Below are positions 1-47,006 of a DNA stretch of 47,006 nucleotides, one piece after another. The notes beneath the pieces were generated by a model that ran no database searches, was not told the origin of the DNA, and saw nothing but the letters and a program-made list of their open reading frames with translations. Each line of letters opens with the position of its first letter. Positions within the stretch are counted from its first letter, which is position 1. The stretch comes from Alphaproteobacteria bacterium. GTDB taxonomy: Bacteria; Pseudomonadota; Alphaproteobacteria; UBA828. The translations under genes were made by a program, and so were the position numbers. Location: NCBI GenBank assembly GCA_022826665.1, contig JAJDUK010000057.1:1-47006 (forward strand). The letters run 5' to 3'.

Positions 1-39
1 GCGCTGCGGCGGCACAAGGTCGGACGAGTCTCGGGGCAT
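1..39 (-). CDS. Start of an unknown gene, cut by left edge
   Basis: An ATG on the minus strand begins inside the stop codon of the permease (the TGATG arrangement), and the frame stays open for 13 codons (M-P-R-D-S-S-D-L-V-P-P-Q-R) to the edge. Such one-base overlaps usually mean translational coupling, so this is probably the fourth gene of the importer operon. Thirteen residues do not allow a function to be named; in related operons this position often holds an enzyme acting on the imported compound. That is inference only. Confidence 0.45.
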   Translation of the reverse strand, partial: MPRDSSDLVPPQR

Positions 40-956
40 CAGCCCTTCCCCTTCCAGGGGATCAGCCAGCGCTCGAGCATGCGCATGAACATCTCGATGG
101 CGAAGCCGATGGCGCCGATGATGATGATGCCGATCACCACCACGTCGGTCTGGAGGAAGTTCTTGGCGATCATCATCATCGAGCCCACGCCCTGGTCCGC
201 CGCCACCAGCTCGGCGGCAACCAGCGTCCCCCAGCACACCCCCATGGAGATCCGCAATCCCGTGAATATCTCGGGCAATGCGTTGGGCAGGATGACGTAG
301 CGCAGCACCTGAATCTTGGAGGCTCCCAGAGAATAGGCCGCATGGACCTTGGAGATCTGCACCGAGCTCACGCCGGCGCGGGCCGCGATCAGCATGATGA
401 AGAGCGCCGCCAGGAAGAGCAGGAAGATCTTGGCGACCTCGTCGATCCCCAGCCACAGGATGACCAGCGGGATCAGCGCCAGCGGCGGAATCGGACGGAT
501 GAACTCGACGATCGGATCGAACAGCCCGCGCGCCACCGAGTTCAGGCCCATGGCAAAGCCGAGCGGGATCCCCACCAGCGCGCCGATGATGACGCCGAGG
601 AGCACGCGCTTGACCGAAGTCCCGACGTGCTCCCAGAGCGAGATGTTGCGGTAGCCGTCGACAAAGAGGCTGACGAAGCGGTCGACCACACCGGGCCTCG
701 CCCGATTGGGGTTGTCCCAGGGATAGAGGCTGCCTTCGAGCGGCGGCCAGAAGAGCGGATCGATGAATCCCGAGATGGTCGCGATCCACCAGGCCAGGAT
801 CAGCAGGATCAGGGTGAGGACCGACCACAGGCGGCCGGAGTTCACCGCCGACGCATCGCCGAACTTGACGGTCTTCTGCCGGGTGAACGAGGTGTCCGCG
901 ATGCCGAGCCACATGCCCCAGCGCGAGGGTTGCTTGTTTTGATTGCGCGCCGCCAT
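39..956 (-). CDS. ABC importer permease, TauC/SsuC type
   Basis: A 305-residue inner-membrane permease of the binding-protein-dependent family used for taurine, alkanesulfonates, nitrate and similar small anions. A hydrophilic N-terminus of about 40 residues precedes a first membrane helix (about residues 41-65). The core shows the family's run of helices and the cytoplasmic coupling loop around A-A-Y-S-L-G-A-S (about residues 205-215), which docks on the ATPase. Length is slightly above the usual 250-280 because of the N-terminal extension. It starts 10 bp after the ATPase stop codon and its own stop overlaps the next start, so it sits inside a tight operon. The substrate cannot be read from the permease. 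Confidence 0.9.
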   Translation of the reverse strand: MAARNQNKQPSRWGMWLGIADTSFTRQKTVKFGDASAVNSGRLWSVLTLILLILAWWIATISGFIDPLFWPPLEGSLYPWDNPNRARPGVVDRFVSLFVDGYRNISLWEHVGTSVKRVLLGVIIGALVGIPLGFAMGLNSVARGLFDPIVEFIRPIPPLALIPLVILWLGIDEVAKIFLLFLAALFIMLIAARAGVSSVQISKVHAAYSLGASKIQVLRYVILPNALPEIFTGLRISMGVCWGTLVAAELVAADQGVGSMMMIAKNFLQTDVVVIGIIIIGAIGFAIEMFMRMLERWLIPWKGKG

Positions 957-966
957 GCTCTTGTCG

Positions 967-1770
967 TCAGCGCGCGTCGGCGCCGCCCATGATCTCCTCC
1001 TCCATCTCCCAGATCATGGAGAGGATCTCTTCGCGGGCAGTGATGAAGTCGGGCTGGGCCTTGATCGCGCGCGCGTCCCCTTCGACCCCCTGCTCGGCGA
1101 AGGGTAGCGTGTATTCCTTATGTATCCGGCCGGGGCGCGGCGCCATCACCACCAGGCGCTCACCGAGGAAGAGCGCCTCCTCGACGGAATGGGTAATCAG
1201 GATGATGGTCTTGCCGGTCTCTTTCCACAGCTTGAGCACGAGACCCTGCATCTTCTCGCGGGTGAGCGCGTCCAGCGCGCCCAGCGGCTCGTCCATCAGG
1301 ATCACGTCCGGGTCGTTCGCGAGGCACCGCGCCAGCGCCACGCGCTGCTGCATGCCGCCGGAGAGCTGATAGACCGGCTTGTCGGCGAACCCCTGCAGCG
1401 CCACGGTGTCGAGCAGGCGGCGTACGATCTGCTTGATCTCGGCGCGGGGCACGCCGCACATGCGCGGGCCAAAGCTCACGTTCTGGGCGACTGTCATCCA
1501 CTCGAAGAGCGCGCCTTGCTGAAACACCACGCCGCGTTCCTTGTGCGGGCCGGTCACCTGATGGCCGTTGAGAAGCGCCTGGCCCGCGGTTGGCGCCAGA
1601 AAGCCGCCGACGATGTTGAGCAGCGTGGTCTTGCCGCAGCCTGAGGGACCAAGCACGGCCATCAGCTCGCCAGGCTTGAGGTGCAGCGAAACGTCCTGGA
1701 GGGCGTGGACCTTGCCGCCATTGGGCAAGGTGAAGACCATCGAGACGTTGTCGATGACCAGCCCGTCCAT
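967..1770 (-). CDS. ABC importer ATP-binding protein, TauB/SsuB type
   Basis: A 267-residue ATPase that powers the neighbouring permease. Walker A is G-P-S-G-C-G-K-T-T, the signature is L-S-G-G-M-Q-Q-R, Walker B runs V-I-L-M-D-E-P, and the switch histidine lies in I-T-H-S, so all catalytic elements are present. The reading frame is open far upstream of this ATG, but the part before it is arginine-rich and lacks family similarity. The ATG at 1770 was chosen because an AGGGAG ribosome site sits just before it and the protein then begins where the family does. A 205-bp gap containing a strong hairpin separates it from the binding-protein gene. Confidence 0.92.
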   Translation of the reverse strand: MDGLVIDNVSMVFTLPNGGKVHALQDVSLHLKPGELMAVLGPSGCGKTTLLNIVGGFLAPTAGQALLNGHQVTGPHKERGVVFQQGALFEWMTVAQNVSFGPRMCGVPRAEIKQIVRRLLDTVALQGFADKPVYQLSGGMQQRVALARCLANDPDVILMDEPLGALDALTREKMQGLVLKLWKETGKTIILITHSVEEALFLGERLVVMAPRPGRIHKEYTLPFAEQGVEGDARAIKAQPDFITAREEILSMIWEMEEEIMGGADAR

Positions 1771-1892
1771 CACGCTCCCTTCTTCGCGGGTCCCAAAGGG
1801 CTTGGACCGTAACAGCCGCAGGCTTCCCGCGCCACGAGCACACAGCACCGACCCCCGCTTTGCGCGAGGACCGGCTATCGGCAGCGAAATGC

Positions 1893-1929
1893 CCTCCCCG
1901 CCTCCCGAATGCTTGGGGAGGCAGGGAGG
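1893..1929 (-). terminator. Intercistronic hairpin after binding-protein gene
   Basis: Left arm 1893-1906 pairs with right arm 1916-1929 over 14 positions with one mismatch (1899 against 1923), loop of 9. It lies about 45 bp past the stop of the binding-protein gene and before the ATPase gene. No T run follows on the minus strand, so it is more likely an mRNA-stabilising or partial-termination hairpin, which would keep binding-protein transcripts in excess over the membrane parts, than a full terminator. Confidence 0.5.
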
Positions 1930-1975
1930 AGTCGTGCACCTGCGGCCTGCCAGCCGCAGTCGCGCTCGGTCGCGC

Positions 1976-2950
1976 TTAGAGGAAGCTGTCGTCGATCGCG
2001 AAGGCGTAGCTGTCGAGAGCGCTGTCAAGCTGGCCCTGTTGGACGAAGAAATCCGCCACTTCCTTGGTGAACGACTGCACGGTGCCGCCCATCCAGGCCT
2101 CCGACTTCTGGTCCGCCGCCGACGGGAACGAGAACATACCGAGCATGTCTTCCGTCGCCGCGAGGTCCATGCCGGCTGCCTGGGAGATGGTCTCCACGAA
2201 TGGCGCCGAATCCGCGTTGTAGGCCGCATTCGCCTGATCGGTGACCTCCATGAACTTCCGCAGCAGGTCGGGATGGTCGTTGGCGAAGCTCTCGGTCACC
2301 GAGACGACGTCGAAGACGCGAATGCCGATGGCCTCCTGCTCTGCCGGAGTCATCAGCTCGTCGCCGTACTCCTTCATCCGCTGGAGCGGGCCGCCGAAGG
2401 CGCACGCCGCGGCAACGTCTCCGCGCGCAAGCGCGACTGACGCATCGGCGCCGTTCATCTGCACCATGTTGACCTTCGAGGCGTCCACTCCCAGGTGATC
2501 GAGGGTGCGCAAGAGCTTGTAGTGGGTCACGTTGCCGATTGGGGTCGCAATTTGCTTGCCCTCAAGCTCGCTCGCATTCGCCTGCGTGATGCCGGTGTCG
2601 GCATGGACGACGCAGTTGTCGGCCTCCGCATAGCTCACCGCCACGCCGACGAGCTTGAGCGGCAGCCCGTTGGTAACCGCGACCACCCACGGAACCAGCC
2701 CCTGGGAATAGGCGATTTGCACGTCGCCAGAGACCATCGCCTGGCTCATCTCGTTGCCGTTGCCGAAGGCGCGCCACTCGACTTCGACGCCCATCGCCTC
2801 GTCATAGGTCTTCTCGAGCTGCGCAACCTGGTTCGCGGTCGGCCACTCGAGGAAGTAGGCGACCGTGATCTTGTCGAGGGCAGACGCGGACGATGCGAAC
2901 AGCATCGCCACACCTGCCGCGACGACTGCCATGAAGCCGGTGCGTTTCAT
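1976..2950 (-). CDS. ABC substrate-binding protein, TauA/SsuA/NitT type
   Basis: A 324-residue periplasmic binding protein. A signal peptide (M-K-R-T-G-F, then a hydrophobic stretch ending A-S-S-A-S-A-L, residues 1-22) is followed by K-I-T-V-A-Y-F-L-E-W, the usual first strand, and G-N-E-M-S-Q-A-M-V-S-G-D-V-Q-I-A-Y, the hallmark ligand-cleft region of taurine and sulfonate binding proteins. The ATG at 2950 has an AGGAG site; the longer open frame upstream lacks a signal peptide at its front. It is first in the operon and has the LacI-type operators upstream. Taurine or a related sulfonate is the best guess for the ligand, but nitrate-, pyrimidine- and phthalate-type relatives share this fold. 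Confidence 0.88.
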   Translation of the reverse strand: MKRTGFMAVVAAGVAMLFASSASALDKITVAYFLEWPTANQVAQLEKTYDEAMGVEVEWRAFGNGNEMSQAMVSGDVQIAYSQGLVPWVVAVTNGLPLKLVGVAVSYAEADNCVVHADTGITQANASELEGKQIATPIGNVTHYKLLRTLDHLGVDASKVNMVQMNGADASVALARGDVAAACAFGGPLQRMKEYGDELMTPAEQEAIGIRVFDVVSVTESFANDHPDLLRKFMEVTDQANAAYNADSAPFVETISQAAGMDLAATEDMLGMFSFPSAADQKSEAWMGGTVQSFTKEVADFFVQQGQLDSALDSYAFAIDDSFL

Positions 2951-3109
2951 GTCGAGCACTCCTTTCGATTTGCGGTAGTTGAGAGTCCAGTCTCGGCAAT
3001 GGGCTCGTGAGTATCCGATCGTGCAATCATGTCGACATTTCGCACTCAGATGGTGGTCTCGCGGCGGAGCGCACGTGGACATCCTCCCCATTGACCCTTG
3101 GAGTCCGGT

Positions 3110-3140
3110 CTTATGACTTGTAACCGGTTACGTGAGCCAA
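3110..3140 (-). promoter_or_regulatory. Candidate promoter of the importer operon
   Basis: On the minus strand a TTGGCT box (3135-3140) and a CATAAG box (3110-3115) are 19 bp apart (18 bp if TCATAA is read as the -10). The palindrome 3119-3132 falls inside the spacer, where a bound LacI-type repressor would block polymerase. The match to consensus is moderate, and the call leans on the operator position. Transcription would leave about 150 bp of leader before the binding-protein start. Confidence 0.35.
3119..3132. promoter_or_regulatory. LacI-type operator O1
   Basis: TGTAACCGGTTACG contains the perfect 12-bp palindrome GTAACCGGTTAC (3120-3131) with the central CG step typical of LacI/GalR operators. 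It lies between the importer operon and the divergently transcribed LacI-family gene. It forms a pair with the site at 3151-3164. Confidence 0.7.
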
Positions 3141-3150
3141 CCATAGCGCA

Positions 3151-3164
3151 TGTGACCGGTTACA
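3151..3164. promoter_or_regulatory. LacI-type operator O2
   Basis: TGTGACCGGTTACA matches O1 with one position breaking the symmetry. Its centre is 32 bp from the centre of O1, close to three helical turns, so both sites face the same side of the DNA and could be bound cooperatively or by one tetramer. Confidence 0.65.
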
Positions 3165-3479
3165 GGGAAGACCGATTTGAGATTCTAAGAGCGCTCGGCC
3201 GTTGCTGTATACCGCCGCAGGGCAAGGATACTGGCCGGCATCGAGGTCCCATGCTGTGCCCTCGTGCCTGACCGGTTTATCGCCGGACGACAGAGTTTGG
3301 AGACTTTAGGATATACTGCGGGTGCACGCACGGCTCAGCCGGGCTCGGCGCTATGCCAACCGTCGCGGTGGCGGCAGGCGCCGCTTGGCTTGTCGCACGC
3401 GCGGCCGTGTGGTGCTTGACTGGACCCCTTGCCAAAGGGGCGAACAACGCCCGCAGCATAATTTGCACGGGAACTCGGA

Positions 3480-4538
3480 ATGCCCGAACGCGGATCACTG
3501 CGGAGCAAACAGTCCTCGCGAAGGATCACTTTGCGGGATGTTGCGCGCGAGGCTGGGGTCTCGGTCGCCACCGCATCGCGGGTTCTGAACAACTCACCAT
3601 CCGTTTCGCCGGAAACCCGCGAGGACGTGCTGCGAGTCTTCGCCAAGCTCGATTTCGCGCCCGACCCGCTCGCGCGCGCGCTCAACGCAGGCGGCACCAA
3701 CACGGTTGGCGCGGTGATTCCCACCATCAATCACGCCATTTTTGCGGCGTTCCTGGAAGCGCTGGAGGCCGGGCTGGACGCCAACGGCTATCGCCTGCTC
3801 ATTGCCACGACGGGCATGGACCGCCGCGTGGAACTCGAGCGCGCCCGGTCTCTGCTCGAAATGGGCGCGAGGGCGTTGATCGTATCCGGGCTGGATCACG
3901 AACCCGAGCTCACCGGCCTGGCCAAGCGGTTCGGAGCGCCCGTGGTCGCAACCTCGATCTACGAGGCCTCCGCCTCGATGCCGACCATCGGCTACGACAA
4001 CGTCGAACTCGGGCGCCAGGCCATGCAGCATCTGCTCCACCTCGGCCACAGGGATGTCGCCCTGGTCTCCGGGCCCACGGCGCAGAACGATCGAGCCCGT
4101 TTCAGGATTCGTGGCGCGGAATCCGTCGAGGGCGTGCGTTCGCTGCGAATTATAGAGACGGAGCTGAGCGTCGGGGGCGGCGTCGTCGCCGCGAAGCAGG
4201 CCTTGGCGTGGGACCGGCGGCCGACGGCACTGCTTTGCGTCACCGATCTCGTCGCGCTGGGAGCGATGTTCGAGCTTCAGCGCAGCGGTCTCCTCCTGCC
4301 CCGGGACATGTCGGTCATGGGATTCGATCACATCTCCTGGTCCGAACACAGCTATCCGCGCTTGACCTGCATAAGCTTGCCCGTCGCCGCGATGGGGCAG
4401 GAGAGCGCGCAGGCGATCTGCGACTTTCTCACGGACGGCACGCCAATCCCCTCGGTCCGGTTGCAGGGTGAAATCAAGGTGCGCGGCTCTACCTGCCCAC
4501 CACCGGACGTGTCCCAAACCTCGGGTGGACCGGCATGA
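3480..4538 (+). CDS. LacI-family transcriptional repressor
   Basis: A 352-residue regulator. Residues about 16-38 form the LacI helix-turn-helix plus hinge helix (I-T-L-R-D-V-A-R-E-A-G-V-S-V-A-T-A-S-R-V), including the V-A-x-x-A-G-V-S recognition segment. The remainder is the periplasmic-binding-protein-like sensor domain (T-V-G-A-V-I-P-T-I-N near residue 75, and V-M-G-F-D-H near 280). Length is normal. The start lacks a strong ribosome site, and a 6-bp hairpin (3425-3440) lies about 40 bp upstream. It faces the importer operon across 529 bp holding two matching operators, so it most likely represses the importer and perhaps itself, with the imported compound or a product as inducer. Confidence 0.92.
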   Translation: MPERGSLRSKQSSRRITLRDVAREAGVSVATASRVLNNSPSVSPETREDVLRVFAKLDFAPDPLARALNAGGTNTVGAVIPTINHAIFAAFLEALEAGLDANGYRLLIATTGMDRRVELERARSLLEMGARALIVSGLDHEPELTGLAKRFGAPVVATSIYEASASMPTIGYDNVELGRQAMQHLLHLGHRDVALVSGPTAQNDRARFRIRGAESVEGVRSLRIIETELSVGGGVVAAKQALAWDRRPTALLCVTDLVALGAMFELQRSGLLLPRDMSVMGFDHISWSEHSYPRLTCISLPVAAMGQESAQAICDFLTDGTPIPSVRLQGEIKVRGSTCPPPDVSQTSGGPA

Positions 4539-4943
4539 GCCGCGGGTAGCAAGCGGGTTTTCCCGCCAGACGATCGGACAAAGCCATTCACCCCCGAGCG
4601 TCGACCGCGGACATTGAGAATTCTTCGGCAATCCGAGCAGCTTGCTGCGGTTCAGACCGGGAATTCGAACAAGTGCTGGTCTGGGTAGTTGAGCGCCAAC
4701 GCAACTAAAAGAGACTCAAAATCAGCTGGTTAACGTCTCTTCTCTTTGGCTTCCTGGCCTTGACGCCGGATTGGGGATTTATTGGGAGTTGCGCGAATTC
4801 CATTTCGGGATCAGGTCGGTCACGTCGTGACGGTAACCTCTGTGGCTGGTAGCCGGTGAACGTTCCGGCGTCGGGGAATGCGCAGTTACGGGCATTCCTT
4901 ACGCAACTGCGGGGGTCCCAAGCGACAGGCTTACCTTTCGCGA
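4539..4943. other. 405-bp gap between convergent genes
   Basis: No credible gene. It contains short inverted repeats only: GCGGG/CCCGC around TTTT (4553-4566), AAGAGAC/GTCTCTT (4709-4741, loop 19), GCCGG/CCGGC near 4852-4869, and CGCAGTT/AACTGCG (4881-4911). The first could help end lacI transcription and the last monooxygenase transcription, but none has a clear T run. Base composition is lower in GC than the flanking genes. Confidence 0.4.
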
Positions 4944-6554
4944 TCAGCCGTCCTGAGGCCCACTAAGGGTGAAGCCTTCATAGCCCTTGGCCGCGATTTC
5001 ATCGCAAATACCGCGGTAAACGCCGACGCCGCCGACATAGGGATAAATGACCCGCGGCTTGCCCGGAATGTTCGCGCCGACATACCAGGTGTTGGACTGA
5101 AAGAAGAGCGTCTTGTCGGCCGCGTCATTGACGTGGTGCATCCACTCGTCTTCGGCCTCCACGGACGCCTCGATGCTGTCGAGTGCGTGCTCCCCCAGGT
5201 AGTCGATGCAGTCGGCGATCCATTCGATGTGTTGCTCGAGCGAGTTCATCATGTTGCTGAGCACCGAGGGGCTGCCGGGGCCCGTGACGGTAAAGAGGTT
5301 GGGGAAGCCCGCGACCGCGAGGCCCAGATAGGACCTCGGGCCATTCGACCATTTCTGCTTGAGCCGAATGCCGTCCCGGCCCCGAATGTCGATGTTGAAG
5401 AGCGCACCGGTCATGGCGTCGAAGCCCGTGGCGAACACGATAGCGTCGAGCTCGTGCTCTTTGCCGCCGGCCTTGAGGCCGCTCGGCGTAATCTCTTCGA
5501 TTGGCGTAGCCTTCACGTCCACCAGGCTGACATTGGCGCGGTTGAAGGTCTCGTAATAGTCAGTATCGACGCACATCCGCTTTGTGCCGAGCGGGTGATC
5601 CTTTGGACACAGCAGCTCCGCGACCTCGGGGTCGTCGACCCGCTCGCGGATCTTGTCGTGCACGAACTCTACGGCAAAATCGTTCGAGGCTTTATTGGTG
5701 ATGAGGTCGTTGAAGGACTGCAGGAAATTGAAGGAGCCCTCCCGCCACCGCCGCTCGAACGTCCCGTCGCGTACTTCCGGCGAAACTTCGAGCGCCGAAG
5801 TTTCGGAGATCTCGAAGATATCGCCGACGCGCGTGCCGCGGGCGCGCTGTCGCAGCTCGGGATAGCGCGACTTCCACATCTGCACGTCGTCGTCGCTGAG
5901 CGGGCCATTCCACGCCGGAATGCTGAAGTTCGGTGTACGCTGGAAAACCGTGAGGTGAGCCGCCTGCGCGGCAATCACCGGTATCGACTGAACACCGGAC
6001 GAGCCCGTCCCAATCACGGCGACGCGCTTGCCTGTGAAGTCGATCTCCTCATGCGGCCAGAGGCCGGTGTGATACCAGTCGCCTTCGAAGCGTTCCAAGC
6101 CCTCGTAATCGGGGACGTGCGGGGTCGACATACAGCCCGTCGCCATGATGCAGAACCTAGCGGAGAGGCGCTCGCCCCAGTCCGTATCGACGATCCACCG
6201 GTTCGCGGCATCGTCGAACACCGCGCTCGTGACACGCGTCTCCAACTGTATGTCTCGTCTGAGGTCGAACCTGTCCAGAACGTGCTCTATGTAGCGCAAG
6301 ATCTCCGGCTGTCTCGCGTAGCGCTCGGTCCACGTCCATTCTTGCTGGAGCTCGTCGGAGAACGAGTAGGAATAGGTCATGCTCTCCACGTCGCAGCGCG
6401 CACCGGGATAGCGGTTCCAGTACCAGGTGCCGCCGGCGCCGCCGCCCGCCTCGATCACCCGAGCGGAAAGTCCCAACTCGCGGCAGCGCTTCAGCATGTA
6501 AATACCCGAGAAGCCGGCGCCGACGATGATGGCGTCGATGTTGGTCGGTGGCAT
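4944..6554 (-). CDS. Flavin-containing / Baeyer-Villiger monooxygenase
   Basis: A 536-residue FAD- and NADPH-dependent class B monooxygenase that inserts oxygen next to a carbonyl (ketone to ester or lactone) or oxidises a heteroatom. The FAD-binding G-A-G-F-S-G lies at residues 12-17, the NADPH-binding G-T-G-S-S-G at 182-187. Between them is the Baeyer-Villiger fingerprint F-x-G-x3-H-x3-W-P (F156, G158, H162, W166, P167). The catalytic arginine region T-D-Y-Y-E-T-F-N-R is present. Length matches the cyclohexanone/phenylacetone monooxygenase group. An AGGAGG site precedes the ATG. The upstream binding protein has its own terminator, so this gene probably has its own promoter in 6555-6768. The substrate is unknown. 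Confidence 0.9.
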   Translation of the reverse strand: MPPTNIDAIIVGAGFSGIYMLKRCRELGLSARVIEAGGGAGGTWYWNRYPGARCDVESMTYSYSFSDELQQEWTWTERYARQPEILRYIEHVLDRFDLRRDIQLETRVTSAVFDDAANRWIVDTDWGERLSARFCIMATGCMSTPHVPDYEGLERFEGDWYHTGLWPHEEIDFTGKRVAVIGTGSSGVQSIPVIAAQAAHLTVFQRTPNFSIPAWNGPLSDDDVQMWKSRYPELRQRARGTRVGDIFEISETSALEVSPEVRDGTFERRWREGSFNFLQSFNDLITNKASNDFAVEFVHDKIRERVDDPEVAELLCPKDHPLGTKRMCVDTDYYETFNRANVSLVDVKATPIEEITPSGLKAGGKEHELDAIVFATGFDAMTGALFNIDIRGRDGIRLKQKWSNGPRSYLGLAVAGFPNLFTVTGPGSPSVLSNMMNSLEQHIEWIADCIDYLGEHALDSIEASVEAEDEWMHHVNDAADKTLFFQSNTWYVGANIPGKPRVIYPYVGGVGVYRGICDEIAAKGYEGFTLSGPQDG

Positions 6555-6768
6555 TGGTCCGCCTCCTAAGCCGTCCCGAACGCTTTGCGGACCGCCCCGC
6601 GAGCGGTCACCAGAGCCTCAGCCTCGATTTCATCGCTTGGATTGTCAACGGCGGCTGGACTATGTACCGGCGCGGCTGCATCTCAACCTAACCAGTGATA
6701 CCGAATTAGAGGCTCAGTTCAGAAGGTCCAAACCCGGAAGTTATCCGCGAAATGCGGGCCCAAGAAAA

Positions 6769-6793
6769 GCCCGGCCGCAAAGAACGGCCGGGC
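6769..6793 (-). terminator. Rho-independent terminator of the orphan binding protein
   Basis: A perfect 9-bp stem GCCCGGCCG (6769-6777) / CGGCCGGGC (6785-6793) with a 7-nt loop. Read on the minus strand it is followed directly by TTTTCTTG, the expected T-rich tail. It lies about 30 bp after the stop of the gene at 6822-8213 and separates that gene from the monooxygenase gene. Confidence 0.85.
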
Positions 6794-6821
6794 CAATAAT
6801 TCTCGGGCTGGCGACCGGGTG

Positions 6822-8213
6822 TCAGTCGTCGTAGTAGCCCGAATCCTCCATGATGCGACGGCAACGTCTGTCCATCGCCTCCAGGGCGTCTTCGATATCC
6901 TTTTGATCGTTGACGTAATCGGCACCCTCCTCACCGAATGCCGAGACCAGCGGGATGGCTTCCGGCACCAGCATGAGATAGGGCGTTGCAACCTGGATCG
7001 CCTTCGCCAATCCCTTGAAGAAGTTCCGCTGATCGGCGTACTTGCTGAGAAGCGATACGCGCGATGGCTGACCGCCCGCTTCCACCATGGCTTCGCCGAT
7101 GCGCGGATCGGTCATGTCGCCGGAGTTGATCCATTTGATCCACTCCCACGCCGCCTGGTGGTCGGCGCTCCACGGCGGGATGAACTGGCCGAGCCCGCCG
7201 GTGAGAGCCTTGTGGACACCTTCCGGATTGCTGCCGCGCGGCGGAACATCCCAGTGGAACTCCTCCGGGAATTTGCTGTACTCCGGTTTGTTCAGGACCG
7301 CGGTACCCCAGGTGTTCGGACCGAGGAGGGCGCTGCCGTTCGCGAACGCCCGGTTCACTTCGTCCTCGGTCGCGTTGCTGGTGACCGGGTGCGCGTAGGC
7401 CTGCAGCTCCTTCATCGCCTTGAGGGCGAGATACCCGGCTTCGGTGTTGAACGTCGGGTTCCAATACCCCTTTTCCATCCGGTCGAACCACGAGCCGCCA
7501 TGGGCTGCCAAGGCTGCCCAGAAGTTGAATCCGAACCAGGCACCACGCTGTAGCGAAGCGCAGTAGGCGTACACCTCGTTGTCGGGGTCATGGACCTCCT
7601 TGGCGGCCTCGATCCACTCTTCGAATGTCTCCGGATACGAGATTCCATGCTTGTCGAGAACGTCCTTGCGATACGTCGCCAGAAGGGCATTGCCATCAGG
7701 TGTCAGGCCATAGAGTTCGCCGTCCTGCTCGGGCGGCACGCGATACAGCTTGGAGATCTCCCGCGGCACGTCGTTCAGGTAGTCTTCGAACCATGCCGGA
7801 TCCTGATCGGCGAACGGCTGAAGCGGGGTAAGCGCCTCTTTTACGTACATGCTCGGCCATTGGCCGTAGTCGGTGTAGATCACGTTGAAGGTGTCGATCT
7901 GCGACTCCATCATCACGTTGATCTTCGGGAACGTTTCGCCGATGGGCTCGGCGACGAAGTTGACGTCGATGTTGGGATAGACCTGCTCGAACAGCGGAAG
8001 GGCCGCCCGCATGGAGCCCTCCCAACGCAGGCCCGACGATGTGTAGACGTTCACCGAACCGGAAACGTCGGCGCGTACTTCTCTCGGTTTCCAGGTCGCG
8101 GCAAGTGCCGCCGCAGACGCCACCGCTCCCTGCATCAAGTGGCGCCGGGTGATCCTGTACCGCCGGGTCTCCTCTAGCGTCCGTTTAAGAACCTCGTCTG
8201 ACTTGTCAGCCAT
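6822..8213 (-). CDS. Tat-exported family-1 extracellular solute-binding protein
   Basis: A 463-residue binding protein of the family that usually serves carbohydrate, glycerol-phosphate or polyamine-like importers. Near residue 23-30 a twin-arginine motif T-R-R-H-L-M-Q is followed by a hydrophobic stretch (A-V-A-S-A-A-A-L-A-A), so it is predicted to be exported folded. The central part shows the family's aromatic ligand-cleft features (G-F-N-F-W-A-A-L; S-W-F-D-R). The ATG at 8213 has AAGGAGAGGAG in front; an in-frame ATG further upstream lacks one. No permease or ATPase of the matching kind is next to it, so the partners must be elsewhere or lost. Its upstream flank is a transposase remnant. 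Confidence 0.82.
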   Translation of the reverse strand: MADKSDEVLKRTLEETRRYRITRRHLMQGAVASAAALAATWKPREVRADVSGSVNVYTSSGLRWEGSMRAALPLFEQVYPNIDVNFVAEPIGETFPKINVMMESQIDTFNVIYTDYGQWPSMYVKEALTPLQPFADQDPAWFEDYLNDVPREISKLYRVPPEQDGELYGLTPDGNALLATYRKDVLDKHGISYPETFEEWIEAAKEVHDPDNEVYAYCASLQRGAWFGFNFWAALAAHGGSWFDRMEKGYWNPTFNTEAGYLALKAMKELQAYAHPVTSNATEDEVNRAFANGSALLGPNTWGTAVLNKPEYSKFPEEFHWDVPPRGSNPEGVHKALTGGLGQFIPPWSADHQAAWEWIKWINSGDMTDPRIGEAMVEAGGQPSRVSLLSKYADQRNFFKGLAKAIQVATPYLMLVPEAIPLVSAFGEEGADYVNDQKDIEDALEAMDRRCRRIMEDSGYYDD

Positions 8214-8271
8214 GTCTCCTCTCCTTGGGGCGGTTGTGGTTCGTTTTTGGCCCACATTAAGACTAAGCGCA

Positions 8272-8391
8272 CTAACCCAAGGAAGCGTAAGTGCACCGAA
8301 CAGAAAGCGTCAAGCCGCGCATCAGACGCTGAATCTTCTCGTGGTTCACGATCCAGCCGCGATGCCTGAGCGCCGCCTGTATGCGGCGCCT
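8272..8391 (-). pseudogene. IS3-family transposase (OrfB) fragment
   Basis: In the minus-strand frame that ends at the stop 8272-8274, codons from 8391 downward read R-R-R-I-Q-A-A-L-R-H-R-G-W-I-V-N-H-E-K-I, then Q-R-L-M-R-G-L-T-L. This is the characteristic OrfB N-terminal segment of IS3-group elements (the R-R-I-x-x-x-L-R-x-x-G-x-x-V-N-x-K-R-V-x-R-L-M-R pattern). The integrase core with its DDE residues is absent, as is OrfA, so it is a remnant of about 30 codons. It abuts the dnaB fragment and lies 58 bp upstream of the binding-protein gene. Confidence 0.7.
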
Positions 8392-8596
8392 CGTCGTTCT
8401 CGAGGTGGGTCTTGAACGTCACAGGGTTCGCGTTCTCCCGGCGCGCGACCATCTGCGCGACGGCGGCATAGATGCGGCCATGGACCGGCAAGATGTAGTG
8501 GTCAGGCTCCAGGAAGCCAGCAACCAGATGGATGGCTTCGTCGTTGACGAGAAGCGCGCCGAGAGGCGCCTGCTCAGCCTCCAGGTCGTTCGGTGG
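8390..8596 (-). pseudogene. dnaB: dnaB replicative helicase N-terminal fragment
   Basis: Minus-strand codons from 8596 to 8390 read P-P-N-D-L-E-A-E-Q-A-P-L-G-A-L-L-V-N-D-E, and later F-L-E-P-D-H-Y, P-V-H-G-R-I-Y-A-A-V and N-P-V-T-F-K-T-H-L-E-N-D-E. This is the opening of the DnaB N-terminal domain, about 69 residues of a protein of about 500. There is no start codon in place (a stop lies just upstream), and the helicase domain is missing. The frame breaks exactly where the IS3 fragment begins. It is a non-functional fragment left by rearrangement or a decayed mobile element. Confidence 0.8.
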
Positions 8597-8634
8597 CGAG
8601 CGTTAGTGGCCGGCGCGATGTGGGACGGAATTCC

Positions 8635-9204
8635 TCAGCGAAGAATGTGCCAGTGGCCGCCCCTGCCCCGGCAGGCGACGACCGGCCGCGCACCGTGTTC
8701 GAGGACGCGGCAATCCCGATGCGTGTTGTGGCCGTACACGGGGCGGTGGTGGTGGCGGTTCCGATCGCGCGGTCTCGGCTGCACCAGGACCGGGGGGTGC
8801 GCGTGGGGCCGCTTCCATCCGCGATGATAGCCGTGGTGGTGGCCGTGACGGTGCCGCCGGGGATGCACGTACCAGTGCTGCCGATGGCCCCTGCGGTCGT
8901 GCCACCAGCGCTGATGATACATCGGGCGCTGATACACCCATGAATGCTGACGATGACCCACGTGGTGACCAAAGTACAGGCCACCCGACACCGTGCGGGT
9001 GCCGACCGTGGTCACGTGGCCGGGCTCTTGGTCCATCGCCAAGCCGATCAAGCCGCCGATGACAGCACCCATCAGCGCGGCATCCCACACATGCGTGTGG
9101 TCGGCCCGGGCGGACGTCGACGCCATGGTGGAGGCGAGCGCGATGGCAGCCGCGAACGCGATCCCGCCGACAATGCCGTGTCTCCAGCTTCGCTTCATCG
9201 TCAT
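8635..9204 (-). CDS. Exported His/Arg-rich glycine-zipper protein, unknown function
   Basis: A 189-residue protein. A signal peptide (charged start M-T-M-K-R-S-W-R-H, hydrophobic core, A-R-A-D cleavage region near residue 35) leads into one short glycine-zipper helix (A-L-M-G-A-V-I-G-G-L-I-G-L-A). From about residue 70 the sequence is dominated by His, Arg, Tyr and Trp, with runs such as R-H-R-H-G-H-H-H-G-Y-H-R-G. Glycine-zipper segments are common in outer-membrane-associated small proteins, and the His-rich tail could bind metal or be disordered. Function is not recognised. The internal ATG at 9198 has a better spaced GGAG site and may be the true start. Its stop lies 38 bp from the dnaB fragment. 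Confidence 0.6.
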   Translation of the reverse strand: MTMKRSWRHGIVGGIAFAAAIALASTMASTSARADHTHVWDAALMGAVIGGLIGLAMDQEPGHVTTVGTRTVSGGLYFGHHVGHRQHSWVYQRPMYHQRWWHDRRGHRQHWYVHPRRHRHGHHHGYHRGWKRPHAHPPVLVQPRPRDRNRHHHRPVYGHNTHRDCRVLEHGARPVVACRGRGGHWHILR

Positions 9205-9332
9205 TCTCCGCTCTCAAGCGTCGGCTTGTCTCAAGCGCTGGCAACCTCATCCATCGAGAATATTAGGCGAGTCGCCAACCCTATCGTCCGGCGACCGGAG
9301 TTTTCGATCAACCGATAAGCGACATCTGCGCG

Positions 9333-9350
9333 GTAAAGAATTGTAAAGAA
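9333..9350. repeat. Tandem GTAAAGAA direct repeats
   Basis: GTAAAGAA occurs at 9333-9340 and 9343-9350, a spacing of 10 bp (one helical turn), in the 179-bp space upstream of the His-rich protein gene. Paired repeats with this spacing are the usual binding pattern for OmpR/PhoB-type regulators. The link to a regulator is inference. Confidence 0.3.
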
Positions 9351-9383
9351 ATGTGTCTCCGGACGGAGCGCCTGCGGGCCAGG

Positions 9384-10148
9384 TCAGCGGTTCCACCAGG
9401 GCGTGTCGGAGAACGGCCGCAGGTCGAGCTCGTGGGTCCACGCGGAGCGGTGCTGCTGGGACAGATGGAAGTAGGTGTCGGCGATCTCGGCGGGCAGCAG
9501 CAGGCCGTCGTGCTCCAGTCCGCGCTCTTCTCGAAGCTTCTGGAACGCCTCCTCGCCCAGCATCCTGCCCAGGGTATCGGGCGCATCGACCATGCCGTCG
9601 ATGATGATGTGCGCGACGTGAACGCCCTTGGGGCCAAACTCCGCATTGAGGCTCTGGCAGAGCATGCGCCGCCCGCCCATGGCGGACGCGTGGGAATGCT
9701 GGCCCTTGTTGCCGCGCATCGCTGCGGTCGACGAGGTGACGAGGATGGTGCCGCTGCCGCGCTGCTCCATCAGCGGACAGACGGCGGACGCCAGCCGAAA
9801 CAGGCCGAAGGTCCCCAGCCGCCAGCCCAGCTCGAAGACCTTGTGGTTGGTCTCCGCGAGCGACCGGTCGCCGATCTGCGCGCCCAGGTTGTAGACCGCC
9901 ACCTCGATCGGGCCGATGTCCGCTTCGACCGCGGCGATCCGCTCCTCGATGGTGTCGGGCGCCACGGCGTTGAGCAGGAAGCCGGACGCGGCCCCGCCCT
10001 CGGCCTCGATGGCCGCGACCGCGCGGTTCAGGCCCTCTTCGTCGGTCCGCCGGCAGAGCACCGCGTGGTAGCCCGCGCGGGCGAAGCGGGCCGCCACATG
10101 GCTCCCGATGCCTGCGCCGGCACCGATGACGAGACACACTGGTTGCAT
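9384..10148 (-). CDS. Short-chain dehydrogenase/reductase-like protein, atypical active site
   Basis: A 254-residue Rossmann protein. I-G-A-G-A-G-I-G at residues 8-15 is the cofactor glycine motif, N-L-G-A at 87-90 matches the N-A-G region, and the catalytic serine strand is V-T-S-S-T (137-141). At the usual Tyr-x3-Lys position, 13 residues after S140, the sequence is H153 and M157 (H-A-S-A-M), so both catalytic residues are missing. The C-terminal half (G-P-K-G-V-H-V-A-H-I-I-I-D-G) resembles a branch of SDRs of unknown substrate. Loss of the pair suggests a non-redox or altered role. The ATG at 10148 has AGGA in front. It is divergent from the gamma-glutamyltransferase-like gene. Confidence 0.82.
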   Translation of the reverse strand: MQPVCLVIGAGAGIGSHVAARFARAGYHAVLCRRTDEEGLNRAVAAIEAEGGAASGFLLNAVAPDTIEERIAAVEADIGPIEVAVYNLGAQIGDRSLAETNHKVFELGWRLGTFGLFRLASAVCPLMEQRGSGTILVTSSTAAMRGNKGQHSHASAMGGRRMLCQSLNAEFGPKGVHVAHIIIDGMVDAPDTLGRMLGEEAFQKLREERGLEHDGLLLPAEIADTYFHLSQQHRSAWTHELDLRPFSDTPWWNR

Positions 10149-10257
10149 TGAGTCCTGGCCTCCGTGAGGTTGGTTGGCTGGCGAAGCGCCGCCGCACCAA
10201 TACAGTCTATACTCGGCCGCGCCAACTCGACCCGGCCCAACGCATTCGCAGGTTGCC

Positions 10258-11976
10258 ATGTCCGTCGTCCCCGTCGCCCGCGGTCATCACTTCGTCGTCA
10301 GCACGGGCCACGAGCTCGCGACGCTGGCCGCGTTCGAGGCGCTGGAGAACGACGGCAACGCCATCGACGCGGGCGTCGCCGCGATCCTGACCCTCGGCGT
10401 GGTCTACAGCGACCAGGTAAGCGTCGCCGGCGTCGCGCCGATGATCGTCCGCCTCGCGGAGACAGGCGAGATCGTCACCATTGCGGGCGTCGGCGGCTGG
10501 CCGCGGGCGCTAGACCCCGACGCCTTCATCAAACGCCACGGCGGAGCGATCCCGCTCGGGGTCCGGCGCACCGTGGTGCCGGCCGCGCCCGACGCCTGCC
10601 TCCAGGCGCTGGAGCGCTGGGGCACAATGAGCTTTCGCGACGTGGCGGCGCGCGCGATGCGCTACGCCGCCGAGGGCTTCCCGCGCCACCCGGTCATGCT
10701 CGACTACGTGCGCAAGCACGCCGACGAGTTCCGCCACTGGCCGGAGAACGTTGCCATCTGGATGCCAGGCGGCGAGGTGCCGGCACCGGGCGACCGGCTG
10801 GTCCAGGCCGATCTCGGCCGCACCCTGCAATTCCTTTGCGACGAGGAGCGCGCGGCCGGCGGCGACCGGATGGCCGGCCTCGCGGCGGTGCGGCGCGCGT
10901 TCTACCGGGGCGACATCGCGAGCCAGATCCTCGCGCACCAGCGGGAGCACGACGGGCTGCTCGCGGCGGCGGACCTGGAGAGCTTCCGCTGCCAGATCGT
11001 GCCTTCGGTCTCCCGCCGCTTCCGCTTCAACGGCGAGGAGGTCGAGGTCCACACCTGCGACGCCTGGTGCCAGGGGCCGTTCCTGCTGGAAGCGCTCGCC
11101 ATCGCCGAAGCGGCGGGCGTCGGCACGCTGGAGCATGGCTCGGACGCCTACCTCCATGCGGTGGCGGAGACCCTGAAGCTCATCTTCGCCGACAGGGAGG
11201 CCTATCTCGGCGACCCGGACTTCGTGGACGTTCCCCTCGATGCGCTCATCGGCAGCGCCTACGCAGCCGAGCGGAGCAAGGCGATCGATCCCCGCAACGC
11301 GGCGCCTGGCATGCCGCCCTCCGGCCGGGTACCAGGTCACGAGCCATACGTTGCACCGGTTGCCACATGCAGCGCGCCAATCGGGCCCTCGCCCGATACG
11401 TCGATCGTCTGCGTCATCGACGGCGAGGGCAACGCGCTCTGCTCGACACCGTCCGACACAAGCTGGGATACGCCTGTTGTGCCGGGAACCGGGCTCGCGG
11501 TGTCCTCGCGGGGCGCGCAATCTTGGGCGGTGCGGGGCCATCCCTCCTGCATCGCGCCGGGCAAGCGGCCGCGCCTCACGCCCAACCCCTGCTTCGCGCT
11601 CTCACCCGGCCGCTGGATCATGCCCTTCGGGACTCCCGGCGGCGACACGCAGATCCAGGCCAACCTGCAAACGCTGCTGGGGCACCTGGCCTTCGGCATG
11701 GAACTGCAGGACGCGGTGGAGGCCCCGCGCCTGGTCACATACAGCCATCCCGATTCCTTCGCGCCCCATGCCGCGCATCCCGGCCGCGTCACACTGGAAG
11801 GGCGCATCGACGAAGCCACCAGCGACCGTCTCGCCGCGCGCGGGCACCGCGTCGAGCGTCTGGACGACTGGTCGCACTGGACCGGGGGCGTCTGCGCAGT
11901 GCGCAAGGACCTCGAGACTGGAGAGATCGAAGGCGCCGCCGACCCCCGGCGCATGAGCAGGGCGCTCGGCTGGTAA
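10258..11976 (+). CDS. Gamma-glutamyltransferase-family enzyme
   Basis: A 572-residue member of the Ntn-hydrolase family that cleaves gamma-glutamyl or related amide bonds after self-processing into two subunits. The processing nucleophile is predicted as T381 in D-T-S-I-V-C-V-I-D-G-E-G-N-A, equivalent to the T-T-H-x-S-V-V-D-x-x-G-N-A motif. The substrate-holding glycine loop appears as F-G-T-P-G-G-D-T-Q-I-Q in the small subunit. Early residues G-G-N-x-x-D-A are modified to D-G-N-A-I-D-A-G-V-A-A, as in the family. No signal peptide is visible, unlike the periplasmic enzymes, so a cytoplasmic hydrolase or acylase is possible. ATG 10258 was chosen because the family begins here. Confidence 0.85.
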   Translation: MSVVPVARGHHFVVSTGHELATLAAFEALENDGNAIDAGVAAILTLGVVYSDQVSVAGVAPMIVRLAETGEIVTIAGVGGWPRALDPDAFIKRHGGAIPLGVRRTVVPAAPDACLQALERWGTMSFRDVAARAMRYAAEGFPRHPVMLDYVRKHADEFRHWPENVAIWMPGGEVPAPGDRLVQADLGRTLQFLCDEERAAGGDRMAGLAAVRRAFYRGDIASQILAHQREHDGLLAAADLESFRCQIVPSVSRRFRFNGEEVEVHTCDAWCQGPFLLEALAIAEAAGVGTLEHGSDAYLHAVAETLKLIFADREAYLGDPDFVDVPLDALIGSAYAAERSKAIDPRNAAPGMPPSGRVPGHEPYVAPVATCSAPIGPSPDTSIVCVIDGEGNALCSTPSDTSWDTPVVPGTGLAVSSRGAQSWAVRGHPSCIAPGKRPRLTPNPCFALSPGRWIMPFGTPGGDTQIQANLQTLLGHLAFGMELQDAVEAPRLVTYSHPDSFAPHAAHPGRVTLEGRIDEATSDRLAARGHRVERLDDWSHWTGGVCAVRKDLETGEIEGAADPRRMSRALGW

Positions 11977-12390
11977 TCAGAGCGTCCGCTCGGACTCCTC
12001 GATCGGGAGGTCGTTGGCGGAGAGATCGAGCACGCTCTGCAGCCCGTCGGACGCGAACTCCCAGTGCTCGTTGCCGAAAGTCCGGTACCACTGGCCGCTG
12101 TCGCGGTGGCGCCACTCGCTGACGAAGCGCACCGAAATGCGGTTCGCCGTGAAGCTCCAGAGCTCCTTCCTGAGCCTGTAATGCTGCTGGATCGGCCAGC
12201 GCGCCAGCAGGAACGGCACAATGTTGTCCCGCCCTTCGACGAAGGCGTCGCGATAGCGCCAGCGCGTGTCCGGCGTGCAGGTGAGCGGGATTTCGTCGGC
12301 GACCCTGCGGTTCCAGGCGTCCTCGAAGGCCTGGACGACGGCGCGGGCGGCGGCCTCGTCGAAGGGCGGCGCGATGGGGCCGGCGCTCAC
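11977..12390 (-). CDS. DUF1348 / NTF2-like protein
   Basis: A 137-residue protein of the cystatin-like NTF2/SnoaL fold. Family landmarks include A-F-E-D-A-W-N-R-R near residue 22, D-T-R-W-R-Y-R-D (about 41-48), E-L-W-S-F-T-A-N-R-I-S-V-R-F (about 77-90) and G-Q-W-Y-R-T-F-G-N-E-H-W-E-F. The fold holds small hydrophobic ligands, but no reaction is established for this family. The start is GTG with a GGAGGGGAG ribosome site. Its stop codon immediately follows the stop of the gamma-glutamyltransferase-like gene (convergent), and it lies 21 bp downstream of the ABM-domain gene with which it probably shares a transcript. Confidence 0.85.
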   Translation of the reverse strand: MSAGPIAPPFDEAAARAVVQAFEDAWNRRVADEIPLTCTPDTRWRYRDAFVEGRDNIVPFLLARWPIQQHYRLRKELWSFTANRISVRFVSEWRHRDSGQWYRTFGNEHWEFASDGLQSVLDLSANDLPIEESERTL

Positions 12391-12411
12391 GGCGGTCTCC
12401 CCTCCGGGCGC

Positions 12412-12744
12412 CTACTCGGTCGGCAGCTGGAAGCCCATGTCGCGCTTGCCGCTCACGTCGTAGATCTCGGCCGAGTAATGGGTGATGTCGCCGCGGATGT
12501 TGGCTGCGGTCAGCGCCGCGACCAGTGTGTCCATGTAGGGATGGGTGAAGTGCGCGTCGAGCGCCGCCTGATCGTCCCAGACCTCGAAGATGATGGCCCG
12601 GTTGGGCGCGGTGACATCGATGGCCCAGTCGTAGATCTGGGCGCCGGGCTCCTTGCGCGAGTTCTCGATGGCATCGACGACCTCGGCCTTGATGCGGTCG
12701 AACCCGCCGGGCACGAATTCGAAGACGACGGCGACGATCAGCAT
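12412..12744 (-). CDS. Antibiotic-biosynthesis-monooxygenase-domain (ABM) protein
   Basis: A 110-residue dimeric ferredoxin-like-fold protein of the ABM (YgiN-like) group. The protein starts M-L-I-V-A-V-V-F-E-F and contains the family turn S-R-K-E-P-G-A-Q-I-Y-D-W followed by F-E-V-W-D-D-Q-A-A-L-D-A-H-F. Members are cofactor-free oxygenases on quinol-like compounds or degrade haem, but many have no known activity. The ATG at 12744 has GGGAGAG upstream; the longer frame is not family-like. It is followed closely by the DUF1348 gene. Confidence 0.85.
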   Translation of the reverse strand: MLIVAVVFEFVPGGFDRIKAEVVDAIENSRKEPGAQIYDWAIDVTAPNRAIIFEVWDDQAALDAHFTHPYMDTLVAALTAANIRGDITHYSAEIYDVSGKRDMGFQLPTE

Positions 12745-12853
12745 GGGGTGCTCTCCCTCAACTCTGTTTCGTCGGTCATTGTCGCACATCCGAGAGTGAG
12801 GCGTTCGTCGGCCTTGCGTCGCGGGCGCGGGCGGCGCAGATATCCGGCCAGCC

Positions 12854-14731
12854 ATGCTGACCCTCCAGAACATCGCCTACCGCGTCGAGGGGCGCCTGCT
12901 CTTCGAGGGCGTGACCGCGCAGATCGGCGCCCGCCAGAGGCTCGGGCTGGTCGGGCGCAACGGCTGCGGCAAAACGACCCTGCTCCGCCTCATCGCGGGC
13001 CGGCTCGAATCCGACGCCGGCGCGATCCTGCGCACGCGCGGGCTTGCCGTGCGGCTGGTCGACCAGGAGGTGCCGGGCGGGCCGGAGACGCCGCGCGCCG
13101 CCGTGCTCGCGGCGCACGAGGAACGCGCGGCCCTGATCGCCGAGACGGAAGGCGCCGAGGGGGCGCGCCGCGCCGAAATCGAGGCCCGGCTCGCGGAGAT
13201 CGGCGCGCACGCGGCCCCGGCGCGGGCTGCCCGCCTGCTCGCCGGCCTCGGCATCGACGAGGCGATGCAGCAGATGCCGCTCGCGGACCTCTCCGGCGGC
13301 TGGCGCATGCGCGTCGCACTCGCCGCCGCGCTCTTCGTCGAGCCCGACCTGCTGCTGCTGGACGAGCCGACCAACCACCTCGATCTGGAGGCGGCCGCGT
13401 GGCTGGAGGCCCACCTCAAGCGCTATCCCCGGGCGCTGGTCGTGGTAAGCCATGACCGCACCCTGCTCGATGCGGTGCCCGACGGGATCCTCCACATGGC
13501 GGGCGGGGGGCTGACCCATTACCCCGGCAACTACACGCGCTTCGCGAAGACCTATGCCGAGTCTCTCGCCACGGCGCGCGCCCAGCAGGCCCGTATCGAC
13601 GCCAGGCGGCGCCACCTCCAGGGCTTCGTCGACCGCTTTCGCTACAAGGCGAGCAAGGCGCGGCAGGCGCAAAGTCGCCTCAAGGCCCTCGCGAAGCTCG
13701 TTGACGTGCCGATGGTGATCGACGAGCGGACGCCGGATCTGACCTTCCCCGAGCCCACAGCGCTGGCGCCGCCGCTGATAAGCCTCGCGGGCGTGGCGGT
13801 CGGCTACGAGCCGGGCCGCCCCGTGCTGCGCGGCGTCAGCCTGCGTATCGACCCGGACGAGCGGGTGGCGCTGCTCGGCGCGAACGGCAACGGCAAGTCC
13901 ACCTTCGCCAAGCTGCTGGCGGACATGCTGGCGCCCGAGCGGGGCACGGTGACGCGGGCGCCGAGCCTCGCGGTCGGCTACTTCGCGCAGCACCAGATCG
14001 ACACGCTTGAGCCCGAGGGCACGGCGTTCGGCCACCTCGCGCGGCTCATGCCGGACGCCGCGCCCGAGCGCGTCCGCGCACGCCTCGGCGCCTTCGGCTT
14101 CGGCGGGGAGAAGGCGGACGTGGCGGTCGCCGCGCTCTCGGGCGGGGAGAAGGCGCGGCTCAACCTCGCGCTGATTTCGTGCCGGTCGCCGCAGCTTCTG
14201 GTGCTCGACGAGCCGACCAACCATCTCGACATCCAGAGCCGGCACGCACTGGTGGAAGCGCTGGAGGCCTACGACGGCGCGGTCGTGCTGATCACGCACG
14301 ACATGCACCTGGTCCAGCTCGTGGCCGACCGGCTGTGGCTGGTGCAGGACGGCACGGTGCGGGCCTACGACGGCGACGTCGCCGACTACCGCGCCGAAAT
14401 CCTCGGCGGCGAGGGGAAGCGGGCGGACGGCAACGGCAGCGAGAGCCGCCCGCCGCCCGCGCGCAAGGCCGCGCGGCAGGCCGCCGCTGCGGTGCGCGCC
14501 CGGCAGAAGCCCCTCAAGGATGCCGTGGCCGCGGCGGAGCAACGGATCGCAGATGCACAGGAGGCGCAGCGCTCGCTCCAGGCCGCGCTCGCCTTGGCCG
14601 CGGAGAAGAACGATGCCGCGCGGATCGCCGCCCTGGGCAAGGAGCTGGCGGAGGCAAAGCGGGACGAGGCGGCGGCCGAGGGCGATTGGCTCGCTGCCGC
14701 CGAGGCACTCGAACGTGCGGAGCCGAGCTAA
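12854..14731 (+). CDS. ABC-F family ATPase (YheS/Uup type)
   Basis: A 625-residue soluble protein with two ABC ATPase domains and no membrane domain; ABC-F proteins bind the ribosomal E site and modulate translation. Domain 1 has G-R-N-G-C-G-K-T-T, L-S-G-G-W-R-M-R and L-L-L-D-E-P-T-N-H-L-D. The interdomain linker (P-tRNA interaction motif) spans about residues 225-285 and is rich in R/K/A. Domain 2 has G-A-N-G-N-G-K-S-T, L-S-G-G-E-K-A-R and L-V-L-D-E-P-T-N-H-L-D. The last 95 residues form an Ala/Glu/Lys-rich coiled coil, as in Uup and YheS. All catalytic residues are present. The 3' end overlaps the convergent peptide-transporter ATPase by the four bases 14728-14731. Confidence 0.92.
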   Translation: MLTLQNIAYRVEGRLLFEGVTAQIGARQRLGLVGRNGCGKTTLLRLIAGRLESDAGAILRTRGLAVRLVDQEVPGGPETPRAAVLAAHEERAALIAETEGAEGARRAEIEARLAEIGAHAAPARAARLLAGLGIDEAMQQMPLADLSGGWRMRVALAAALFVEPDLLLLDEPTNHLDLEAAAWLEAHLKRYPRALVVVSHDRTLLDAVPDGILHMAGGGLTHYPGNYTRFAKTYAESLATARAQQARIDARRRHLQGFVDRFRYKASKARQAQSRLKALAKLVDVPMVIDERTPDLTFPEPTALAPPLISLAGVAVGYEPGRPVLRGVSLRIDPDERVALLGANGNGKSTFAKLLADMLAPERGTVTRAPSLAVGYFAQHQIDTLEPEGTAFGHLARLMPDAAPERVRARLGAFGFGGEKADVAVAALSGGEKARLNLALISCRSPQLLVLDEPTNHLDIQSRHALVEALEAYDGAVVLITHDMHLVQLVADRLWLVQDGTVRAYDGDVADYRAEILGGEGKRADGNGSESRPPPARKAARQAAAAVRARQKPLKDAVAAAEQRIADAQEAQRSLQAALALAAEKNDAARIAALGKELAEAKRDEAAAEGDWLAAAEALERAEPS

Positions 14732-16602
14732 GGGGCCGATGCCTCTCCGGCGGCGCGGCGGGCGCGGTTGGCGTCCGCGGCGGCGATAAGCTCGTCCTCG
14801 CTCGCATTGGCCCAGTAGCAGGCGCTGATCCGGCCGTCGCCACGGCTCTCCAGGCCCGGCTCGTCCGTCGTGCAGCGCTCGAAGGCGAGCGGGCAGCGCG
14901 AATTGAAGCTGCATCCCGGCGGAATGCCGATGGGGCTCGGCGGCTCGCCCTCCAGCAGGTTTTCCGCGGCGTCGTAGCGGCGCTCCTCGATGGTGGGCAC
15001 CGCGCTCAAGAGCGCCTTGGTATAGGGGTGGCCGGGGTTGAAGAAGACCGTGTGGTTGTCGGCGAGCTCGACGATCTTGCCGAGGTACATCACCGCGATC
15101 CGGGTGCAGGCGCGGCGCACCATGGCGAGATCGTGGGAGATGAAGATGTAGGTGAAGCCGTGCTCGGCCTGGAGCTTGTCGAAGATCTCCAGCAGCCGCG
15201 ATTGCTCCACCTGGTCGAGCGCGGACAGTGTCTCGTCCAGGATCAGGAGGCGGGGCTCCAGCACCAGTGCGCGGGCGAGGTTGATGCGCTGACGCTGGCC
15301 GGCGCTGAGGCCGATCTGCAGATGGTCGTAGATGTCGGCGGGCAGCCCGACCTCGTTCATCACTTCCAGCACGCGGTTCCGCATCGCGCGGCGCCCCATG
15401 CCGCCGTGGATCAGCAACGGCTCCAGGATGGTGCGGCCCACCGGCATGTGCGGCGGCATGGCGTTGTAGGGGTCCTGAAGCAGGAGCTGGAAGCGGTGCC
15501 GGAGCCCGAGCAGCCGGCGCCGGTTCATCTTGGCGACGCTCTCGCCCTCGAAGGAGATCGAGCCCTTGTCGGGCGCCTCGATCCAGCTCAGCAGGCGCGA
15601 CAGCGTCGACTTGCCGCAGCCGGACTCGCCGACGATGCCGAAATTCTCGCCCGCCTTCACGTTAAAGGTGACGCCGCGCACCGCTTCCACGTCGTTGTGG
15701 CCGAAGAAGCGGGTCGGGTCGTTAACCCGGTAGGTCTTGTAGACGTCGTCCACCTCCAGCAGCGCGGCCTCGCCCTCGGTCTTGGGTTGGGCGCGCTCCT
15801 CCACCGCCCAGATGCGCGGGATACGCTCCAGCAGCCGCTTGGAGTAATCGTGCTCGGGCGCCGCAACGATGGCCTCCGGCGTCGAGCGCTCGATGATACG
15901 TCCTTCTTGAAGCACGATGATGTCGTCCGCGATCTCCCGCACGATGGCGAGCGATGACGAGATGAAGATGATCGCCGTGTCCAGCTGGTCGCGCAGGTCG
16001 TGCATCAGGCGGATAATCTGCGCAGCGACGGTGACGTCGAGCTGCTGGGTGACGTTGTCAGCGATGAGGAACGTGGGGTTGCTGACCAGGGCATCGACGA
16101 TCAGCGCGCGTTGCATCATGCCGCCGGAATACTGGAAGGGAAACTCGTCGAAGCGGCGTTCGGGGCGCGGCATGCGCACCGCGCTCAGCACCTCCAGCGC
16201 GCGTTCGCGTGCGGCCTGCTTGGACATGTCCGGCTGGACCGCGCGCAGCTTCTCCACGATCTGATGGCCGACTGGGATGGTCGGATCCAAGGCGCTGCCG
16301 GGGTCCGAGCCGATATAGCCGATCTCGCGACCGCGCAGCGCCTGCATCTCGGCCGCGGGTATGGTGAGCAGGTCCCGCCCGTGATAGCCGACGCTGCCGG
16401 CAGTAATCTCGAGCGGCTCCGTGATCGCATTGCAGAGCACGCGGCTCAGCACGGTCTTGCCCGAGCCGCTTTCGCCGATGATGCCGAGCACCTGGCGCTC
16501 GCGCAGCTGGAAGCTCACGTCGCGCAGGATCGGCTCGCTCACGCTGCGGCGGACGAGATCGACCGAAATGCCCTGTGCGTCGAGGAGCGGCGGCGCAGCC
16601 AT
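14728..16602 (-). CDS. Fused oligopeptide-type ABC ATPase, first half degenerate
   Basis: A 624-residue fusion of the two ATPases (DppD/OppD-like and DppF/OppF-like) of a peptide/nickel-type importer. Half 1: Walker A G-E-S-G-S-G-K-T at 43-50 and signature Y-S-G-G-M-M-Q-R at 158-165 are intact, but Walker B reads L-I-A-D-N-V, placing N183 at the catalytic Glu; the Q-loop Gln is replaced (G-S-D-P), and the switch His is S216 (F-I-S-S-S-L). Half 2: G-E-S-G-C-G-K-S-T, L-S-A-G-Q-R-Q-R, L-I-L-D-E-T and F-I-S-H-D-L are intact, followed by the C-terminal P-x-C-x-F-N-S-R-C-P cysteine motif (G-C-S-F-N-S-R-C-P). One hydrolysis site therefore appears inactive. Confidence 0.9.
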   Translation of the reverse strand: MAAPPLLDAQGISVDLVRRSVSEPILRDVSFQLRERQVLGIIGESGSGKTVLSRVLCNAITEPLEITAGSVGYHGRDLLTIPAAEMQALRGREIGYIGSDPGSALDPTIPVGHQIVEKLRAVQPDMSKQAARERALEVLSAVRMPRPERRFDEFPFQYSGGMMQRALIVDALVSNPTFLIADNVTQQLDVTVAAQIIRLMHDLRDQLDTAIIFISSSLAIVREIADDIIVLQEGRIIERSTPEAIVAAPEHDYSKRLLERIPRIWAVEERAQPKTEGEAALLEVDDVYKTYRVNDPTRFFGHNDVEAVRGVTFNVKAGENFGIVGESGCGKSTLSRLLSWIEAPDKGSISFEGESVAKMNRRRLLGLRHRFQLLLQDPYNAMPPHMPVGRTILEPLLIHGGMGRRAMRNRVLEVMNEVGLPADIYDHLQIGLSAGQRQRINLARALVLEPRLLILDETLSALDQVEQSRLLEIFDKLQAEHGFTYIFISHDLAMVRRACTRIAVMYLGKIVELADNHTVFFNPGHPYTKALLSAVPTIEERRYDAAENLLEGEPPSPIGIPPGCSFNSRCPLAFERCTTDEPGLESRGDGRISACYWANASEDELIAAADANRARRAAGEASAP

Positions 16603-16605
16603 GGG

Positions 16606-17514
16606 CTAGACGATCCCCTTGAACAGCTTGTTGCGGGCGCGCTCCAGCGAGGCGCCCATCAGGTTGATGCTGATGAGCGTGAGGATGAGGAAGACCCCGG
16701 GCATCGTCGGGATCCACCAGCTGTTCACCAGGTATTTGTAGCCGTCGGCGATGATGTTGCCGAAGGTCGGCGTCGGCGGCTGGATGCCGATGCCGAGGAA
16801 GCCGAACAGCGCCTCGAAGATCATCATGCGGGCGATGTCGAGCACGGCGACGAAGGCGATGGGCGGCAGGATGTTGGGCGAGATCATCAGCGTGGCGATC
16901 CTTAGATCGCTCGCACCCAGAATCTTCGCCCCCCGCACGTATTCGCGCTCGCGCTCGGCGAGCGCGATGCTTCGCACCACGCGGGCATAAATCGGCCACC
17001 CAGCCAGCACCAGCACGGCGGTTACCGTGAAGGGATTGGGGCGGCTCACGCTCAGGATCGTGATCGCCAGCACGATCACCGGGATCGAGAGCTGCGCGTC
17101 GGTAATGCGCATCAGGATGATATCGACCCAACGGCCCCAGTAGCCGGAAATCACGCCGAGCGCGCAGCCGATGACGAACATGATTGCAACCGCCGCCGCG
17201 GCGATGCCGAGCCCGTTGCGGAGTCCCACCAGAGAACGCACGAAGAGGTCTCGGCCGAGCTGGTCAGTGCCGGCGAGATGGGCCCAGGTGCCGCCCTCCA
17301 GGAAGATGGGCGGCAGGAAACGCTCGCGCACGCTGATCTTCATGGGATCGTAGGGCGAGAGCTCCGGCCAAATGATCGCGGCGCCGACGAGCAAGGTGAA
17401 GACGCCGAGCCCGATCTTGAAGCTCGTCATCTCCCAGGCGAGGCGGAACATCCGCCGGGTGACGGATTCGCCCCTTCCCCGCGCGGGACTGCTCGTTCCG
17501 GTCTCGGCAGCCAT
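16606..17514 (-). CDS. Oligopeptide-type ABC permease, DppC-like
   Basis: A 302-residue inner-membrane permease. An N-terminal membrane helix follows about 30 cytoplasmic residues, then comes the DppC landmark H-L-A-G-T-D-Q-L-G-R-D-L-F-V-R-S (about 80-95) and the coupling loop R-E-R-E-Y-V-R-G-A-K-I-L-G-A-S-D. Its ATG overlaps the DppB stop by one base (TGATG), and its stop is 3 bp before the ATPase start, so the three genes are tightly coupled. The substrate class could be peptides, nickel chelates or glycosides. Confidence 0.92.
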   Translation of the reverse strand: MAAETGTSSPARGRGESVTRRMFRLAWEMTSFKIGLGVFTLLVGAAIIWPELSPYDPMKISVRERFLPPIFLEGGTWAHLAGTDQLGRDLFVRSLVGLRNGLGIAAAAVAIMFVIGCALGVISGYWGRWVDIILMRITDAQLSIPVIVLAITILSVSRPNPFTVTAVLVLAGWPIYARVVRSIALAEREREYVRGAKILGASDLRIATLMISPNILPPIAFVAVLDIARMMIFEALFGFLGIGIQPPTPTFGNIIADGYKYLVNSWWIPTMPGVFLILTLISINLMGASLERARNKLFKGIV

Positions 17515-18533
17515 CAGAACTTGAGCCTGCGGTCGATGAAGGTGGACGCGAGGTCCACCATGATGTTGGCGAGCACGAGAATGCTCGCCGCCAGGATGGC
17601 GACGCCCTGAATCACCGGGAAGTCACGCTGCAGCACCGCCTGCACGGTGGACCGCCCGACACCGGGATAGTCGAACACGAACTCGGTGACGAAGACGCCG
17701 CCGAGCAGCAGGCCGCCGATCTGCACGCCGAAGAGGTTCAGCATGGGAATCGACGAGTTGCGCAGCACATGGCGCACGATGATCTGCCGCCAGGGCAGCC
17801 CGCGCACGATGCCGCCGGAGACGTAGCCCGCCTGCAGCGCCTGGGCGATCGACATCGAAAGCCCGCGGATGATGATGGGTGCCAGCTCCACCGCCAGCAC
17901 GATGGCCGGCAGGATGACGTAGCCGAAGCCCTTGTAGCCGATGGAGGGCAGCAGGCCCGCGCGCGCCGTGATCAGCAGGATCAGCACCAGGGCTAACCAG
18001 AAGTTTGGCAGCGATATGAAGACCGAACCGATGAAGAATGCTAATCGGTCTTGCCACTTCTCCTGATTGAGGCCGGCCGCAATTCCAAGCGGCACCGCCA
18101 TCAAGAGCGTAAACAGCAAGCCCATGCCCGCCAGCATCAGCGTGTACGGCAGACCGTCGGCGATGACCTTGAGCACGCCGGCGCGGGTCATCTTGGCCTC
18201 GCGCTGCTCGGTGGCGGTGTCCTGCCCCTTGCCGCCGACGACGTTCTGCGCCGTGAGCGCGATGCCGGTCTCGCCGATGAAGTAGGATTCGCCGAAGTCG
18301 CCCTGCACCGCCTTGGCGATGTAGCGGACGAACTGCTCGGGGATCGAATCGCGCAGGCCCAGCTCCTGCGCGCGGGCCTCGACCACCGCCTGGGTGGTGG
18401 CGGGCCCCAGCATGATCCGCACGGGATCGCCCGGAATGACCCGCAGCAACGTGAAGATCAGGAACGTCACCAGCAGCACGATGACCACGCCCTGCGCAAG
18501 GCGGCGGATCAGGAACGTGAGGACGAATGCCAT
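17514..18533 (-). CDS. Oligopeptide-type ABC permease, DppB-like
   Basis: A 339-residue inner-membrane permease. The N-terminus (F-L-I-R-R-L-A-Q-G-V-V-I-V) and P-G-D-P-V-R are typical of DppB, and the coupling loop follows about residue 210. After the G-D-F-G-E-S-Y motif there is an insert of roughly 30 hydrophilic residues (including G-G-K-G-Q-D-T-A-T-E-Q-R-E-A-K) before the second membrane block, which makes the first periplasmic region longer than in E. coli DppB. It starts 75 bp after the binding protein, across a perfect hairpin. Confidence 0.92.
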   Translation of the reverse strand: MAFVLTFLIRRLAQGVVIVLLVTFLIFTLLRVIPGDPVRIMLGPATTQAVVEARAQELGLRDSIPEQFVRYIAKAVQGDFGESYFIGETGIALTAQNVVGGKGQDTATEQREAKMTRAGVLKVIADGLPYTLMLAGMGLLFTLLMAVPLGIAAGLNQEKWQDRLAFFIGSVFISLPNFWLALVLILLITARAGLLPSIGYKGFGYVILPAIVLAVELAPIIIRGLSMSIAQALQAGYVSGGIVRGLPWRQIIVRHVLRNSSIPMLNLFGVQIGGLLLGGVFVTEFVFDYPGVGRSTVQAVLQRDFPVIQGVAILAASILVLANIMVDLASTFIDRRLKF

Positions 18534-18567
18534 GCTGGGACCGTGCTACGCGGCGGGATGAAGAGAG

Positions 18568-18597
18568 GCGGGGGCTCCGCCTGCCCGGAGCCCCCGC
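18568..18597 (-). terminator. Perfect hairpin between binding protein and permease genes
   Basis: GCGGGGGCTCCG (18568-18579) pairs perfectly with CGGAGCCCCCGC (18586-18597), loop of 6, starting 11 bp past the binding-protein stop on the minus strand. No T run follows (CTCTCTTC), so it should act as a 3' stabiliser or partial terminator that favours binding-protein mRNA over the membrane genes. Confidence 0.6.
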
Positions 18598-18607
18598 AAA
18601 GGATCGG

Positions 18608-20170
18608 TCAAGACGTGAGCGTCGCTTTGACCTTGTCCACCGGCCCGTTGGGCAGAAAGTAGATCCCCTCGATAGCCGGATGGTGGGCGTGGATCAGCAC
18701 CGAGGTGAAGAGCCCGAAGCTCGGCAGATGGTCGGCCAGCGCCGGCATCAGCTCGTTCTGGATCGACGCGCGCCGCGCGTCCACGTCGGTGATCGTCTGC
18801 TGCTTCTCGATCGCCGCATCCACGGTGTCGCTGCCGCAGTTGGTCAGGATCAGGCCGTCCGAATGCCACATGGGCCTGAGCACCAGGTTGGGCTCGGGCG
18901 ATCCGGTCATCCAGCCGGTATCGGCAAGCTGAGGCGCGGTCTCGTCGCGGACGAACACGCGCTCGATCCAGGAGGCGACCTCCATCACCGTGAACTCTAC
19001 CGGGAAGCCCTGCTCCTGCAGCAGCGCGGTGATGACCTCGCCGTACTCCTTGGTCTTCGGATAGAAGCCTTGCGAGGTCAGGTACTCGATCGGCGGCAGG
19101 CCGTCGCCGCCGGGGTAGCCGGCCTCGGCCAGCAGCTCCTGGCAACGCTCGGGGTTGTATTCCGGCGAGTTCGGGATGGTGTCGGTGTAGCCGAACTTCG
19201 CCGAGGAGAGCTGCCCCACCGTCGGGTGCCCGGCCGGCCCCATCAGCTCGAGGATGAGGTCGCGGTCGATGGCGTGGGCCGCCGCGTGGCGCAGGCGCAC
19301 GTCGTCGAACGGCGGCTCGTAGCAGCGGAAATGGAGGTACTTGTTCTCGGTCGAGACCGTGCGCGAGGTCGTGACGTCCTCCTCCAGCAGGGTCTCGTAC
19401 TGCTCGGGCTCGACCCGCTCGATGATGTCGAGCTCGCCACTTATCAGGCTCACGAGGCGCGTGCTGGCGTCGGGCACGAACTGGTAGACGACCTCCTCGA
19501 TCTCGGGCGTGCCGAGAATGTAGTCGGGGTTGGCGTTGAGGATCGTCGTCGGCCCGTCGCGGCTGATGAATTTGTAGGAGCCCGAGCCGTTGGGGAACTC
19601 GTCGATGGCCTTGGTCTCGATATCGTCCTTCGACAGGATCGGCAGGAAGCCCGCGAGGAACCAGAACAGCGAGCCCGGATAGGAGCCGCCTTCGCCGCGC
19701 ACCCGACAGGTGTAGTCGTCGACCACCTGCACCTCGGCCTGGCCGGGATACCAGGTGCCGGACGGCCGCTCGGGATTGGACGCGTACTCGAAGGTCGCCT
19801 TCACGTCGTGCGCCGTGAAGGGCTGGCCGCGGTGGAACTTGATGTCCTTGCGCAGCGTGTACTCGAGCCAGCCGTCCTCGACCACGTTCTGGCTGGTCGC
19901 CATTTCGTAGACGATTTCGTCCGGCTGGGCCTGCGACATCGGCGTGCGGATGAGCTGGCCGAACACGTCATAGTCGAAATAGATCTGCGCCAGGATGGTG
20001 TGGCTGCTCGGGTCCCAGCTCGACGTGAAGGGCTCGGTCTGCCCCCACACGACGCTCTTCTTCCCCTGGCCCAGCGCCTTCTTGAAGAAAGGCGCCTGTC
20101 CGCCGAATGCAGCGATCGTGCCGGCTGCGGCGGTGCCTTTCAGGAAATTGCGCCGTGTCGTCTTGGTCAT
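18608..20170 (-). CDS. Tat-exported oligopeptide-type substrate-binding protein
   Basis: A 520-residue family-5 binding protein for the DppBC-DF importer. The signal is a near-consensus twin-arginine peptide, T-R-R-N-F-L-K at residues 5-11, followed by A-A-A-G-T-I-A-A-F-G. Family landmarks include the Y-x-x-L-R-x-D-I-K-F-H-x-G-x-x-F-T-A-x-D-V region (about 105-130) and the C-terminal G-W-x-x-x-x-P segment (D-T-G-W-M-T-G-S-P-E). ATG 20170 has GGGGAG in front; the upstream frame extension has no signal peptide. First gene of the operon. Ligand not deducible. Confidence 0.9.
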   Translation of the reverse strand: MTKTTRRNFLKGTAAAGTIAAFGGQAPFFKKALGQGKKSVVWGQTEPFTSSWDPSSHTILAQIYFDYDVFGQLIRTPMSQAQPDEIVYEMATSQNVVEDGWLEYTLRKDIKFHRGQPFTAHDVKATFEYASNPERPSGTWYPGQAEVQVVDDYTCRVRGEGGSYPGSLFWFLAGFLPILSKDDIETKAIDEFPNGSGSYKFISRDGPTTILNANPDYILGTPEIEEVVYQFVPDASTRLVSLISGELDIIERVEPEQYETLLEEDVTTSRTVSTENKYLHFRCYEPPFDDVRLRHAAAHAIDRDLILELMGPAGHPTVGQLSSAKFGYTDTIPNSPEYNPERCQELLAEAGYPGGDGLPPIEYLTSQGFYPKTKEYGEVITALLQEQGFPVEFTVMEVASWIERVFVRDETAPQLADTGWMTGSPEPNLVLRPMWHSDGLILTNCGSDTVDAAIEKQQTITDVDARRASIQNELMPALADHLPSFGLFTSVLIHAHHPAIEGIYFLPNGPVDKVKATLTS

Positions 20171-20219
20171 CGGTATCTCCCCTCTGCGTCGTGCGCGTTC
20201 TTGTCGATGAGCGATGCTA

Positions 20220-20247
20220 GTACAGCCGTGGCGGAAGTGTACAGCCC
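20220..20247. repeat. Direct repeat GTACAGCC in a divergent promoter region
   Basis: GTACAGCC occurs at 20220-20227 and again at 20239-20246 (19 bp apart) in the 148-bp space between the divergently transcribed peptide-importer operon and the PLP-enzyme gene. It could be a regulator site acting on either side. No matching regulator gene is adjacent. Confidence 0.25.
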
Positions 20248-20318
20248 GACTATCGCCCTCGGTTGCCGGGCGCTTCCCGCCGGCGATAGGATGGCCCGGA
20301 GGCCGGCGGAGGAGTGGC

Positions 20319-21374
20319 ATGGCGGTGGCGGAAGCACGTGCGGAGGCAGCGGTGACGAGAGACGATCTCGCCGCCCGGCTCGCTCTGCATCCGCGTATCC
20401 GGCTCGCGCATCTGCCGACACCGCTCGACCCCTGCCCCCGCCTCGCCGAGGCGATCGGCGTGCGCGCCCTCTACATCAAGCGGGACGACCTCACGGGGCT
20501 GGCTTTCGGCGGCAACAAGACACGCCATCTGGAGTTCACTTTCGCCGAGATCCTGAAGTCGGGCGCCGACACGGTGGTCGCGGGTGCCTACACGCAGTCC
20601 AACTGGTGCCGGCAGATCACGGCGGCGGCGTGCAAGCACGGTCTCGCGGTCTCGCTGGTGCTGATCCACGGCGTCAAGGGACCGAGGGTGCAGGGCAACC
20701 TGCTGCTCGACCGCCTGATGGGCGCGGATGTGACCGTGGTCGACATCGACAGCATGGAGAAAATTCAGCCGCTGCTCGACGAGAGGGCGAGCGCCCTTGA
20801 GGCGGCCGGCCGGAAGCCCTTCGTGATCGCCCCCTTCGCCCTCGACCAGCAGGTGCTGGCGGCGCTCGGCTACGTCGGCACGGCGATCGAGCTGGACACC
20901 CAGTTCGAGGAGGCCGCGATCGACCCCACCCAAGTCTTCATCTGCGGCGCCAACAACACCCCGGCGGGGCTCATCACGGGCCTGCGCGCGTTGGGCCGCC
21001 GGGCGCGCGTGGCGGCGATCAGCCCGATCCGCTGGGAAGAGCCCAGGGAACTCGACATCGCCCGGGTCGCCACGGCGACGGCGCGCGCGCTCGACCTCAA
21101 CCTCGCGATCGACCCCGCCGACTTCGTCACCGACGAGGACCATATCGGCGAGGACTACGGCGTACTCTCGCCGGAGGCGCGCGCGGCCATCGGGCTGGTG
21201 GCCGAGACCGAGGGCATCCTCCTTGACCCCGTCTATTCCGGCAAAGCCATGGCCGGGCTCATCGATCACGTGAAGCGCGGCGCGGTCGGCGCGAACGAGA
21301 CGGTGGTCTTCGTCCACACCGGCGGCATGCCGGCGCTCTTCGCCTACGCCGAGGACCTGATCGATGACGGCTGA
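20319..21374 (+). CDS. PLP-dependent D-cysteine desulfhydrase / ACC deaminase family enzyme
   Basis: A 351-residue fold-type II PLP enzyme. The PLP lysine lies in F-G-G-N-K-T-R-H-L-E-F (about residues 64-74), preceded by K-R-D-D-L-T-G. The cofactor phosphate region and the Q-S-N motif are present as T-Q-S-N-W-C-R-Q, where relatives usually have His in place of Trp. The family removes sulfide and ammonia from D-cysteine or opens ACC; this sequence does not decide which, and other amino-acid eliminations are possible. ATG 20319 follows GGCGGAGGAG. The 3' end overlaps the histidine-kinase start by 11 bp, an unusual link of a catabolic enzyme with a sensor. Confidence 0.85.
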   Translation: MAVAEARAEAAVTRDDLAARLALHPRIRLAHLPTPLDPCPRLAEAIGVRALYIKRDDLTGLAFGGNKTRHLEFTFAEILKSGADTVVAGAYTQSNWCRQITAAACKHGLAVSLVLIHGVKGPRVQGNLLLDRLMGADVTVVDIDSMEKIQPLLDERASALEAAGRKPFVIAPFALDQQVLAALGYVGTAIELDTQFEEAAIDPTQVFICGANNTPAGLITGLRALGRRARVAAISPIRWEEPRELDIARVATATARALDLNLAIDPADFVTDEDHIGEDYGVLSPEARAAIGLVAETEGILLDPVYSGKAMAGLIDHVKRGAVGANETVVFVHTGGMPALFAYAEDLIDDG

Positions 21375-22983
21375 GGCAAGACCGCTGGAGCGCACGCTCC
21401 CAGTTGCCGAGGACGAGGCGCTGCGGCAGCGGATCGCGGAGTTGGAGCAGGCGCTTACCGAGGCCCGGCGCGACCGCGACGCAGGCCGCACGTCGCGGGG
21501 CCGGTTCCGTTCCCTCTTCGAGATGAGCCGGGATGGGATCGTGTTCGTCGATCTCGAAGGCCACATCGAGGAGATGAACCAGGCCTATCTCGACCTCGTC
21601 GGCTACGACCGGGACGAGATCTCCACGCACACCTATCAGGACCTCACGCCCGAGAAGTGGCGCGCCGGCGAGGCGGAGATCATCGAGACCCAGGTGATGA
21701 AGCGCGGCTTCTCGGACGAGTACGAGAAGGAGTACGTGCGCAAGGACGGCTCCATCGCACCGATAAGCCTGCGCACCATCCTGGTGCGGGACCTGGACGG
21801 CCGGCCGATCCGCTTCATGGGCATCGTCCGCGACATCACGGAACTGAAGGAGAAGGAGGAGGCGCTCAGAGCGTCCGAAAAGCGCTACCGCAGCCTCTTC
21901 GACCTGAGCCACGACGGCGTGGTCTTCGTCGGCCTCGACGGCCCCGTCGAAGAGGCGAACGACGCCTACCTCGACATGCTGGGCTATGAGCTCGCCGAAC
22001 TCATCGGCGTGACCTATCAACAGCTCACACCGGTCCGCTGGGCGGCGATGGAGGCCGAGATCGTCGACAAGCAGCTCATGTCGCGCGGCTACACCGACGA
22101 ATACGAGAAGGAGTACATCCGCAAGAACGGGTCGGTCTTCCCTATCGCCGTCCGCTCTATCCTGGTGCGCGACGAGGCGGGCACGCCGGTGCGAATCATG
22201 GGGATCGTGCGCGACATCACCGAGCAGAAGCAGGCCAAGGAGGCGCTGGAGCGCCATGCGCGCGACCTCGCCCGCTCCAACGAGGAGCTTGAGCAGTTCG
22301 CCTACGTCGCCTCCCACGACCTGCAGGAGCCGCTGCGCAAGATCAGAGCCTTCGGCGCCCTGCTCGCGGAGGAGAAGCGGGAGAGCGTGGACGAGGAGGG
22401 GCGCCAGTACATCGACTTCATGACCGACGCGGCGGCCCGGATGCAGACTCTGGTCAGCGATATTCTGGCTCTCTCACGGGTCACCACGGCGGCGCAGCCC
22501 TTCGAGGACTTGCCTCTGAACGACGTGTTCGACACCGTGCTCTCGGACCTCTCTGTGTCGCTCGAGGAGTCCGACGGCCAAGTGGACGTTGCCGAAGCGC
22601 CGACGATCGAGGCTGACCGAACCCAGATGGATCAACTCTTCCGCAACCTCATCGGCAATGCGCTGAAGTTCCGCAAGCCGGGCGTCGCGCCGCGAGTCAC
22701 GGTGCGGATGGCGGCCGAGGCGGAGCCTCTCGCCGCGATTCCAGGACCCGCGCACACCGTCGTCGTGTCGGACAACGGCATCGGCTTCGAACCATCGCAG
22801 GGCAGTAAGCTGTTCCAGCCCTTCAAGCGGTTGCACGCGCGCCATCAGTACGAGGGCGCCGGTATCGGCCTCGCAATCTGCGAGAAGATCGTCTTGCGCC
22901 ATCATGGCCGGATCACCGCAACCGGCACGCCGGGCGAGGGCGCCACCTTCACGGTGACCCTGCCCCGCCGGCAGCCCCGGTAA
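21364..22983 (+). CDS. PAS-PAS sensor histidine kinase
   Basis: A 539-residue kinase without membrane segments, so cytoplasmic. An N-terminal coiled coil (about 14-45) is followed by two closely similar PAS/PAC domains (about 46-160 and 173-287, repeat period 127 residues; both contain D-E-Y-E-K-E-Y-[VI]-R-K and I-V-R-D-I-T-E). The HisKA domain has the phospho-acceptor H318 in F-A-Y-V-A-S-H-D-L-Q-E-P-L-R, the phytochrome-kinase-like form. The ATPase domain has the N box N-L-I-G-N-A-L-K-F, D-N-G-I-G-F and G-I-G-L-A-I-C. The signal is unknown. Downstream receivers are of the small Rcp1 type that pairs with such kinases. Confidence 0.92.
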   Translation: MTAEARPLERTLPVAEDEALRQRIAELEQALTEARRDRDAGRTSRGRFRSLFEMSRDGIVFVDLEGHIEEMNQAYLDLVGYDRDEISTHTYQDLTPEKWRAGEAEIIETQVMKRGFSDEYEKEYVRKDGSIAPISLRTILVRDLDGRPIRFMGIVRDITELKEKEEALRASEKRYRSLFDLSHDGVVFVGLDGPVEEANDAYLDMLGYELAELIGVTYQQLTPVRWAAMEAEIVDKQLMSRGYTDEYEKEYIRKNGSVFPIAVRSILVRDEAGTPVRIMGIVRDITEQKQAKEALERHARDLARSNEELEQFAYVASHDLQEPLRKIRAFGALLAEEKRESVDEEGRQYIDFMTDAAARMQTLVSDILALSRVTTAAQPFEDLPLNDVFDTVLSDLSVSLEESDGQVDVAEAPTIEADRTQMDQLFRNLIGNALKFRKPGVAPRVTVRMAAEAEPLAAIPGPAHTVVVSDNGIGFEPSQGSKLFQPFKRLHARHQYEGAGIGLAICEKIVLRHHGRITATGTPGEGATFTVTLPRRQPR

Positions 22984-22990
22984 GCGCACG

Positions 22991-23914
22991 ATGACCACCG
23001 CGCCGAATACCAAACCAGTCCTGATCCTGATGGCGGATGACGACCCCGAGGATTGCCTGCTGACCAAGAAGACGTTGCAGAAGGCGCGGCTCGGCAACGA
23101 GTTGCGCTTCGTGCAGGACGGCCAGGAGCTGCTCGACTACCTCAGGCGGAGCGGCAAGTTCTCCGATCCCGGCTCCTCGCCCCGCCCCGACTTGATCCTG
23201 CTCGACCTCAACATGCCCAACATGGCGGGGCTCGACTCTCTCTGGGAGATCAACCTCCGGCCGGCGCTGAGAAAGATACCGATCGTCATCCTCACGGCCT
23301 CCGAGGCCAGCCTGGACATCTCCGACAGCTACAATCTCGGCGCCTACGCCTATCTGGTGAAGCCCGTCACCTTCGCCAAGCTGCACGACGCCGTGCTGCG
23401 GCTGAAAAGCTGCAGCTATGAGCTCGCGGTTCCGTCCGGCTCTAGCGACGCGGTGCGGCCCGCGGTCATCGTCATGGCGGACGACGACCCGGAGGATTGT
23501 CTGCAGGCGACGAAGACGCTGCAGTCTGCGGGCCTGGGCAACGCGCTCACCTACGTAACCAACGGCGCCGCGCTGCTGGACCATTTGCAGGGGCGGCATG
23601 TCCACGGCGACGGCACGCCCGCGCCACGGCCGGATCTCGTCATTCTCGACCCCGGCCTGCAACAGACAGAAGGGCGCCATGCGCTGGCCGAGATCGCGGC
23701 CACGCCAGCGCTCCGCGATCTGCCGGTGATCCTGCTGGGCGGATCCAGGGACGACCGCGCCGACCTGCCCTGGGCGGGGCCGGCGGAGCCGGTCTTCATC
23801 GAGACGCCGATCGATTTCATCGCCTTCGCCGGCGCGGTCGCGGCCTTTCCGTCGCTCGCGCTGCGCCTCGTGACCAAAGCCGAGGGGCCGGCCGGCACAG
23901 CCGGCGCGGCGTAG
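22991..23914 (+). CDS. Tandem receiver protein, second receiver degenerate
   Basis: A 307-residue protein with two Rcp1-like receiver domains and no output domain. Receiver 1 (about 9-140) is complete: acidic D-D-D-P-E-D, phospho-acceptor D72 in L-L-D-L-N-M-P, T102 and K124 in V-K-P. Receiver 2 (about 157-290) keeps the acidic patch and D220, but L-N-M-P becomes P-G-L-Q, the switch Thr position is G250, and the conserved Lys position is T272 (E-T-P). Receiver 2 is therefore probably a pseudo-receiver. The gene starts 7 bp after the kinase stop. It may act as a phosphate sink or as a competitor for the single receiver that follows. Confidence 0.9.
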   Translation: MTTAPNTKPVLILMADDDPEDCLLTKKTLQKARLGNELRFVQDGQELLDYLRRSGKFSDPGSSPRPDLILLDLNMPNMAGLDSLWEINLRPALRKIPIVILTASEASLDISDSYNLGAYAYLVKPVTFAKLHDAVLRLKSCSYELAVPSGSSDAVRPAVIVMADDDPEDCLQATKTLQSAGLGNALTYVTNGAALLDHLQGRHVHGDGTPAPRPDLVILDPGLQQTEGRHALAEIAATPALRDLPVILLGGSRDDRADLPWAGPAEPVFIETPIDFIAFAGAVAAFPSLALRLVTKAEGPAGTAGAA

Positions 23915-23933
23915 ACCATGACCGTGGTGAGAA

Positions 23934-24377
23934 ATGCGGGCTGACGAGCGCACCGTCCTCCTCATGGCAGACGACGACCCCGCCGATTGCCTTCTTACCG
24001 AGAAGGCCCTGCGTCGGGCGGACATCACCTGCCCGCTCTACGTCGTCCACGACGGCGCCGAGCTGTTGGACTACCTCAAGCGCCAGGGCGACTACGCCGA
24101 CCCGGAAGCCGCGCCTAGGCCGAGTCTGATCCTGCTAGACCTCAACATGCCGAAATTAAACGGCACCGAGGTGCTGGAACAGCTGCGCGACGAGCCGGAG
24201 CTCTGCCGCATCCCCGTGGTGGTGCTCACGACCTCCGACGAGGAGCGGGACATCGCGGCGAGCTACGCGCTCGGCGCCAACGCCTACATGGTCAAGCCGT
24301 CGGCCTTCGACGACATGGTCTCGGTGGCCGAGGTCGTGAAGGCCCACTGGCTGGAGACGGTGCGCCTACCGCCTTGA
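23934..24377 (+). CDS. Single-domain response regulator, Rcp1 type
   Basis: A 147-residue receiver with no output domain. M-A-D-D-D-P-A-D near residue 11, phospho-acceptor D69 in L-I-L-L-D-L-N-M-P, the switch Thr in V-V-V-L-T-T-S and K121 in M-V-K-P are all present. It is similar to receiver 1 of the preceding gene, suggesting local duplication. It lies 19 bp downstream of that gene; the ribosome site is weak, so coupling is likely. An ATG at 23918 is out of frame and closes at once. Its 3' end overlaps the convergent ispE gene by 12 bp. Confidence 0.9.
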   Translation: MRADERTVLLMADDDPADCLLTEKALRRADITCPLYVVHDGAELLDYLKRQGDYADPEAAPRPSLILLDLNMPKLNGTEVLEQLRDEPELCRIPVVVLTTSDEERDIAASYALGANAYMVKPSAFDDMVSVAEVVKAHWLETVRLPP

Positions 24378-25274
24378 GCGTCCCTGTCGCGACCCGCCAA
24401 GTGCGGCCGACGCGCCGGCCGTCTCGCCCTCGTGAACCAGATGCGTCGCCTGTACCCACCAGTCTGGATTCTCGCGGGCGATAGCGCGGGCCGCCTCCGC
24501 TGCCGCCGCCTCATCCGCGAACAGGCCGAAGCAGGTGCCCCCCGAGCCGGACATGCGGGCAAGCAGGCAGCCGGGCGCCGCACCGAGCCGGGCCAGAACA
24601 TGTCCGACCTCTGGCGCGTGAGCGAGTGCGGGCCGCTCAAGGTCGTTGCGGCGGGTGCGGAGAAGCCGAGCCAGCGCCGGCGCGTCGGTTGGGCTCTCCT
24701 GAAAGCGCTGGGCGACCGAGAACGGCCCCTGCCTTGCGGCGAAGATCGCCCTGGTAGACACCGGAACGCCGGGATTGACCAAGAGCACCCCGCAGGCCGG
24801 CAGCGGCGGCGGCGCGCTCAACACCTCGCCGATGCCGGCCATGTAGGCGGCCCGCGCGTGGAGGCAGACTGGCACATCGGCGCCGAGGCCGAGCGCGACA
24901 TCCTGGAGATCGCTCGCGTGCGCGGCACCGAGACCCCACAGCTGGGCGAGGCCCCGCAGCACCGCGGCCGCGTCCGCCGAGCCGCCGCCGAGGCCCGCCG
25001 CGACAGGGATGCGCTTCTGTAACGTGATTCGCACGTCGGCGGGACGGCCGAGCCTCTCCCCCAGCGCCACCGCCGCCCGCGTTGCCAGGTTGTCGCCCGT
25101 GCCCAAGGCTTCGGCGAACGGACCGCGCACGGTAAGGGAGAGGGCATCGGCCGGTGCGATTTCCAGCGAATCGGCCAGCGCGGTGAAGGTTACGAGACTG
25201 TCCAGCTCGTGATAGCCGTCGGCGCGCCGGCCGGTTACATGGAGGTAGAGGTTGAGCTTGGCCGGCGCCTCCAT
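24366..25274 (-). CDS. ispE: 4-diphosphocytidyl-2-C-methyl-D-erythritol kinase
   Basis: A 302-residue GHMP kinase that phosphorylates CDP-ME in the MEP route to isopentenyl diphosphate. A-P-A-K-L-N-L-Y-L-H-V opens the protein as in IspE, the ATP loop is P-V-A-A-G-L-G-G-G-S-A-D-A-A, and the third GHMP motif is S-G-S-G-G-T-C-F. The C-terminus is a little longer than usual (G-G-S-R-Q-G-R-S-R-R). The ATG at 25274 fits the family; a GTG three codons upstream (25283) is an alternative because no good ribosome site stands before the ATG. It follows the TPR gene by 19 bp and is probably cotranscribed with it. Confidence 0.93.
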   Translation of the reverse strand: MEAPAKLNLYLHVTGRRADGYHELDSLVTFTALADSLEIAPADALSLTVRGPFAEALGTGDNLATRAAVALGERLGRPADVRITLQKRIPVAAGLGGGSADAAAVLRGLAQLWGLGAAHASDLQDVALGLGADVPVCLHARAAYMAGIGEVLSAPPPLPACGVLLVNPGVPVSTRAIFAARQGPFSVAQRFQESPTDAPALARLLRTRRNDLERPALAHAPEVGHVLARLGAAPGCLLARMSGSGGTCFGLFADEAAAAEAARAIARENPDWWVQATHLVHEGETAGASAALGGSRQGRSRR

Positions 25275-25293
25275 CCGGATCACAGCCGGCTCA

Positions 25294-27099
25294 CTAATGG
25301 GCGTCGTCCGCCTCCGCGCCGGCGGAGAGGCCACCCGCGATCTTGCGCGTGACTTGGGCGGCGAGGTCGTCCTCCGGCTTGAGGGTGAGCACGCGGCGCC
25401 ATTGGAATCGGGCTTCGTGCAGTCGGCCCACCTGCCAATAGGCGTCGCCCAGGTGATCGTTGATGATCGGATCGCCCGCCACCAGCTCCACCGCCCGCTC
25501 AAGCTGGTGGACCGCCTCCTCGAAGTCGCCCAGCCTGTAGGCCACCCAACCGAGGCTGTCGACGATGTAGCCGTCGTCCGGCCTGAGCTCGACGGCTTTC
25601 TCGATCATCGACTTGGCTTCGTCGAGATTGTGGAGCTGCTCCACCCATGAATAGCCGAGATAGTTGAGGACCAGCGGCTGATCGGGCTCCAGTTCGAGCG
25701 CGCGCTTGAAGTCGGCCTCGGCCTTGGGCCACTCGCCCAGGCGCTCGAACGCGATGCCGCGCACGTAGAACAGGCGCCAGTGGCGATATTCGACCGTCTC
25801 GATCCGCCCGACCGCGATGTCGTAGGCTGCGGCGGCCTCCGCGTATTGCTCATCCCTCCTGAACACGTCGCCGAGGACGGAGACGGCGTCGGTGCGCTCG
25901 GGCTGCTCATCCGCCATGCGCCTCAGCGTCGCGACCGCCTCATCCAGACGGTCGAGATCCGCGAGACCGCTCGCAGCGCGGAGTTGTGCCGCCCAGGAGA
26001 AGTCCGACCCGTCCGGAATGGACCGGTAAGCATCCACCGCAGCCTCCAGCCGCTTGGCGTCTTCGAGAATCTCGCCGATCAGGAAACGGGCCGAGTCCAG
26101 ATCGTCACGGAGGAAGAGCGCAAGGCGCGCGTAAATCAGCGCGGCTTCACCGTTGTCCCGCTGCGGCACCGAGGCCGCCGCGCCCAGCAGAGCCTCCGCC
26201 AGCCCCTCGCGCGCATCCGAGACGAGGGGCGGTACCGCCTCGCCGGCTTCGACCGCCGCCAACACGCGTTCGACCCAGATGATGCCGGGGTTCTGGTCAC
26301 GGTACTCTTCGTAGATTGCGCGGGCCTCGACGACGCGTCCGGCCCGCATCAGCACGCTGCCGAGCGCCACCACCGGGCGGTGCGAGCCGCTGGAGGTCGC
26401 GATCTCTTTCCGCAGCAGTGCCTCGGCCTCCGCCTCGCGCCCGGCAAGGTCGTTTATCAGGCCAGCATGGAGGTTGAAGAAGGACTTGTAGGAATCGCGA
26501 TCTCCAAGCGGTGCCAACGCCGCCAGCGACGCCGCGTCCGAGCCGGCTCCGGTGTGCATCCACGCCTCGGCGAGCGGTACCAGCAGGGCATAGACACTCT
26601 GCCGCTCAATCTCGCCGATTCGTTCCAGCGCCTCTTCGTAGTCGCCGTTGCGCGCATCCCGCAGCCCAAGAACGAATTGCGCCAAACGTCCGCTCGCCGG
26701 GACATCGAGCAGCCGCTCGGCCAGCGCGGCTGCCTCTTCCACCCGTCCGTCGGCGACCAGCAAGGACACGGAGCGGCGCAGGAGAGAGGGATTGTCCGGA
26801 TCCTCGACCAGCACGCGCTGGAGGTGCTGGGCTGCCGCAGCATAGTCACCGCGGGCATGAGCGTAGCGGCCGACAAGATAGTTGCCGAGCGGCGAGGCCT
26901 CCTCCCGGTGAGCGCTGGCCGCGGGCTCCGGCGGCATGGGAGGAGAAGGCGGATCGGCCGCCGTGAGTCCCGTGATGCTTGACCCGCCGATGAGACCGGC
27001 GGCCACGGCCCCATTCAACAAGGCAATTGCGCCGCGGCGCCACTTGCGCAGGTCTTCCCGACGTGGGGAAGCGTCCTTCCCTGCCCTACATGTTGGCAT
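25294..27099 (-). CDS. Exported or membrane-anchored TPR protein
   Basis: A 601-residue protein made mostly of tetratricopeptide repeats. After a basic start, a hydrophobic segment (about residues 24-46) serves as signal or anchor, then comes a Pro-rich spacer ([10 protein letters not shown]). Repeats run from about residue 72 to 590, clearest in the last third, where successive A-x-x-x-Y-x-x-A and L-G-x-x-x-x-x-L-G-D patterns appear (for example N-Y-L-G-Y-S-W-V, then [12 protein letters not shown]). Such proteins scaffold envelope assembly. The ATG overlaps the ETF-QO stop region by 14 bp, so translation is probably coupled. The TPR-ispE neighbourhood is common in Rhodospirillales (general knowledge). 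Confidence 0.85.
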
Positions 27100-28726
27100 A
27101 GTTGGGGCCGCCCCCGCCTTCGGGCACCACCCATACGATGTTCTGCGTGGGGTCCTTGATGTCGCAGGTCTTGCAGTGCACGCAGTTCTGCGCGTTGATC
27201 TGCAGGCGCGGTGGGCCGGCGTCGTCCTCCACGATCTCGTAGACGCCGGCCGGGCAGTAGCGCTGCTCCGGCGCGTCGTAGAGCGCGAGATTCACCCCTA
27301 TCGGCACGCCGTCGTCCTTGAGCGTCAGATGCGCGGGCTGGTCCTCCTCGTGATTGGTGTTGGAGAGGTAAACCGAGCTCGGCTTGTCGAAGGAGACGAC
27401 GCCGTCCGGCTTCGGATAGGCGATCTTGGGCGCATCGGCAGCCTTCTTGAGGCTCTTGTGGTCTTGGCCGTGGCGGAGCGTCCAGGGCAGCACGCCGCCG
27501 CTCCAAAGCTCCATGAAGCTGATGACGGTGCCGGCGGCGAGCCCCCAGCGAAACGCCGGACGGCAGTTCCTGACCTGCCTGAGCTCCTTCATCACCCAGG
27601 AGCGGCGCAACGCCACCGGGTAGGCGTCGAGCGGCTTGGTGCCGTCGTCGGCCTCGCCCAGCGCAGCGAATGCGGCTTCCGCCGCCAGCGCGCCGCTCTT
27701 CATCGCGTTATGGCTGCCCTTGATCTTAGGCACGTTGAGGAAGCCCGCGGCACAGCCGATCAACGCACCGCCGGGAAAGACGGTTTCGGGAATCGACTGG
27801 TATCCGCCCTCGTTGATCGCGCGCGCGCCGTAGGCCAGCCGCTGGCCTCCCTCCAGCACGGGGCGGATCACCGGATGGGTCTTGAAGCGCTGGAACTCGT
27901 CGAAGGGCGAGAGATGCGGGTTCTCGTAGTCGAGCGCGACGACGAAGCCGATCGAGACAAGGTTCTCGTCGAAGTGATAGAGGAAGGAGCCGCCGTAGGT
28001 GCGGCTGTCCAGCGGCCAGCCGAAGCTGTGCTGGACCAAGCCCGGCCGGTGCTTGCCGGGCTCGATCTCCCAGACCTCTTTGAGGCCGATGCCGTAGGTT
28101 TGCGGGTCCGAGCGCTTCCGCAAATCGAACCGCTCGACCACCTGCTTGGTCAGTGAGCCGCGCGCACCCTCGGCGAACAGCGTGTATTTCGCGTGCAGCT
28201 CGACGCCGGGCTCGTAGCTCGCCTTCTGGCTGCCGTCCTTGGCGATGCCCATGTCGCCGGTGGCGACGCCCTTGACCCGGCCGTCCTCGTGATAGAGCAC
28301 CTCGGCGGCGGCGAAGCCGGGGTAGACCTCGACGCCGAGCTCCTCCGCCTGCTGGCCGAGCCAGCGGCAGAGATTGCCGAGGCTGATGATGTAGTTGCCG
28401 TGGTTGCGCATTTGCGGCGGCAGCAGCGCGCCCGGCATCCTGATGCCGCCCTTCCTGGTGAGGTAGCGGAACTCGTCTGCGCGCGCCGGCGTGTTGAGCG
28501 GCGCGTCCTTTTCCTTCCAGTCCGGGATCAGCTCGTCCAGCGCACGCGGCTCGAAGACGGCGCCGGAGAGGATGTGGGCGCCCACCTCGGAGCCCTTCTC
28601 GAGCACGGTCACGCTGATCTCGCGGCCGGCATCCTCGGCAAGCTGGCGCAGGCGTATCGCAGCGGCGAGCCCGGCGGGACCGGCCCCCACGATCACAACG
28701 TCGAACTCCATCGATTCCCGGCTCAT
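27086..28726 (-). CDS. Electron-transfer flavoprotein-ubiquinone oxidoreductase
   Basis: A 546-residue membrane-associated enzyme that passes electrons from ETF (fatty-acid, amino-acid and sarcosine/dimethylglycine oxidation) to ubiquinone. FAD binding: [13 protein letters not shown] near residue 11. Quinone-region landmarks include G-A-H-I-L-S-G-A-V and [14 protein letters not shown]. The C-terminal 4Fe-4S motif has C-P-A-G-V-Y-E and [13 protein letters not shown]. All cluster cysteines are present, and length matches the family. ATG 28726 was chosen since the family starts here and the upstream frame is low-complexity. Head of the ETF-QO / TPR / ispE run. Confidence 0.95.
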
Positions 28727-28855
28727 GCGCGCTCTCGATTGTCGCGGAAAAAAACCGCTGCGCAAGCGCCCGCCGCTGCGGAACACAGAATGGGCCTAGC
28801 GAATGCAAGTTGGGTCCCTACGCCGGGAGTGGAGCTTTGTGGCACGATAAGCACT

Positions 28856-29836
28856 ATGAGATTACTAGCCACGGTCGCCCTCGCGGTCGTGATCTCGGTT
28901 GCGAGCGCGAGAGCGGATGGAGTGGGCTTTCGCGACATCAATGTCGAGGTGGACGGAGAGAAGCTGGTCACCGCGCTCTGGTATCCGACCGATGGGGCAA
29001 ACGGGCGGACGGTTGTCGGCCCGTTCACCATGGACGCGAGCCGAGGGGCGCCGCTCGGCGAAGGTCAGTACGGCCTCGTCCTGCTATCGCACGGGACCGG
29101 GGGCGGCCGCCTGAATCACCGCGACACGGCGATTCGTTTGGCCGAGAGCGGTTATATCGTGGCCGCGCCGGAGCACGCTGGCGACAGTTGGCGTGACGGC
29201 AGATACAGCGGCACAGCGGAGAATTGGCGGCGGCGCCCGCACCAGCTAAGCGCGGAGCTGGATCGGCTCCTTGGCGACGCCGAGTTCGGCCGCCGCATCG
29301 GCCCGACGCGCATCGGCGCCGTGGGGCACTCGGCTGGCGGCTACAGCGTGCTCGCCCTGATCGGCGGCCGGGCGGACATGGCCGTGCTGGCGCATCACCG
29401 CACCCGTCATCGCGACGAAGATGCGGAGTTTTGCAGCTACGGCCGGCCCGGAGGGCAGAACGAGCTACCGATGCCCGACCTTGCAGACCGGCGGGTTGCT
29501 GCCGTCGTGGCCGTGGCGCCGGTGGGCGCGCTCTTCGGGGACGGGGCGTTTTCCGGCGTTGCGGTACCGGCTCAAATACATCGCCTGGAAACTGACAGCG
29601 TGCTGCGCGAACCTTGGCACGCGGAGCACATCGCAGCCCTGATGGGGGATCATGCGACCTTGGTCACCCATCCGGAGGCACACCACTTCGCCTTCATCAC
29701 GCCGTTCCCGGCTGCGTTGGCCGATCAAGTGGGCGCCGCGGGGCGCGATCCCGAAGGCTTCGACCGGCGCGCCTTCCTCACGGAAATCGACGAGCAGATT
29801 CTGCGCTTCTTCAACGCCGCCCTGCCCGCGCCGTGA
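28856..29836 (+). CDS. Exported alpha/beta hydrolase
   Basis: A 326-residue hydrolase resembling platelet-activating-factor acetylhydrolase / dienelactone-hydrolase-like bacterial proteins. A signal peptide (M-R-L-L-A-T-V-A-L-A-V-V, ending A-R-A-D at about 20) directs it to the periplasm. The nucleophile serine lies in G-H-S-A-G-G-Y-S (about residue 160), and the oxyanion loop is L-L-S-H-G-T-G-G. A histidine-rich stretch T-H-P-E-A-H-H-F-A-F near the C-terminus probably holds the catalytic His. The frame is open for about 660 bp upstream, antisense to ETF-QO, but the signal peptide fixes the start. The substrate is unknown; esters or short amides are likely. Confidence 0.85.
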   Translation: MRLLATVALAVVISVASARADGVGFRDINVEVDGEKLVTALWYPTDGANGRTVVGPFTMDASRGAPLGEGQYGLVLLSHGTGGGRLNHRDTAIRLAESGYIVAAPEHAGDSWRDGRYSGTAENWRRRPHQLSAELDRLLGDAEFGRRIGPTRIGAVGHSAGGYSVLALIGGRADMAVLAHHRTRHRDEDAEFCSYGRPGGQNELPMPDLADRRVAAVVAVAPVGALFGDGAFSGVAVPAQIHRLETDSVLREPWHAEHIAALMGDHATLVTHPEAHHFAFITPFPAALADQVGAAGRDPEGFDRRAFLTEIDEQILRFFNAALPAP

Positions 29837-29860
29837 CGCCGGCCGGGCGGCGTTCTGCGG

Positions 29861-31558
29861 CTAGGCGTCGGCGACGTAGCCGTAGTCGCGGCGTGCGGCC
29901 TCCGGTGTGACGTAGCCTTCTGCCAGGTCTTCTTCCACCGCCTCGGACGCGCGCTCCCTGGGCTCGCCGTAGCCGCCCCCGCCGGGGACGATGAGGCGCA
30001 CGCGATCTCCCGGACGCAGGCGGATATTGGCGTACTTGGACGACGACGCCTTACCGTGGGTTTCGGTCACCGGGCGCCAGTCGTTCGCGCCCTCGGGCCG
30101 GACCAGGGTCGCGCCCACCGCACCCTCCTTGCCGCCGAACAGGCCCCACGTCTTGATCCGGTGCCGGTCGGTGCACTGGCTCGCGGTGATCTCCGCCGAC
30201 AGCGTACGCAGGGTCTTGCGGTAGCCGAGCCCGCCGCGATGACGCCCCGGGCCGCCGGAATCCGGCGTCATCGCGAAGTCCTCGACCTGGAACGGGAAGC
30301 GGGTCTCGAACACCTCGACCGGGTTGAAGCGGCAGTTGCCGTTGATGGCGATCACGCAATCGTTGCCGTCCGCGTAGTCGCGCCCGCCCCAGCCGCCGGA
30401 GATCAGATCGTAGCAGGCGAAATACTCGTCATAGTCGGGGTGGTGGCCGCCGAAGACGAAGTTGCCGCCAGTACCGCTCTCTGCCGCCATAGCGCGCTCG
30501 GGTGCACCCTGGGCGAGCGCGCCGATCACGATGAGCGCGAGCCTCGGGTGAGTTTCCGTATTGCCCGCGACTTCCGGCGCCGGGTAGTCGACGTTGGCGA
30601 CGGTGCCGGGTCGGGCCACGATCTTGATCGGCCGGAAGCACCCCGAGTTCTTGGGGATCGACGGGTCGGTCATGTGAAAGAGCGCGTTGTAGGTCGCCGA
30701 CCAGGTGACGCCGAGGGTGGCGTTGATCGGCCCCTTGGCCTGATCGTCGGTGCCTGAGAAGTCGGCGACCAGCTCGTCTCCCTGGACGAAGACATCGACC
30801 TTGAGCTGGTAGGGCTTGTCCTCGATCCCGTCGTTCTCGACGGTGTCCTCGAAGTGATAGCGGCCGTCGGGGAACTGCGAAATCTCGGCGCGCATGCGGC
30901 GCTCGGAATAGTCCATCAAGTCGCTGCAAGTCTCGTTCCAGAGGTCGCGACCGTACTTCGCCACCATTTCCTTGAGGCGCGCCTCCCCGAGATCGAGGGC
31001 ACCGATCATGGCGCGCAGGTCACCGTAGTTGTAACGAGGCGTCCGGACGTTCGCGAGAATCAGCTTCCATACGGAATCGACGTCGCGCCCGCGCTTCATG
31101 ATTTTCACCGGAGGCACGCGCACGCCTTCGTGGAAAATCTCCGTCGCTTCGCCGGCAAAGCCGCCCGGCACCATGCCGCCGACCTCGGCGATGTGGCCGA
31201 TGGCGACGACGAACGCCAGGAGCTTGCCGTCGGCGAAGACCGGCTTGAACAGCGTGTGCTCGGGTACGTGCAGACCACCCCGGTAGGGGTCGTTGTGGAT
31301 GATGACGTCGCCTTCCTCGATCTGGTCGATCGGGATTTCCTCGGCGCAGGTCTTGATCAAGAGCGGCATCCCGCCGATCTGTGCGGGGCAGAACTCGGCG
31401 ACCGAGACCATCTCGCCGTCGGTGTCGGCGATGGCGCAAGTGAAATCGAGGCCCTCGTTGAAGATCGTCGAATAGGACGTCTTCATCAGAGTGATTCCCA
31501 TTTCCCGGCAGATCGACACCATCGAGGAATCGATGATGTTCATCGTCACCATGTCCAT
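29861..31558 (-). CDS. Hydantoinase B / N-methylhydantoinase-type subunit (copy 1)
   Basis: A 565-residue protein of the HyuB/AcxB/ApcB family, whose members pair with HyuA to open hydantoins, oxoproline or related cyclic amides, or to carboxylate ketones, at the cost of ATP. Family landmarks include Y-S-T-I-F-N-E-G-L-D-F-T-C near residue 29, D-V-I-I-H-N-D-P-Y-R-G-G-L-H (about 84-97), A-D-F-S-G-T-D-D-Q-A and the C-terminal G-G-G-G-Y-G-E-P. A GGGGAGGG ribosome site precedes the ATG. No HyuA gene lies beside it in the window, which is atypical, and it is only distantly similar to copy 2 at 40438-42222. Confidence 0.9.
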   Translation of the reverse strand: MDMVTMNIIDSSMVSICREMGITLMKTSYSTIFNEGLDFTCAIADTDGEMVSVAEFCPAQIGGMPLLIKTCAEEIPIDQIEEGDVIIHNDPYRGGLHVPEHTLFKPVFADGKLLAFVVAIGHIAEVGGMVPGGFAGEATEIFHEGVRVPPVKIMKRGRDVDSVWKLILANVRTPRYNYGDLRAMIGALDLGEARLKEMVAKYGRDLWNETCSDLMDYSERRMRAEISQFPDGRYHFEDTVENDGIEDKPYQLKVDVFVQGDELVADFSGTDDQAKGPINATLGVTWSATYNALFHMTDPSIPKNSGCFRPIKIVARPGTVANVDYPAPEVAGNTETHPRLALIVIGALAQGAPERAMAAESGTGGNFVFGGHHPDYDEYFACYDLISGGWGGRDYADGNDCVIAINGNCRFNPVEVFETRFPFQVEDFAMTPDSGGPGRHRGGLGYRKTLRTLSAEITASQCTDRHRIKTWGLFGGKEGAVGATLVRPEGANDWRPVTETHGKASSSKYANIRLRPGDRVRLIVPGGGGYGEPRERASEAVEEDLAEGYVTPEAARRDYGYVADA

Positions 31559-31680
31559 GCTGCGCCCTCCCCGCGCTGGGCCGTGTGCACCACAAAGCGC
31601 GCCCGAGCCGACATTACGGTCTTGCCGCCTGCTTGAGAAGCCGCGCGTTCGCGCGAAGGCGAGCGCTATACTCCCGCCCC

Positions 31681-32478
31681 ATGGCCCGATTCGCCGCGGT
31701 CTTTCTCCTCGTTCTCACCGTGCCAGGTTTGGGCGTTGCCAGTGGGACGACGGTACCGCTGCCGGCGGGCCTCACGCCCGACGCGGAAGCGCGGGTGGTC
31801 GAGGTCATCGACGGCAGCACGGTCCTGCTCGATGACGGAGAGACGGTCAGGCTCGCCGGCATCGAGGCGCCGAATAGTGCGAGCGCCGACGCCGCCTCCA
31901 GCATGGAGCCGTTGGCGGAAAAGGCACAGCAGACGCTCGCCCATCTGGTGCAAGGTCGTCGGGTCGGCCTTGCGTCGGGCGACACCCCGCGGGACCGCTA
32001 CGGCCGCCTGCGTGGTCATCTGGTGCGGCGCGACGACGGAACCTGGATTCAAGGCGCGCTGCTTGCCGCCGGCCTCGCGCGGGTTCACAGCCTGGTCGAC
32101 GACCGCGCGGCGATTCCCGAGATGCTCGCGATCGAACATCGCGCGCGTTCCGAGCGTCGTGGCATCTGGTCGCAGCCTCGCTATCGGGTGCGCACTGCAG
32201 ATGAGGCCGACGGCGGGCTCCATAGCTTCCAACTAGTCGAGGGGCGGGTTAAGGCGGCGGCGGTGGTGCGGGGGCGCGGCTACCTCAATTTCGGCGACGA
32301 CTGGCGCGAGGACTTCACCGTCTCCATCGGGCCGCGCGACCGCCGGCGGTTCGAGACTGCAGACATCGCCATCGAGGATTACGAGGGGCGTATGGTGCGC
32401 GTGCGCGGCTGGGTCGACTCGTTCAACGGCCCCATGATCGAGGCCACCCATCCCGAGCAGATCGAGGTGCTCGAATGA
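31681..32478 (+). CDS. Thermonuclease (SNase)-like exported protein
   Basis: A 265-residue protein. A signal peptide (residues 1-21) is followed by a staphylococcal-nuclease OB fold at about 36-170: V-I-D-G-S-T-V, R-L-A-G-I-E-A-P-N-S (57-66) and D-R-Y-G-R (105-109). Compared with active nuclease (R-L-x-x-x-D-T-P-E), R57 and R109 are kept, but the metal Asp is E62 and the general-base Glu is N65. It may therefore bind rather than cut nucleic acid, or use a changed mechanism. A C-terminal region of about 80 residues follows. A TATACT box ends 8 bp before the ATG and no ribosome site is visible, so a leaderless message is possible. The stop overlaps the M48 start (ATGA). Confidence 0.82.
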   Translation: MARFAAVFLLVLTVPGLGVASGTTVPLPAGLTPDAEARVVEVIDGSTVLLDDGETVRLAGIEAPNSASADAASSMEPLAEKAQQTLAHLVQGRRVGLASGDTPRDRYGRLRGHLVRRDDGTWIQGALLAAGLARVHSLVDDRAAIPEMLAIEHRARSERRGIWSQPRYRVRTADEADGGLHSFQLVEGRVKAAAVVRGRGYLNFGDDWREDFTVSIGPRDRRRFETADIAIEDYEGRMVRVRGWVDSFNGPMIEATHPEQIEVLE

Positions 32479-33962
32479 GGCGCCTCCGCTGCGCGGCCGC
32501 GGCGCCCGTGGCTCTGGCGCTGGGCCTCGCACTGGCCGCAGCCACGCCGCTTCTGCTTGGCGGATGCAGCGTCAATCCGGCGACCGGCGACGAGCAATTC
32601 ACCGCCTTCCTCTCGCCCGAGGAGGAGCGGCGGGTCGGTGCCCAGGAGCATCCCAAGTTGGTGAAGGCATTCGGCGGCCTCTACGACGACCCGGCGCTCC
32701 AGCGCTACGTCTCGAGCCTCGGCGGGCTGCTCCAGCAGACCTCGGAGCAACCCGAGCCGCCCTTCACCTTCGTCGTCCTCGACAGCCCGGAGGTCAACGC
32801 CTTCGCCCTGCCCGGCGGCTACGTCCACGTCACGCGCGGCCTGATGGCGCTCGCCAACGACGAGGCGGAGCTCGCTGGCGTGATCGCTCACGAGATCGGC
32901 CACGTGACGGCCCGCCACAGCGCCGAGCGGTACAGCCACGGCCTCGTCGCGGGCCTGGGTGCGGCAATCCTCGGCGCGGTCATCGACAACCGGAGCGTCT
33001 CGGATTTCGCGAACCTCGCGGTCGGCGCCTACGTGCAAGGCTATTCGCGCTCCCAGGAGCTTGAGGCCGACACGCTGGGCGTGCGCTATTTAAGCCGCGC
33101 CGGCTTCGACGCCACCGCCATGTCGAGCTTCCTGGAGACGATGGGGGCAGAGGCGACGCTCGCAAGCAAGACGGCCGGGAAGCGCGGCGATGGAGCGCAG
33201 GGGGGCCGCTTCGCGAGCCACCCGCGTACCGCCGACCGGGTGCGGGCGGCAGCCGATGCCGCGCAGGCCAAATTCGGCGGCGAGCGCGCCCGCGACGTCT
33301 ACCTCCGGCGCATCGACGGCATGATCTACGGCGATTCCCCTGAAGACGGATTTGTTCGCGGCCGGGCATTCGCCCATCCGATCTTGCGGATCGCGTTCAC
33401 GGCGCCGCCCGGTTTCCGCCTGCGCAACGCACCGGAGGCAGTGGTAGGCACGCACCCGTCGGGCGCCACAGTGCGCTTCGACGAGGCCAGGCTTGCAAAT
33501 CCCTCGATCAGCACCTGGCGCTATCTGCGAGGCGTCTGGGCGTCGAAGGTGGCGTTGAGCAGAATCGAGAGAACTCATGTCGACGGCATGGACGCGGTGG
33601 CCGCCAGCACGCGCGTCCGCACCAAATCGGGCGTGCGCGATGTCCGGCTGGTCGCCATCCGCGCCACGCCAACGCGGGTCTATCGCTTCTTCTTCGTGAC
33701 GCCGCCGCGGCAGACCAGAGAGTTCTCGGCTCCCTTCCGGCAGATGATCGCGAGTTTCAGGCGGCTCGGCGTGGCGCAGGCCGCCAACCTCCGCCCGCTC
33801 AGGCTGCGCGTCGTCGAGGTCGCGCCCGGCGATACCGTGGAATCGCTCGCGGCTCGCATGCCGTTCAACGACTTCCGCACCGAGCGGTTTCAGGTGCTGA
33901 ACGGCCTCGGTCCCCGCGAGCACCTCCGCCCCGGTCAGCTCGTAAAGATCGTGACCGAATAA
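32475..33962 (+). CDS. M48 metalloprotease lipoprotein with C-terminal LysM
   Basis: A 495-residue envelope protease. The lipobox L-G-G-C ends in C31, so it is predicted to be lipid-anchored. The zinc site is H139-E-I-G-H143, with the third ligand in L-E-A-D-T-L-G-V (about 196). Features around S-V-N-P-A-T-G and H-P-x-T-x-x-R resemble the BepA/YfgC group that maintains outer-membrane assembly. The last about 55 residues form a LysM peptidoglycan-binding domain (V-A-P-G-D-T-V-E-S-L-A to L-R-P-G-Q-L-V-K-I-V). It overlaps the SNase-like gene by 4 bp and is probably translated through coupling. Confidence 0.92.
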   Translation: MRRLRCAAAAPVALALGLALAAATPLLLGGCSVNPATGDEQFTAFLSPEEERRVGAQEHPKLVKAFGGLYDDPALQRYVSSLGGLLQQTSEQPEPPFTFVVLDSPEVNAFALPGGYVHVTRGLMALANDEAELAGVIAHEIGHVTARHSAERYSHGLVAGLGAAILGAVIDNRSVSDFANLAVGAYVQGYSRSQELEADTLGVRYLSRAGFDATAMSSFLETMGAEATLASKTAGKRGDGAQGGRFASHPRTADRVRAAADAAQAKFGGERARDVYLRRIDGMIYGDSPEDGFVRGRAFAHPILRIAFTAPPGFRLRNAPEAVVGTHPSGATVRFDEARLANPSISTWRYLRGVWASKVALSRIERTHVDGMDAVAASTRVRTKSGVRDVRLVAIRATPTRVYRFFFVTPPRQTREFSAPFRQMIASFRRLGVAQAANLRPLRLRVVEVAPGDTVESLAARMPFNDFRTERFQVLNGLGPREHLRPGQLVKIVTE

Positions 33963-33988
33963 CCTGAGCCGCAGGCCCCGGCGTGTGC

Positions 33989-35092
33989 CTACTCCGCCGC
34001 CGCCTGCCAGTCGATCTCGGCGCGGAGCCGCGGCATGAGCTCGGTCGCGGTGAGTTCCATATGGCGCCGCCACAGGTCCTTATGGACCCAGTCGTGATGC
34101 GAGACGATCAGGGTCTCGAACGGGCCGGTCTCGTCGCGGAATTCGGCGATCTTCTTGGCCACCGTCTTGGGGCTGCCGGCGGTAACGATGGTGTCGATGC
34201 AGTACTCGGGCGTCACCTCCTCGTCCGGCATGTCGGGGTCCGACTTCAGCATGTGGACGAAGCCGCCGTGACTGGTCACGCCGATGATGTACTTGAAATA
34301 CCAGTAGAACGCGTTGTCCTCGCGCCTGAGGTACTGCCGCGCCTCCTCGTCGGTCTCGGTGATCAGCAGGGTGCGGCCCGCCTTCCACTTGGAAGGGTTG
34401 GGTGCGAGCCCTAGCTTCTTGCGCTCATCGAGATAGTCGCGCCAATGGCCCTTGAGCACGTCGTCGGGGACGAAGTTGGCGGAGATGAACAGCCAATCCC
34501 GTTGGGCGGCGAGACGGATGCTGCCGGAGCCCCGGCTCATCGCCGGGATCATCACCGGCGGATGGGGCTGCTGGTAGGGCTTGCCCATGGCGCCGACGCC
34601 GATATCGGACAGCACGTTGTCCTTGATCTCGAAGTCCCAGTACTTGCCGTGGAACTCGTAGGGCGGGTCCGAGGCCCAGATGCCGTGGATCATGTCGATG
34701 GACTCGACCAGCATCTCCATGCGGTCGAGGTCGGTGATCTTGAACATTTCGAAGTCGGGCGGCGTGGCGCCGGGCCCGATCCCCATCAGGAAGCGCCCCT
34801 CGGAGATATGGTCGAACTGGGCAGCCTGGCCGGCCACGATCGCCGGGTGCTGGTAAGGCAGGCAGAGGACGCCAGAGCCGAACTTGATCCGCTCGGTCTG
34901 GGGCACCAGCGTCGCGAACAGCATCAGCGGCGACTGGATCGGCTCGGAGGGAAGCGCGAAATGCTCGCCGAGCCAGACCTCGTCGAAGCCAACCGCATCG
35001 GCGCACTTGATGATCTCGAAGTCTTCCTTCAGCAGCGTGTGATAGCCCCGCCGAAAATCCTGGATCGGGTGCATGAACATACCGAGCTTCAT
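33989..35092 (-). CDS. LLM-class flavin-dependent oxidoreductase (copy 1)
   Basis: A 367-residue luciferase-like monooxygenase-fold protein using FMN or F420. It starts M-K-L-G-M-F-M-H-P, with W-L-G-E-H-F near residue 44, a strand-turn G-S-G-V-L-C-L-P-Y-Q-H-P (about 92-104), and G-R-F-L-M-G-I-G-P-G-A that marks the flavin pocket. The group includes alkanesulfonate, nitrilotriacetate and limonene-type oxygenases. A GGGAGG site precedes ATG 35092; the upstream frame extension lacks family similarity. Convergent with the M48 gene, 26 bp apart. Confidence 0.9.
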   Translation of the reverse strand: MKLGMFMHPIQDFRRGYHTLLKEDFEIIKCADAVGFDEVWLGEHFALPSEPIQSPLMLFATLVPQTERIKFGSGVLCLPYQHPAIVAGQAAQFDHISEGRFLMGIGPGATPPDFEMFKITDLDRMEMLVESIDMIHGIWASDPPYEFHGKYWDFEIKDNVLSDIGVGAMGKPYQQPHPPVMIPAMSRGSGSIRLAAQRDWLFISANFVPDDVLKGHWRDYLDERKKLGLAPNPSKWKAGRTLLITETDEEARQYLRREDNAFYWYFKYIIGVTSHGGFVHMLKSDPDMPDEEVTPEYCIDTIVTAGSPKTVAKKIAEFRDETGPFETLIVSHHDWVHKDLWRRHMELTATELMPRLRAEIDWQAAAE

Positions 35093-35188
35093 GGTGCGCC
35101 TCCCTGGCGGCGTTCTCTGCGGGTGTCCCACATTATGGTGAGGCCGCGCGCCTGCGTGCAATGGGCGGGCGGCGAGTAAGAGCCCTTC

Positions 35189-35575
35189 TCACCAGAGCCG
35201 ACTCACGCCGTAGCGATCAAAGGTCCTGTCGATTGAGACGATTGCCAGCTCATGTCCCAGGGCTTGCGCGATAAGCATTCGGTCGAAGGGATCGCGGTGA
35301 ATTCCGGGCAATCGCCCGGCACGTTCGGCATCGGCGACGCTGACCGAAAGCGCCTCGAAGCCTTCGTCCGCGATGCAACCGGCGACGTTCGTCGCGACGG
35401 CTTCAGCCTCCGGCAGCTTACCGATACGGTACTTTGTGGCGATTTCCCATGCGGAGGCCGCGCTCACGACGATATCGTTAGCCTCGTCAGCGATTACCCG
35501 ATGTGCAGTTGCAACAAGGTAAGGACTAGCCTCGACCCACCATAGGAACGCATGGGTGTCCAGCAGCACCCGCAC
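35189..35575 (-). CDS. PIN-domain toxin of a VapBC-type system
   Basis: A 128-residue PIN-domain ribonuclease toxin. The acidic residues that hold the metal are D6 (L-L-D-T-H), E44 (A-W-E-I), D98 (in H-R-D-P-F-D-R-M-L) and D116 (I-D-R-T). All are present, so it is likely active. The start is GTG, 3 bp after the antitoxin stop, so translation is coupled. The D-T-H-A-F-L-W-W opening is typical of the PIN group that pairs with Phd/YefM-type antitoxins. No rare-codon or AT bias distinguishes it from the flanks. Confidence 0.9.
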   Translation of the reverse strand: MRVLLDTHAFLWWVEASPYLVATAHRVIADEANDIVVSAASAWEIATKYRIGKLPEAEAVATNVAGCIADEGFEALSVSVADAERAGRLPGIHRDPFDRMLIAQALGHELAIVSIDRTFDRYGVSRLW

Positions 35576-35578
35576 TGA

Positions 35579-35812
35579 CTATCTGCCTTCCCAGAGCTTT
35601 AGCTCCTCCTCCGGCAGCGGGTCGAAGAAATCGTCGGGAATAACGACCTTGCCCTTGAGCCGACCAGGGCGTCGCTTCCCTCGCGGCTTGCAGGCGACGA
35701 GTCGGGCCACCGGCTCGCCACGGCGGGCGATCACCACTTCCTCGCCGCCCTCCACGCGCGCAAGCAATCGGGAAAGCTGGGTCTTGGCCTCATGGACATT
35801 CACGACAGTCAT
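35579..35812 (-). CDS. Phd/YefM-type antitoxin
   Basis: A 77-residue antitoxin. The opening N-V-H-E-A-K-T-Q-L-S-R-L-L-A-R-V-E-G-G is the Phd/YefM fold, which binds DNA and dimerises; E-V-V-I-A-R-R-G-E-P-V-A-R-L-V follows. The C-terminal acidic stretch (D-D-F-F-D-P-L-P-E-E-E-L) is the usual toxin-neutralising segment. First in the pair, with an AT-rich operator in its 26-43 bp upstream region, consistent with self-repression by the complex. Confidence 0.9.
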   Translation of the reverse strand: MTVVNVHEAKTQLSRLLARVEGGEEVVIARRGEPVARLVACKPRGKRRPGRLKGKVVIPDDFFDPLPEEELKLWEGR

Positions 35813-35837
35813 GACGTACCTACTCGGGCGAAAATTC

Positions 35838-35855
35838 TAGCTAACTATATAGCTA
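35838..35855. promoter_or_regulatory. AT-rich operator of the toxin-antitoxin pair
   Basis: Two copies of the palindrome TAGCTA (35838-35843 and 35850-35855) are spaced 12 bp centre to centre, with the A/T-rich AACTATA between. They lie 26 bp upstream of the antitoxin start in an otherwise GC-rich region. This matches the pattern of an autoregulatory site for Phd-type antitoxins. TATATA and TAGAAT in the same stretch may contribute a -10 box on the minus strand. Confidence 0.5.
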
Positions 35856-35887
35856 AGTATCCGGGGCGCACAAGCCGGGATTTGTTG

Positions 35888-36622
35888 TCAGCCGTCGTCA
35901 TCCGCGAGCTTGGGCAGGATATCGCTCTCGGCGCGATCCACGTCTTCGGGAAAGTCGATCTCGATCCAGGGCTGGCCCGTGACGTCCTCGAAGCCGAAGG
36001 GCGGATCGCCGGTGCGGATGACGTCGGTGATGGCGTCCTCCATCGGGCGTTCTCTGCCTCCCTGTTCGATCATCCGCGCGACAGTTTGGACGAGCGCGTT
36101 TGCCGTCCCCTCGCTGAGGCGGAAGAAGCCGACCGATTCGCCGTAAGGCTCGAGCGCGGGATCGATGGTCTTGCCGAAATCGGCGGGCGCATCGTCAACG
36201 AGGCCGACCTTGACCGGCTCGTCGCCCGGCTCGTAAGCGCGGTCCACCAGCAGGCAATCGGCGTGGCGGGTCTCGATCAAGGGCGCGGGCACACGGCGGT
36301 CGTAGAGCACGTCTCCATCCATGAGGAGGACCGGGCCGCCCGCCGTAAGCGCCTCGCGCACGCACCAGAGCGTGAGGATGCTGCCCTGCTCGTAATCGGG
36401 ATTGTAGATGGTCGAGACATCGGTCTGGCCCAGCGCCTCCAGCGCGCGCTCGATCGCGAGCGCCTCGTGGCCGATGCCGATGACCACGTCGCGCACGCCG
36501 AGCGCGGCGAGGATGGCGAGATGGCGCTCCAGCAGCGTGCGGCCGCCGAAATTCAACAGAATCTTGGGCTTATCGTGCCCCAGACGCCGCCCCACTCCGG
36601 CGGCGAGGATGACGGCGCGCAT
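35888..36622 (-). CDS. Sugar- or choline-phosphate nucleotidyltransferase
   Basis: A 244-residue nucleotidyltransferase with the opening V-I-L-A-A-G-V-G-R-R-L-G-H-D-K-P-K-I, the nucleotide loop of the GT-A-like pyrophosphorylase fold. L-M-D-G-D-V-L-Y-D supplies the metal-binding Asp pair. The group includes CTP:phosphocholine and inositol-phosphate cytidylyltransferases. The neighbour across 51 bp is a CDP-alcohol phosphotransferase, which fits CDP-activation of a polar headgroup. The ATG at 36622 has no strong ribosome site. It is divergent from the phosphotransferase gene. Confidence 0.83.
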   Translation of the reverse strand: MRAVILAAGVGRRLGHDKPKILLNFGGRTLLERHLAILAALGVRDVVIGIGHEALAIERALEALGQTDVSTIYNPDYEQGSILTLWCVREALTAGGPVLLMDGDVLYDRRVPAPLIETRHADCLLVDRAYEPGDEPVKVGLVDDAPADFGKTIDPALEPYGESVGFFRLSEGTANALVQTVARMIEQGGRERPMEDAITDVIRTGDPPFGFEDVTGQPWIEIDFPEDVDRAESDILPKLADDDG

Positions 36623-36673
36623 GGCGGAATGTCCGGCGTTGTCATGGCCCCGTTTCGGGCTATATGACGGCCC

Positions 36674-37357
36674 ATGGTCGAACGCAAGATGGGCGAGAGC
36701 GACGAGGGCAGCGGCGAGAGCGCCGAGCCCGCCAAGGCGAAGCCGCGCCTGGCCTGGGATCAGCGGCTCGCCCGCTGGATGGTGCGGCCGCTCGTGCACA
36801 CGCCGGTCACGCCGAACCACATCACCACGGTCAGGCTTCTTCTCGGGCTCGCAGCCTGCGGCCTCTTCGCGATGGGCACGCGGCCGGAGATTCTCTACGC
36901 CGCCGGGCTCTTCATGCTCTCCAACTTCGTCGATCACATGGATGGCGAGCTGGCGCGGCTTTCCGGCAAGTCCAGCCGCTTCGGCTATCACTACGACAAC
37001 TACTCCGACGCCTTCATCCACGTGACGCTCTTCGTCTGCATCGGCATCGGCCTGCAAGACAGCTGGATCGGCATCTGGGCGCCCTATCTCGGGCTGATCG
37101 CCGGGGTCTCGGTCTCGGCGCTCTTCCTCATGTTCTGGCGGATCGAGCAGCGCGCCGGCACGCGCCAGGCGCGGCAGCCGATGTTCAAGGGAATTCACCT
37201 GGAGGACGCGATGTATTTCATCGGTCCCATCACCTGGGGCGGCGGTCTGATCGTGCTGCTGCTCGCCGGCGTCGCGCTGCCGCCGATCTACGTTGTTTGG
37301 CTCGCCTGGAAGGAGCGCGGGCTGCTGTTCGGCAAGCCGCCGGAGGCCTCGTCATGA
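36674..37357 (+). CDS. CDP-alcohol phosphatidyltransferase family protein
   Basis: A 227-residue membrane enzyme that transfers a phosphoalcohol from a CDP-linked donor. The catalytic motif D-G-x2-A-R-x8-G-x3-D-x3-D fits exactly (D-G-E-L-A-R ... G-Y-H-Y-D-N-Y-S-D, about residues 97-119). Several membrane helices follow (about 125-215). Acceptor and donor are not specified by the motif. It lies opposite the nucleotidyltransferase and overlaps hpnA by 4 bp (ATGA), so the three are functionally linked by position. Confidence 0.9.
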   Translation: MVERKMGESDEGSGESAEPAKAKPRLAWDQRLARWMVRPLVHTPVTPNHITTVRLLLGLAACGLFAMGTRPEILYAAGLFMLSNFVDHMDGELARLSGKSSRFGYHYDNYSDAFIHVTLFVCIGIGLQDSWIGIWAPYLGLIAGVSVSALFLMFWRIEQRAGTRQARQPMFKGIHLEDAMYFIGPITWGGGLIVLLLAGVALPPIYVVWLAWKERGLLFGKPPEASS

Positions 37358-38340
37358 CCACGCTCGTCACAGGTGCAACCGGCTTTCTCGGCTCCGCCGT
37401 CGCCCGCGCGCTGCTCGACTCCGGCCACGCGGTGCGCGTGCTCACGCGGCAGGGGGCCGATACGCGCAACATCGACGGCCTCGACGTGGAGCGGGCGATC
37501 GGCGACCTCAACGACCGCGCCTCGCTGGAGAAGGCCGCGCAGGGCTGCGATACGCTCTTCCACGTGGCGGCCGACTATCGGCTCTGGATTCCCGATCCGC
37601 CCGCGATCTATCGCACCAACGTGGACGGCAGCCGCGATCTGCTGCGCGCGGCCGCGGCCGCCGGCGCCACGCGCATCGTCTACACCTCGAGCGTCGCCAC
37701 GCTCGGCCTCAACGCGGACCATTCGCCGGCCGACGAGGAGACGGCCGTGACCGAATCCGCCATGATCGGCCACTACAAGCGCTCCAAGTATCTGGCGGAG
37801 GAGGCGGTGCGCGCGCTGGTCCGCGACGAGGGGGTGCCGGCAGTGATCGTCAACCCCTCGGCACCCATCGGCCCGCGCGACATCAAGCCGACGCCCACCG
37901 GGCGGATCATCGTCGACTTCGCGACCGGCCGGATGCCGGCCTATGTCGATACCGGCCTCAACGTGGTGCACGTCGACGACTGCGCCGCCGGCCACCTGCA
38001 GGCGCTGGAGCGTGGCGCCGTGGGGGAGCGCTACATTTTGGGCGGCGAGGACATGACGCTCCGGGAGATTCTTGAGTGCCTCGCGCGGCTCACGGGGCGC
38101 CCAGCGCCGCGAATCCGGCTCTCGCACAGGCTGCTCGCGCCGGTGGCCGCCGCCGGCGAAGGCTGGGCGCGCGTCGCAGGCGGGGAGCCGCGGCTCACCC
38201 GCGACAGCCTGCGCATGGCGCGCAAGATGATGTTCTTCTCGTCCGCCAAGGCCGAGCGCGAGCTCGGCTACACGGCGCGTCCCGCCGAACGGGCACTTGC
38301 AGACGCGCTGCGCTGGTTTCAGGCCAACGGCTACGTGTGA
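37354..38340 (+). CDS. hpnA: Hopanoid-associated sugar epimerase HpnA
   Basis: A 328-residue extended SDR. G-A-T-G-F-L-G-S-A-V near residue 7 is the NAD(P) loop, the catalytic region has T-S-S-V-A-T-L-G and Y-K-R-S-K-Y-L-A-E (Y in Y-K-R-S-K), and V-N-P-S-A-P-I-G-P-R-D is typical of HpnA. Members of this group occur in hopanoid gene clusters and are assigned to modification of the hopanoid side chain, though the reaction is not firmly shown. Only this hpn gene is in the window. It overlaps the CDP-alcohol transferase stop by four bases, which suggests one transcript. Confidence 0.88.
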   Translation: MTTLVTGATGFLGSAVARALLDSGHAVRVLTRQGADTRNIDGLDVERAIGDLNDRASLEKAAQGCDTLFHVAADYRLWIPDPPAIYRTNVDGSRDLLRAAAAAGATRIVYTSSVATLGLNADHSPADEETAVTESAMIGHYKRSKYLAEEAVRALVRDEGVPAVIVNPSAPIGPRDIKPTPTGRIIVDFATGRMPAYVDTGLNVVHVDDCAAGHLQALERGAVGERYILGGEDMTLREILECLARLTGRPAPRIRLSHRLLAPVAAAGEGWARVAGGEPRLTRDSLRMARKMMFFSSAKAERELGYTARPAERALADALRWFQANGYV

Positions 38341-38459
38341 ACGTCATTGGGAGCCGGTAAGTGACCGATATCGAACGGAAATGATATTACTCGTGAGCCC
38401 GAGTTGTCGGTATTGTTCGGAACACATCCAGATTTTCAATTTGAGTCAGGCGTGATATG

Positions 38460-38492
38460 CTACTCACCATAGTCACCTCTAATGCTGAGTAG
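38460..38492. repeat. Inverted repeat CTACTCA/TGAGTAG
   Basis: CTACTCA (38460-38466) and TGAGTAG (38486-38492) form a 7-bp stem with a 19-nt loop immediately upstream of the first small gene's second start. AGTCAC also occurs next to each arm. It may be an operator or control start-site access. Confidence 0.3.
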
Positions 38493-38769
38493 TCACATGG
38501 ATCTCTGGCACGAGATTGTAGCGGCTGTAGCTGCAATCCTCGTCTCTGCTGGCGTTCTCTTGGGTGGTATACGTTGGGCAGTGTCTGGTGCCCTCACTCC
38601 ACTTCGAGCCGACATGAGTGCTCTCCGCAATGAAATGAGTTCACTCCGTGACAGGGTTCATGAGGACCTTCGCGGAACAGGTGAACGACTCGCGCGTGTT
38701 GAAGCAACAATCACCGCCACAGAACATCGACTCAACCGCATAGAACTACACGGGCCAATCCATGACTGA
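38482..38769 (+). CDS. Small membrane-anchored coiled-coil protein, unknown
   Basis: A 95-residue protein. One membrane helix (about residues 9-32, rich in A, V, L, G, ending I-R-W-A-V-S-G) is followed by a heptad-like coiled coil (about 40-90: M-S-A-L-R-N-E-M-S-S-L-R-D-R-V and later R-V-E-A-T-I-T-A-T-E-H-R-L-N-R). The ATG at 38497 (M-D-L-W-H-E-I) is an alternative start. No ribosome site is strong. It overlaps the next gene by 8 bp, so the two act as a pair. The layout resembles small holin-like or envelope-anchored partner proteins, but I do not recognise it. Confidence 0.55.
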   Translation: MLSSHMDLWHEIVAAVAAILVSAGVLLGGIRWAVSGALTPLRADMSALRNEMSSLRDRVHEDLRGTGERLARVEATITATEHRLNRIELHGPIHD

Positions 38770-39028
38770 CATCAATGACACATTGAATCGAATGAACGGC
38801 CAAATTGCTGCGGCTCACATGGTCGCAACATTAGCAATGTCGTTCGCTGCTGGCAATCAAACCGTAGCCCGTAATTTGGCTCAATCTATCGCTAATCTAT
38901 CCAATAATCTGGACCCAAACAATCATGAAGAATTTAATCGAGGCTTTAAGGAGAGTATTACGAAAATGGAAAACATTATAGCCAATAGCACATTTGAGGG
39001 AGGAGCGGTGCGTCTCGATATAGGGTAG
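38762..39028 (+). CDS. Small helical protein, unknown
   Basis: An 88-residue protein, AT-rich in composition and mostly predicted helical, with a hydrophobic stretch A-A-A-H-M-V-A-T-L-A-M-S-F-A-A (about 16-30) too weak for a clear membrane segment. The remainder is Asn-rich and polar (I-A-N-L-S-N-N-L-D-P-N-N-H-E-E-F). It starts inside the end of the coiled-coil gene (8-bp overlap), implying coupling. Not recognised. Confidence 0.5.
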   Translation: MTDINDTLNRMNGQIAAAHMVATLAMSFAAGNQTVARNLAQSIANLSNNLDPNNHEEFNRGFKESITKMENIIANSTFEGGAVRLDIG

Positions 39029-39290
39029 CGCGTCCAGTATTTTCGTAGTTGTTACTACAAGAACTGACTTGACTAATCGAATGAACAAACGGTTTATGTG
39101 CTCTTGTAATGTGATTTTTCTCGCTGATTTGCACGGTTAAAACATCTGCAGCAGCTCCGCTACCTTCGGCATCGACAGGAACTGCGTCCAACAGTACTTG
39201 AACACTCCACGTGCCTCTGCGTTTGGCTTCCAACAGTTGCGTCTTTTGGCTAATCGTGGTCTCTCCATAACGATAAGCCTGACAGGACAT
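38976..39290 (-). CDS. Candidate small protein on minus strand, unknown
   Basis: A possible 104-residue product. It has a good AAGGG ribosome site 6 bp before the ATG and contains G-T-W-S-V-Q-V-L-L-D-A-V-P-V-D-A-E, which looks like real beta-strand coding sequence. Against it, its 3' end overlaps the plus-strand gene by 53 bp, and no family is recognised. Either this or the plus-strand gene's tail may be spurious. Confidence 0.3.
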   Translation of the reverse strand: MSCQAYRYGETTISQKTQLLEAKRRGTWSVQVLLDAVPVDAEGSGAAADVLTVQISEKNHITRAHKPFVHSISQVSSCSNNYENTGRATLYRDAPLLPQMCYWL

Positions 39291-39459
39291 TGCGTGCCCT
39301 TGCTAGTGAGAGCGAATGGGGTATCAGCAACAAACGTCTCGGGTGAACTTTCGGCTCCATCCCGACCATGCTATGATGACCGGATCAGGTCAAATATCCC
39401 AATACATCAATCTCTTAATCAATCTTAGCGGCGTAGGATAGAGCGAGCAGGACGAGGAC

Positions 39460-40428
39460 ATGGAATACGGCTTCAACGTACCCAACGGCGGGCCTCTGGC
39501 CGTGCCGGAGCACATCGCGACCCTCGCCCAGCATGGCGAAAAGCTGGGTTACCGAATCCTCGCGATTCCGGATCACATCGTGGTACCCACGGGCATCGAC
39601 TCGCCTTACCCCTACTCGCCCGACGGCAAGCTCACCTTTCCCACCCTGCTCGCCGGCGAATGCCTGGAGCCGCTCGCGCTCATGGCCTACCTCGCGGGCG
39701 TCACGACGGAGATGCGGCTGCTCACCTCGGTGATGGTGGTGCCCTACCGGCAACCGGTTCTGACGGCGAAGCTTCTCTCCACCATCGATCTGCTCTCGGG
39801 CGGGCGCGCGGTGGTGGGCGTCGGCGCCGGCTGGATGGCCGAGGAGTTCCCGCCGGTGGATGCACCGCCCTTCGAGGCCCGAGGCCGGGCGACCGACGAA
39901 TACCTGCGCATCTACAAGGAGCTCTGGACCGCCGACGCGCCCAAGTACGAAGGCGAGTTCACTTCGTTCGATAACATCCTGTTCCATCCGAAGCCGGTAC
40001 AGAAGCCGCATCCGCCGATCTGGGTCGGCGGCGAGAGCAAGCCCGCCAAGCGGCGGACCGTGCGCTACGGCGACGCCTGGTTCCCGATCGGCTGTAACCC
40101 GCGCTTCCCGATGGACACCATTGGGCGCTTCGCCGCCGGCCTCGACGACCTTCGCGCGATGGCGGAGACGGAGGGCCGCGACCCGGCCAGCATCGACATC
40201 GCCTTCTGGGCCGTGTGGTACGGCGCCAGTGCGGAGCCGATCATCACCGACACGGGCGAGCGGATGCTGCTCACGGGCTCGGCGGACGACATCGCGGGCG
40301 ACATCCGGGCGATGCGCGAACTCGGGGTGCGCCACCTCGCGATCCAGGTCCTGCGCGAGACCCTCGAGGAAACCCTCGACGTCATCACCGGGTTCGCCGA
40401 GGAGGTACGCCCCAAGGCCGACGCGTAA
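39460..40428 (+). CDS. LLM-class flavin/F420-dependent oxidoreductase (copy 2)
   Basis: A 322-residue luciferase-like protein. The start M-E-Y-G-F-N-V-P-N-G-G, I-P-D-H-I-V-V-P (about 37-44), and L-L-S-G-G-R-A-V-V-G-V-G-A-G-W (about 110-125) fit the TIGR03619-like group that includes F420-dependent enzymes. It has low similarity to copy 1 and a different subfamily signature. An AGGACGAGGAC site precedes the ATG. Its promoter region lies in or beside the AT-rich island. Convergent with the second hydantoinase B gene (9 bp apart). Confidence 0.9.
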   Translation: MEYGFNVPNGGPLAVPEHIATLAQHGEKLGYRILAIPDHIVVPTGIDSPYPYSPDGKLTFPTLLAGECLEPLALMAYLAGVTTEMRLLTSVMVVPYRQPVLTAKLLSTIDLLSGGRAVVGVGAGWMAEEFPPVDAPPFEARGRATDEYLRIYKELWTADAPKYEGEFTSFDNILFHPKPVQKPHPPIWVGGESKPAKRRTVRYGDAWFPIGCNPRFPMDTIGRFAAGLDDLRAMAETEGRDPASIDIAFWAVWYGASAEPIITDTGERMLLTGSADDIAGDIRAMRELGVRHLAIQVLRETLEETLDVITGFAEEVRPKADA

Positions 40429-40437
40429 GCGCGGGGG

Positions 40438-42222
40438 TCACTCCGCCGCAGTCTGCACCCGAGCACCGGAGTCTGCCGCGGTCGCAGCCCTGAGCCGGCG
40501 GGTTTCGGCCTCGTCGACGTTGCCGGCGCTATCGAGGGCCACGCGGTAGATGTGGCGGGCGGCTTCGGGAGAGACCCACTTTTCCCGCACGTCGTGGGCG
40601 ACGCGCTCGGGCTCCCGGGCGTAGGGCGCTGCGTAACCGCCGCCCCCGGCTGAGATCGAGACCATCGCCTCGCCCGGTGCCACGGCCACCTGGGCGCAGG
40701 CGTCGAGAGCGACCAGCTCGCCATTGTGGTTGCGGCGGTACTGACGGGCGACGGCGCCCTGGCCGCCGCCGCGCGCGCCGTTCGCCGGGTTGACCGCGCC
40801 GTTGCTGACATAGCCCACCTCGAGCCGGCAGCTATCGACCGGGCCGAACTCGACGAAGGCTCCTGCCCCGCCCCGCTGGCGCCCGGCACCGCCGCTGTCG
40901 GTGATGAAGTGGCGGCCCTTCACGGTGATGGGGAAGACCATCTCGTCGACCTCGATTGAATCCTGGTAGCAGAGACCGGCGTTACCGACGTGGGCGATGG
41001 CGATCCAGGCGTCCGTCTCCGGTGCCGCCGCGCCGGCGCCGAAGCCGAGGAAGACCTGGTTGACGAAGGGCGCGCCGCTGCGCGGGTCCGAGCCCGAAAT
41101 CACGCCACAGCTCGGCGGGATCACGCCACCGACCTCGGCCATGCCGTGCCCGTCGCCGAGCTCGGCGATGGCGCGCTGCACGCCGTTCGCGATGTGGTCG
41201 GCGACGTTGGTGGTGGCGACCGAGCACGAGGTCGGATGCTCGGGGATGCCCACGACGCAGCCTCGCCTGAGCTTCACGTCGATGCGGCGGAAGGCGCCGG
41301 CATTGGGCGGCACGGTGTGGGGCAGCGCGTTGAAGATGCCGACCATCGCCGAGGTGCGCGCGCAGGCCTCGCTCATGTTGAGCCCGAACGGGAGCGAATC
41401 GGCGTTGTTCCGCAGATCGACCTCGATCTGCGCCTCGGCCGGGTCGACCCGTATGGAGACATTGACCCTCACGCCCTCGGGCGCGCCGGGAATGGGATCG
41501 TGGGTGCTGGCGACGGTGAGGCTGCCGGCGGGCAGCCCTTTGAGCGCCTCAACCATGCGCCGCTCGCTGTAGTCGAACCACTCGGTCGCAAAGCCATCCA
41601 GCGTTTCCCAGCCGACCTCGTCGGCAAGTGCGAGCACTTCCCGCTCGCCCACCCGGGCGGCGCCGAGCATGGCGAGGAAGTCGCCCCACCACTGGTCCGG
41701 CACACGAATGCGCATGCGGCACATGCGGACGATGTCCTCGATGGTCTCGTAGCCGCGCTGGACCTGCACCGCCGGGAAGATCAGCGCACCTTCCTCGTAC
41801 ACGTCGCGCGCGCTGCCGTGATAGGTGGTGGCGATGGAGTTGCCGCAGTCGGCCTGATGCGCCTTGGCGAGAACCGTGAAGCGGTGCCGGCCGTCATCGT
41901 CGATCACCGGCACCAGGATCGTGTGGTCTGCCGGGTGCGAACAGCCGTGATACGGCGAGTTGTGCAGGAAGGCGTCGCCGCGCTGGAGCGCCGGGTGGAA
42001 TTCCTTCATCGAAGCCGCCATCAGATCGGGGCCGCTTAGCACGTGGATCGGCAGGCTCTCGGCGGTCGCCAGCAGGTCGCAGTCGGCAGTGACGATGCAG
42101 CAGGAGAAGTCGCGCGCCGTGTTGAGCACGCCGGAACGGCCCGTGCGGAAGAGCGTGTTGGCCATCTTCCGGCAGATGCCCTCGAAGCGCTTGTTCAGGA
42201 TCGCAAGGCGCACGCCGTCCAT
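40438..42222 (-). CDS. Hydantoinase B-type subunit (copy 2)
   Basis: A 594-residue HyuB-family protein, longer than copy 1. Landmarks include D-F-S-C-C-I-V-T near residue 49, F-L-H-N-S-P-Y-H-G-C-S-H-P-A-D-H (about 95-110), and a C-terminal S-A-G-G-G-G-Y-A-A-P. Where copy 1 has N-D-P-Y-R-G-G-L-H, this copy has N-S-P-Y-H-G-C-S-H, so the substrate pocket probably differs. AAGGA precedes ATG 42222; the upstream frame adds 12 non-family residues. No HyuA gene is adjacent. Confidence 0.88.
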   Translation of the reverse strand: MDGVRLAILNKRFEGICRKMANTLFRTGRSGVLNTARDFSCCIVTADCDLLATAESLPIHVLSGPDLMAASMKEFHPALQRGDAFLHNSPYHGCSHPADHTILVPVIDDDGRHRFTVLAKAHQADCGNSIATTYHGSARDVYEEGALIFPAVQVQRGYETIEDIVRMCRMRIRVPDQWWGDFLAMLGAARVGEREVLALADEVGWETLDGFATEWFDYSERRMVEALKGLPAGSLTVASTHDPIPGAPEGVRVNVSIRVDPAEAQIEVDLRNNADSLPFGLNMSEACARTSAMVGIFNALPHTVPPNAGAFRRIDVKLRRGCVVGIPEHPTSCSVATTNVADHIANGVQRAIAELGDGHGMAEVGGVIPPSCGVISGSDPRSGAPFVNQVFLGFGAGAAAPETDAWIAIAHVGNAGLCYQDSIEVDEMVFPITVKGRHFITDSGGAGRQRGGAGAFVEFGPVDSCRLEVGYVSNGAVNPANGARGGGQGAVARQYRRNHNGELVALDACAQVAVAPGEAMVSISAGGGGYAAPYAREPERVAHDVREKWVSPEAARHIYRVALDSAGNVDEAETRRLRAATAADSGARVQTAAE

Positions 42223-42403
42223 CAGCTTCGTCCTTCTCGTCCGCTCCAGTCCGCCCACTACCTTATGATCCGTGTCGGCCGGGGTCCAACCATCGGCAGG
42301 CGCGTCTTCACGAGCCAGGATTGCCCTACCGGAGCACGCCCGGCCGGCTCGAAGACACGGAATGGTATCGTCGTGCCTCGCGCATCCGTTCCGGAGGCCT
42401 GCG

Positions 42404-43210
42404 ATGGACTATCGATGCATTACGTTCGAGCGGCGGGAGGCGGTCGGGCTGCTCACGCTCAACCGACCCGAGCGGGCCAACGCCATGAACCGCGCCATGC
42501 TGGTAGAGCTCAATGCCGCATGCGATGCGGTCGAGGCAGACGAGACGATCCGCGCGTTGGTGGTGACCGGGGCGGGCGGCGTGTTCTCCTCGGGCTTCGA
42601 TCTCAAGGAGCAGGCCGCGGCCCCGCCCCAAGGTATCGCTGAGTGGCGCGACGTGCTGCGGGACGACTTCGATACCGTGATGCGCTTCTGGCACCTCTCG
42701 AAGCCAACGGTGACTGCGGTGCGCGGCCCTGCGCTCGCCGGCGCTTGCGAGCTTGCGCTCGCCTGCGACGTGACCGTGGCGGCGGAGGACGCCCGCTTCG
42801 GCGAGCCCGAGTTGCGTTTCGGTGCGGGCATCGTCGTGATGCTGCTGCCTTGGCTTACCGGGCCCAAGCACGCGAAGGAGATCCTGCTCACCGGCGAGGA
42901 CGAGATCGACGCGCGGCGCGCCTACGAGATCGGCCTGGTCAACCGGGTCGTGCCTGTGGGCGAGGAGGTCGAGACCGCGCTTGCGCTCGCCCGGCGCATG
43001 GCCGCGATCGAGCCGGCCCTGCTCAGACGCACCAAGGCCACGATCAATCGCATGTACGCCATGATGGCCTTCGACGAGACGCTTGAGATGGCGCTCGAGG
43101 AGGACACCGCGATCGAGGGCGAGGGCACGGCCACCAAGCGCGAATTCCTCGAGATCGCGCGGACCCAGGGGCTGCGCGCCGCCATCGCCTGGCGCGATGG
43201 CAAGCGCTGA
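42404..43210 (+). CDS. Enoyl-CoA hydratase/isomerase family protein
   Basis: A 268-residue crotonase. The CoA-ester oxyanion hole appears as S-S-G-F-D-L-K-E (about 65-72) and A-V-R-G-P-A-L-A-G-A-C-E-L-A-L-A-C-D (about 107-124); F-G-E-P-E-L-R-F-G supplies the region for a catalytic Glu. Hydratase, isomerase or hydrolase activity cannot be told apart from sequence alone. A GGAGG site precedes the ATG. Divergent from hydantoinase B copy 2 across 181 bp, and possibly part of the same catabolic unit. Confidence 0.9.
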   Translation: MDYRCITFERREAVGLLTLNRPERANAMNRAMLVELNAACDAVEADETIRALVVTGAGGVFSSGFDLKEQAAAPPQGIAEWRDVLRDDFDTVMRFWHLSKPTVTAVRGPALAGACELALACDVTVAAEDARFGEPELRFGAGIVVMLLPWLTGPKHAKEILLTGEDEIDARRAYEIGLVNRVVPVGEEVETALALARRMAAIEPALLRRTKATINRMYAMMAFDETLEMALEEDTAIEGEGTATKREFLEIARTQGLRAAIAWRDGKR

Positions 43211-43312
43211 GCGCGACACCCCGTGCGATACCGCGCTTCATCCGGCGGGGGTGCTTGACCTCCGCTACGCGCCGCCTTAGCTAAGTGCAGATTCCTGTTC
43301 CGGTCGATCGCA

Positions 43313-43828
43313 ATGGCCATACGCCCGATCATCACTGCGCCCGACAAGCGGCTGAAGGCGCGCTCCGAACCCGTCGAGGTTGTCGACGACGAGGTGCGCG
43401 CGCTGCTCGACGATATGATGGAGTCGATGCACGCCGCAGAGGGCATCGGCCTTGCCGCCATCCAGATCGGCGTGCCCAAGCGCTGCATCGTGGCCGACGT
43501 GCATTTGGCGGACGAGCCGCCCGCGCCGCTCAAGCTGGTCAATCCCGAGATCGCCTGGCGCTCGGACGAACGCGTGAGCCGCGAGGAGGGCTGCCTCTCC
43601 TTCCCCGACCACTACGCCGAGGTGGAGCGGCCGGCATCGGTGACGGTGGCTTATCTGGACGAGACCGGCGCCGCGCAGGAGATCACGGCCGTCGGCACGC
43701 TCGCCGTCTGCCTCCAGCACGAAATCGACCACCTGGAGGGAGTGCTCTTCGTGGACTACCTGTCGCTGGTCAAGCGCAGCATCATCCTGCGCAAGCTGAC
43801 CAAGGCGCGCCGCGCCGCTGCAGGCTGA
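43313..43828 (+). CDS. def: Peptide deformylase
   Basis: A 171-residue metalloenzyme that removes the formyl group from nascent proteins. The three motifs are complete: [10 protein letters not shown] (about 43-52), E-E-G-C-L-S-F-P (about 88-95, Cys metal ligand) and [10 protein letters not shown] (about 132-141, His ligands and catalytic Glu). The gene lies 49 bp upstream of fmt, the enzyme that adds the formyl group to initiator tRNA, in the usual def-fmt order. Confidence 0.96.
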
Positions 43829-43877
43829 GGCGGCGGCGGTTCCGTCTGCGAGCCGGGCCTCGCCAGCGCAGGACCCC

Positions 43878-44825
43878 ATGCAACCACTGAGGCTGGTGTT
43901 CATGGGAACGCCGGCCTTCGCCGTGCCCACCCTTGATGCGCTCTGCGCGAGTGGCCACACGGTCGTCGCCGCCTATACCCAGCCGCCGCGGGCGGCAGAG
44001 CGCGGCCGCAAGGTGCGGCCAACGCCTGTGGCCGTCCGCGCCGAGGCTGCCGGGATCGAGGTGAGAACCCCGCCGAGCCTGAAATCCGAGGAGGCGCAGG
44101 CGGCGTTCGCGGCGCTGGGGGCGGACCTCGCGGTCACGGTCGCTTATGGCTTGATTCTGCCGCCGGCGGTGCTGGCGGCGCCCCGGCTCGGCTGCATCAA
44201 TGCCCACGCCTCGCTGCTGCCGCGCTGGCGGGGCGCGGCGCCGATCCAGCGGGCGATCATGGCGGGCGATGAGGAGACCGGCGTCACCATCATGCGGATG
44301 GACGAGGGCCTCGACACCGGCCCCATCCTGATGGCCGAGCGCGTGCCGATCGGGCCCGAGACCACGGGCGGCGCCCTGCACGACACGCTGGCAGCGCTTT
44401 CCGCCCGGCTGGTGGTGGAGGCGATCGACGGGCTCGCGGCGGGCACGCTGGCCGAGACGCCGCAGTCGCAGGACGGCGCCACGTATGCCGCGAAGCTCGA
44501 AAAGCACGAGGCTGCCATCGACTGGCGCGCGTCGGCGGCGCGCATCGAGCGCACGGTGCGCGCGATCGCGCCGAGGCCCGGCGCCTGGTTCGATCACAAT
44601 GGGGAGCGCATCAAGGTGCTGGCGGCCGAGGAGGATGCCGGAGCGACTGATGCAGCGCCGGGGACGATCATCGACGATGCGCTGACCGTCACCTGTGGCG
44701 ACGGGTCCGTGCTGCGCCCGACCCGCCTTCAGCGCGCCGGCAGGGCGGCGATGGATACGGACGCCTTCCTGCGTGGGCGGCCGATCGCAGCCGGTACGCG
44801 GTTGCCATGCCCCGCTACAAGCTGA
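43878..44825 (+). CDS. fmt: Methionyl-tRNA formyltransferase
   Basis: A 315-residue enzyme that formylates Met-tRNA(fMet) with 10-formyl-THF. The opening [12 protein letters not shown] is the family start. The catalytic region is [17 protein letters not shown] (about 106-122), with the Asn, His and nearby D (M-D-E-G-L-D-T-G) of the transfer site. The C-terminal OB domain binds tRNA. AGGA precedes the ATG. The stop lies inside truA (19-bp overlap). Confidence 0.96.
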
Positions 44826-45556
44826 CCCTCGAATACGACGGCACCGGCTTCGTCGGCTGGCAGTATCAGGGCGACGGGCGCTCGGTGCAGGAGGCGCTGG
44901 AGCGCGCGGTCGAGCGCTTCTGCGGCGAGCAGGTGCGCGTTCACGGCGGGGGCCGCACGGATTCCGGCGTTCACGCCTTGGGCCAGTGCTGCCACCTCGA
45001 TCTCGCCCGCCAGGCAGAGCCGGCGGTGCTGCGCGATGCGCTCAACGCACATTTGCGGCCGGCGCCGGTCGTCGTCCTCGACGCGACCCAAGCGCCGCCC
45101 GAATTCGATGCGCGGCGCGATGCCACGATGCGCGTCTATCTCTACCGGATCGTCAATCGCAAGACGCCGCTTGCGCTTGAGAAGGACCGCGCCTGGCACA
45201 TTGCGCGTCCGCTCGATGCGAACGACATGGCCGAGGCCGCGCGCCTGCTGGAAGGCACCCACGACTTCACGACCTTTCGCGCCGTCAAGTGCCAGGCGAA
45301 CTCCCCGGTCCGCACCCTCAACAGCCTCGCCGTTACGCAGAGTGGCGACGAGATCGCCGTCCGCGCCTGGGCGCGTTCCTTCCTGCACCACCAGGTGCGC
45401 GCGATGGTGGGCACGCTGGTCGAGGTGGGTGAAGGCCGGCGGACGCCGGCAGATGTGGGTGCCGCGCTTGCGGACCGCGACCGGCGCCGGAGTGGCCCGA
45501 CGGCGCCGGCCTACGGCCTCTATCTCGAAGCGGTGCTCTATCCGCCGGCGTTCTAA
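44807..45556 (+). CDS. truA: tRNA pseudouridine(38-40) synthase
   Basis: A 249-residue TruA enzyme. The start [18 protein letters not shown] is the family opening, and the catalytic Asp lies in [13 protein letters not shown] (about residue 52). [15 protein letters not shown] appears near the C-terminus. It overlaps fmt by 19 bp, so the three-gene unit is likely one transcript. The stop codon is part of a 14-bp perfect hairpin. Confidence 0.96.
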
Positions 45557-45587
45557 AGAGTTTCCGCTTCGGACGGAAACTCTTTAG
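45553..45587. terminator. 14-bp perfect inverted repeat at the truA stop
   Basis: CTAAAGAGTTTCCG (45553-45566) and CGGAAACTCTTTAG (45574-45587) pair perfectly around a 7-nt loop (CTTCGGA). The left arm contains the truA stop codon. It probably ends or protects the def-fmt-truA message. Because the arms carry T and A runs, it could work in both directions, although no separate T run follows on either strand. Confidence 0.6.
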
Positions 45588-45606
45588 TGGCTTGTCGCTC
45601 ACGGCA

Positions 45607-45697
45607 GCCGGCCTGCGGCCGGCGCCTCCGCGAGGGCGCCGCTAGCGCGGCGGGCCGCGGTCGCGGCCTGTCGCGCGTCCGTCGAAGACAGACGCGC
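45607..45697. repeat. Block of successive GC-rich hairpins
   Basis: Directly after the truA hairpin, further perfect stems follow: GCCGGCC/GGCCGGC (45607-45623, loop 3), GGCCGCG/CGCGGCC (45653-45668, loop 2) and GCGCGTC/GACGCGC (45673-45697, loop 11). Less perfect pairs (GGCGCC and GCCGC/GCGGC) lie between. The dense array has no coding potential on either strand and looks like a structured intergenic element. Confidence 0.5.
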
Positions 45698-45718
45698 TCT
45701 AGCCGACGGAATCGCGCG

Positions 45719-46162
45719 CTACCTCTTGACCCCGAGCACTTCCCGGGTGCCGGCGATGCCGGTGCGATAGATGCCCTCGACGAACTCAAGGCATTCCGCC
45801 TTGGTCTTGCCCTTCTTCGGCACGAAGCGGCTGGTCCACTCCACCTGGCTGCGCCGTGACGTGATGGGCTTCACCTTGATGGTGGCGGTGTAGTCGGAGA
45901 ACGGCACCATATCGTCGGGATCGGCGGTGATTGCGTAGACCTGCGTGCGCGTCGCCGTGTCGTACTTCAGCAGCGTTTCGTCGAGCGCGCCTTTCACGCC
46001 CTTGACCTTGAGCGTCCGCACCGTGCCTTTCTTGTTGAGCGTGCTCCGCGTGATGGTGCCCGCCATGATTGCGGTCAGATTGTTGAAGGCCCCGATCTCT
46101 CCGAAGACACGGTCAGCCGACGCACTGATCTCCTCGACGACCTTCGCGCGCGTGTATGCCAT
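45719..46162 (-). CDS. SRPBCC (START-like) family protein
   Basis: A 147-residue protein of the hydrophobic-pocket SRPBCC fold (polyketide-cyclase/Bet v1-like). The opening E-E-I-S-A-S-A-D-R-V-F-G-E-I-G and later S-Q-V-E-W-T-S-R-F-V-P (about 112-122) are the family hallmarks. The group binds lipids or aromatic ligands, and no reaction can be named. A GGGGAGGG site precedes the ATG. The C-terminus is rich in Lys and Gly (K-K-G-K-T-K). Confidence 0.85.
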   Translation of the reverse strand: MAYTRAKVVEEISASADRVFGEIGAFNNLTAIMAGTITRSTLNKKGTVRTLKVKGVKGALDETLLKYDTATRTQVYAITADPDDMVPFSDYTATIKVKPITSRRSQVEWTSRFVPKKGKTKAECLEFVEGIYRTGIAGTREVLGVKR

Positions 46163-46352
46163 TGCCCGTCCCTCCCCTTTTTATTTGAGACAGCCCGCGA
46201 TGGTGGACGGAAACTGGGGCGAGCGCAACGCGTGATCGGACTTGTCGGTACACGCAGCAGGGAGAGCGGAAATCGGACTGGCGAGTGATGCGGCCCGGCC
46301 GGCTCCGCGCAGTCCGGTTGGCAGCAACTTTCGTGCCGCTCGGGGCGCTCCC

Positions 46353-47006
46353 TCAGGCACCTCGTCCGAGTTTGCGGAGCGCAAGGCCGGCGGCCAAATA
46401 CATGATGATGTAGACGATCACGCGGTAGACCACCGCAGAGCCGGGCGGGATGCAGATGAAGCTCATGCCGGTGAGCCCGCGGCGGCCGATCTCGTGGGCG
46501 ATACGGATAGTCTCGTAGTCGGTCATGCCGATCGGTTCGGCGAGCTCGCCCAGGATGTCGCCGGGCGCCGGGCCTGCGCCGCCGATGCAGTCCATGTCGA
46601 AGTGGACGTACACGCCCCGGGTGCCGTTCCATGCGCGGTCGAGCTCCGCCACCAGCCCTTCGATACCGAGGCTGGTGCGCAGCTCCCAGGCGCTGATGAA
46701 GCGGGCGCCCTCGCGCAGATAACGCCGCACGATGTCCTTGTTCTCGAGCATGCCGCGCTCGCCGATCTCGACCAGATGCTGCGGGTGCATGTTGTCGAGG
46801 AACTCGTACATCTTGTGCTTCCACGATGAGGAGCCCGCGATGCGCGCGTCGCCGGTGAGGTAGTCGAGCTCGGCGGCGTCCCAGTGGGTGTCGAGGCTCA
46901 CGCAGCCGAGAGGGCCGTCGACGTGCTCCGCGCAGGGCTTGGCGATGGCGAAGCTCCCGCAGGGGCTGTTCTGCCCGATCACCACCGGCACGGCGCCCGC
47001 GCGGAG
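46353..47006 (-). CDS. Arginase-fold protein with altered metal site, cut by right edge
   Basis: The 3' 217 codons of a ureohydrolase-fold protein that continues off the right edge (frame open to 47006). Metal-site motifs L-D-T-H-W-D and F-D-M-D keep the D-x-H-x-D and D-x-D ligands. The first motif, normally G-G-D-H-S, is G-Q-N-S-P, so the Mn-ligand His is missing. The second-motif continuation reads C-I-G-G-A-G-P-A-P-G, unlike x-x-D-P-x-x-x-P-G. The usual Glu in the V-E-V-N-P region is absent (F-I-C-I-P-P-G-S). It is therefore unlikely to be a plain arginase or agmatinase. A very hydrophobic C-terminal helix (Y-R-V-I-V-Y-I-I-M-Y-L-A-A-G) ends the protein. Confidence 0.8.
   Translation of the reverse strand, partial: LRAGAVPVVIGQNSPCGSFAIAKPCAEHVDGPLGCVSLDTHWDAAELDYLTGDARIAGSSSWKHKMYEFLDNMHPQHLVEIGERGMLENKDIVRRYLREGARFISAWELRTSLGIEGLVAELDRAWNGTRGVYVHFDMDCIGGAGPAPGDILGELAEPIGMTDYETIRIAHEIGRRGLTGMSFICIPPGSAVVYRVIVYIIMYLAAGLALRKLGRGA

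Follow-up and report, generated by a model that had tools for sequence, protein, structure and literature searches.

The term minimal mobile element, due to Saunders and Snyder (2002, as cited in PMC4269198), stands for a cassette lying between conserved flanking genes. The locus described here, a low-G+C block between hpnA and an LLM-family gene, resembles such elements in its small size and low G+C, in its place between two conserved genes and in having no mobility genes of its own; hpnA and the LLM gene adjoin in each of the seven congeners searched (seven genomes, one per species). It departs from them in three respects: the seven other sites are empty, with gaps of 112–130 bp and no alternative cassettes among these single representatives of each species; the genes carried are orphans and not, for example, restriction-modification genes; and a short target duplication may be present. 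Insertion sequences and their non-autonomous derivatives are a second point of comparison. The sequence AACGTC on both edges of the insert is a possible target duplication. Unlike those elements, the insert has no terminal inverted repeats (the best inverted match of its ends is at shuffle level, p 0.64–0.99) and it is single-copy, with no further copies in the genome and no credible second copy of its ends. Type II toxin-antitoxin operons, finally, are likewise made up of two short, co-directed, overlapping genes that were gained recently, but neither of the two genes found here (ORF1 and ORF2) has a recognised toxin or antitoxin domain.

A recent insertion between hpnA and the LLM-family gene

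The window, 47,006 nucleotides in length, is the entire contig C80 of the genome. G+C content is 48% in the block as against 64–72% around it, and the abrupt composition shift pointed out in the preliminary description is borne out in 500-bp windows, in which the values drop from 0.64–0.71 to 0.486 and 0.496 (38501–39500) and return to 0.66. Over positions 38341–39459 as a whole G+C is 0.48, the lowest 60-bp values being 0.35–0.37, and at third codon positions the difference is wider still (0.43–0.45 in the block vs 0.89–0.91 for the adjoining genes). No match was obtained in tRNA and Rfam scans of the window.

The preliminary description had proposed to check whether related genomes lack the island at this site; every congener does, and neither the island DNA nor ORF2 nor the minus-strand ORF could be found in these seven genomes. 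Nucleotide homology to five of them (BLAST) ends at 38343–38345. On the other side, positions 2–129 of the 130-bp gap of congener G004 align to 39335–39459 of the window (z 12.9 vs shuffles), and the flanks joined without the insert give a continuous alignment with this genome. Since the G004 gap aligns end to end, the right flank is taken to predate the insertion. The insert occupies about 38346–39338, edges that are approximate by a few bases owing to the flanking repeat (Table 1). The island had earlier been drawn from 38341 to 39440; the low-GC block itself stands, but the terminal ~100–120 bp of that interval belong to native intergenic DNA. The interpretation of the block as an insertion is well supported, and the acquisition of this ORFan cassette is real and recent. 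As to the flank at 39335–39459, its G+C is below that of the gaps of the congeners, and it resembles G004 only and not the nearest congener, G001; because of this resemblance to G004 alone, its own history is not simple and may have involved recombination.

Table 1. Coordinates of the insert, its neighbours and the features recognised in and around it.
Feature	Position	Strand	Remarks
hpnA	37354–38340		Left neighbour of the low-G+C block
Direct repeat AACGTC, left copy	38340–38345	+	Overlaps the final base of the hpnA stop codon
Inserted cassette	38346–39338		993 bp, 48% G+C; from absence in congeners and G004 gap alignment
Promoter-like pair TTTTCA-17-TATGCT	38433–38461	+	Weak, putative; 8/12 matches, by eye
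Inverted repeat CTACTCACCAT/ATGCTGAGTAG	38460–38492	+	Arms 38460–38470 and 38482–38492, 10/11 paired
ORF1	38482–38769	+	95 aa, or 90 aa from an internal ATG at 38497
ORF2	38762–39028	+	88 aa; orphan, soluble and helical; start lies in the overlap with the ORF1 stop (ATGACTGA)
Minus-strand ORF	38976–39290	-	104 aa; coding status borderline
Direct repeat AACGTC, right copy	39333–39338	+	Right insert edge
Native intergenic region 5' of LLM gene	39339–39459	+	Outside the insert; from G004 gap alignment
LLM-family gene	39460–40428		Right neighbour of the low-G+C block

The direct repeat may be a trace of the insertion event. Where G004 has a G, both copies of AACGTC have an A, as expected of a duplication within this lineage. 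We regard the pair as a candidate for a target duplication and give it modest weight, as suggestive only: chance alone puts a 6-mer shared with the left edge into 0.6% of random stretches and 2.8% of those from the island, and the extension of the flank alignment to CGTC is marginal by score, so that the repeat depends in part on the way in which the flanks are aligned. Neither a transposase nor an integrase was found in the insert. An integron cassette was considered and rejected, as no GTTRRRY core could be seen by eye at either edge.

Other sites of the window also vary among the congeners. A Phd/YefM antitoxin and a PIN-domain (VapC-like) toxin form a pair on the minus strand at 35189–35812; both are kept in G001, G004 and G007, G005 keeps the antitoxin with the toxin missing at the same place, and neither was matched in the stretch of G006 that was examined. 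At 14725–20253, a region of about 5.5 kb in which oligopeptide-type ABC transporter genes lie corresponds to 43 bp in G005, and by this alignment it is a further site of gain or loss. Extra sequence of about 11.5 kb is present in G005 at 42325–42335.

Two overlapping genes

The insert contains two co-directed reading frames that, as had been described, overlap by exactly 8 bp (ATGACTGA). ORF1 has a single transmembrane segment (about residues 7–27) followed by a heptad coiled coil, and its structure model is one helix spanning residues 2–85 (mean pLDDT 91), in agreement with the membrane-anchored coiled-coil protein of the preliminary description. Acidic residues precede the transmembrane segment and arginines follow it, a distribution of charges that suggests a cytoplasmic coiled coil. 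The model of ORF2 consists of three helices at low confidence (mean pLDDT 63).

A clear ribosome site is absent at both possible starts of ORF1. Upstream, the promoter-like pair falls below the cut-off of the promoter scan, which did not list it. The inverted repeat reported earlier is real and spans the presumed transcription start and the first ATG of ORF1, although 9.5% of shuffles contain one of equal quality. For ORF2, too, no strong Shine-Dalgarno match is seen, which fits translational coupling to ORF1. Among spacings of co-directed prokaryotic gene pairs, the -8 ATGNNTGA overlap ranks third; gene pairs with short overlaps encode parts of a common complex more often than others, and in E. 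coli heteromeric subunits make up 30.4% of the pairs spaced -8 to +10 vs 6.8% of those beyond 20 nt (PMC10666635). Such a common spacing, together with the weak ribosome sites, fits coupled synthesis of the two proteins.

It is unlikely that the insert is acquired but non-functional foreign DNA, its frames being chance or decayed remnants without a product. Such a reading would account for the weak ribosome sites and for homologues being absent wherever they were searched, and long frames do arise easily here, as illustrated by the third ORF, on the minus strand: an ORF of its length, 104 aa, is expected in 28% of shuffles. This frame has an RNY p of 0.023 and a search for its relatives found none. 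The candidate antisense-strand gene of the preliminary description is unproven; a further ORF, at 39198, looks like a chance frame. The tandem pair is another matter. Two ATG-started ORFs of at least 85 codons within 30 bp were seen in just 0.4% of 2000 dinucleotide shuffles, and an overlap of the ATGNNTGA kind is typical for genes. When this DNA was shuffled and ~600 chance ORFs were taken from the shuffles, the hydrophobic segment of ORF1 (mean hydropathy 2.56) and its heptad score were each unequalled among them, and none reached the codon periodicity of ORF2 (RNY fraction 0.43). The G+C of ORF1 by codon position (0.70/0.48/0.45) is likewise coding-like. Although the tandem-ORF and coding tests were picked post hoc, with the sequence already seen, ORF1 and ORF2 look like genes and not chance frames. 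Missing homologues and unconserved frames had been named at the outset as signs of random open frames in AT-rich DNA: homologues are indeed absent from everything searched, but the coding signals speak against random frames.

Searches for relatives and known systems

Protein scans against Pfam, NCBIfam, PHROGs and PADLOC gave no credible family for either product, all matches being at chance level or biased by coiled coils. No relative of ORF2 was found in viral contigs, GTDB contigs, phages, plasmids or 60 relatives, nor in 289 genomes of the class and 398 of the phylum, both sets being samples, and the close-relative scans used exact short peptides, which can miss distant relatives. For ORF1, searches by sequence returned weak matches only, alike in helix pattern (L026, L027 and L045). 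The first of these, at L026 1483–1761, is an ORF of 92 aa from a different bacterium of the class (E 1.8e-4, 30% identity). Together with PHROG 1009 it represents small proteins with an N-terminal transmembrane segment and a coiled coil, which are like ORF1 in architecture and size; the similarity, however, is one of coiled-coil composition, and the L026 gene has other surroundings, with no relative of ORF2 found anywhere. The island DNA had no match among plasmids and phages, a PDB sequence search had none, nothing with E ≤ 0.001 came out of a fold search with the poor ORF2 model, and a second locus with both ORFs was not found in the collections searched. By these comparisons, none of the collections contains a credible relative of ORF1 or of ORF2.

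The preliminary description had called the pair defence-like. A toxin-antitoxin or other defence-like module, with the small membrane protein ORF1 controlled by a cytosolic ORF2, is in our estimate unlikely. Size, overlap, gene order and recent acquisition are all similar to those of such pairs, and the genus keeps and loses toxin-antitoxin genes nearby (the Phd-VapC pair). PADLOC, however, gave nothing for ORF1 and for ORF2 only chance-level matches, to Cas11 fragments (E 0.01, 29 residues), and thus no known component of an anti-phage system; no toxin-antitoxin family of Pfam or NCBIfam rose above its cut-off for either ORF, and in neither protein is a DNA-binding domain recognised. With no credible match to PADLOC, toxin-antitoxin, Pfam, NCBIfam or PHROG families, the defence-like label is unsupported.

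In a further reading, the two ORFs are accessory or lysis-related genes that a phage or satellite left behind. Phages commonly encode small proteins with a transmembrane segment and a coiled coil, and ORF1 matches PHROG 1009 with E 3.6e-7 and a holin family with E 0.09. That origin is distinctly unlikely, though. The PHROG 1009 model also matches long coiled-coil frames that are unrelated, as well as 4 of the 14 genomes used as controls, and the match probably reflects coiled-coil bias; viral or phage relatives were found for neither ORF in the collections searched, and the insert has no integrase or other recognisable phage gene. That the genes are ancestral and were lost by all other congeners is very improbable: a deletion is formally possible in each lineage, with nothing further in its favour, but seven losses would be required, one of them in the nearest congener G001 (LLM gene 97% identical), the composition is foreign, and G004 has a complete gap rather than a deletion scar.

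A probable horizontally acquired ORFan cassette

The account we favour, tentatively and at somewhat less than even confidence, is that of an ORFan cassette gained by horizontal transfer, the products of which would pair up as a membrane-tethered unit. In this lineage the foreign cassette entered directly 3' of the stop codon of hpnA, perhaps with a duplication of about 6 target bp, and would act as a two-gene unit of ORF1 and ORF2. The product of ORF1 would be a small inner-membrane protein with an N-terminal transmembrane helix and a coiled coil predicted to face the cytoplasm, and that of ORF2 a small soluble helical protein, its translation probably coupled to ORF1 through the overlap. In the likeliest working of the pair, ORF1 would oligomerise at the membrane and keep its partner ORF2 there, with a possible benefit to the host. 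Weighing against the account are the lack of homologues of either protein in the collections searched, an insert with no transposase, integrase or terminal inverted repeat, the alignment-dependent direct repeat, the low confidence of the ORF2 model, the weak ribosome sites of ORF1 and a right flank that is like G004 but not like G001. A bolder version of this account, in which the two proteins make up an undescribed membrane-tethered system, such as a module for defence or conflict, and travel on a mobile, target-duplicating cassette that lacks a transposase, strikes us as highly doubtful.

As now known, the cassette is one among very many acquired ORFan cassettes. With its empty sites and near-exact edges, it is a clean case of very short cassettes of orphan genes entering a genome without a recognisable mobility gene. 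Should the pair prove functional as a system, it would count as a new module of two genes.
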